35,935 nucleotides of DNA from an uncultured Bacilli bacterium (GTDB lineage: Bacteria; Bacillota_I; Bacilli_A; RF39; UBA660), in contig CANRFG010000012.1 of the NCBI GenBank assembly GCA_947629815.1, positions 1 through 35,935 on the forward strand. The letters are read 5' to 3'. The notes beneath the pieces were generated by a model that was not told the DNA's origin, ran no database searches, and saw only the letters and a program-made list of their open reading frames with translations. How positions within the stretch are numbered: position 1 is the stretch's first letter; each line of letters begins with the position of its first letter. Of this stretch, positions 1-35,935 are shown piece after piece. The position numbers and the translations under genes are program-made.

Positions 1-807
1 AGTTACCTCTTGAACTACAGATGGAATTATATCTTTTGAAAAATAAGTATTCAAAAACATATACATTTCTGTATTTTTAAAATTTCCATCATATTTATGG
101 CTATAACAAAATCTTACACCAGATGCAATCAAATTTTTACTCAACATAATTTTTGAATCATTATCAACATACCATCTAAGAGGAGAAACTTCTATCCAAA
201 CATTATCTCCCTCATTATATTTTTTACCATTTGAAAGTGTATGGGTTTTGGTATTTCTATAATATGCCCTCACATATTTTCTTCCATTATATTCATATTC
301 TTCATATTCAAATTTTTCAAATGGTTTGTCATATTCATCCCGTCTTCTAGAGTCTGTTGTATATGTTTTTCCTGTCTTTTTTATCTCATTAGATTTAAAC
401 ATTTCTTCTAATTCTTCTTCAATATCTACACTAACAACATATTGTGGATATTCCCCATACTCTATTTCAAGAAATCTACCACTTACATCTGGAATACTCT
501 CAGACAGCATTAAAGTTGGTCGAACTCCACCTGACCTAATACCAGCATAATCCCAACGACAATCACCAACTTGACTAATAACATGAACATCCCCATCACC
601 ATTAGAGGATGATAAATAATACCACCCTGTACGACCTTTTAAAGAATTATCATAATCTACCTTATAATCATCAGAAACATATCCTCCCAATGATATAGCA
701 AAATCTGTTATTGCACACTTAAGGCCATATTTTTCTATTAAATCTATTGGGTCTTCAATAGTCTGCTCATCAGTAAGTAATGTATATTCTTTATTATCAA
801 AATCCAT
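1..807 (-). CDS. DUF6273-like protein, 3' end outside window
   Basis: An open frame of 269 codons runs from an ATG at 807 (ribosome binding site AGGTGG, 5 nt upstream) off the left edge with no stop. No signal peptide or membrane segment is seen in this part. The region ending near the edge (EYGEYPQYVV, then NVWIEVSPLRWYV, IMLSKNLIASGV, MYMFLNTYFSKDIIPSVV) follows the order expected of DUF6273: a 'G.YPQ' strand, a 'W.VL' strand, a 'LLSK.IL' segment and a 'WLN..F...F' helix. That domain has no firmly known function and often sits in large envelope-associated or modular proteins. The upstream part (residues about 1-90, with GGYVSDDY and CRWDYAGIRSGGVRP) is not recognised. The domain call comes from pattern memory and needs a profile search. 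Confidence 0.7.
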   Translation of the reverse strand, partial: MDFDNKEYTLLTDEQTIEDPIDLIEKYGLKCAITDFAISLGGYVSDDYKVDYDNSLKGRTGWYYLSSSNGDGDVHVISQVGDCRWDYAGIRSGGVRPTLMLSESIPDVSGRFLEIEYGEYPQYVVSVDIEEELEEMFKSNEIKKTGKTYTTDSRRRDEYDKPFEKFEYEEYEYNGRKYVRAYYRNTKTHTLSNGKKYNEGDNVWIEVSPLRWYVDNDSKIMLSKNLIASGVRFCYSHKYDGNFKNTEMYMFLNTYFSKDIIPSVVQEVT

Positions 808-825
808 TTAAACCACCTTTTGTGT

Positions 826-853
826 AGTATACCATATTTTACTTTTTTTTCAA
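826..853 (-). promoter_or_regulatory. Promoter of the DUF6273-like gene
   Basis: On the minus strand there is a -35 box TTGAAA (848-853), a 16 bp spacer and a -10 box TATACT (826-831), about 20 nt before the start codon. It lies just after the mraY terminator, so this gene is transcribed separately. Confidence 0.6.
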
Positions 854-860
854 CCTTTCT

Positions 861-891
861 ATAAAAAAAACTTGATGAAATTCATCAAGTT
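861..891 (-). terminator. Terminator of mraY
   Basis: AACTTGATGAA pairs with TTCATCAAGTT (869-891) and is followed on the minus strand by a run of eight T. The mraY stop codon lies inside the hairpin. Confidence 0.8.
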
Positions 892-1882
892 AAATCCAAA
901 CACTAAATACTACCCCTGCAACACTAAAAAATATACCAAACACTAAAAATAATTTTACTATATTTACCTCATGCCAACCTAATTTTTCAAAATGATGATG
1001 AAGTGGTGCCATCAAAAACACTTTCTTACCAAAATATCTACCTGCAATCATTTGAATTATACAAGTTAATGTTTCTATAACAAACACACCTGCAACAACA
1101 ATCAAGGTTATTTCATGGCTTGTAAGAATAGCAATTACTGCAAGTGTAGCGCCAAGAGCAAGTGAACCTGTATCACCCATTATTACTTTTGCAGGATATG
1201 TATTATATATCAAAAATCCAAGTAATGAACCAACTAATATAAAACAAAATATACCTATATCTTCACTACCTGTTATCCAAGTTGTTCCAAAACTTATAAT
1301 TCCAAAAGCCAAAAAAGCAATTGCAGATAAACTTCCAGCTAAACCATCTAAACCATCCGTTATATTTACTGCATTACTACTTGCAACAAGCATGAATAAT
1401 ATAAATAAACCATAAAACCAACCCATATTTATTTTTATACCTAATGTATGTATTTCTAAAATAGTATCATGTCCTGTATTTATAAATATTATAAAAAACA
1501 ATATAGCGATTATTATTTGACCAATTAATTTTTGTATTTCAGTAAGTCCTATATTATTTTGTCTTTTTATTTTTATCATATCATCGATAAATCCAAGTAA
1601 TGCATAAGATAAAAATATAAACAATATTAAAAATAAATTACTCGAAAATTCTATTTTATTTAATAATAAAAGTATTATTGTAGAAATTATAGTTGGAATA
1701 ATAAATATTAATCCTCCCATAGTAGGCACACCTTGTTTTTTCTTATGTATATTCGATAAAAATATACTTACAGTTTGTCTTGCCTTTAATTTTTTTAAAA
1801 GTGGAAGTAAAATTATTCCAAATACAACCGTTATTATAAACGATACCATAAGCGCTAAAGCAGATTTTGCTAAAATTAACAT
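890..1882 (-). CDS. mraY: Phospho-N-acetylmuramoyl-pentapeptide-transferase MraY
   Basis: MraY is the integral membrane enzyme that moves phospho-MurNAc-pentapeptide from its UDP carrier to undecaprenyl phosphate, forming lipid I. The 330-residue product has about ten hydrophobic helices. It keeps the family signatures: the DD pair near residue 100 (FIDDMIKIK), NITDGLDGLAG near 172-182, MGDTGSLALGA near 235, and the C-terminal APLHHHFEKLGWHE loop. Length is normal. It starts 10 nt after the murE stop and ends in a strong terminator, so it is the last gene of a murE-mraY unit. murF and murD, common neighbours elsewhere, are not here. Confidence 0.97.
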   Translation of the reverse strand: MLILAKSALALMVSFIITVVFGIILLPLLKKLKARQTVSIFLSNIHKKKQGVPTMGGLIFIIPTIISTIILLLLNKIEFSSNLFLILFIFLSYALLGFIDDMIKIKRQNNIGLTEIQKLIGQIIIAILFFIIFINTGHDTILEIHTLGIKINMGWFYGLFILFMLVASSNAVNITDGLDGLAGSLSAIAFLAFGIISFGTTWITGSEDIGIFCFILVGSLLGFLIYNTYPAKVIMGDTGSLALGATLAVIAILTSHEITLIVVAGVFVIETLTCIIQMIAGRYFGKKVFLMAPLHHHFEKLGWHEVNIVKLFLVFGIFFSVAGVVFSVWI

Positions 1883-1892
1883 GTTCCATCTC

Positions 1893-3215
1893 CTAAATAT
1901 ATTTATATATTATTTTTTCATCAGAAAAGTCATATTTTTTATTACCAATTATTTGGTACTCTTCATGACCCTTACCTAGTACCAATAGTATATCACTTTT
2001 TTTCATAAGTTGTATACCCCTTATTATAGCAGTTTCTCTATTTTCGATTATTTCATAATTATTTGTATCAACATTTTCCACCATATTTTGTATTATATCC
2101 ATTGGATTTTCATCTCTAGGATTGTCACTTGTAAATATTACATAATTTGACAGTTGTGTCGATATTTTTCCCATTATTTTTCTTTTATTCTTATCTCTAT
2201 TACCCCCACAACCTATTATTGTATAAATATTTTCATAATTTAATTCTTTAATAGTATTTAAAACATTTTCAACAGCATCAGGTGTATGTGCATAATCAAT
2301 CACTATCATATTATCATTATATTTTATTTTTTCCATTCTACCTTTTGGGGCTTCTAATTCACAAATTATATTATCTAATGATAACAATTCCATAAAAATT
2401 ATACATATTGTAACATTATATACATTATATTTTCCTACTAATTTTGTTTCATATTTATTATCATTTACATTAAATATAGTGTTTTCTTTATTTATTGTTA
2501 TATTTGATATTTTATAATCACTATCATTTAATCCATATGTAATAGTGTCATTTGAATCTATAATAAAATAATCTTTATATTCACTATCAATATTAACAAT
2601 AGCTTTTCCTTCTTTTTTAATCATGTTAAATAATATTTGTTTACATTTCGCATAATTTTCCATAGTATTATGATAATCCAAATGGTCTTGAGTCAAATTT
2701 GTAAAAACAGCGTAATCAAATTGTAAACCTTTTAATCTATTTTGACATAATGCATGACTACTTGCTTCTAATACAACATACTCACAATTATTTTTCCTAC
2801 ATTCAAGTAACATTTCATACATATCTAATATGTCTGGCGTTGTATTATTTAAGTCCTTTACTTTTTCTTCAATATAAAAACCTATCGTTCCTATATATGC
2901 ACTTTTAATTCCAAGTTTATTTAACATTTGCCAAATTAAATAACATGTCGTTGTTTTTCCATTTGTTCCTGTTATACCTATAAGTTTTAAATCCTTTATT
3001 TCATCATAATATTTTTCTTTTAAATAATTAACTAAATATTCATGAGTATCTTTTACAACTAATGTTTCAACACTATAAAGACCTTTTTCACATACTATTT
3101 TTTCTGCTCCATTTTTAATTGCATCTTCTATATAATTATGACCATCATTATTATATTTTATAGCTATAAAAGTATCACCTTTCTTTACTTTTCTAGAATC
3201 TACTTTTATATTCAT
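1893..3215 (-). CDS. murE: UDP-MurNAc-tripeptide synthetase MurE, mDAP type
   Basis: MurE is the cytoplasmic ATP-dependent ligase that adds the third residue to UDP-MurNAc-L-Ala-D-Glu. The P-loop GTNGKTT is at residues 83-89. The central domain holds the substrate-binding NTTPDILDMY and EASSHAL segments, and the C-terminal domain has IDYAHTPDAVENVL and GKGHE. SDNPRDENP at about 363-371 contains the DNPR motif that in characterised enzymes marks specificity for meso-diaminopimelate rather than lysine, so the peptidoglycan is predicted to be DAP-type. At 440 residues it is somewhat short, with a compact N-terminal domain. The start at 3215 has an AGAGGTG site 7 nt upstream. Confidence 0.95.
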   Translation of the reverse strand: MNIKVDSRKVKKGDTFIAIKYNNDGHNYIEDAIKNGAEKIVCEKGLYSVETLVVKDTHEYLVNYLKEKYYDEIKDLKLIGITGTNGKTTTCYLIWQMLNKLGIKSAYIGTIGFYIEEKVKDLNNTTPDILDMYEMLLECRKNNCEYVVLEASSHALCQNRLKGLQFDYAVFTNLTQDHLDYHNTMENYAKCKQILFNMIKKEGKAIVNIDSEYKDYFIIDSNDTITYGLNDSDYKISNITINKENTIFNVNDNKYETKLVGKYNVYNVTICIIFMELLSLDNIICELEAPKGRMEKIKYNDNMIVIDYAHTPDAVENVLNTIKELNYENIYTIIGCGGNRDKNKRKIMGKISTQLSNYVIFTSDNPRDENPMDIIQNMVENVDTNNYEIIENRETAIIRGIQLMKKSDILLVLGKGHEEYQIIGNKKYDFSDEKIIYKYI

Positions 3216-3263
3216 AATAAAACACCTCTTACAACATATTATTCATGTCGCAAGTTTTGGTGT

Positions 3264-3617
3264 TTAGTCTATTAATTCATAGTTATATGTATTGCCATTC
3301 TTTGTTATTTTTATTTGTGTACTTAAATCAAAATCTTTATTTGTTTTTGGGTTTTTTATATTACCCTTTATATAACCACTTTTTACTAAAGTATCTAAAG
3401 TAATAAGTAAAGGCTCATCATCAGTTGGTTTAAATGATGGATTTTCAGTTAACCATTCTTTAGCGCTTAATTCAATCATAGTAACTTGACTATCATAAAG
3501 TTCTTGTTTACTATTTAAAACCATTTTATCAAATCCAACTACTGTAACTACTGACAGTATAGCTAAAATAGCGATTACACCCATAAGTTCAACTAATGTA
3601 AATCCGTTAGTTCTCAT
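3264..3617 (-). CDS. Type IV prepilin-like protein (ComGC-like N-terminus)
   Basis: The product is 117 residues and starts with a short basic leader and a class III prepilin signal, MRTNG followed by FTLVELMGV. Glu 5 of the mature form is present, followed by a hydrophobic helix (IAILAILSVVTVVGF). This is the site cut and N-methylated by a PilD/ComC prepilin peptidase in type IV pili, pseudopili and competence pili. The soluble part (residues about 30-117) has no cysteines and is not recognised. The gene stands alone: no comGA/comGB-type ATPase or platform gene is in the window. It precedes murE by 48 nt with no terminator, so it may be the first gene of a prepilin-murE-mraY transcript. Confidence 0.8.
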   Translation of the reverse strand: MRTNGFTLVELMGVIAILAILSVVTVVGFDKMVLNSKQELYDSQVTMIELSAKEWLTENPSFKPTDDEPLLITLDTLVKSGYIKGNIKNPKTNKDFDLSTQIKITKNGNTYNYELID

Positions 3618-3642
3618 ATATACTTCTCCTATCCTATTTAAA

Positions 3643-3670
3643 GTATAACATTTTATTGTTTTTAAATCAA
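3643..3670 (-). promoter_or_regulatory. Promoter of the prepilin-murE-mraY unit
   Basis: On the minus strand there is TTGATT (3665-3670), a 16 bp spacer and TATACT (3643-3648), about 25 nt before the prepilin start codon. Confidence 0.55.
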
Positions 3671-3689
3671 TTATTTTTATTGCTTTTAC

Positions 3690-3717
3690 AATAATAAAAC
3701 GGATATTAAATCCGTTT
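3690..3717 (-). terminator. Terminator of clpB
   Basis: AAACGGAT (3697-3704) and ATCCGTTT (3710-3717) form an 8 bp stem with a 5 nt loop. A T-rich tail follows on the minus strand. It overlaps the clpB stop codon. Confidence 0.7.
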
Positions 3718-5827
3718 ACTTTATGACTATTTTATCATTTTCTAAATCAAATGTTATTTCACTATTAGGTTTAATCTTATTTTCTATAATAGATGTCGCA
3801 ATTAAAGTTTCAACATTTTTACTTAAAAATCTTTTAAGTGGACGCGCTCCAAATTTAACATTATATGATGACTCTATTATATATTTTTTTACACTATCAG
3901 TAAAATTAAGTTTTAAATTAATATTTGATAATCTATTTTGTAAATCAACTATAAGTTTATCTAATATATCATTTATTGTATTTTCACTTAAAGAATTAAA
4001 TACAACTATTTCATCTATTCTATTTATAAATTCTGGTTTAAATGTATGTCTTAATTCATCTATAACTTGTTCTTTAGAGTTTAACTCACCCTCTAATATA
4101 TGCTCACTTCCTAAATTAGAAGTCATTATAATAATAGTGTTTTTAAAATCAACTGTTCTACCTTGAGAATCAGTAATTCTACCATCATCTAATATTTGAA
4201 GTAATATATTAAATACATCTTTATGAGCTTTTTCTATTTCATCAAATAAAACTATTGAATAAGGATTTCTTCTTACAGCTTCAGTTAATTGTCCACCTTC
4301 ATCATATCCTACATATCCTGGAGGCGCTCCAACCAATCTTGAAACAGAATGACTTTCCATATATTCACTCATATCTATTCTTACCATATGCTTTTCATCA
4401 TCAAATAACTCATATGCAAGAGTTCTTGCAACTTCTGTTTTACCTACACCTGTTGGGCCTAAAAATATGAAAGAACCAATTGGTCTATTTGGGTCATTTA
4501 TACCTGCTCTACTTCTTATAATTGCATCGCTTACTAATTTTATAGCCTCATCTTGACCTTTTACTCTTTTTTTCATATTTTCTTCTAATGACATTAATTT
4601 TTCTTTTTCTCCACTTACTAATTTTTTTATAGGTATTTTTGTCCATTTTGATATAATTCCTGCTATATCATCTTCTTCTACTGTATCACTAAGTATTTGA
4701 GATTCATCTTTTTTTCTTAAATCTTCAAGTTCTGTTTCTAATTTAGGTATAATACCATGTCTTAATTTTGCAGCATTTTCTAAATCATAATTGTTTTCTG
4801 CTTGTTCTAATTTAAATTTTGCTTGTTCTAATTCTTCTTTCTTTTTAGCTATCTTATCATTTATATATTTTTCTTCTTCCCATTTGCTTCTTAAAGATTC
4901 TTCCTCTTTCTTAAGAACAGCAATTTTATCTTTTATTTCAAGTAATCTTTTTTTAGAAATCTCGTCATTATCTTTTTTTATTGCTTCTCTTTCTATTTCT
5001 AATCTCATTATTTTTCTAGTTAATGTATCTAAATCAACAGGAACAGAATCCATTTGAACTTTTATAGTAGCGCATGCCTCATCTACTAAATCTATTGCTT
5101 TATCTGGTAAAAATCTATCTGTTATATATCTATTTGATAAATTAGCGGCAGCAATTAGTGCATTATCTTTTATATTAACGCCATGGTAAACCTCAAATCT
5201 TTGTTTCAAACCTCTAAGTATTGTTATTGTATCTTCTACAGTTGGCTCACTTACTATTACTTTTTGAAATCTTCTTTCTAAGGCTCCATCTTTTTCTATG
5301 TATTTTCTATATTCATTTAATGTAGTTGCACCAATTAAGTGTATTTCACCACGAGCAAGAAGTGGTTTTAACATGTTTCCTGCGTCCATTGCACCTTCTA
5401 AAGCTCCTGCTCCTACTATCATGTGAATTTCATCTATGAAAAGTATTATATCTCCTTCTGATTTTTTTATTTCATTTAGTACAGCTTTTAATCTTTCCTC
5501 AAATTCGCCTCTATATTTAGCGCCTGCAATTAAAGCTCCTAAATCAAGTTCCCATATATGTTTGTCTTTTAAACTATTAGGGACATCTCCTCTTACAATT
5601 CTTGCTGCTAAACCCTCTACTATTGCAGTCTTACCAACACCTGGTTCTCCTATCAAAACAGGGTTATTTTTAGTTTTTCTAGATAGTATTCTAGTAATAC
5701 TTCTAACTTCTTCGTCCCTACCTATTACAGGGTCTACTTTTCCATCTTTTACAAGTTCTACTATATCTCTACCATATTTTTCAAGTACATTCTCTAAATT
5801 TTCTTGATAAGGATTTTGATTATTCAT
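3716..5827 (-). CDS. clpB: ClpB-type disaggregase lacking the N-domain
   Basis: This is a Hsp100 AAA+ unfoldase that, with DnaK, threads polypeptides out of aggregates. The first AAA module has Walker A GEPGVGKT at residues 60-67 and Walker B ILFIDEIH; the second has [18 protein letters not shown] and the arginine-finger region EFINRIDE. A long coiled-coil middle domain (about residues 270-390, rich in K and E) separates them, which fits ClpB rather than ClpC. The product is 703 residues against about 860 for full ClpB, because the N-terminal repeat domain is absent: AAA-1 begins almost at once. The start at 5827 has GGAGGGG 6 nt upstream. A CIRCE operator overlaps the promoter, so HrcA-type heat-shock repression is expected. 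Confidence 0.93.
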
Positions 5828-5882
5828 AATACCCCTCCTTTTTTATAATTAATTTATATGGTATTTTTCATACCACAAATAG

Positions 5883-5911
5883 ATTGTATCACAAAAATTA
5901 GCACTCGTCAA
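5883..5911 (-). promoter_or_regulatory. clpB promoter
   Basis: On the minus strand there is TTGACG (5906-5911), a 17 bp spacer and TACAAT (5883-5888). The -35 box lies inside the CIRCE element, so bound HrcA would block polymerase. The leader also has a small TGGTAT/ATACCA hairpin near 5860-5877. Confidence 0.75.
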
Positions 5912-5924
5912 GTGTGAGTGCTAC
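5898..5924. promoter_or_regulatory. CIRCE element (HrcA operator)
   Basis: TTAGCACTC (5898-5906), a 9 nt spacer and GAGTGCTAC (5916-5924) match the CIRCE consensus TTAGCACTC-N9-GAGTGCTAA at all but the last base. Its position over the clpB -35 box fits repression by HrcA. hrcA itself is not in this window. Confidence 0.93.
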
Positions 5925-5978
5925 TAAATGATTATATTTTGGAGTGCTACTAAATGATTATATTATTAGAGTGCTACT
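5916..5978. repeat. Tandem extra CIRCE half-sites upstream of clpB
   Basis: GAGTGCTACT occurs three times, at 5916-5925, 5942-5951 and 5969-5978. The first copy is the right arm of the CIRCE element. The first two copies are each followed by TAAATGATTATATT, giving units of 26 and 27 bp. The extra copies have no facing TTAGCACTC arm. Confidence 0.8.
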
Positions 5979-6006
5979 TAGTAACCATAATACAATTAAT
6001 AAAATT

Positions 6007-6034
6007 TTGTTTGCTTTTTTCACTGAAATATAGT
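6007..6034 (+). promoter_or_regulatory. Promoter of the lipoprotein gene
   Basis: TTGTTT (6007-6012), a 16 bp spacer and TATAGT (6029-6034) lie about 50 nt before the start codon. The -35 box is weak. Confidence 0.45.
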
Positions 6035-6084
6035 ATATTGTAAATAGTATAGATTATGATATTTGAATAGAAGGGATTTTAGTA

Positions 6085-6498
6085 ATGAAAAAAATTTTTT
6101 TAATATCTATTACAGTGTTACTTGTTTTAACAGGTTGTGGTAATAATGAAGAACAAACAAAAGATAATAATATAGATACATCAAATGTTATAACACAAAA
6201 TTCAAATGATAATGTTATAAAAAGACAAGAAGTAAATGGAATAATATTTGATAATGTTGTATTAAAAACAAATAATAATATGTCATTTTTTAATGTAAAT
6301 GTTACAAATAATAACTCTGTTAGCATAGATATCAAATATATAAAAGTAACTGCATATGATAATAGTTCAAAACAATTATTTGAATTTAATAATTATATAG
6401 GCGACTCAATAAACCCAAATCAGACATTAAAACTCTCATCCAACATTGAAGGAGATTTAACTAACATATATTCAATAAAATATGAGATAATACAGTAA
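6085..6498 (+). CDS. FxLYD-domain-like lipoprotein
   Basis: The product is a 137-residue predicted lipoprotein. MKK and a hydrophobic stretch lead to the lipobox LTGC, so Cys19 would be lipidated after signal peptidase II cleavage. A low-complexity Asn/Asp/Thr linker (about 20-50) follows. The C-terminal domain (about 55-137) has the pattern of FxLYD-type beta-sandwich domains: a strand 'NGIIFDNVVLKTNNN', a 'VTNNNSVSIDIKYIKVTAYD' core, then a 'GDSINPNQTLKL' turn. Such domains occur on the outside of Gram-positive cells and have no set activity. The start has GAAGGGA 8 nt upstream. The gene is monocistronic, with its own promoter and terminator. Confidence 0.8.
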   Translation: MKKIFLISITVLLVLTGCGNNEEQTKDNNIDTSNVITQNSNDNVIKRQEVNGIIFDNVVLKTNNNMSFFNVNVTNNNSVSIDIKYIKVTAYDNSSKQLFEFNNYIGDSINPNQTLKLSSNIEGDLTNIYSIKYEIIQ

Positions 6499-6520
6499 AG
6501 GAAAAAACCTTTACTTTTTT
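6494..6520 (+). terminator. Terminator of the lipoprotein gene
   Basis: AGTAAAGG (6494-6501), a loop of six A and CCTTTACT (6508-6515) are followed by a run of six T. The stem overlaps the stop codon. Confidence 0.85.
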
Positions 6521-6521
6521 C

Positions 6522-6550
6522 TTGATTAAACACTTTATTTAGAATATAAT
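6522..6550 (+). promoter_or_regulatory. Promoter of yrrN-yrrO
   Basis: TTGATT (6522-6527), a 17 bp spacer and TATAAT (6545-6550) lie 19 nt before the yrrN start codon. Confidence 0.7.
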
Positions 6551-6569
6551 TACTAAAAGAGGTGAAACA

Positions 6570-7406
6570 ATGTATAAAACTATAGTAATTCCTAATAACA
6601 AAAAAATGATAGATTTAGATTGTGATGCAATAGTTTTAGGTTTAAAAAACTATAGTGTCAACATGCCCTTTTATATGGATATAGAAGAATTAAAAGAAAT
6701 AAGTGAAAAAACAAATAAAGAAATATTCGTATCTATAAATAAAAATATATTTAATAATGAAATAGATAAATTAAAAGAAATATTACTTAAACTAAATAAT
6801 ATTAAAATAAAAGGTGTATTTTATTATGATATATCAATAGTAAATTTAAAAGAAAAACTAAAATTAAACTATGATTTAATATGGAATCAAGAACATTTAA
6901 CAACTAACTATATGACAATAAATTATTGGTTAAGTAAAGGGGTAAAATACACATGTTTATCAAATGAAATAACAATTAATGAAATAAAAGAAATAACAAA
7001 AAATACAAAAGCAAAACTAATTGTACAACTTTTTGGATATGTACCTATGATGAACTCAAGAAGACATGCTGTTAAAAACTATTTAAATGAATTTAATATA
7101 GATGATGATTCTAAAATAAATTATATTGAAAAAGAAAATAAAACTTACCCTATTATAGACGATGAAAATGGTACAGTGGTATATACAAATAAAATATTAA
7201 ATGGAATAAAAGATGTATTAGATATAGATGTAGAATACATACTACTAAATAGTTTTATGATAAATGAAAAAGATTTTAATAAAGTTCTAAAAATGTTTAA
7301 AACAGTAACAAAAGAAAATAAAGAGGAATATTATAATATGATAAATAATATGTTTAATGCAGATACACTATTTCTTCATAAAGAAACGATTTATAAGGTG
7401 AAATAA
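6570..7406 (+). CDS. U32 family protein, YrrN/TrhP1-like
   Basis: This is the shorter member of a U32 pair. The 278-residue product has the TIM-barrel-like features of the family (AIVLGLKNYS, EIFVSINK, and a conserved LIVQLFGYVPMMNSRRHAVKNY segment near 150-170) but lacks the cysteine cluster of its partner. In B. subtilis, YrrN and YrrO (TrhP1/TrhP2) are needed for hydroxylation of uridine 34 in tRNA, and they sit upstream of greA as here. The stop overlaps the start of the next gene by one base, which implies translational coupling. Older annotations call these peptidases; a proteolytic role is doubtful. Confidence 0.8.
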   Translation: MYKTIVIPNNKKMIDLDCDAIVLGLKNYSVNMPFYMDIEELKEISEKTNKEIFVSINKNIFNNEIDKLKEILLKLNNIKIKGVFYYDISIVNLKEKLKLNYDLIWNQEHLTTNYMTINYWLSKGVKYTCLSNEITINEIKEITKNTKAKLIVQLFGYVPMMNSRRHAVKNYLNEFNIDDDSKINYIEKENKTYPIIDDENGTVVYTNKILNGIKDVLDIDVEYILLNSFMINEKDFNKVLKMFKTVTKENKEEYYNMINNMFNADTLFLHKETIYKVK

Positions 7407-8602
7407 TGAATAAAGTAGAATTACTTGCTCCAGCTGGAGATTTAGAAAGACTAAAAATCGCACTTTTATATGGAGCAGATGCTGTATATATAGGTTGGAA
7501 TTTATTCAGTCTTCGAGCAAATGCAACAAACTTTACAATTGAAGAAATAAAAGAAGGTGTATCATATGCACACTCATTAAATAAAAAAGTTTATGTTACT
7601 GTAAATATAGTTATGCATAATAAAGAAATAAAACTTTTATTAAAATATTTAAAACAATTAGAAGAAGCTAATGTAGATGCAATTATAGTAAGCGACCCTG
7701 CTATAATAAAACTTGCCTCAGAAAACACAAAATTACAAATACATTTATCAACTCAACAATCTACTATAAATTATGAAGCCATAGAATTTTTTAAAAAAGA
7801 AGGAGTTTCAAGAATAGTACTTGCTAGAGAATGTTCAAAAGATGACATAAAAGCTATAAAAGATAATGTAGATATAGAAATAGAAACATTTATACATGGC
7901 GCAATGTGTGCATCATATAGTGGAAGATGTGTTCTTTCAAACTATTTAACAGATAGAGATTCAAATAGAGGTGGCTGTAGTCAAATATGCAGATGGGATT
8001 TTAAATTACTTGATAATTCACATAATGAATTAAAAGGAAATAAAGATTTTACTTTCTGCGCTAAAGACCTATCAATGCTAAAATATATTCCTGAATTAAT
8101 CGATTTAGGAGTTAGTTCATTTAAAATAGAAGGAAGAATGAGGTCTATTTATTATATTGCAACAGTTGTAAGTATATATAGAAAAGCAATAGATGAATAT
8201 TATAATGATAAAGAAAATTATAAATACAACATACAATATGAAAAAATATTAAGAGAATGCGCTAATAGAGATTCTGTGCCACAATTTTACAACAATATAT
8301 TTGATAATACTTGCAGTTACTATAATGGAAGATGTGAGGTTTCAAATCAAGATTTTTTAGGTATTGTTTTAGATTATAATGAAAAAACTTCTATAGCTAC
8401 TATCGAACAAAGAAATTACTTTAAAAAAGGTGATACAGTAGAACTATTTGGACCAAATACAGAACTTACAACATTTACTATTAACGAAATATTTGATGAA
8501 AATAATAATATAATAGAAATAGTAAATCACCCTAAGCAAATAGTTAAAATAAAAATACAAAAAAAATTAAATAAAAATGACATAATGAAAGTCAAAAATT
8601 AA
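7406..8602 (+). CDS. U32 family tRNA hydroxylation protein, YrrO/TrhP2-like
   Basis: The product is 398 residues. It opens with VELLAPAGDLERLKIALLYGADAVYIG, the usual start of U32 proteins, and continues with the signature ETFIHGAMCASYSGRCVLSNYL near 158-180. Cysteines in CASYSGRC, GGCSQICRW and a later ECANRD...C...GRC cluster resemble the ligands of the Fe-S cluster known in TrhP/RlhA-type enzymes. A small C-terminal beta domain (about 310-398) follows. With its partner it is predicted to form 5-hydroxyuridine at the tRNA wobble position. The udk gene that separates yrrO from greA in B. subtilis is missing here. Confidence 0.88.
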   Translation: MNKVELLAPAGDLERLKIALLYGADAVYIGWNLFSLRANATNFTIEEIKEGVSYAHSLNKKVYVTVNIVMHNKEIKLLLKYLKQLEEANVDAIIVSDPAIIKLASENTKLQIHLSTQQSTINYEAIEFFKKEGVSRIVLARECSKDDIKAIKDNVDIEIETFIHGAMCASYSGRCVLSNYLTDRDSNRGGCSQICRWDFKLLDNSHNELKGNKDFTFCAKDLSMLKYIPELIDLGVSSFKIEGRMRSIYYIATVVSIYRKAIDEYYNDKENYKYNIQYEKILRECANRDSVPQFYNNIFDNTCSYYNGRCEVSNQDFLGIVLDYNEKTSIATIEQRNYFKKGDTVELFGPNTELTTFTINEIFDENNNIIEIVNHPKQIVKIKIQKKLNKNDIMKVKN

Positions 8603-8604
8603 CC

Positions 8605-8640
8605 TTGACAAAAATAATATTTTATAGTATTATTTTGTCG
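8605..8640 (+). promoter_or_regulatory. greA promoter overlapping an inverted repeat
   Basis: TTGACA (8605-8610), a 17 bp spacer and TATTAT (8628-8633) form a near-ideal promoter. The same bases form an imperfect inverted repeat, GACAAAAATAATA (8607-8619) with TATTATTTTGTC (8628-8639). It could also act as a weak AT-rich hairpin at the end of the yrrO transcript. Confidence 0.7.
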
Positions 8641-8664
8641 GTCTAGGAAATACGAGGTGGAAAT

Positions 8665-9132
8665 ATGGACTCAAAAGAAATTTATCTTACTGAAGAAGGA
8701 TTAAACGAAATTAAAAAAGAACTTGATTTCTTAAAATTAGAGAAAAGACCAGAAGTAATAGCTGCGTTAAAAGATGCTAGAGCTCAAGGAGACTTAAGTG
8801 AAAATGCAGAATATGATGCTGCAAGAAATGAACAAGCTTTAGTAGAATCTAAAATAGCAGAATTAGAGCATATGGTAGAAAATGCTGTAATAATTAAAGA
8901 TGTAAAAACCGATAAAGTATCAATTGGTACTAATGTTAAAGTAGAATATGTTGATGACAAAGAAACTGAAGTTTATTCAATTGTAGGTAGTAAAGAGGCT
9001 GATCCATTTACTAATAAAATATCTAATGAATCACCAATTGCTAAAGCTATAATGGGTAAAAAAGTTGGAGATGTCGTAAGCGTAATAAGCCCAAATGGAC
9101 AATATGATGTAAAAATATTACAAATATCATAA
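8665..9132 (+). CDS. greA: Transcription elongation factor GreA
   Basis: GreA enters the RNA polymerase secondary channel and stimulates cleavage of backtracked transcripts. The 155-residue product is of normal length. The N-terminal coiled coil (about 5-75) carries the acidic tip motif GDLSENAEYDAARNEQ near residues 40-55, whose Asp/Glu pair positions the catalytic magnesium. The C-terminal FKBP-like domain ends in SPIAKAIMGKKVGDVVSV. The start has GAGGTGG 6 nt upstream. It has its own promoter and a terminator right after the stop. Confidence 0.97.
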   Translation: MDSKEIYLTEEGLNEIKKELDFLKLEKRPEVIAALKDARAQGDLSENAEYDAARNEQALVESKIAELEHMVENAVIIKDVKTDKVSIGTNVKVEYVDDKETEVYSIVGSKEADPFTNKISNESPIAKAIMGKKVGDVVSVISPNGQYDVKILQIS

Positions 9133-9155
9133 AGTACATATGTGCTTTTTTATTT
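9131..9155 (+). terminator. Terminator of greA
   Basis: AAAGTAC and GTGCTTT (9131-9148, one G-T pair) with a 4 nt loop are followed by a T-rich tail. The stem begins at the greA stop codon. Confidence 0.75.
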
Positions 9156-9172
9156 TATTTTAGTATAAATTG

Positions 9173-9201
9173 TTGACTTAAATCATAAAACATAATATAA
9201 T
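9173..9201 (+). promoter_or_regulatory. rpsD promoter
   Basis: TTGACT (9173-9178), a 17 bp spacer and TATAAT (9196-9201) form a strong promoter about 170 nt upstream of rpsD. Confidence 0.8.
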
Positions 9202-9207
9202 TATAAA

Positions 9208-9360
9208 TGCATTGCATCTAGCAGCGCTTAATTTAAATTTTAATGTGTTTATTACCTATAGGGTTTATCATGTAGCTTTTGCTGCAAAGTGAAGATATTA
9301 GTATAAACACCCTTTAATTTAGAATTAAGCCTTAAGATTTAATGTAATTTTAAGGAAAGG
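9208..9360 (+). ncRNA. Structured rpsD leader, likely S4 autoregulatory
   Basis: About 160 nt lie between promoter and rpsD start and they fold well. GTGTTTAT (9244-9251) pairs with ATAAACAC (9302-9309). An outer GCTTAATTT arm near 9226-9234 pairs with GAATTAAGC near 9322-9330. Inside is a small AGC-TTTT-GCT hairpin near 9272-9285. A last hairpin, CCTTAA with TTAAGG (about 9331-9354), ends just before the ribosome binding site AAAGGAG. In other Firmicutes rpsD leaders, S4 binds such a structure and represses its own synthesis. The match is by position and structure, not by a covariance model. Confidence 0.65.
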
Positions 9361-9369
9361 AGAATTTAT

Positions 9370-9972
9370 ATGTCAAAATACACAGGACCAAGCTATAGAA
9401 AATCTCGTCGTTTAGGTTTTTCTACACTAGAAAATGGAAAAGAATTAGCTAAAAAACCTTATGCTCCAGGTCTTCATGGACAAAAAAGAGCTAAAAAATT
9501 ATCTAACTATGGTGTTCAATTACAAGAAAAACAAAAAGTTAGATTTATGTATGGTTTAAATGAAAAGCAATTCAGAAAAACATTTGAAGAAGCTGGTAAA
9601 CTTAAAGGTGTTCATGGTGAAAACTTCTTAAGATTACTTGAAAGTCGTGTAGATAATTTAGTTTATAGAATTGGTTTTGCTACTACAAGAAAAGGTGCTC
9701 GTCAACTTGTTAATCATGGACATATTACTGTAAATGGTAAAAAAGTAAATATACCTTCATATAGATGTGTACCTGGTGATGTAATAGCTATTAAAGAAAG
9801 CGATAAAAATTTAGCAATCGTTAAAAGTTCATTAGAAGCTTTAAATAATCGTGTTGAATATGTAACTTATGATGAAGCTAAAATGGCTGGAACTTATGTA
9901 AGATATCCAGAAAGAAGCGAACTTAATGTTGATATTAACGAATCATTAATAGTTGAATTCTATAATAGATAA
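9370..9972 (+). CDS. rpsD: 30S ribosomal protein S4
   Basis: S4 is a primary 16S rRNA binding protein of the small subunit. The 200-residue product has the N-terminal domain ([15 protein letters not shown], then [10 protein letters not shown]), which lacks the zinc cysteines, as in many Bacilli. An S4 RNA-binding domain follows at about 92-155 ([38 protein letters not shown]). GGAGAA precedes the start. It is monocistronic with its own leader and terminator. Confidence 0.98.
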
Positions 9973-9974
9973 TA

Positions 9975-9999
9975 AAAACTTCACATTTTGTGAAGTTTT
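9975..9999. terminator. Bidirectional terminator between rpsD and the tyrS operon
   Basis: AAAACTTCACA (9975-9985), a TTT loop and TGTGAAGTTTT (9989-9999) form an 11 bp perfect stem with A/T flanks on both sides. It serves rpsD on plus and the 77-residue gene on minus. Confidence 0.85.
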
Positions 10000-10231
10000 A
10001 TTTTGTCCTTCCATTAAATTTTTTTAACATATAATTTAGAGAATTTAAACACTGCTCAATTTGTTCTTCTTGAACCATATAATCCATAGAATCATATCTC
10101 CCACTAATAATTAACTTACCTCTATTAAGTATATTCTGTATATCTTCCTGTTCTGTAAGTGTAATATTACTACTAATTTCTTCTAATTCTATAAGCTTTT
10201 GTGCAATCTCAAATTTCTTTTCTTCGTACAT
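9998..10231 (-). CDS. Small hypothetical protein downstream of tyrS
   Basis: The product is 77 residues, acidic and helix-rich, with no recognised family. It looks like one or two amphipathic helices at each end (EKKFEIAQKLIELEEISSN; QEEQIEQCLNSLNYMLKKF) around a short RGKLIISGRYDSMDYM segment. It has no signal peptide or membrane helix. A strong ribosome binding site (AGGAGG) lies before the start, 9 nt after the tyrS stop, so it is very likely a real, co-transcribed gene. Function unknown. Confidence 0.75.
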   Translation of the reverse strand: MYEEKKFEIAQKLIELEEISSNITLTEQEDIQNILNRGKLIISGRYDSMDYMVQEEQIEQCLNSLNYMLKKFNGRTK

Positions 10232-10239
10232 AAATCCTC

Positions 10240-11469
10240 CTAAAATTTACATAAATAGTATTTCTTTTTACCTCTTCTTATAACAATTAATTTTCCATCA
10301 ATAGCAGTACTTTTATTGATAATCATATTCTCATCTGTTACTTTATCACCATTAATTAATATAGAACCTGCATTTAAAAATTCCCTTGTTTCTCTTTTAC
10401 TTGAACATATATTTTTTTCTACTAATAAGTCAATTAAACTATATTCTTTTTCTATTTCAAAACTAGGAACATCTTTAAAACAATCAATTATTTCATTTGA
10501 ATTTAAATCTTTAATATTCCCATCAAATAAACAATTACTTATTTTTATTGCTTTATTAGCCTCATCTTCCCCATGTAAATCTTTTATAATTTCATAAGCA
10601 AGAGTTTTTTGAGCAAGTCTTAAATGTGGTGCTTCATTATGTTTTTTCATTATTTCTATTATTTCATCAGGAGTTAGGAAAGTAAATATTTTTAAATAAC
10701 TTTCCACCATTTTATCATCACTATTTATTAGATATTGATACAATTCATAACTTGATGTCTTATTCTTATCTAACCATAATGCATTACCTTCAGATTTCCC
10801 AAATTTATTTCCATTTGCATCTAATACAAGTGGCATTGTAAAGGCATATGCATCTTTCCCTGTCTTTTTCTTTATTAAATCAAGACCTGTTGTTATATTA
10901 CCCCATTGATCAGAACCAGCTGCTTGTAAAATACAATTTTTTTCTTCAAATAAATGAAGAAAATCATAACCTTGAATTAATGTATAACTAAATTCTGCAA
11001 ATGTTATTCCTGTTTCTAATCTTCTATTTATTATATCTTTATCTAACATATAATTAACATTTATAAACTTTCCAACATCCCTTAGAAAAGTAATAAAATC
11101 AAATTGTTTTATCCAATCATAGTTGTTTACTACTTCTGCTTTTCCATCTAATATTTTTTCTACTTGTTTTTTTATGCCTTCTAAATTCTTTTGCACATCT
11201 TCAAAAGATATTATTTCTCTTTCTGCTGTAGGTCTAGGGTCACCAATTAATCCTGTTGCACCACCTACTAATAAAATAGGATGATGTCCTGCAAGAGCAA
11301 GTCTTTTAGCTGTTACTAATGATGAATAATGTCCAATATGCAAACTATCTGCAGTAGGATCAGTACCCCAATAAAATGTTATTTTTTCATCATTTAATTT
11401 TTTATCTATATCTTCCCCTGCAATATCTTTAATTAATCCTCTCCATTTTAATTCTTCAAATAATGTCAT
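10240..11469 (-). CDS. tyrS: Tyrosyl-tRNA synthetase
   Basis: This enzyme charges tRNA-Tyr. It is a 409-residue class Ic synthetase with TDPTADSLHIGHYSSL (HIGH motif near residue 42) and KFGKSEGNALW (KMSKS-equivalent KFGKS near 228). Tyrosine-binding residues lie in YTLIQGYDFLHL and QAAGSDQWGNI. A C-terminal S4-like tRNA-binding domain (about 345-405) has KRETREFLNAGSILINGDKV. GAGGAAGTG lies before the start. It lies in the same direction as a T-box that reads as tyrosine-specific about 1.9 kb upstream; deoC, a HAD gene and a broken gene lie between. Confidence 0.97.
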   Translation of the reverse strand: MTLFEELKWRGLIKDIAGEDIDKKLNDEKITFYWGTDPTADSLHIGHYSSLVTAKRLALAGHHPILLVGGATGLIGDPRPTAEREIISFEDVQKNLEGIKKQVEKILDGKAEVVNNYDWIKQFDFITFLRDVGKFINVNYMLDKDIINRRLETGITFAEFSYTLIQGYDFLHLFEEKNCILQAAGSDQWGNITTGLDLIKKKTGKDAYAFTMPLVLDANGNKFGKSEGNALWLDKNKTSSYELYQYLINSDDKMVESYLKIFTFLTPDEIIEIMKKHNEAPHLRLAQKTLAYEIIKDLHGEDEANKAIKISNCLFDGNIKDLNSNEIIDCFKDVPSFEIEKEYSLIDLLVEKNICSSKRETREFLNAGSILINGDKVTDENMIINKSTAIDGKLIVIRRGKKKYYLCKF

Positions 11470-11552
11470 TAATTTTCACTTCCTCTATATTTTTATTATT
11501 TATAATTATCATTTCTAATTATTTTCCTTCTTAATTTTCTATTGAATAGATA

Positions 11553-11912
11553 TTAATAGCAATTTCGTAAATCTATAAAACTTAAAACATAGACATTTGA
11601 AAGCAACTTATTTGGTAATTTTGCCACTGCCGGTGGCAAAATTTCTTCATCTTTATATTCAAGATAAAATTTTTTCATTCTTCTTAAATTTCTAGCCGAA
11701 AAACCTTTTATAGTTGGAAAATCAACTTTTAGTTCCACTTCTAATGTATCAATAAATTTATCTCCCCATTTAGAATTATCATTTATAATTTTACCTAATT
11801 TAAAATATAAATTAATTAATCTAATATTTGCATCACTTAATATCTGTGTTTGAGTATTTATAATTTCTTTTTTTATATTTATAAAGGTTTCTTTAAAGTC
11901 CTTTTCTAACAT
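11553..11912 (-). pseudogene. DUF1016/YhcG-type nuclease remnant
   Basis: The 119-residue frame matches the N-terminal DUF1016_N domain: IINTQTQILSDANIRLINLYFKLGKIINDN, a WGDKFIDTLEVELKVDFP segment, GFSARNLRRMKKFYLEY, then LPPAVAKLP. Full proteins are about 340 residues, with a PDDEXK nuclease domain after this point, and are linked to restriction or phage defence loci. Here, right after KLP (normally KLPW.H), the frame goes to NVYVLSFIDLRN, which resembles the 'DPYVLDFL.L' motif found much later in the family, and then stops. This looks like an internal deletion plus truncation. GGAGATG lies before the start. A palindrome, TTTTGCCAC/GTGGCAAAA, sits at the edge of the lesion. Confidence 0.75.
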
Positions 11913-12032
11913 TTTTCATCTCCTTTTCAATATTTTAATATATAAAAACTCATTTTGACAATTTACTTTACTTATAAAATATTATAATATTACATAAATC
12001 CATATATACAATTAATTGTCGAGTCTTATCAA

Positions 12033-12683
12033 TTATCCCTTTGTACCCTTCATTATTTCAACACCAGAACTTGTGCCTATTCTACTTGCACCTGCATTAA
12101 TTAATTTTAATGCATCTTCTTCTGTCTTTATTCCTCCACTTGCCTTTATTTCTAAAATTTCACTTTTATTTTCATTAATTAATTCTATATCGTGTACACT
12201 TGCTCCTCTTTTTCCAAAACCTGTTGAAGTTTTTATAAAATTTACAAATGTTTCATTACATATTTTAGTTAATTTTATTATTTCATCATCTGTTAGTAAA
12301 GATGTTTCAATTATTACTTTTAATGTATGTCCATCTATAGCATCTCTTACACTTTCTATTTCTTGTTTTACATAATCATAATCATTATCTTTAACGGCTC
12401 CTACATTTATAACCATATCTATTTCAGAAGCACCATCTTCTATTGCAGCTATAGCCTCATATTCTTTTGTAATTGTCTTATTCATTCCAAGTGGGAAACC
12501 TACTACTGCACATACTTCTATGTTGCTATCTTTTAACAATGAGCTTGCATATTCTACATAGCAAGGATTTACACATACGGTTGCAAATTTATATTTTATA
12601 GCCTCATCACATAATTTTTGTATATCTTTTAAAGTTGCATCCATTTTTAAATTTGTATGGTCAATATATTTATTTAATTCCAT
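12033..12683 (-). CDS. deoC: Deoxyribose-phosphate aldolase
   Basis: DeoC is a class I aldolase that splits 2-deoxyribose-5-phosphate into glyceraldehyde-3-phosphate and acetaldehyde, the last step of deoxynucleoside salvage. The 216-residue TIM barrel has the Schiff-base lysine in FIKTSTGFGKRGA (near 150), a second key lysine in IKASGGIKTEEDA (near 180), and EIDMVINVGA near 88. Length is normal. It follows the HAD gene by 9 nt, so the two are co-transcribed. No deoA/deoB or nucleoside phosphorylase is nearby. Confidence 0.95.
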   Translation of the reverse strand: MELNKYIDHTNLKMDATLKDIQKLCDEAIKYKFATVCVNPCYVEYASSLLKDSNIEVCAVVGFPLGMNKTITKEYEAIAAIEDGASEIDMVINVGAVKDNDYDYVKQEIESVRDAIDGHTLKVIIETSLLTDDEIIKLTKICNETFVNFIKTSTGFGKRGASVHDIELINENKSEILEIKASGGIKTEEDALKLINAGASRIGTSSGVEIMKGTKG

Positions 12684-12692
12684 TTTTTCCTC

Positions 12693-13322
12693 CTATAAAA
12701 TTTTCTTTAAATCACTTATATTTTTTATTTTAACATATTTATCACTATTAGGTAACTCATTTTTATAATCTATTACAATTGCCTTTAAACCTATTTTTAC
12801 AGCTGGAATAATATCCATATCTAATCTATCTCCTATTACTATACATTCCTCTACTTTACTTGGATAAATTGATGTTAAAAAAGCTTCTTTATTAGGTTTT
12901 ACTTTTACTTCATCCCCACAATATACATTATTAAAATATTCATATATTTTTGCATGTTTTAATCTACCTACCTGCACTTCTTTAAAATAGTTTGTTAAAA
13001 CTACTAATTCATACTTGTTTTTTAAATACTTTAAAGTATCTATTACTTCATCATTTATAGGTCCAAACAATGATTGTTTTTTAAATAATGTATCAACAAA
13101 ATCCATATCTAAATTTAAGTTAAACTTTTTATTTATATCTTCCAATAATATTTCTTTTGATAATATTTCATGGTTTATTTCAAGTTTTTCTATAATGTCA
13201 TTCATTTCTAATAAATCATTATTCAAATTAAATTCAGCCATTGTTTCTTCTAGAGCACTTATATATTCATTTTTCCACATAATTAATGTGTTATCTAAAT
13301 CAAATACTATTTTCTTTACCAT
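12693..13322 (-). CDS. HAD-superfamily hydrolase (YjjG-like)
   Basis: This is a 209-residue haloacid dehalogenase-fold phosphatase. Motif I is VFDLDNTLI (nucleophile Asp8), motif II is VVLTNYF near 107-113, the motif III lysine is in KVKPNKEAF, and motif IV is CIVIGDRLDMDII near 165-177. A helical cap (about 15-90) fits the YjjG/PynA group, which often acts on nucleoside monophosphates; the substrate is not shown by sequence. GGAGG sits 4 nt before the start. It is the first gene after the T-box and is followed by deoC, so a nucleotide salvage or clean-up role is reasonable. Confidence 0.88.
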   Translation of the reverse strand: MVKKIVFDLDNTLIMWKNEYISALEETMAEFNLNNDLLEMNDIIEKLEINHEILSKEILLEDINKKFNLNLDMDFVDTLFKKQSLFGPINDEVIDTLKYLKNKYELVVLTNYFKEVQVGRLKHAKIYEYFNNVYCGDEVKVKPNKEAFLTSIYPSKVEECIVIGDRLDMDIIPAVKIGLKAIVIDYKNELPNSDKYVKIKNISDLKKIL

Positions 13323-13331
13323 AATTCCTCC

Positions 13332-13542
13332 AAAAAAAATTCCTATAAATTAAGGACGAATTAACCGCGGTACCACCTTAATTCATAGAAATTCTATGCA
13401 CTTTTACTCTTAACGCGAGTTTTCGTTATAACTCAAAGTATGTATTTCATTATTTAATATTGATTAGTTTGCATCTACCACTAATTTTCTTTTTTTCCAA
13501 TTAAATAACTACTTCTAACTTTTCTTCGTTATATAAAACACT
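13332..13542 (-). ncRNA. T-box leader, probably tyrosine-specific
   Basis: Read on the minus strand, the leader contains the T-box core TGGTACCGCGG (near 13365-13375). An 18 bp terminator stem, with arms 13376-13393 and 13338-13355, is followed by a run of eight T. The upstream Stem I region contains AATGAAATACATAC: a GAA-A-TAC-A context typical of the specifier loop, in which TAC (near 13440-13442) would pair with the anticodon of tRNA-Tyr. Uncharged tRNA would stabilise the antiterminator and let transcription continue. The specifier assignment is inferred from sequence context and from the presence of tyrS downstream. Confidence 0.88.
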
Positions 13543-13548
13543 AATTAA

Positions 13549-13577
13549 AATATAACATATACATAAATTTATGTCAA
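13549..13577 (-). promoter_or_regulatory. Promoter of the T-box operon
   Basis: On the minus strand there is TTGACA (13572-13577), a 17 bp spacer and TATATT (13549-13554). It overlaps the 3' end of rbfA. Confidence 0.75.
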
Positions 13578-13928
13578 TTAATTTTCATCATGTATAGATT
13601 CTATTATATTTTCTATTTTTTTACCATATTCTATAGATTCATCATAAACAAATGTAAGTTCTGGAATATGTCTAATATCTACTCTATCCATAAGTTCATG
13701 TCTTATAAATCCGCTTGCATTTTTTAGTGCTTGCAAAGTTTCTTTTTTTCTATCTTCTTTTAATACTGTAAAATATACTTTAGCAAAACTTAAATCATTT
13801 GTTACTCTACAATCTGTTATCGTTACAAATTTTATATCTTGGTCTTTTACTTCCGTTTGTAAAATATAGCTTATTTCTTTTACTAAATTACTATTAATTC
13901 TATCAATTTTTACGCTCATAAAGGCCAC
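13578..13928 (-). CDS. rbfA: Ribosome-binding factor A
   Basis: RbfA is a 116-residue, KH-like-fold assembly factor for the 30S subunit. Family features: an N-terminal DRINSNLVKEISYIL helix, FVTITDCRVTNDLSFAKVYFTVL, and the C-terminal RIPELTF-like RHIPELTFVYDESIEYG. GAGGTGG lies before the start. A possible extended -10 (TGGTATAAT on minus, TATAAT at 13938-13943) precedes it, so it may have its own promoter in addition to read-through from the WG-repeat gene. In many Firmicutes rbfA directly follows infB; here a WG-repeat gene separates them. Confidence 0.95.
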   Translation of the reverse strand: MAFMSVKIDRINSNLVKEISYILQTEVKDQDIKFVTITDCRVTNDLSFAKVYFTVLKEDRKKETLQALKNASGFIRHELMDRVDIRHIPELTFVYDESIEYGKKIENIIESIHDEN

Positions 13929-13967
13929 CTCAGTTATATTATACCATAATACTTAAATAATATATTT

Positions 13968-15191
13968 TTATTTTTTTAAATTTTTAGTTTTGTCTATATT
14001 ACTAAGCATAGTTAGATATTCTATTGCTTCTTTATATAAAACATTTTTGTCATCTGAAACAATTATTATTTTTTTTCCATTATCGTTTATATCCAAACAA
14101 TATGTTTTATATAAAAGTTCATTATCAAATTCATCTACATATATAAATCTATCATCTTTAGTCAAAGCTACTGCAAATCCTTCACTTAAATATGATATAT
14201 CCTTATATTTACATTTAATTATTTCTTTTCCTTCTTCATTTATAAGTCCCATACCATATTTATTTCTTACCTTTGCAAAACCATTATTAAAATCTGATAC
14301 ATAATCATATTTGCTTAAATCTAATTTTACATTTCCAAATTTATCAATAGTTTGATATGTTTTATTTTTATTTTCTACTAGTGCGAACCCATTAGAAAAA
14401 TTACTTGCATATATATACTTACATTTAATTACTTCTTCACCCTTAGTATTTATATAACCATATAGTCCATCTTTGTTCATTACTCTAGCAAAACCATTAG
14501 AAAAATCACTAACACTCTTATAATCAAGAAATGGCATTATTTCCTTACCAGATTTATCTATAAAATTAAATTTATTGTTTTCATCATTTACTAAAGCTAG
14601 TCCTTCATGAAAATCAGATATTTGTTTATATTTACATGGTACAACTTCATTACCATTACTATCTATAACACCCCATAAAAATTGCTCATTTTGTACTAAG
14701 GCAAAACCATCATGAAAATCTAATACATATTTATACTTACAACTTACTATCTTTTCATTCTTTTGATTTATGAATCCCCATAAACCTGTTCTATCTTGTA
14801 CTGCTGCCAAACCTTCGTGAAAATCAGATATATCCTTATACTCAAAATCAATTACTAATTCACCTTTTGTGTTTATAAAACCAAATAATCCTCGCTTATT
14901 TTTTACACCTGCTAAACCTTCATGAAAATCGCATGCAAATCTATAATTAAATTCGATTACTTCTTCACCTTTAGTATTTATAAATCCCCATTTTTTTGGT
15001 GATTTTTTTATTCTTGCTAAGCCTTCGTGGAAATCATATGCATATTCATACTGACATCTAATTACTTCTTTTCCATACTTGTCTATATATCCCCATAAAC
15101 CTTGTTTATTTTGTACCAAAGCTAAAGAATCATGAAAATCAAAAATTTTTAAATATTGTTGTCTATAAATTGAAATATCAAAATTTTCCAT
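13968..15191 (-). CDS. WG-repeat protein, 10 repeats
   Basis: From the ATG at 15191 the product is 407 residues and almost wholly made of ten repeats of 34-36 residues. Each starts with (D)FHEGLA or FSNGFA, passes through 'GLWGFI(N/D)..G.E(V/I)I', and ends in 'CKYKY..D'. These are WG (KWG) beta repeats, thought to form extended scaffolds for binding; no catalytic residues are seen. No signal peptide is found, so it should be cytoplasmic. I chose 15191 because AAAGGAG lies 5 nt upstream; an in-frame ATG 51 nt earlier has no such site. The last two repeats are degenerate. It has its own promoter and lies between infB and rbfA. Confidence 0.9.
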   Translation of the reverse strand: MENFDISIYRQQYLKIFDFHDSLALVQNKQGLWGYIDKYGKEVIRCQYEYAYDFHEGLARIKKSPKKWGFINTKGEEVIEFNYRFACDFHEGLAGVKNKRGLFGFINTKGELVIDFEYKDISDFHEGLAAVQDRTGLWGFINQKNEKIVSCKYKYVLDFHDGFALVQNEQFLWGVIDSNGNEVVPCKYKQISDFHEGLALVNDENNKFNFIDKSGKEIMPFLDYKSVSDFSNGFARVMNKDGLYGYINTKGEEVIKCKYIYASNFSNGFALVENKNKTYQTIDKFGNVKLDLSKYDYVSDFNNGFAKVRNKYGMGLINEEGKEIIKCKYKDISYLSEGFAVALTKDDRFIYVDEFDNELLYKTYCLDINDNGKKIIIVSDDKNVLYKEAIEYLTMLSNIDKTKNLKK

Positions 15192-15213
15192 ACTTTTCTC
15201 CTTTTGTTCAAAT

Positions 15214-15242
15214 ATCTTATCACATAAATAACTTAAAAACAA
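15214..15242 (-). promoter_or_regulatory. Promoter of the WG-repeat gene
   Basis: On the minus strand there is TTGTTT (15237-15242), a 17 bp spacer and TAAGAT (15214-15219). It follows the infB terminator directly and supports a start at 15191 rather than 15242, since the longer frame would begin inside the -35 box. Confidence 0.6.
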
Positions 15243-15260
15243 TAAAATACAAAAAAATAC

Positions 15261-15283
15261 AAAAAAATAGAGTTAAACTCTAT
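15261..15283 (-). terminator. Terminator of infB
   Basis: ATAGAGT and ACTCTAT (15267-15283) with a TAA loop are followed by seven T on the minus strand. The stem overlaps the infB stop codon. Confidence 0.8.
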
Positions 15284-17403
15284 CTTTCCTTTTCAACCAT
15301 TTCGTAAGATTCAATTATATCTCCAACTTTAATATCATTAAAGTTTTCTATTGTAATACCACATTCTAATCCTTTTTTAACTTCTTTAACTGAATCTTTT
15401 TCCCTTTGAACTGAACCAATATTTCCATCATAAATTACAATTCCATCTCTTATTACTCTAGCTTTTGAATCTCTTTTAATGATTCCATCAACAACATAAG
15501 AGCCAGCTATAGTTCCAACTTTAGAAAACTTAAATAATTGCCTTATTTCAGCACTTCCTAAAATCTTTTCTTCATATTCAGGGTCAAGAAGTCCTTTCAT
15601 TGCAGATTCCATATCTTCTACTACTTTATATATAATATCATAAAGTCTTATTTCGACACCTTGTTCTTCTGCATAATCTTTTATAGAATTATTAGGTCTA
15701 ACATTAAATCCAATAATTATTGCATCTGATGCTTTAGCAAGTACTATATCACCCTCAGTTATTGCACCAACACTACTTCTTATTACATTTACTTTAACAC
15801 CCTCTACTTCTATTTTTTCAAGTGAATTTTTAACAGCTTCACTACTACCATTTACATCTGTTTTTATTATTACATTTATTTCTTTAGCGCCCTCTTGTAT
15901 TTTAGAGAATAGTGCATCCAATGTAAGAGCAGTTTTATTTGTATTTTCTTTTAATTTAGCTTGCATTTTTCTTTCTTCACCAATAGTTCTTGCTTGTTTT
16001 TCAGATTCAAATGCCATAAACTTATCCCCAGCTATTGGTACTTCGTTTATTCCTGTTATCTCAACAGGTTGACTTGGTAAAGCACTTGTAATATCTTCAT
16101 TATTTGAATTTTTAAGTGTTCTTATTTTTCCATAAGCATTTCCAACAACTATGGCATCACCTATTCTTAAAGTACCATTTTGTATTAATACTGTAACAAT
16201 TGGTCCTAAATGTTTATCAAGTCTTGACTCTATTACTGTTCCAACAGCATATCTGTTTGGATTTGCTTTATAGTCCTTTAATTCTGCTATCAAAAGGATA
16301 TTGTCTAATAATTCATTTATTCCTATACCTTCTTTTGCAGAAATTTTATTATATAAAGTTTCTCCACCCCATTCTTCTGGAGTAAGACCTAACTCAGATA
16401 ACTCAGTCATAATTTTTTCTGGATTTGCGCCTGGTTTATCTATTTTATTTATAGCAACTATTATTGGAACATTAGCAGCTTTAGCATGGTCAACAACTTC
16501 TCTTGTTTGTGGCATAACACCATCATCAGCAGCTACTATTATTATTACTATATCAGTAATAGATGCACCTCTTGCTCTCATTTCTGTAAAAGCAGCATGT
16601 CCTGGGGTATCTATAAATGTTATAATTTCATTATTATGTTTTACTTGATATGCACTTATAGCTTGAGTTATTCCACCTGCTTCAGTAGATGCAACATCTG
16701 ACTTTCTAATAGTATCTAACAATGTTGTTTTTCCATGGTCAACATGTCCCATTATTGTTACAACAGGTGGTCTTTTAACTAAATCTTTTTCTAAATCAAC
16801 TATTTCAAATTGTTCAAAATTTGTAACATCTGCACTTTCTTTTCTTTTTAATTCCTTATCATAATCAAGTACAAGTATTTCTGCATTTTCATAACTAATT
16901 GGCGTATTTATAGTAACCATTAATCCTTGTGAAAATAATTTTTTTACTATTTCTGCAGCTGGTACACCTAATTCATTAGCCAAAGCGCCTATGGACATAT
17001 TTTCAGTATACAAAACAACATTACTATTATTTGTTGGTGCATTTGATATAAGTTTTTTCTTGTTTTTATACATTTCTTTTTTCTTTTGGGCAAAATCTTT
17101 CTTAATTTTATTTGCATCATTTTTCTTTTTCAATTTTTGTTTTGAAATAGAATTGTCTACATCTATTTTTTTTGTATCTTTTATATCTTCTACTATTTCA
17201 TCTATTTCTTCATCAATATACTCATCATAGTTTTCATCATTTTCTTGAGTATCTGAAGCAAAATAACCATCTAATATAGTTATATCTTCATCTGATAATA
17301 AATTGGAATCATTAGAAACATTAATATTTAAACTTTTACAAGCATTTAATATTTCTTCTATTTTTTTATTCATATCTTCTGCATATTCCATTACTGTCAT
17401 CAT
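15280..17403 (-). CDS. infB: Translation initiation factor IF-2
   Basis: IF-2 is the GTPase that brings initiator tRNA to the 30S subunit and promotes subunit joining. The acidic and lysine-rich N-terminal region (about 1-125) is followed by an IF2_N domain (MSIGALANELGVPAAEIVKKLF). The G domain has GHVDHGKTTLLD, DTPGHAAF and NKID, and domains II, III and IV follow, ending KVGDIIESYEMVEKER. I place the start at the ATG at 17403, 8 nt after AGGAGG; the GTG at 17412 overlaps the binding site. The product is 707 residues, a normal short-N form. It lies 13 nt after the dCMP deaminase gene and ends in a terminator. Confidence 0.96.
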   Translation of the reverse strand: MMTVMEYAEDMNKKIEEILNACKSLNINVSNDSNLLSDEDITILDGYFASDTQENDENYDEYIDEEIDEIVEDIKDTKKIDVDNSISKQKLKKKNDANKIKKDFAQKKKEMYKNKKKLISNAPTNNSNVVLYTENMSIGALANELGVPAAEIVKKLFSQGLMVTINTPISYENAEILVLDYDKELKRKESADVTNFEQFEIVDLEKDLVKRPPVVTIMGHVDHGKTTLLDTIRKSDVASTEAGGITQAISAYQVKHNNEIITFIDTPGHAAFTEMRARGASITDIVIIIVAADDGVMPQTREVVDHAKAANVPIIVAINKIDKPGANPEKIMTELSELGLTPEEWGGETLYNKISAKEGIGINELLDNILLIAELKDYKANPNRYAVGTVIESRLDKHLGPIVTVLIQNGTLRIGDAIVVGNAYGKIRTLKNSNNEDITSALPSQPVEITGINEVPIAGDKFMAFESEKQARTIGEERKMQAKLKENTNKTALTLDALFSKIQEGAKEINVIIKTDVNGSSEAVKNSLEKIEVEGVKVNVIRSSVGAITEGDIVLAKASDAIIIGFNVRPNNSIKDYAEEQGVEIRLYDIIYKVVEDMESAMKGLLDPEYEEKILGSAEIRQLFKFSKVGTIAGSYVVDGIIKRDSKARVIRDGIVIYDGNIGSVQREKDSVKEVKKGLECGITIENFNDIKVGDIIESYEMVEKER

Positions 17404-17415
17404 TATAAGCACCTC

Positions 17416-17895
17416 CTATACAGTTATTACTATTTCTTTTCCTTTTATTTCATATTGTCTATATTTAACACCACATTCATCAAACATTCTCTTTGAAGCG
17501 ATGACTGAATCTGTGTCTTTATATTTATCACATACATAAACAACTTCTTTTATTCCAGCTTGAATAATCGCTTTAGCGCATTCATTACATGGAAATAAAT
17601 AAACATATAGCCTACTTCCTTCTAAATTTGTTTTAGAGTTTAAAATTGCATTTAATTCTGCATGACATACATATGCATATTTAGTTTCTAAAAAACTTCC
17701 TTCTCTTGACCATGGCATTGTATCATCATTCATACCAATAGGAGCACCATTATAGCCCATTGATAAAATTTTATTATTTTTATCTACTATACATGCACCT
17801 ACTTGAGTATTTGGGTCTTTACTTCTTTTACTAGATAATATTGCAAGTGAAATAAAATATTCATCCCATGAAATATAATCTTTTCTTTTATCCAT
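17416..17895 (-). CDS. dCMP/cytidine deaminase-family protein (ComEB-like)
   Basis: This is a 159-residue zinc-dependent deaminase. The active-site motifs are HAELNAILN (near 78-86; zinc His and catalytic Glu) and PCNECAKAII (near 101-110; two zinc Cys). The N-terminal part, 'SWDEYFISLAILSSKRSKDPNTQVGACIV', and GYNGAPIG match dCMP deaminases (ComEB/Dcd type), which make dUMP for thymidylate synthesis. It sits between ylxR and infB, where ylxQ (an L7Ae-like gene) is found in many Firmicutes. The 8 nt and 13 nt gaps imply co-transcription with the nusA-infB genes. Confidence 0.92.
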   Translation of the reverse strand: MDKRKDYISWDEYFISLAILSSKRSKDPNTQVGACIVDKNNKILSMGYNGAPIGMNDDTMPWSREGSFLETKYAYVCHAELNAILNSKTNLEGSRLYVYLFPCNECAKAIIQAGIKEVVYVCDKYKDTDSVIASKRMFDECGVKYRQYEIKGKEIVITV

Positions 17896-17903
17896 AAAAT
17901 CAC

Positions 17904-18161
17904 CTACTTAATATTTTTTAATTGTTCATATATATCATCACTAACTTCTACTTCAAGATGTCTATCTATTACTTTTGATTTTCGAGCAAGTTCGTACACA
18001 CTTAAATCTTTCTTTAAATATGCACCTCTACCATTTGCTTTCCCTGTTACATCAACTATAACTTCATTGTTAGGTGTCCTAACTACTCTAATTAATTCTT
18101 TTTTAGGTAACTTTTCTTTTGTTACAATACATGTTCTCATTGGTATTTTTTTTTGTTTCAT
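17904..18161 (-). CDS. ylxR: YlxR/RnpM family RNA-binding protein
   Basis: The product is an 85-residue YlxR-fold protein with 'MRTCIVTKEKLPKKELIRVVR', 'EVIVDVTGKANGRGAYLKKD' and the conserved GRGAYL signature. YlxR (RnpM) in B. subtilis has been reported to bind the RNase P RNA and to affect gene expression. It lies in the classic position after nusA, 8 nt downstream, and is surely in the same transcript. Confidence 0.93.
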   Translation of the reverse strand: MKQKKIPMRTCIVTKEKLPKKELIRVVRTPNNEVIVDVTGKANGRGAYLKKDLSVYELARKSKVIDRHLEVEVSDDIYEQLKNIK

Positions 18162-18169
18162 AGTCTCAC

Positions 18170-19309
18170 CTAACCTACTATATTGATGCCTTCTTCTTTT
18201 GCTTGTTCATAAGTTTTAACATCTATTTTAAAATGAGTAAGTCTTGATGCAAGTTTTACATTTAATCCTTTTTTACCTATTGCAAGTGAGAAATTATCTT
18301 TATCTACTACAACTAATGCTTCTTGTTTTTTTTCATCTGTTATAAATACATGTGCATCTTTTGCAGGACTTAATGCATTTTTAATAAATTCTACTGCTTC
18401 TTTATTGTATTCGATTATATCTATTTTTTCTCCATTTAATTCTTTTAGTATATTAGCGATTCTCATTCCTTTTTCACCAATACAAGCTCCAATTGGGTCA
18501 ACTTTAGAATTTTCAGAATAAACTGCTACTTTTGTTCTAACTCCTGCCTCACGAGCAACACTATAAACAAGTATAATTCCCTCATTTATTTCTGGTATTT
18601 CTAGTTCAAATAGTCTTTTAACAAATCCATAATGACTTCTAGATAAAAGTATAATAGGTCCTTTTGAATTATTATTTACTTTTGTTATATATACTTTTAT
18701 GTTACTTCCCATTTTTATTTGTTCACCTGGAATTATCTCTGATTTAGGAAGTATTCCTTGTGTTCTACCTAAATCAATGTAATAATTTTTAGAATCTTCC
18801 ATTTCAACTGTACCTGATGCAAGTTCATCTTGTTTATCTTGAAATTCATTTATTATTGTGTTTCTTTCTGCTTCTCTTATTTTTTGAACAACTACTTGTT
18901 TAGCAGTAGATGCCGCAACACGACCAAAATCTTTAGGTGTTACTTCTTCTTCTATTGTTTCTCCAACTTCTATACCTGGAACTATTTTTTTTGCTTCTTC
19001 TAAAGGTATATGTATTCTTTCATCAAAAATGAAGGGTTGTTTTTCTTCCATCTCATCATCTGTTTCTTCATCTAATAAATCCCATTCTTCTAATTCTTCA
19101 TAATTATCTGGTACTACTGTTTTAAATGAATATACATGTATTTCTCCTGATTCTTTATCTATATTTATTCTAACATTTGATAAAGAATGATAATTTTTTT
19201 TATACGCTGATGTTAAAGCAAGTTGCATAGCCTCATATATAACATCTTCACTTATACCTTTTTCTTTTACTAAAAGTTGTACTGCATTTTTAAATTCTTT
19301 ACCATCCAT
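18170..19309 (-). CDS. nusA: Transcription termination/antitermination factor NusA
   Basis: NusA binds RNA polymerase and nascent RNA and tunes pausing, termination and antitermination. From the ATG at 19309 the product is 379 residues: an N-terminal polymerase-binding domain (about 1-125), an S1 domain (GTVEMEDSKNYYIDLGRTQGIL), KH1 (DPIGACIGEKGMRIANI) and KH2 (SLAIGKKGLNVKLASRLT). This is the short Firmicute form without acidic repeats. I prefer 19309 because AAAGGA lies 10 nt upstream and it clears the rimP stop by 1 nt; the upstream in-frame ATG at 19342 would overlap rimP by 32 nt. Confidence 0.95.
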   Translation of the reverse strand: MDGKEFKNAVQLLVKEKGISEDVIYEAMQLALTSAYKKNYHSLSNVRINIDKESGEIHVYSFKTVVPDNYEELEEWDLLDEETDDEMEEKQPFIFDERIHIPLEEAKKIVPGIEVGETIEEEVTPKDFGRVAASTAKQVVVQKIREAERNTIINEFQDKQDELASGTVEMEDSKNYYIDLGRTQGILPKSEIIPGEQIKMGSNIKVYITKVNNNSKGPIILLSRSHYGFVKRLFELEIPEINEGIILVYSVAREAGVRTKVAVYSENSKVDPIGACIGEKGMRIANILKELNGEKIDIIEYNKEAVEFIKNALSPAKDAHVFITDEKKQEALVVVDKDNFSLAIGKKGLNVKLASRLTHFKIDVKTYEQAKEEGINIVG

Positions 19310-19310
19310 T

Positions 19311-19559
19311 TTAATCAATTCCTTTCTCTTTTGAACATACATCTAAAATATAACTTTCTTCTATTAAATCAATATTATCTAATATCGGATTTATTCCATT
19401 ACATACTGTAACACAATCATCTACTGTTATTAAATCATGACCATCAATTATTACTCTTAAAAACCAAGTATTTCCTTCTTTTTCATACAATATATCATCT
19501 AATTTAAAACCAAGTTCATTTATCTTAGGTTCTATCGATTCTCTTATTTTTTCTAACAT
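19311..19559 (-). CDS. rimP: Short RimP-like ribosome maturation factor
   Basis: The 82-residue product matches only the N-terminal domain of RimP: 'IEPKINELGFKLDDILYEKEGNTWFLRVIIDGHDLITVDDCVTVCNGINPILD' and 'ESYILDVCSKE', where the family usually has 'YxLEVSSPGxxRPL'. Full RimP is about 150 residues with a C-terminal SH3-like domain, which is absent here. GGAGGAGTT lies before the start, and the stop is 1 nt before nusA. The frame closes cleanly and the operon spacing is tight, so this may be a real shortened form; a lost C-terminus is the alternative. RimP helps 30S maturation. Confidence 0.8.
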   Translation of the reverse strand: MLEKIRESIEPKINELGFKLDDILYEKEGNTWFLRVIIDGHDLITVDDCVTVCNGINPILDNIDLIEESYILDVCSKEKGID

Positions 19560-19578
19560 AACTCCTCCTCAAATATAA

Positions 19579-19601
19579 AGAGTGGGAAATCCCACTCTCT
19601 G
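19579..19601 (-). promoter_or_regulatory. Hairpin in the rimP-nusA-infB leader
   Basis: AGAGTGGGA pairs with TCCCACTCT (about 19579-19599), 20-40 nt upstream of rimP. A TATAAT -10 box on minus (19615-19620) lies before it, so the hairpin falls within the leader RNA. Its poor T tail argues against a full terminator; it may be a pause, stability or regulator site. Confidence 0.4.
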
Positions 19602-19696
19602 CCAAACTAGATACATTATACCATAAAATTCAAAAAAACCAAAGTTTTTTATCTATTTTTTTAGATTTTTGCTATAATTATAATAAGGTGATTGGG

Positions 19697-20614
19697 ATGG
19701 ATAAATCTAAAGTAGAAAAAACTTATAAAAATTTATTTTTACTTTTTAGTACTATTGTTATATATTTAATACTTTTTTTAGTTAAGGATTTCATTTTTTC
19801 TTTTTTTAATATGCCTAATATAAATAGTTATTGTTCAAACATAATGAATATAGAGTACCAAGTATTAATAATTCTAATATCCTTAATATATTACTTTTCT
19901 ACTAAAAATAAAGAAGATTACAAACAAGTATTTATTAATTTACTTATTGGTGTATTAACTATAACTACATACTTTATTCTTAATAGTATTGAAACTCTTG
20001 TACTTAGTTTAATTGGTATTAATGGAAATAGTCCTCAAGTTATAAAATCTATTTTTCTAATATTATATTCAGTAATTATGCTTGTTTTATTGATTCTAAT
20101 AAATAGAAAATCATATAAAAAAGATATAATGGATATTAAAAAAAATCATAAAAAATATTTTTCTAAATATGTAAAATATTGGTTTTTCGCGACACTTATA
20201 ATGATGGTAAGTAATCTTATTATTGTTTCACTTAATGGTGGGAATATAGCAGGTAATGAAGAGACAATAAGAGAAACTTTTAAGGTGGCGCCAATATATA
20301 TACTTTTTTCAGCTATCATTTATGCTCCTATTTGTGAAGAATTAGTTTTTAGAAGGTCTTTAAGAAATATAATTTCATCCCCTATCGCTTTCATTCTAAC
20401 ATCTGGGATTATATTTGGTGGACTTCATGTTATTGGGAATATAAATAGTTGGATAGACATTTTATATTTAATTCCATATTCTGTACATGGTCTTGTATTT
20501 GCTTATATATTATATAAAACAGATAATGTTTTAGTTTCAACAGGGTTACACCTAATGCATAATGGAATAATGATGTCTTTACAAGTACTATTATTTTTGT
20601 TAGGAGCATTATAA
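19697..20614 (+). CDS. CPBP family intramembrane metalloprotease
   Basis: The product is 305 residues from the ATG at 19697 (AAGGTG 6 nt upstream; the GTG nine bases earlier overlaps that site). It has about eight hydrophobic helices. CPBP/Abi motifs are in the C-terminal half: CEELVFRRSLRN (EExxxR) near 213-224, FGGLHVIGN (motif 2) near 242-250, and HLMHNG (motif 3) near 284-289. The family includes CAAX prenyl proteases and bacterial proteins linked to bacteriocin self-immunity; the substrate here is unknown. It overlaps the next gene by one base (TAATG), so the two are coupled. Confidence 0.9.
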   Translation: MDKSKVEKTYKNLFLLFSTIVIYLILFLVKDFIFSFFNMPNINSYCSNIMNIEYQVLIILISLIYYFSTKNKEDYKQVFINLLIGVLTITTYFILNSIETLVLSLIGINGNSPQVIKSIFLILYSVIMLVLLILINRKSYKKDIMDIKKNHKKYFSKYVKYWFFATLIMMVSNLIIVSLNGGNIAGNEETIRETFKVAPIYILFSAIIYAPICEELVFRRSLRNIISSPIAFILTSGIIFGGLHVIGNINSWIDILYLIPYSVHGLVFAYILYKTDNVLVSTGLHLMHNGIMMSLQVLLFLLGAL

Positions 20615-21504
20615 TGAATGATATAGTTAATGATGAAATTGAAAAAAAAGACCATAAAAAATTATTCAAATTTCTAAAAATATTTTTTACTATATGTATA
20701 ATAATATCTGGTATTGTTTTATATAGTAGATTTATCGCGACTACAGGTATTGTTGTTAAAGAATATAAAGTAAACTCTCCTACTATACCTAGTAGTTTTG
20801 ATGGAATTAAAATTGCTCATGTATCTGATATACATTATGGAAGAACCACAAATAAAAAAGATTTAGAATATTTAGTAAAAAAGATAAATGAAACTAAACC
20901 TGATATTGTTGTATTTACAGGTGATTTAATTGATAAAGATACTTCCTTAAATGAAGATAAAATAAATGAAATAATAGATAGTCTTAGTAAAATCGAAGCA
21001 AAATTAGGAAAATATTCAATAAAAGGAAATCATGATTATAGTTTTAATGAATTTGATGAAATAATTAGTAAATCTAATTTTACTAATCTATCTGATTCTT
21101 ATGACTTAATATATAATGAAAGCAATATTCCAATACTAATTGTGGGACTTAATTCTAATTTAAAAAGTGATATATCTATTAACGATAAAATGTCTTCTAT
21201 TGATAATGAAATAAAAGACATAAATTCTGATTATAAAATTCTTTTACTCCATGAACCTGACTATGTTGATGATATAGACTATAACAAATACAATTTAATA
21301 CTTGCAGGACATTCTCATGGTGGGCAAATAAGATTGCCAATTATAGGTTCGATAATAAATCCTACAAAAGCAAAAAAATATCATGATGAACATTATTCTT
21401 TAAACAGTTCAGATTTATTTGTTTCAAGTGGTGTTGGTACATCTACTATAAGTTTTAGATTATTTAATAGACCTTCATTTAATTTATATAGAATATCAAA
21501 ATAA
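20614..21504 (+). CDS. Membrane-anchored metallophosphoesterase (YkuE/YaeI-like)
   Basis: The product is 296 residues. An N-terminal basic segment and a membrane helix (about 19-42, FFTICIIISGIVLYS) precede a calcineurin-like domain with IAHVSDIHYG, VFTGDLID, KGNHDYS, LLHEPDYV and LAGHSHGGQIRLP. These metal ligands (D, H, D, N, H, GHxH) are complete, so it should be active. YaeI/YkuE relatives act at the membrane on lipid-linked phosphates. It is translationally coupled to the CPBP gene and followed by a terminator. Confidence 0.92.
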   Translation: MNDIVNDEIEKKDHKKLFKFLKIFFTICIIISGIVLYSRFIATTGIVVKEYKVNSPTIPSSFDGIKIAHVSDIHYGRTTNKKDLEYLVKKINETKPDIVVFTGDLIDKDTSLNEDKINEIIDSLSKIEAKLGKYSIKGNHDYSFNEFDEIISKSNFTNLSDSYDLIYNESNIPILIVGLNSNLKSDISINDKMSSIDNEIKDINSDYKILLLHEPDYVDDIDYNKYNLILAGHSHGGQIRLPIIGSIINPTKAKKYHDEHYSLNSSDLFVSSGVGTSTISFRLFNRPSFNLYRISK

Positions 21505-21527
21505 AAAGGCTTTTACTTAGCCTTTTT
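21503..21527 (+). terminator. Terminator of the CPBP-phosphoesterase pair
   Basis: AAAAAGGCT (21503-21511) and AGCCTTTTT (21519-21527) form a 9 bp stem with a 7 nt loop. The final T run forms the tail. Confidence 0.85.
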
Positions 21528-21796
21528 AATGTATTTTACCTTCTTGCAACAAGCTTAAAACAAAATCTTTACCATTACCACTATATAAATCACATGTTAT
21601 TTTTAAATAGTCATCACAAAAAATTCGAATCGACTTTGAAATGATTCTAGAAAATAAAATATGCTTTTTACTTAAATAACATTAATTACTATTTAGACTT
21701 CATAGTTTTAACGCCATATTTATTTAACTTAAACTTAATAACTCCAATATCCTCAATCATTTCATTAAATATATTTTCTATATGGTATTGTTGCAT
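21526..21796 (-). pseudogene. Decayed small gene, two coding fragments
   Basis: This is the main content of the gap between the phosphoesterase and recU. A minus-strand ATG at 21796 with GAGGTG 7 nt upstream opens a 35-residue frame (MQQYHIENIFNEMIEDIGV...) that stops at 21689. A second open stretch in another frame (about 21680 to 21526) reads SKKHILFSRIISKSIRIFCD, then DYLKITCDLYSGNGKDFVLS and LLQEGKIH, and ends in a stop. Composition and periodicity look coding, so this is probably one gene of about 90 codons broken by a stop and a frameshift. I do not recognise the family. Confidence 0.4.
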
Positions 21797-21924
21797 TTTA
21801 TTACACCTCGAACATATGATATATCAATTACAATTAAAAATGTTGCAATTCGACAAAAGTAGAAAAAATTAGATATAGGGTTTTAAAAAAACATATTTTA
21901 TAGTATAATTATGTTGGTGATATC

Positions 21925-22488
21925 ATGCATTATCCAACAGGAATCAAAGTTACAAAAAATAATAACATTAATTATGCAAACAGAGGAATGACTTTGGAAG
22001 CAGATTTAAACAATACAAATCACTACTATTTAATCAATGATATTGCAGTCGTATATAAAAAACCTACTCCAATAACTATACATAAAGTAAATTACATAAG
22101 TAGAACAAATGCTGTTATAGAAGATGCAAGATTTCAAATTCCATCTACTACTGATTATAATGGGATTTATAAAGGAAAATATATTGATTTTGAAGCTAAA
22201 GAAACAACAAAAAATATATTCCCACTTGCTAACATACATGAACATCAAATACAACATTTGAGAAATGTCCATAGACATGGTGCGATTGCATTTCTTATAG
22301 TTAGATTTACAAAACAAAATAAAACATTTTTATTAGAAGCAACAAAATTATTTGATTTTATAGAAAATAACAAAAGAAAATCAATACCATTAAATTATTT
22401 TGAACAAAATGGATATTTAATAAAGGATACATATAATCCAAGTGTAGATTATATTAAAATAATAGATATATTATTAAAGGAGAATTAA
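21925..22488 (+). CDS. recU: Holliday junction resolvase RecU
   Basis: RecU cleaves four-way junctions in recombination and repair in Firmicutes. The 187-residue product has the typical N-terminus (HYPTGI, NRGMTLEADLN) and a PDDEXK-type core: DYNGIYKGKYIDFEAKET (E-x-K near 93-95), followed by NIHEHQIQHLRNVHRHGAIAFLIVRF. It lies just upstream of the class A PBP gene (3 nt gap), the conserved recU-ponA order of Bacilli. GGTGAT lies before the start. Confidence 0.95.
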   Translation: MHYPTGIKVTKNNNINYANRGMTLEADLNNTNHYYLINDIAVVYKKPTPITIHKVNYISRTNAVIEDARFQIPSTTDYNGIYKGKYIDFEAKETTKNIFPLANIHEHQIQHLRNVHRHGAIAFLIVRFTKQNKTFLLEATKLFDFIENNKRKSIPLNYFEQNGYLIKDTYNPSVDYIKIIDILLKEN

Positions 22489-22491
22489 TAT

Positions 22492-25170
22492 ATGAAAGAT
22501 TTAAAAAAATTTGTAAAAAAACATAGCTTTATGATTACTGCAATCGCTATAAGTTTATTAACTCTTATAATAGGTACTATAGCTATTGGTTTCTTTGAAG
22601 CATTCGCTATTGTAGCGGTAATAGATTTAGTATTATTTATATTACCTAAACTTTTTGGAAAAAAAGGAAAGAAAAAGAAAAAATCAAAAACTCATAAAAG
22701 AAAAGTATTTAAAATAATTTTAATTGTTATACTTTCACTGATAATAATTGGAATTTTAGCTTGTATTATATTCGCAGGATACATAGTTAAAACTGCACCT
22801 GATTTCAACCCAGAAAATTTATTCAAAAAAGAATCCTCAATTTTATATTCTTCAGATGGTCAGGTAATAGCAAAACTTGGTAATGAAAAAAGAGAAAAAG
22901 TTGATTATGAACAATTACCACAAGTATTAATTGATGCAATAATTGCTACAGAAGATTCAAGATTCTTCCAACACAATGGTTTTGATGCAGCTCGTTTTCT
23001 AAAAGCTTCACTTAGTCAATTAGCTGGTAATGGTGGTGGTGGTGCTTCCACTCTTACAATGCAAATTTCTAAAAATGCATATACAAGTACTGAAGCATCT
23101 GGATTTGAAGGTATAAAAAGAAAATTTACAGATATATATATGTCAATATTTAAAATAGAAAAACAATATACTAAACAGGATATAATAGAATTTTATGTAA
23201 ATTCTTACTATATGGGTGGTGGCGCATATGGTGTTCAACAAGCAAGTTTAACATATTTTGGGAAACCTGTATCAGAAGTAAATTTAGCTGAAGCAGCAAT
23301 GCTTGCAGGAATGTTCCAATCACCTAATTCATATGACCCATACATAAATCCAAAAGCTACTGAATCTAGAAGACAAACTGTCTTATACTTAATGGAAAGG
23401 CATGGTTACATCACTAGCGAAGAAAGAGCGATTGCATCTAAATTAACAGTTGATGATATTGTTAAACATAATACAACTACTTCCAACGATTATAGAGGAT
23501 TCATAGATACAGTTGTTGCTGAGATAGAAGATAAATTAGGTGTAAACCCTTACTCTACTCCAATGCTTGTATACACTACAATGGACGCAAATAAACAAAA
23601 ATATGTAAATGATTTAATGGAGGGAAAAAATAAAAACTACAAATGGGAAAATGATAAAGTTCAAGCAGGAATAGTCATGATTAAATCAGCAACAGGGGAA
23701 ATAGTTGCAGTTGGCAATAGTAGAAAATCAGGTGAAAGACTATTTAACTATGCTACTAGAATTAAAAATCAAATAGGGTCTACATCTAAACCTCTATATG
23801 ACTATGGCCCAGGTATTGAATTTAATAATTGGTCTACTTATCAATTATTTGCAGATGAACCTCACAAATACTCAAATGGTGGATATTTAAATAATGCTGA
23901 TGGTAGATATAATGGACTTCTTACTATGAGAGACGCCATTAAACTTTCAAGAAATGTACCTGCATTAAAGGCATTCCAATCACTTGATAAACAAGATATA
24001 TTATCCTTTGTTCAATCCCTTGGATTAAGTCCAGATACCTCACAAGGTACTTTATATGAATCACATGCTATAGGTGGATATAATGGAGAATCCCCTCTTA
24101 CATTAGCGGCAGCATATGCAGCATTCTCAAATGGTGGATATTATGTTGAACCTCATTCATTCACTAAAATAGTATATAGAGATACTAATGAAGAATATGA
24201 AGTAAAAGTTACACCAGAAAAAGTAATGAGTGAAGAAACTGCATATATGATAGCTGATATATTAGTTACAACTGCTCAATTCAGTTTGGGTAAATCAAAT
24301 TTTAATGGAGTCACAGTAGGTATTAAAACAGGTACAACTGATTATGACGCAAACACAAAAAAATTAAACAATCTTCCTGCAGGCGCTACAAAAGATATAT
24401 GGGTAGCAGGAATAACACCTGATTATTCAATGGCAATATGGTATGGTTATGATAATGTAAAAGCAGGTCATAATACATTTGGTTCTGGTCAAAATACAAG
24501 AATATTTAGAGCTTTAATAAATGGAGTTGCATCTGGTACTAAAAACTTTACTAAACCTGATGGGGTTGTAGAAGTTACAATTGAAAAAGAAACTAATCCA
24601 GCTATGTTACCTAGCGAATTTACTCCTGCTGATATGAAGATAACAGAATTATTCAAATCAGGTACAGAACCAACTGAAGTTTCGACAAGATATTCAAAAT
24701 TAAATAGTGTATCTAATTTAAGAAGTACTTTAGGTGAAACTAATGTAACATTAAGTTGGACTCCAATTAAAACACCTGACGCAATTGATGATACATTTAT
24801 AAATAATTTAGCTGCCTCATTATTCCAAGATGAAGGATATAAATCAAGCTTTATAAATTCAAGATTAAATTATAATTCAAGTTATATTGGAACTATTGTA
24901 TATAATATTTACTCAAAATCTTCTGATGGAACACTTACTTACATTACAAATACAAATGAAAGTTCTATACAATTACCTATTCCTTCAACTACGACAACAT
25001 ATGTTGTAAAAACATCTTATACTATATTCAAAAGTAATATGAGTGATGGAATAGAAACTACCGTAACAATTAATAATGTTGTAAAACCAGAAGAACCAAT
25101 AGAACCAGAAGAGCCAATAGAACCAGAAGAACCTGGAAATGATAATAATGAAGACACTCCTAGAAGTTAG
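22492..25170 (+). CDS. Class A penicillin-binding protein (PBP1a-like)
   Basis: This bifunctional peptidoglycan synthase has 892 residues. Unusually, two hydrophobic helices (about 13-56) and a very basic linker precede the main membrane helix (about 78-102). The GT51 domain follows, with ATEDSRFFQHNGFD, GGASTLTMQISKNAY and KQDIIEFYVNSYYMGGGAYG. The transpeptidase domain has SxxK (STSK, near 431), SRN in KLSRNVPA and KTGTTDYD. A linker and an FN3-like region (about 735-860) end in an acidic Pro-rich tail with EEPIEP repeated. GGAG lies before the start. A weak terminator follows. Together with RecU it forms one transcript. Confidence 0.96.
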   Translation: MKDLKKFVKKHSFMITAIAISLLTLIIGTIAIGFFEAFAIVAVIDLVLFILPKLFGKKGKKKKKSKTHKRKVFKIILIVILSLIIIGILACIIFAGYIVKTAPDFNPENLFKKESSILYSSDGQVIAKLGNEKREKVDYEQLPQVLIDAIIATEDSRFFQHNGFDAARFLKASLSQLAGNGGGGASTLTMQISKNAYTSTEASGFEGIKRKFTDIYMSIFKIEKQYTKQDIIEFYVNSYYMGGGAYGVQQASLTYFGKPVSEVNLAEAAMLAGMFQSPNSYDPYINPKATESRRQTVLYLMERHGYITSEERAIASKLTVDDIVKHNTTTSNDYRGFIDTVVAEIEDKLGVNPYSTPMLVYTTMDANKQKYVNDLMEGKNKNYKWENDKVQAGIVMIKSATGEIVAVGNSRKSGERLFNYATRIKNQIGSTSKPLYDYGPGIEFNNWSTYQLFADEPHKYSNGGYLNNADGRYNGLLTMRDAIKLSRNVPALKAFQSLDKQDILSFVQSLGLSPDTSQGTLYESHAIGGYNGESPLTLAAAYAAFSNGGYYVEPHSFTKIVYRDTNEEYEVKVTPEKVMSEETAYMIADILVTTAQFSLGKSNFNGVTVGIKTGTTDYDANTKKLNNLPAGATKDIWVAGITPDYSMAIWYGYDNVKAGHNTFGSGQNTRIFRALINGVASGTKNFTKPDGVVEVTIEKETNPAMLPSEFTPADMKITELFKSGTEPTEVSTRYSKLNSVSNLRSTLGETNVTLSWTPIKTPDAIDDTFINNLAASLFQDEGYKSSFINSRLNYNSSYIGTIVYNIYSKSSDGTLTYITNTNESSIQLPIPSTTTTYVVKTSYTIFKSNMSDGIETTVTINNVVKPEEPIEPEEPIEPEEPGNDNNEDTPRS

Positions 25171-25180
25171 GGGTGTTTTT
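25154..25180 (+). terminator. Terminator of recU-pbp
   Basis: ACACTCCT (25154-25161) pairs with AGGGGTGT (25169-25176, one T-G pair), followed by five T. The stem covers the stop codon. Confidence 0.8.
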
Positions 25181-25192
25181 AATAATTTAACA

Positions 25193-25221
25193 TTGATGTA
25201 ACACATGGTATATGGTATAAT
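25193..25221 (+). promoter_or_regulatory. Promoter of the polytopic membrane protein gene
   Basis: TTGATG (25193-25198), a 17 bp spacer and TATAAT (25216-25221), the last preceded by TGG (extended -10). The start codon is 22 nt downstream with AGGAGAG before it. Confidence 0.75.
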
Positions 25222-25243
25222 TAACTCGTAGGAGAGTTGTTTT

Positions 25244-26698
25244 ATGGGAGTTATATTTTGTTTTTTATCTGGATTATTAATGTCTTTTGAGCCAATAACG
25301 GACAATGATTATTTTTGGCATGTTGTTATGGGTCATTGGATAGATAGTAATAAAGCTATTCCAACAAATGAATTATTTTCATGGTATGGTAATTATTCTT
25401 GGACATCACATGAATGGTTAACAGAATTTATAATGTATAAATTAGGACCTATTGGTTGTATTGCTATAATGTTAATAATTTTTTTAATCTTATATTTTAT
25501 AATGTTTAAAATGTTAAAACTAAAATTTAAAAAACTATTAGATTTTAAATTATTGTTTTTACTTCTAATGACTGTGTTTTTTAAAGTTACAGGTCCAAGA
25601 CCATATATAATAAGTTTACTTACATTTGCTTATTTAATATATGTATTATTTAGTTACATTGATAATGAAAAACCTATATTTAAAAAGCTTATATGGACTA
25701 TTCCTTTTTTACAAATAATTTGGGTTAATTTACATGGAGGTTCTTCATCATTACCATATATATTTTTAATTGGTGTTTTAATTTCAGATTTAATTATTAG
25801 AATACTTCCATTTAAATTTGAAAAATTGGATAAAAAAATATTAGATAAAAAACAAAGAAAAGATTTGTTAATTATACTTATACTAACATTAATTGCAACA
25901 TGTATAAATCCTTTCACATATAAAATGTTAATTTATCCATTTACAAATATGTTAGACAATAATATGATAGGCCTAATATTAGAATGGCAAAGTCCAAGTT
26001 TCCATGGATTGTTAGGTATGTATATTTTTATAATGATTGCTTTCCCTCTATTTAACTTAATACTTTGTAAAGACAAAATAAAATTCCATGAATTAGTATT
26101 TCAATTGTTACTACTATTTATGTGCTTAAAATCACAAAGATTTGTAGGTATGTATGGTATATATTCTACTTGGACTGTTGGAAAATATTTCTTTATTACA
26201 GAAGATATGTACGAAATTATAAAAAAACCATTTAAAAAATTTGAAAAAATAATAAGTATATTTTTTAGTGGTATACTTATTGTAGGTTTAATATTTATAG
26301 GATATATTCAATTTAAACAATTTAAAATTATAGATAATCATGGTTATTATAGTGATGAAGCAATATTAAAATTAATAGAGCTTAAACCTAAAAAAATGTA
26401 TAATGATTTTGGAGCAGGTGGATATTTGCTTTATAAATTAGATGAATATGATTCATTAGATGACATTAAAATATTTTCATATGGATTAGGTGATGTATTT
26501 AGTAATAATATATTAATAGATAGCACAAAATTGCAAAAATTAAATGGAAATCCACAAATAATATTAGATAAATACGATTTTGATGTTTTAATAAATGTCA
26601 AATCATCACCATTACATTATTACTTAGAAAAAGACGAAAATTACGAAAAAATATATGAAGATGATATGTGCTTTATATTTAAAAAAAATACTAATTAA
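25244..26698 (+). CDS. Polytopic membrane protein, GT-C-like
   Basis: The 484-residue product has about ten hydrophobic helices. The first extracytoplasmic loop reads ITDNDYFWHVVMGHWIDSN, then AIPTNELFSW and SWTSHEWLTEF. This 'D.D.WWH...G.WI....IP..D.FS......W..HEWL' pattern recurs in a large, uncharacterised bacterial membrane family that resembles GT-C glycosyltransferases, which use polyprenyl-phosphate sugars. The acidic pair early in the loop would fit a GT-C active site. The C-terminal 90 residues are soluble (MYNDFGAGGYLLYKLDEYD...). No donor or acceptor can be named. It is monocistronic and convergent with nth. Confidence 0.75.
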   Translation: MGVIFCFLSGLLMSFEPITDNDYFWHVVMGHWIDSNKAIPTNELFSWYGNYSWTSHEWLTEFIMYKLGPIGCIAIMLIIFLILYFIMFKMLKLKFKKLLDFKLLFLLLMTVFFKVTGPRPYIISLLTFAYLIYVLFSYIDNEKPIFKKLIWTIPFLQIIWVNLHGGSSSLPYIFLIGVLISDLIIRILPFKFEKLDKKILDKKQRKDLLIILILTLIATCINPFTYKMLIYPFTNMLDNNMIGLILEWQSPSFHGLLGMYIFIMIAFPLFNLILCKDKIKFHELVFQLLLLFMCLKSQRFVGMYGIYSTWTVGKYFFITEDMYEIIKKPFKKFEKIISIFFSGILIVGLIFIGYIQFKQFKIIDNHGYYSDEAILKLIELKPKKMYNDFGAGGYLLYKLDEYDSLDDIKIFSYGLGDVFSNNILIDSTKLQKLNGNPQIILDKYDFDVLINVKSSPLHYYLEKDENYEKIYEDDMCFIFKKNTN

Positions 26699-26712
26699 TT
26701 AGTATTTTTTTT
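26681..26712. terminator. Bidirectional terminator holding both stop codons
   Basis: A 14 bp perfect stem, eight A then ATACTAA-type arm (26681-26694) with its complement (26699-26712), has the loop TTAA. The stop codon of the plus gene (26696-26698) and of nth (26695-26697) both lie in the loop. Confidence 0.85.
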
Positions 26713-27312
26713 GCAATATTTTTTTATCCCACAAGTAGAACATTCTGGCTTAATAGCTTTACAATAATATCTTCCAAACAAAACAAGTTGATGATGAAGT
26801 CTACATAATTTATCTTTAGGTATACACTTATTTAATTTTTTTTCTACTTCATAAACATCATCTGTACTTTTAGAAATACCAAGTCTTTCGCTTACTCTTT
26901 TTACATGAGTATCAACTGCAATACATGGAACATTATATAAATTACTTAAAACGACATTTGTAGTCTTTCTACCTACCCCAGGTAAACTTTCCAAATACTT
27001 TCTATCATTAGGTACAATTCCATTTTTTTCCTCATATAATCTCTTACAGATTTCTATAACATTCAAAGATTTTTTATTATAAGTACCAATCGGTTTTATT
27101 ATTTTTTTTATATCTTCTATATTGGCTTCTGATAAAGCTTTAATAGTTGGATATTTACTAAATAATATTTCAGTTGCACTATTAACTTTTTTATCAGTAG
27201 TTTGAGCACTTAACATAGTAGCTATTAAAAGTTCATAATCTTTATTATAATTTAATTCACATTTTGGTTCAGGTATTAAACTATCTAAATATTCAAATAT
27301 TTCCTTATTCAT
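26695..27312 (-). CDS. nth: Endonuclease III
   Basis: Nth is a bifunctional DNA glycosylase/AP lyase for oxidised pyrimidines. The 205-residue product has the helix-hairpin-helix LPGVGRKTTNVVLS (near 108-121, with the catalytic lysine), the catalytic aspartate in VDTHVKRVSERLG, and the [4Fe-4S] loop C-x6-C-x2-C-x5-C (CKAIKPECSTCGIKKYC) near the C-terminus. It overlaps dnaD by 8 bases, the same dnaD-nth order found in Bacilli, which implies translational coupling. Confidence 0.97.
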   Translation of the reverse strand: MNKEIFEYLDSLIPEPKCELNYNKDYELLIATMLSAQTTDKKVNSATEILFSKYPTIKALSEANIEDIKKIIKPIGTYNKKSLNVIEICKRLYEEKNGIVPNDRKYLESLPGVGRKTTNVVLSNLYNVPCIAVDTHVKRVSERLGISKSTDDVYEVEKKLNKCIPKDKLCRLHHQLVLFGRYYCKAIKPECSTCGIKKYCKKNTN

Positions 27313-27934
27313 TATTTAACCAATCATAATCAAAAGTTTCTTTTACTTCTTTTTTAGAAATAAAGTTTTTTTTGTTTTTTAAAATATCTTCTTCTGTTTT
27401 AATACCTTTTTTTTGCCATTCATATAGTATTTTATCAATATATCTTAAGTTATTTACTCCATTATATACTGCTTCTTTAAGCGCTAAAAGAATTGTTTCT
27501 TCTTCCATTGTTTCCGTCCAAGAATTTATTATTTCATATTCCATAGGAGATAAAGTTCTTCCAAATTCTTTTTCGAATTTATCAAAAATATTATTATTAT
27601 TTTTTTCTTCTTCATCTTCTACTAATTTAAAAGCTATTTTCTTATATATTTGATTCAAATTTATATATTCTGTTCTTATATTATCAACTTTTTTAACTTC
27701 TAAAGCTATTAAACCTTTTGTAGTTAAACTATTTATTAACTCCATGGTTTCATTCAAATCTAAATTCAAATCTAAACTTATTTTTTTAGGATTAAAATCT
27801 TCACTATTATTAATTAAATATATTATAAATATAAGTTCATCTGAAGTTATATTAAATTGTTTGTAATTTGTTATAAGCATTCTTGGAACTATATAATCTT
27901 TATTAGCGACAAATCTTACAACCTTATCCATCAT
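27305..27934 (-). CDS. dnaD: DnaD-domain primosomal protein
   Basis: DnaD works in replication initiation and restart with DnaB and DnaI in low-GC Firmicutes. The 209-residue product has an N-terminal winged-helix region (LITNYKQFNITSDELIFIIYLIN...) and a C-terminal DnaD_2 domain with FEKEFGRTLSPMEYEIINSW near 125-145 and a 'ALKEAVYNGVNNLRYIDKILYEWQKKGI' segment, followed by a short tail with YDWLN. AGGTGG precedes two adjacent ATG codons (27934 and 27931); a GTG further upstream overlaps that site and is unlikely. Confidence 0.92.
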   Translation of the reverse strand: MMDKVVRFVANKDYIVPRMLITNYKQFNITSDELIFIIYLINNSEDFNPKKISLDLNLDLNETMELINSLTTKGLIALEVKKVDNIRTEYINLNQIYKKIAFKLVEDEEEKNNNNIFDKFEKEFGRTLSPMEYEIINSWTETMEEETILLALKEAVYNGVNNLRYIDKILYEWQKKGIKTEEDILKNKKNFISKKEVKETFDYDWLNNE

Positions 27935-27980
27935 AAAAACCACCTAAAAGTATTATACATTATTTTTAAATTTTTGTATA

Positions 27981-28616
27981 TTAATTTATAGGTACTTCAA
28001 CTACATTATAATCATTTGGTAATAGTTTTAATGTATATGTATTTTTATTATTTAGTATATAAGAATCAACCCATTTATCATAATATTTTTCTATATCATC
28101 TTTATCTATATCCGAATCAAAAAACGCTACCAAAACTTCATCAGTAAAATCTACATCGTCTATATTTAAAAAATATATAAAATCACAATTACTTAAATCC
28201 TTATTTTTACCTGTTTTATATATACAAAATGAATAATCATAATAATTTATAATTTCGATATTATCTTTTTTATTTATAGTTAAATTATTAAGTTTAACTC
28301 TATTATTTAATGTATGCTTATTATAACTTTTAATATCAGGTGTATAATTACCATTTAATATTACATTTTCTAATACATCTATTCCATATAAATTTAATTT
28401 TTTTTCTAAATCTAGTGAATCAATATATTCTAAAATTAACAAAGATGATTTATTAATAAGTATAGATTTACTATTATCTAAAGAAAGAAGTGTTAATCCA
28501 ATTTCATTTTTATCTAAATTAATATCCACAAATTCAAATGTTGAAGATTTTGTTTTATTTATATATAAAAATATATCTATTAAAATTATTATTAATATAA
28601 CAAAATATTTTTTCAT
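27981..28616 (-). CDS. Unknown membrane-anchored protein
   Basis: The product is 211 residues: MKK plus a hydrophobic segment (about 4-18, YFVILIIILIDIFLY), then a soluble domain rich in Asp, Asn, Ile and Leu. There is no lipobox cysteine, so it is a signal anchor or cleaved export signal. The strands 'FVDINLDKNEIGLTLLSLDNSKSILINKSSL...' faintly recall the fold start of ComEC-type metallo-beta-lactamase domains, but no metal-binding HxHxDH is present, so I do not assign it. AGGTGC lies before the start. It lies between cca and dnaD, 32 nt after cca. Function unknown. Confidence 0.65.
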   Translation of the reverse strand: MKKYFVILIIILIDIFLYINKTKSSTFEFVDINLDKNEIGLTLLSLDNSKSILINKSSLLILEYIDSLDLEKKLNLYGIDVLENVILNGNYTPDIKSYNKHTLNNRVKLNNLTINKKDNIEIINYYDYSFCIYKTGKNKDLSNCDFIYFLNIDDVDFTDEVLVAFFDSDIDKDDIEKYYDKWVDSYILNNKNTYTLKLLPNDYNVVEVPIN

Positions 28617-28647
28617 AAAAAAAGCACCTATAAAAATATATGCCCTT

Positions 28648-29733
28648 TTATTTTTTATATTCAGTTAGTAAAAAATCTTTTATTTCTTTTTTATCATTTT
28701 GTACTTTTTCTTTCAATATAACTTTTTCAAGTGTAATATAAATTTCTTTTAACATAGATTTATCTTCTATATTTAAAATACTACATATTTCATCTGCATC
28801 TATATTTATATCTTTTCTATTTTTTATAATCAAATTCTCATATTTTTCTTTAATTTTGTTAAAATCTATTTTTTTTATATCACAAACTATTTCTAAATCA
28901 TTTATATTACTCTTATATAATATATATTTATCACTCAAATCTTCATTTAACAATTTCCTAATGTTTTCTATTGTTTTTCTTTCTTCAATCGTATATGGAT
29001 ATTTTAACTCTGTATCTAGTTGTAACCATATAGCTAAAGGATTTTTAAAATCTATATATTGTTTATTTAAATCAAGTACATCAATTAATTGTAGCTCTTC
29101 TAATAAATGCATACCATATGATGAGTTTTCACTTGAAAATATTTTATCTAATTCTTCTTTTTTTCTTTCATATGATAACTTTTTTATTAATTCTTTGTTT
29201 TCTATTATAGATTTTTTTATTTCATCTGATAATTTGAAATTTAAAATAGTCGCAAATCGTACTGCTCGTAATATTCTAAGACAATCTTCTTTTAACCTAT
29301 AATAAGGATTACCAACCATATTTATTATTTTATTATCTATATCTTTTCTAGCGCCTAATAAATCTATATAATTCCCATTGCTATCTAAACATAAAGTGTT
29401 AATTACAAAATCTCTTCTATATAAATCTTCTATTAAATTATTAACATATTTTATTTTTGTTGGAATTCTATTATTTATATATTTTTTTTCTTTTCTAAAT
29501 GTAGTTATTTCATATATTTTTGATTTATATTTTATTTTAACTACACCATATTTTATTCCATCACTATTTTCTACTTCAAACATTTTAATTATTTTTTTTG
29601 GTTTTGCATTTGTACATATATCTATATCGACATTTGTTTTTCCCATATATAAATCTCTTGGAAATCCTCCAACTACATAAGCGCTATACCCAAAAGATTC
29701 TATTTTTTTTAGCACTTCTATAATTTCTGTCAT
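28648..29733 (-). CDS. cca: CCA tRNA nucleotidyltransferase
   Basis: This enzyme adds or repairs the 3' CCA end of tRNA. The class II head has YVVGGFPRDLYMGKTNVDIDICT (the GG-x-x-R-D and D-x-D catalytic motifs near residues 17-41), RRDFVINTLCLDSNGNYIDLLGA and 'RILRAVRFATILNFKLS'. The C-terminal body is helical. At about 361 residues it is slightly short. I favour the second ATG (29733), 6 nt after GGAGAG; the first (29739) is too close to that site. It is downstream of HU but separated by a terminator. Confidence 0.94.
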   Translation of the reverse strand: MTEIIEVLKKIESFGYSAYVVGGFPRDLYMGKTNVDIDICTNAKPKKIIKMFEVENSDGIKYGVVKIKYKSKIYEITTFRKEKKYINNRIPTKIKYVNNLIEDLYRRDFVINTLCLDSNGNYIDLLGARKDIDNKIINMVGNPYYRLKEDCLRILRAVRFATILNFKLSDEIKKSIIENKELIKKLSYERKKEELDKIFSSENSSYGMHLLEELQLIDVLDLNKQYIDFKNPLAIWLQLDTELKYPYTIEERKTIENIRKLLNEDLSDKYILYKSNINDLEIVCDIKKIDFNKIKEKYENLIIKNRKDINIDADEICSILNIEDKSMLKEIYITLEKVILKEKVQNDKKEIKDFLLTEYKK

Positions 29734-29751
29734 TTTCATCTCTCCAAAAAG

Positions 29752-29772
29752 AAAAAAGGCATTAGCCTTTTA
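29752..29772 (-). terminator. Terminator of hup
   Basis: AAAAGGC (29754-29760), loop ATTA and GCCTTTT (29765-29771) are followed on the minus strand by six T. It overlaps the HU stop codon. Confidence 0.85.
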
Positions 29773-30042
29773 GTTTAAAGCATCTTTTAATTTAGAACCA
29801 GCTTTAATAGTTACAGCAACTCTTGCAGGAATTGTAACAGGTGCTCCTGTCCTTGGATTACGACCTTGTTTTGCAGCTTTTTTCTTAGCAGCAAAAGTAC
29901 AGAAACCTGTTAAAGTAACTTTACCTTCTTTTTTTAATCCTTTAATAACTCCTTGCATAACTGCTTCAACAGCGCGTGATGAATCAGCTTTTGTTAATCC
30001 TGTTTCTTCTGCAACATAATTTACTAAATCTGTTTTTGACAT
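29770..30042 (-). CDS. hup: DNA-binding protein HU
   Basis: HU is a nucleoid protein that bends and compacts DNA as a dimer. The 90-residue product is of normal length: MSKTDLVNYVAEETGLTKADS, then GKVTLTGFCTFAAKKKAA, and the DNA-gripping arm with RNPRTGAPVTIPAR. GGAGG lies before the start. It is monocistronic, with TTGATT/TAATAT promoter boxes 60-75 nt upstream. Confidence 0.97.
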   Translation of the reverse strand: MSKTDLVNYVAEETGLTKADSSRAVEAVMQGVIKGLKKEGKVTLTGFCTFAAKKKAAKQGRNPRTGAPVTIPARVAVTIKAGSKLKDALN

Positions 30043-30092
30043 TTGTCATACCTCCTATAATTTAATAAACAAGCTATCTTGTCTACAATTTA

Positions 30093-30121
30093 ATATTACC
30101 ATATATAACAAGTAAAATCAA
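30093..30121 (-). promoter_or_regulatory. hup promoter
   Basis: On the minus strand there is TTGATT (30116-30121), a 17 bp spacer and TAATAT (30093-30098). A short ACAAG/CTTGT inverted repeat follows in the leader. Confidence 0.6.
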
Positions 30122-30167
30122 TGTTTTTTGTTGTTTTAATTGATTTTTTTTGATTTTATTACCTATT

Positions 30168-30962
30168 TTATATAGTTATTGTAGTAATATTAGAACTAAA
30201 TATATCATTTAGTTTAGTAAGATGTGACCTTTTTGATAGTTTTACTATACCTGTTGATATTATAAGCGTTGACTTACCTATTTTATATATACCTCTCATA
30301 TTATTTTTAAATAAGGCTTTTCTAGGTGAAATTAATCCCCTATGTCCAGGTATAAAATCTGGCATAAGTCCTCCATGTGTATGTCCACATAATATAAGAT
30401 TTATATTGTTTAAGTTAATTTTTTCTTTATTACTTAATATAATTTCTGGGTCATGTATTAATAATACATTTAATTTGTTATTTAATTTTTTTAATGTACT
30501 ATTTATTTTCTCAAAATTAATATTATTGTTTTTATAATATTCATATGTTACTTCAATTCCTATAAAATTAATTAATTCATCTTCATAAATAGAATTTCTA
30601 AGCAAATATAAATTTTTAACTTTTTTTAATTTTGAAATAAAATTTTCATTTATAAAATATTTTCTAATTCCTTTTTCTGTATGTTCAACATCATGATTAC
30701 CTAATATAACTATAACCTTACATATATTTCCTAATTTCTCTAAAAAATTCATATATATATCTAATTTATCATCATCTACATCTGCTGTATCAATTAAATC
30801 ACCTGTTATGCATATATAATTAGGACTTATATTTTGTATATTTTTTAATATTAAGTCTAATCTTTTTAGTTTATAATCATTACAATAATGTATATCAGAT
30901 ATATGAACTATCTTCATATTAAGGTTAGAACTCAATTTATAATATGTATTATTTATTCTCAT
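30168..30962 (-). CDS. Metallophosphoesterase
   Basis: This is a 264-residue calcineurin-like phosphoesterase with a full metal site: IVHISDIHYCN (near 18-28), CITGDLIDT, LGNHDVEHT, LLIHDPEII and LCGHTHGGLMPDF. Unlike the protein at 20614 it has no membrane helix, so it should be cytoplasmic. The substrate is not evident; the YkuE/YaeI group is the closest in motif order. AGGTGG lies before the start. It follows spoIVA in the same direction, but a spoIVA terminator lies between them. Confidence 0.88.
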   Translation of the reverse strand: MRINNTYYKLSSNLNMKIVHISDIHYCNDYKLKRLDLILKNIQNISPNYICITGDLIDTADVDDDKLDIYMNFLEKLGNICKVIVILGNHDVEHTEKGIRKYFINENFISKLKKVKNLYLLRNSIYEDELINFIGIEVTYEYYKNNNINFEKINSTLKKLNNKLNVLLIHDPEIILSNKEKINLNNINLILCGHTHGGLMPDFIPGHRGLISPRKALFKNNMRGIYKIGKSTLIISTGIVKLSKRSHLTKLNDIFSSNITTITI

Positions 30963-30996
30963 ATTTCCACCTACCTAATTATAACATATAAATTTA

Positions 30997-31022
30997 TTAA
31001 AAAAAGATGATTTCTCATCTTT
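30997..31022 (-). terminator. Terminator of spoIVA
   Basis: AAAGATGA (31003-31010), loop TTTC and TCATCTTT (31015-31022) are followed by a T run on the minus strand. Confidence 0.75.
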
Positions 31023-32145
31023 ATAAAACAATTGCGAATAAATTACCTGACCCTTTATTAACTAATTTTGATAATGTTGTTTGAAGTTTATGTCTAGCAT
31101 TTTCTGGTAATAAAGATAATTTAGCTTGTATTCCTTCTTTTACTATGACATCTAAACTTCTTCCAAATATTTCACTTTTCCAAATAGTATCTGGTTCTGT
31201 ATCAGAATCTTTCATTAAATAATTTATAAGTTCTTTACTTTGTATTTCAGAACCTATTATTGGTTCAAATGTTGATTCTACATCTACTCTAATCATATGT
31301 ATTGAAGGTGCTACTGCCTTTAACTTAACTCCAAATCTTCCACCTTGTTTTATTACTTCTGGTGTATCTAATTTCATATCAGCTAAACTTGGTGAGGCAA
31401 CACCATAACCTGTTGCCTTAACCATTTTAAGTGCATCTTTTATTTGGTCATATTCTTTCTTAGCTTCTTCATAATCTTGGAATAGTTTAAGTAATTGACT
31501 TTTACTATTTATATCTATTCCTATTATATCTTTAAGTACTTGATTATATAATCCATCTGGGCATTCTAAATTTACTGTAACTATTCCTGTTGATGTGTCT
31601 ACATCTGATAAATATGCCTTTTTTATATACTCACAATCATTGAAATGGTCTGTTATTGTATCGATATCTTTTAATTTATCAATTTCAATAACACTTTCTC
31701 TTATTTTTTCAATATATATTTTTTTAAGCCAATTATTAGATGATAAACATGCTATCCAATCAGGCATATTAACTTTAACTTCCAATACAGGAAATTCATA
31801 TAATGCACTTTTTAATATAGAGTACATATCTCTTTCTGACATATCCTCAACACTTATAGGTATAACAGGAACATCGTATACATTAGTTAAATTTTGTGAT
31901 AAATTTTGTGTTTCTGGATTAGTTGGGTGTGTTGAATTTAAAATCATTATAAATGGTTTACCTATTTCTTTTAATTCAGATACTATTCTTTCTTCTGCTT
32001 CTACATAATTTTCTCTATCGATTTCACCAATAGAGCCATCTGTAGTTACTACTATACCTATAGTGGAATGGTCTTTTATAACTTTATTTGTTCCAATCTC
32101 TGCTGCTTCCACGAATGGTATTTGTTCATCGTACCACCATAACAT
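31021..32145 (-). pseudogene. spoIVA: SpoIVA, C-terminal part; N-terminus replaced by element
   Basis: SpoIVA is the ATPase that polymerises on the forespore surface to build the base layer of the spore coat. The 374-residue frame matches the family from WYDEQIPFVEAAEIGTNKVI to the conserved end GSGNLFAIVL, which corresponds to about residue 121 onward of the 492-residue B. subtilis protein. The missing 120 residues hold the Walker A motif (GxxxTGKST) and Walker B region, so this piece alone could not hydrolyse ATP. The first ATG (32145) has no ribosome binding site, and the open frame continues upstream through GYHEN into the recombinase end. The body has no stops or frameshifts, so the break is recent or the gene is still under selection (for example restored by excision). 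Confidence 0.9.
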
Positions 32146-32168
32146 GTTTTCGTGATACCCATAAATTT
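32145..32168. repeat. Candidate attachment site (left), at the spoIVA break
   Basis: TGTTTTCGTGATACCCATAA (32145-32164) and the next bases match 35683-35706 with only scattered differences (for example G/A at the 8th and C/T at the 14th base). It starts at the point where SpoIVA homology ends and lies about 40 nt from the recombinase stop codon. On the minus strand it encodes YGYHEN. Confidence 0.55.
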
Positions 32169-32204
32169 TTTTAAAAATTGCTCCAAAGCAACTCGTATTT
32201 TTAC

Positions 32205-33791
32205 TTATACTAATACTTCACTTTTTTTAATTCTATAATGAATTTCTAGTTTTTTATCCTTTGTAACATATATCTTATCTATTAATCTATTCATTATTTC
32301 TCTTGTTGGATTTTTCATATCAAGAAAACTTTTAATTATATCTAAATATTCAACATAACAAGAGGAATCTTCATTTATGCTAGAAATTTCTTCTTTCAAT
32401 TTTTCTAATTTTTCGTTTGCAGTTTTAATATCTTCTTCAGTAATTTTAAATAATCTTTGATAAGTTTCCACACTTATAATATTATTAAACTTATCATCAT
32501 ATAAAGAGTCTTGTTTTCTTTTTAATCCATCTATCTTTAAATTAAGTTCATCAATTTTTTTTAATTTTTCTTGTTTAGGATCAATATATTGATTTTTGAT
32601 AATACTCTCAAATTCGTCTTTATCATTAATATATAGATTAGCCATAGTGCTTAATTTACTATAGATAGTATTTTCCAACTTAGTATAATTAATATAATGT
32701 GAAAAACATATATTATACTTACTAAACTTACGATAATTATTACAATTCATTGTAACTCTATCTCTTTTTTTATCATAGCTAATACTCATTCTAGCACCAC
32801 AATCTTTACAAAATACTAAATCAGATAAAACATAATCAACATTTCTTCTTTCAGGATTATAGTTATCCTTAGAATCTTTAATAGATTGCGCTATTTCAAA
32901 TGTTTTTTTATCAATAAGTGGTTCATGGGCATTTTCCTTTATACACCACTCACTTTTTGGAACTTTTTTCATCTTCTTAATCTTATAATTCACTTTTTGA
33001 ACTCTGTGTTGTATTAAATCTCCAATATAGACTCTATTTTTTATTATATTACTAACAGATGTATGTTTCCATATTTCAGGATGGTCAAAGTTATTTAATT
33101 TAGAATCAGAGTATTTATACATAATAGGTGTTGGTAATTCTTCTCTTGTTAAGATTTCAGCAATTTGTGAACTACCATAACCAGCAACATATAAATCAAA
33201 TATCTTCTTTACTACAGGAGCAGTTTCTGGATCTGGCACCAGTTTGTGTTTGTCTAAAAGATTTCTCATATACCCATAAGGCGCTGCACTTCCACAAAAC
33301 TTACCATCTTTTTTCATTTGAATTAAGCTTGAACGAACTTTTTTTGAAATATCTTTTGCATACATATCATTCATACTTAGTCTAAATGGCATCATATCAG
33401 AACCACTTGTTTCATAAAAAGTATCTATATCATCATTTACTGCAACATATCTGACATCATTCTTTGGAAAAAATGTTTCAACATAATAACCTGTCATTAT
33501 ATGATCACGACCTAATCTTGATAAGTCTTTTGTTATAACCATATTTATTTTTCCATTTTCAATGTCATTTAACATTCTCTTAAACTCTGGGCGTTCAAAA
33601 TTTGTTCCTGTATAACCATCATCTACATAAATATCAACTGCAACTAAATTCTGTGCTTTTAAATAACCAATTAGTAAACTTCTTTGATTAGTGACACTTT
33701 CTGATTCCATATCATCACCATCTTCACGAGATAGTCTTATATAAATGGCTATTTTAAAAATCGTATTGTCTATTTTGTATCTATTATACAT
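32205..33791 (-). CDS. Large serine recombinase (integrase of the element)
   Basis: The 528-residue product has the catalytic resolvase domain (about 12-155) with nucleophile Ser21 in YIRLSREDGDD, QRSLL, and KDLSRLGRD. The recombinase domain follows (about 170-310, PYGYMRN...), then a zinc ribbon with Cys328, Cys331, Cys350 and Cys362, and a C-terminal coiled coil (about 385-490). This is the architecture of phage and transposon large serine integrases that insert and excise DNA at short att sites. The start has AAGGAGA 5 nt upstream, inside the end of the 60-residue gene, so translation is coupled. Its 3' end points at the broken spoIVA. A directionality factor is not recognised. Confidence 0.96.
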   Translation of the reverse strand: MYNRYKIDNTIFKIAIYIRLSREDGDDMESESVTNQRSLLIGYLKAQNLVAVDIYVDDGYTGTNFERPEFKRMLNDIENGKINMVITKDLSRLGRDHIMTGYYVETFFPKNDVRYVAVNDDIDTFYETSGSDMMPFRLSMNDMYAKDISKKVRSSLIQMKKDGKFCGSAAPYGYMRNLLDKHKLVPDPETAPVVKKIFDLYVAGYGSSQIAEILTREELPTPIMYKYSDSKLNNFDHPEIWKHTSVSNIIKNRVYIGDLIQHRVQKVNYKIKKMKKVPKSEWCIKENAHEPLIDKKTFEIAQSIKDSKDNYNPERRNVDYVLSDLVFCKDCGARMSISYDKKRDRVTMNCNNYRKFSKYNICFSHYINYTKLENTIYSKLSTMANLYINDKDEFESIIKNQYIDPKQEKLKKIDELNLKIDGLKRKQDSLYDDKFNNIISVETYQRLFKITEEDIKTANEKLEKLKEEISSINEDSSCYVEYLDIIKSFLDMKNPTREIMNRLIDKIYVTKDKKLEIHYRIKKSEVLV

Positions 33792-33793
33792 TT

Positions 33794-33976
33794 TTATCTC
33801 CTTTCAGTAGACAACACTTTCACTTTATTAGTTGAATCAATTATACCATTTTTTTTGTTCGTTTTAAATACTTTTAATGAATTTTTATTAGCCATATAGT
33901 ATTTATATATACAACTTTTTAATACTTCTTTTAAATCACAACCATTATCATCATAAAATTCTATTGTGTCATACAT
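33794..33976 (-). CDS. Small protein coupled to the recombinase
   Basis: The product is 60 residues, with an acidic start (MYDTIEFYDDNGCDLKEVL) and a basic second half (KNSLKVFKTNKKNG...STERR). No known family is recognised. It is too short for the usual transposon TnpV-type protein. GGAGG lies 7 nt before the start. It stops 2 nt before the recombinase ATG, and the recombinase ribosome binding site is within its last codons, so the two are co-translated. A role as an excision helper or regulator is possible but is only suggested by position. Confidence 0.7.
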   Translation of the reverse strand: MYDTIEFYDDNGCDLKEVLKSCIYKYYMANKNSLKVFKTNKKNGIIDSTNKVKVLSTERR

Positions 33977-33978
33977 GA

Positions 33979-34035
33979 TTATTCCTCCACAATGAATTCT
34001 ATGTGTAATAGTTTATAAAAATTACTATTCTTCAT
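33979..34035 (-). CDS. 18-residue ORF leading the recombinase genes
   Basis: This tiny frame is MKNSNFYKLLHIEFIVEE. AAAGGTG lies 8 nt before its ATG, and its stop is 2 nt before the ATG of the 60-residue gene, whose GGAGG site it contains. It looks like a leader peptide that couples translation downstream. An even shorter frame, MKNILFNAEELD, lies just upstream. It may also be the remnant of a longer gene. Confidence 0.4.
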   Translation of the reverse strand: MKNSNFYKLLHIEFIVEE

Positions 34036-34144
34036 AAATATCACACCTTTCTATTGAAATTTCCTTAATATATTTTAATCAAGTTCTTCAGCATTAAATA
34101 AAATATTTTTCATCTTTTAAATTTATAGTTCCTTCTCCCTGTAA

Positions 34145-34169
34145 AATAAAAAGTTGTCATTATGACAAC
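34145..34169 (-). terminator. Terminator inside the element
   Basis: GTTGTCA (34153-34159), loop TTA and TGACAAC (34163-34169) are followed on the minus strand by five T and an AT-rich run. It separates the 42-residue ORF from the recombinase unit. Confidence 0.7.
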
Positions 34170-34190
34170 CTATTTCATATTATTAAATAA

Positions 34191-34319
34191 TTATCTTAAT
34201 TCAGTTCTTCCATCTTCATTATATATACATATTCCACTTGTATTTTCTTTGGTATCTGTACATTTGTCTGCAATAGAACCTAGAAATGAATTATAAAATA
34301 GAATCACAATACTCTTCAT
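34191..34319 (-). CDS. 42-residue ORF, possible remnant
   Basis: The frame MKSIVILFYNSFLGSIADKC, then TDTKENTSGICIYNEDGRTE, LR ends in a stop and is followed by a terminator hairpin. The first 16 residues are hydrophobic like an export signal or the end of a pilin-like helix, and two cysteines lie after it. The ribosome binding site (AAGGAA) directly touches the ATG, so translation from here is doubtful; it may be the 3' end of a lost larger gene. The rest of the 33977-34398 interval holds the 18-residue ORF and two terminators. Confidence 0.35.
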   Translation of the reverse strand: MKSIVILFYNSFLGSIADKCTDTKENTSGICIYNEDGRTELR

Positions 34320-34332
34320 TTCCTTGCTTAGC

Positions 34333-34362
34333 AAAAAAGATATGTATAACGACATATCTTTT
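34333..34362 (-). terminator. Terminator of the fic gene
   Basis: AAAAGATATGT (34335-34345) and ACATATCTTTT (34352-34362) form an 11 bp stem with a 6 nt loop. On the minus strand a run of T follows. Confidence 0.8.
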
Positions 34363-34398
34363 CTAATTTCAATTACTCATAAATTCAAAATAACTAAT

Positions 34399-35451
34399 TC
34401 AATTATTCCATTTATATTTTGTATACCTACCACCAGAGATTTTAACAATTTTATCTTCTTTAAGTAATTTATTTAGCATTCTTTCAATTGTGGTTTCACT
34501 TAAATTAGGACACTTATTAATTATAAACGCTTTATCTATTGGAATAATATTTTCTTTAAATATACCTATAATTCTATCATAAGCAGTTATTTTTTTATTT
34601 TCAACAATATTTATTCTTGAATCAAATTCCTTATAAGCATTTAATATTATTCCTAAATAGTATTCTACAAAATATGAATAATCATTTTCATTATCATGCC
34701 ATTCAACAGAACTTTTTTCTAATGTATCATAATAACTATCTTTTGTTTCTTCAATAATTTTTTCAATACTGATATACTTCCCTACCATATAATCTGCTTT
34801 ATATAGTAATAGTAGAGTAAGTAATCTACTCATTCTTCCGTTACCATCATTAAATGGGTGTATAGATAAGAAATCTAATATAAATATAGGAACTAAGACT
34901 AGTAAATCACATGAATCGTTATTAACTAATTCATTATAATTTTTACATAAATCTTCAATTGCAATTGGTGTTTCAACAGGAGATAGAGGTATAAATCTTA
35001 TTTTCTTTTCTCCTTTTTCATTTTCTTCTTCAATATAATTTTGAGAATTTTTAAATTTACCACCATAACTATAGCCTGTATATTTATATAAATCTCTATG
35101 TAATTGCAAAATTGTATTTTGATTAATATCGATAAAATTGTAGTTCTCATGAATTAAAGATAATACATCTCTATAACCAGCAATTTCTTCTTCATTTCTA
35201 TTTTTAGGTTCTAACTTTTTAGTTACAATTTCATTAATTCTTTTATCAGTAGTACAAATACCCTCAATTTTATTTGATGAAGAAGTACTCTCTATTTTAG
35301 CAACTTTTAATAAAGTATCTAAAGTATCTTTTTTAGTATTTAATAAATATGATTGTTTTCCTTTGTATTCATGTATTTTACTTATTAAATTAATGATATT
35401 ACCACTAGATATAATACTATTATATTCTTCCATTAAATTAAATTTTCTCAA
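34399..35451 (-). CDS. Fic/DOC-family protein with wHTH, self-inhibited
   Basis: Fic proteins transfer AMP (or other groups) from nucleotides to hydroxyls on target proteins. The 350-residue product has the catalytic motif HPFNDGNGR at 198-206 (HPFx[D/E]GNGR complete). An inhibitory helix motif, S59-x3-E63-G64 (SNKIEG), precedes it, which marks a class II Fic whose activity is blocked in cis until regulated. About residues 285-350 form a winged-helix domain (IDKAFIINKCPNLSETTIERMLNKLLKED), suggesting DNA binding. It starts with TTG at 35451 behind GAGGA; the first in-frame ATG (35433) has a poorer site. The promoter carries three TGATGCAA boxes, so autoregulation is likely. It lies between the two candidate att sites. 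Confidence 0.92.
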   Translation of the reverse strand: MRKFNLMEEYNSIISSGNIINLISKIHEYKGKQSYLLNTKKDTLDTLLKVAKIESTSSSNKIEGICTTDKRINEIVTKKLEPKNRNEEEIAGYRDVLSLIHENYNFIDINQNTILQLHRDLYKYTGYSYGGKFKNSQNYIEEENEKGEKKIRFIPLSPVETPIAIEDLCKNYNELVNNDSCDLLVLVPIFILDFLSIHPFNDGNGRMSRLLTLLLLYKADYMVGKYISIEKIIEETKDSYYDTLEKSSVEWHDNENDYSYFVEYYLGIILNAYKEFDSRINIVENKKITAYDRIIGIFKENIIPIDKAFIINKCPNLSETTIERMLNKLLKEDKIVKISGGRYTKYKWNN

Positions 35452-35524
35452 ATTGCATCATTCCTCTTTCATTTGAATCATTATATCATTAAATGATGCA
35501 ATTAACAATATATTTGATGCAAAT
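35451..35524 (-). promoter_or_regulatory. fic promoter with three TGATGCAA operator boxes
   Basis: On the minus strand there is TTGTTA (35503-35508), a 17 bp spacer and TATAAT (35480-35485). AATTGCATCATT (35451-35462) and AATGATGCAATT (35492-35503) are perfect 12 bp inverted copies; the first covers the start codon, the second lies between -35 and -10. A third, TTTGATGCAAAT (35513-35524), lies upstream of -35. The layout fits a repressor, most simply the wHTH domain of Fic itself. Confidence 0.75.
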
Positions 35525-35682
35525 AAATTAGCATTATTAATTATATGCAATATTACAATTTTTAAACAATATATGACTCTTTACATAAGTCTTACATACT
35601 AAACATAAAGTTTTTTATTATAATTACAATATTTTCTTATTTTTAGTTTTAAGTATCACTTATTCAACAATAACCAATACTC

Positions 35683-35706
35683 TGTTTTCATGATATCCAT
35701 AAGTCT
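35683..35706. repeat. Candidate attachment site (right)
   Basis: TGTTTTCATGATATCCATAA (35683-35702) and the next bases are the imperfect copy of 32145-32168. On the minus strand it lies in a 24-codon frame (35660-35734) that reads MKLVEKGFLKTYGYHENRVL, then VIVE; YGYHEN is shared with the left copy. No ribosome binding site precedes that frame, so I do not call it a gene. The 158 bp between here and the fic operators hold nothing I can name. Confidence 0.5.
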
Positions 35707-35743
35707 TTAAAAAGCCTTTTTCAACTAATTTCATTATTTTTTT

Positions 35744-35774
35744 ATGTATTTTTTATTAATGTATTTTTTATTAA
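35744..35774. repeat. Two tandem copies of a 15 bp AT-rich unit
   Basis: TGTATTTTTTATTAA occurs at 35745-35759 and again at 35760-35774. It lies between the right candidate att site and the terminator of the next gene. Confidence 0.7.
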
Positions 35775-35779
35775 GATAA

Positions 35780-35805
35780 TAAAAAAGGTCATTTTGACCT
35801 TTTTG
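35780..35805 (-). terminator. Terminator of the partial membrane-protein gene
   Basis: AAAAAGGTCA and TGACCTTTTT form a 10 bp stem with a TTT loop (about 35782-35804), with A/T runs on both sides. Confidence 0.8.
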
Positions 35806-35809
35806 ACCT

Positions 35810-35935
35810 TTAATTTTTAATATCTCTTTTACAATAAATAATATTAGCTATTATATACATAATTATTATAAGTATAATAGTAGAAATCAAACATGTATTT
35901 ATATTTGTATTAATATACATATTACTTTCTTGCGT
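35810..35935 (-). CDS. C-terminal end of a membrane protein, 5' end outside window
   Basis: An open frame of 41 codons plus stop enters from the right edge. It reads TQESNMYINTNINTCLISTI, then ILIIIMYIIANIIYC, and ends KRDIKN. One membrane helix (about the last 30 to last 7 residues) is followed by a short basic tail, the layout of a C-terminally anchored, externally exposed protein. No LPxTG motif is visible in the part shown. A terminator follows directly. It is not SpoIVA sequence, which matters for reading the neighbouring repeat. Confidence 0.65.
   Translation of the reverse strand, partial: TQESNMYINTNINTCLISTIILIIIMYIIANIIYCKRDIKN

What the first reader, a model, noticed from the sequence alone, without database searches (positions are those of the whole stretch)
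31021..33791. spoIVA cut by a serine-recombinase element: possible skin-like developmental insertion
The frame matches SpoIVA from about residue 121 to its end and is otherwise intact, but the Walker A/B ATPase part is gone and a large serine recombinase, in the same direction, ends 60 nt away. Other sporulation genes (sigK, spoVFB, spsM) are known to be interrupted by recombinase elements that excise in the mother cell to restore the gene. I do not know of such an element in spoIVA. The clean remaining frame and spoIVA terminator would fit a gene that is still used after excision. Simple inactivation is the dull alternative.
Basis: partly seen in the sequence, partly recalled or inferred. Interest (0 to 1): 0.85.

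Follow-up and report, generated by a model that had tools for sequence, protein, structure and literature searches.

The report
Mobile elements splitting sporulation gene spoIVA
In a group of uncultured gut bacteria, a family of small mobile DNA elements repeatedly inserts at exactly the same codon of spoIVA, a gene needed to build spores, and probably cuts itself out again in the mother cell during spore formation so that the gene is rejoined.

Summary
spoIVA is cut exactly at its Trp121 codon (TGG): the C-terminal half lies in the window beside a large serine recombinase, and the missing N-terminal half, with the P-loop, is on another contig. There is no intact second copy; Spo0A, sigma-E/G/K-like factors and a SpoIIID homologue are present. 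A sister species has the gene intact at this codon. Among 386 genomes of the family, about 21 (18 genera) carry such an element at this codon, with inverted GGTATCAC/GTGATACC arms. One monophyletic recombinase clade is dedicated to the site (27 of 27 testable loci). Each recombinase follows a conserved small ORF, and in 24 of 25 elements scored its upstream promoter matches the family's own spoIVA (sigma-E-type) promoters. Some assemblies break exactly at the TGG core. A second, unrelated recombinase group cuts spoIVA near codon 400; one genome has both cuts. [quoted passage not shown] Excision itself is not shown, and the insertions are young, so intact halves do not prove continued use.

The parts
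31021..32133 (-). spoIVA C-terminal half, codon 122 to stop
   Evidence: TIGR02836 526 bits, PF09547 positions 122-237, PF20438, PF20439
32134..32136 (-). attachment core TGG (Trp121 codon), in attR
   Evidence: Shared by N-half end on C38 (TGG at L004 855-857) and by all site-A relatives
32152..32159 (-). attR right arm GGTATCAC, inverted relative to the left arm GTGATACC that follows the N-half on C38
   Evidence: Sequence; conserved in relatives
32205..33791 (-). large serine recombinase, 528 aa
   Evidence: PF00239, PF07508, PF13408; monophyletic spoIVA-dedicated clade
33794..33976 (-). conserved small ORF (60 aa) directly upstream of the recombinase; candidate directionality factor or partner
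   Evidence: Present before every recombinase of the clade; no Pfam, PHROGs or NCBIfam hit
33994..34027 (-). sigma-E-type promoter: -35 TAGTAAT (34021-34027), 15 nt, -10 CACATAGAATTC (33994-34005)
   Evidence: Matrix trained on 70 spoIVA promoters, score 12.3, p 0.007
34399..35451 (-). Fic-domain protein, cargo shared with other elements
   Evidence: PF02661; 92% identical in the G354 element
35652..35697 (-). internal attP-like site (right arm - TGG - left arm); probable junction of two tandem elements
   Evidence: Pattern scan; homology just inside it to the left end of the G354 element; tandem reading is inference

Best explanation
spoIVA is interrupted at codon 121 by a site-specific mobile element of integrative-mobilizable type. 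SHOWN from sequence: precise TGG core, inverted arms, dedicated recombinase with a co-conserved small ORF, recurrence at the same codon in about 18 genera, halves that read in frame across the core, and a promoter on the small-ORF/recombinase operon of the same type as spoIVA's own. INFERRED: in the mother cell sigma-E switches on both spoIVA and this operon; the recombinase excises the element as a circle at TGG, restoring RMVKTPW-YDEQIPF, and full-length SpoIVA is made there. The forespore copy keeps the element, so it is inherited through spores. The small ORF is the likely switch or partner, as the sigma-E-controlled 72-aa CD1234 is for C. difficile skin (PMC5025042), although the Tn4451-type relatives excise without such a factor (PMC5704250).
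For: Two halves, no intact copy. Identical core and arms at codon 121 in many genera. Sister species contiguous at the codon with the same flanks. Collinear halves 3.6-13.8 kb apart on one contig in five genomes. 27 of 27 testable recombinases of the clade adjoin the codon-121 half, none of 49 more distant ones does; clade support 1.0. Spo0A, sigma-E/G/K-like and SpoIIID-like genes present. spoIVA-type promoter before the small ORF in 24 of 25 elements, rare before other ORFs. Assembly breaks exactly at the core, and element plus intact gene in one MAG. No stop in any interrupted half.
Against: No excised junction or circle was seen directly, and no host is known to have been grown. Recombinases are far less diverged than host spoIVA, so insertions are young and open halves are expected even without use. 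Co-existing forms could be strain mixture. In type-1 elements, the window's included, the -35 box is weaker. Codon-400 elements lack the promoter. The halves in the window's own genome are on different contigs with an unassembled gap.
Confidence: 0.75

Rival explanations
1. The element uses spoIVA only as a conserved landing site. Carriers are sporulation-negative, excision serves only transfer, and insertions persist briefly before loss.
For: Patchy distribution: sisters G001 and G002 are intact. Recombinases much younger than hosts. A relaxase gene in G354 suggests transfer.
Against: A spoIVA-type promoter is kept upstream of the excision operon across elements whose recombinases have diverged to about 65% identity. 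Sporulation regulators are intact in the carriers tested. Two unrelated element groups choose the same sporulation gene.
Confidence: 0.2
2. The two halves are expressed as separate polypeptides that work together, and the element is fixed.
For: Both halves are open frames.
Against: The break falls inside the ATPase domain. The sequence before the C-half belongs to the element and shows no conserved start.
Confidence: 0.03
3. Assembly or binning artefact joining a foreign recombinase to spoIVA.
For: The genome is a fragmented MAG and the halves are on different contigs.
Against: The same junction occurs in many independent assemblies, several with both halves on one contig.
Confidence: 0.02

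Closest known systems
skin element in sigK of Clostridioides difficile and Bacillus subtilis
   Same: Large serine recombinase element splits a sporulation gene; in C. difficile a small (72 aa) sigma-E-controlled protein encoded in the element directs excision in the mother cell (PMC5025042)
   Different: Target is spoIVA, an early structural gene; the element looks mobilizable, not phage-like; the small ORF lies directly upstream of the recombinase
gin element in gerE of Bacillus cereus ATCC10987
   Same: Non-phage intervening element with serine recombinases, excised during sporulation (PMC5595907)
   Different: Different gene; gin is 28.6 kb with three recombinases; here one recombinase and elements of 3.6-13.8 kb
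vfbin (spoVFB), SPbeta (spsM) and yin (yabG) elements
   Same: Elements interrupting other sporulation genes; yin was seen both integrated and as an excised circle (PMC10747680)
   Different: Described as prophage or prophage-like; single strains or species rather than one clade across many genera
TndX / TnpX (Tn5397, Tn4451) recombinases
   Same: Nearest named recombinases, about 35% identity to TndX and TnpX best in PDB; a relaxase in the larger element
   Different: Those are transposon recombinases not tied to one sporulation gene; TnpX needs no extra factor for excision (PMC5704250)
XisF of the fdxN element of heterocystous cyanobacteria
   Same: Best curated profile (104 bits); developmental, gene-restoring excision
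   Different: Far below the family cut-off of 375 bits; unrelated host and development

Membership tests
Sporulation gene-intervening (skin-like) element | Splits a sporulation gene at a precise attachment core | tested here: met
   TGG core with inverted arms in all relatives compared
Sporulation gene-intervening (skin-like) element | Encodes its own site-specific recombinase near one end | tested here: met
Sporulation gene-intervening (skin-like) element | Halves are collinear and removal restores the reading frame | tested here: met
   Five genomes with both halves on one contig; in-frame across TGG and contiguous in sister G001. In the window's own genome the gap is not assembled
Sporulation gene-intervening (skin-like) element | Mother-cell (sigma-E/K) control of the recombinase or its partner | tested here: inconclusive
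   Promoter match to spoIVA promoters in 24 of 25 elements; no expression data
Sporulation gene-intervening (skin-like) element | Excision occurs during sporulation | not testable with these tools
   Only indirect signs from assembly breaks
Integrative and mobilizable element | Carries a relaxase but no full conjugation machinery | tested here: inconclusive
   Mob_Pre relaxase in the G354 element; smaller elements and the assembled part of the window's element lack it
Prophage | Phage structural genes | tested here: not met
   None among the ORFs examined in complete elements; no close relative in viral or phage collections
TndX/TnpX-type large serine recombinase | Resolvase + Recombinase + zinc ribbon domains | tested here: met
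   for nearest relatives

The most novel reading that the evidence does not exclude
spoIVA is a recombination hub in this gut family: two unrelated recombinase lineages have settled at two codons (121 and about 400). The codon-121 family is wired to sigma-E, so SpoIVA, the base layer of the coat, can be built only after DNA rearrangement, and one genome (G385) would need two separate excisions to make one SpoIVA.
Probability: 0.35. Interest if true: 0.9.

Novelty: new variant of a known kind. Interest (0 to 1): 0.78.

Why it matters
The interrupted sporulation genes listed in the literature (sigK, spsM, spoVFB, gerE, yabG; PMC10747680) are late regulators or late-acting genes. spoIVA is a sigma-E-stage structural gene required for resistant spores (PMC11076785). 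A whole clade of recombinases dedicated to one codon of it, across many genera of uncultured small-genome gut bacteria, suggests that developmental DNA excision is common in the gut rather than a curiosity of a few cultured strains. It also gives an indirect argument that these organisms still sporulate, and supplies a set of related recombinases with a defined 3-nt core.

Tried and rejected
Contig C44, first thought to be part of the element, carries a different recombinase and relaxase. dN/dS of interrupted spoIVA is low (about 0.03 to sister G001), but recombinases are much younger than host divergence, so this is not proof of use since insertion. The attP pattern in viral contigs gave four chance matches without a recombinase. 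Viral, plasmid and phage searches gave nothing above about 37% identity in viral contigs and nothing close elsewhere. AlphaFold of the small ORF: pLDDT 67, one reliable helix, so no fold search was made. One alignment call failed for wrong coordinates. A phylum sample showed no comparable codon-121 split outside the family. Literature searches found no report of an interrupted spoIVA; the library is partial.

Full report
CHECK. The window is contig C12 of a 1.14-Mb, 46-contig genome (93.8% complete). On the minus strand, ORF 31021-32145 matches SpoIVA (TIGR02836) from position 121/122 to 492, and the recombinase ORF 32205-33791 ends 59 nt before it. A search of the whole genome gave exactly two SpoIVA matches: this one and C38:852-1217, positions 1-123, with the P-loop. 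So the missing N-terminus exists, on another contig, and no intact copy was found.

JUNCTIONS. Read in spoIVA direction, the N-half ends GTA AAA ACG CCT TGG, followed by GTGATGTTGAATAAGTGATACC; the C-half TAC GAT GAA is preceded by GGTATCACGAAAACATGTTATGG and then TGG. The core is the Trp121 codon, flanked on the element side by inverted arms GGTATCAC / GTGATACC. Crossover within TGG gives RMVKTPW-YDEQIPF in frame. In sister species G001 the N-part (98.3% identical) and C-part (95.9%) are contiguous at this codon, with the same flanking genes: YsxC, Der and two small ORFs upstream; metallophosphatase, HU and CCA-adding enzyme downstream.

RECURRENCE. In a sample of 386 genomes of the same family, 341 have a spoIVA match. 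By my count about 21 of them, in about 18 genera, have element arms at this same codon, and four more have contigs that break exactly there. Five have both halves on one contig in the same direction, 3.6 to 13.8 kb apart. Two arm types share the same end motif and core. A scan of GTDB contigs found 31 recombinases at about 58% identity or more to the window's. All 27 with sequence beyond the core have the codon-121 half directly downstream; of the other four, two contigs end at the core itself and two are cut inside the recombinase. None of the 49 at or below 44% is followed by it. The spoIVA group is monophyletic with support 1.0. Record titles are mostly gut and rumen MAGs of uncultured Bacilli; one contig is labelled Tissierellia (L154), possibly misbinned. 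A phylum sample showed no comparable codon-121 split outside the family.

OPERON AND PROMOTER. Every recombinase of the clade whose upstream sequence is held is preceded by a small ORF (mostly 40-76 aa; 34 aa in L154) with the motif MYxxxEFY...DLK..LKSCIYxYY, unknown to Pfam, PHROGs and NCBIfam. A promoter matrix trained only on 70 spoIVA upstream regions of the family (-35 about TTGTtAT, spacing 14-15, -10 about CATAnnnTT) finds a match 17-22 nt before the small ORF in 24 of 25 elements. Scores are 7.4-17.9 (training mean 15.7) against shuffled means of about -1 to 3. For the window the score is 12.3, p 0.007 from 300 shuffles. The one failure is the outlier L154. Of 423 control ORFs, 36 score 12 or more, and most of those are spoIVA itself. 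SpoIVA is made under sigma-E in B. subtilis and C. difficile (PMC11076785), so this is a sigma-E-type promoter by analogy.

NATURE OF THE ELEMENT. Complete elements carry no phage structural genes among the ORFs examined. The smallest (G277, 3.6 kb) has an AAA_14/DUF4143 ATPase, the small ORF and the recombinase. The 13.8-kb one (G354) has a Mob_Pre relaxase, a replication-initiator-like HTH protein and regulators. The nearest named recombinases are TndX (35%) and TnpX, from transposons; the best curated profile is XisF of the cyanobacterial fdxN element, well below its cut-off. The window's element has Fic, the small ORF and the recombinase, plus an internal attP-like site at 35652-35697; C38 holds the left end with the 342-aa ORF seen in G354. 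This suggests two elements in tandem, the second a 3.5-kb deletion derivative. That is inference, because the gap between C38 and C12 is not assembled.

IS IT STILL USED? For: no stop in any interrupted half; Spo0A, sigma-E/G/K-like and SpoIIID-like genes in the window's genome (SpoIIID is below its curated cut-off). Contigs of G004, G231, G331 and L146 break exactly at TGG. In G181 the empty-junction contig overlaps the C-half contig by exactly 141 nt starting at TGG, which is what a k=141 assembly graph gives when two different sequences enter at TGG. G010 has intact spoIVA and a separate element contig 98.5% identical to that of G415. These suggest that empty and filled sites co-exist in samples, but strain mixture would do the same. 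Against a strong claim: in closely related pairs the recombinases are nearly identical while spoIVA has diverged (e.g. recombinase dS 0.003, spoIVA dS 0.335), so insertions are young and open frames are expected even without use. The best argument for developmental excision is therefore the promoter, kept over deep divergence of the elements themselves.

A SECOND SITE. In six genomes spoIVA is cut near codon 400 (shared core CATAT by inspection). The recombinases seen there in five of these genomes are only about 24-26% identical to the window's. G385 has both cuts. These elements also have a small upstream ORF but no matching promoter at the threshold used.

VERDICT. It is a new element family and a new target gene within the known class of sporulation gene-intervening elements. 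Excision in the mother cell is the most likely mechanism (0.75) but is untested.

Noticed in passing
L069 and L070 (G385), L071, L104-L111: spoIVA is also cut near codon 400 by elements with an unrelated recombinase; G385 has both cuts, so its spoIVA is in three pieces.
   Followed up: partly
L173, L185, L187-L190, L198, L200, L201, L169: Related recombinases (about 41% identity) end a few nt before a LysM-domain gene that lacks its own start (YIKxVSGDTLW...); possibly another gene targeted at a conserved motif.
   Followed up: partly
L112 4684-6300 (G001, sister species): A Fic gene 97% identical to the window's cargo lies just downstream of the intact spoIVA, reversed, between two copies of about 25 bp of the spoIVA 3' end.
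   Followed up: partly
L209 7554-7650 (G221:C129): An 80-nt spoIVA fragment with a left arm sits inside a rearranged element fragment, while the genome has an intact spoIVA elsewhere.
   Followed up: partly
G000:C9:791-1567, C9:31451-32221, C29:697-1461: Sigma-70-like domains inside very long open frames (433-707 aa).
   Followed up: no
G199:C45:8587-8955 and C21:1-357: sigK-like gene split over two contigs with a 24-codon overlap; could be a contig fork at an insertion in sigK.
   Followed up: no
L222 (G000:C44): Another mobile element in the same genome: a 599-aa serine recombinase followed by a relaxase-like gene.
   Followed up: partly
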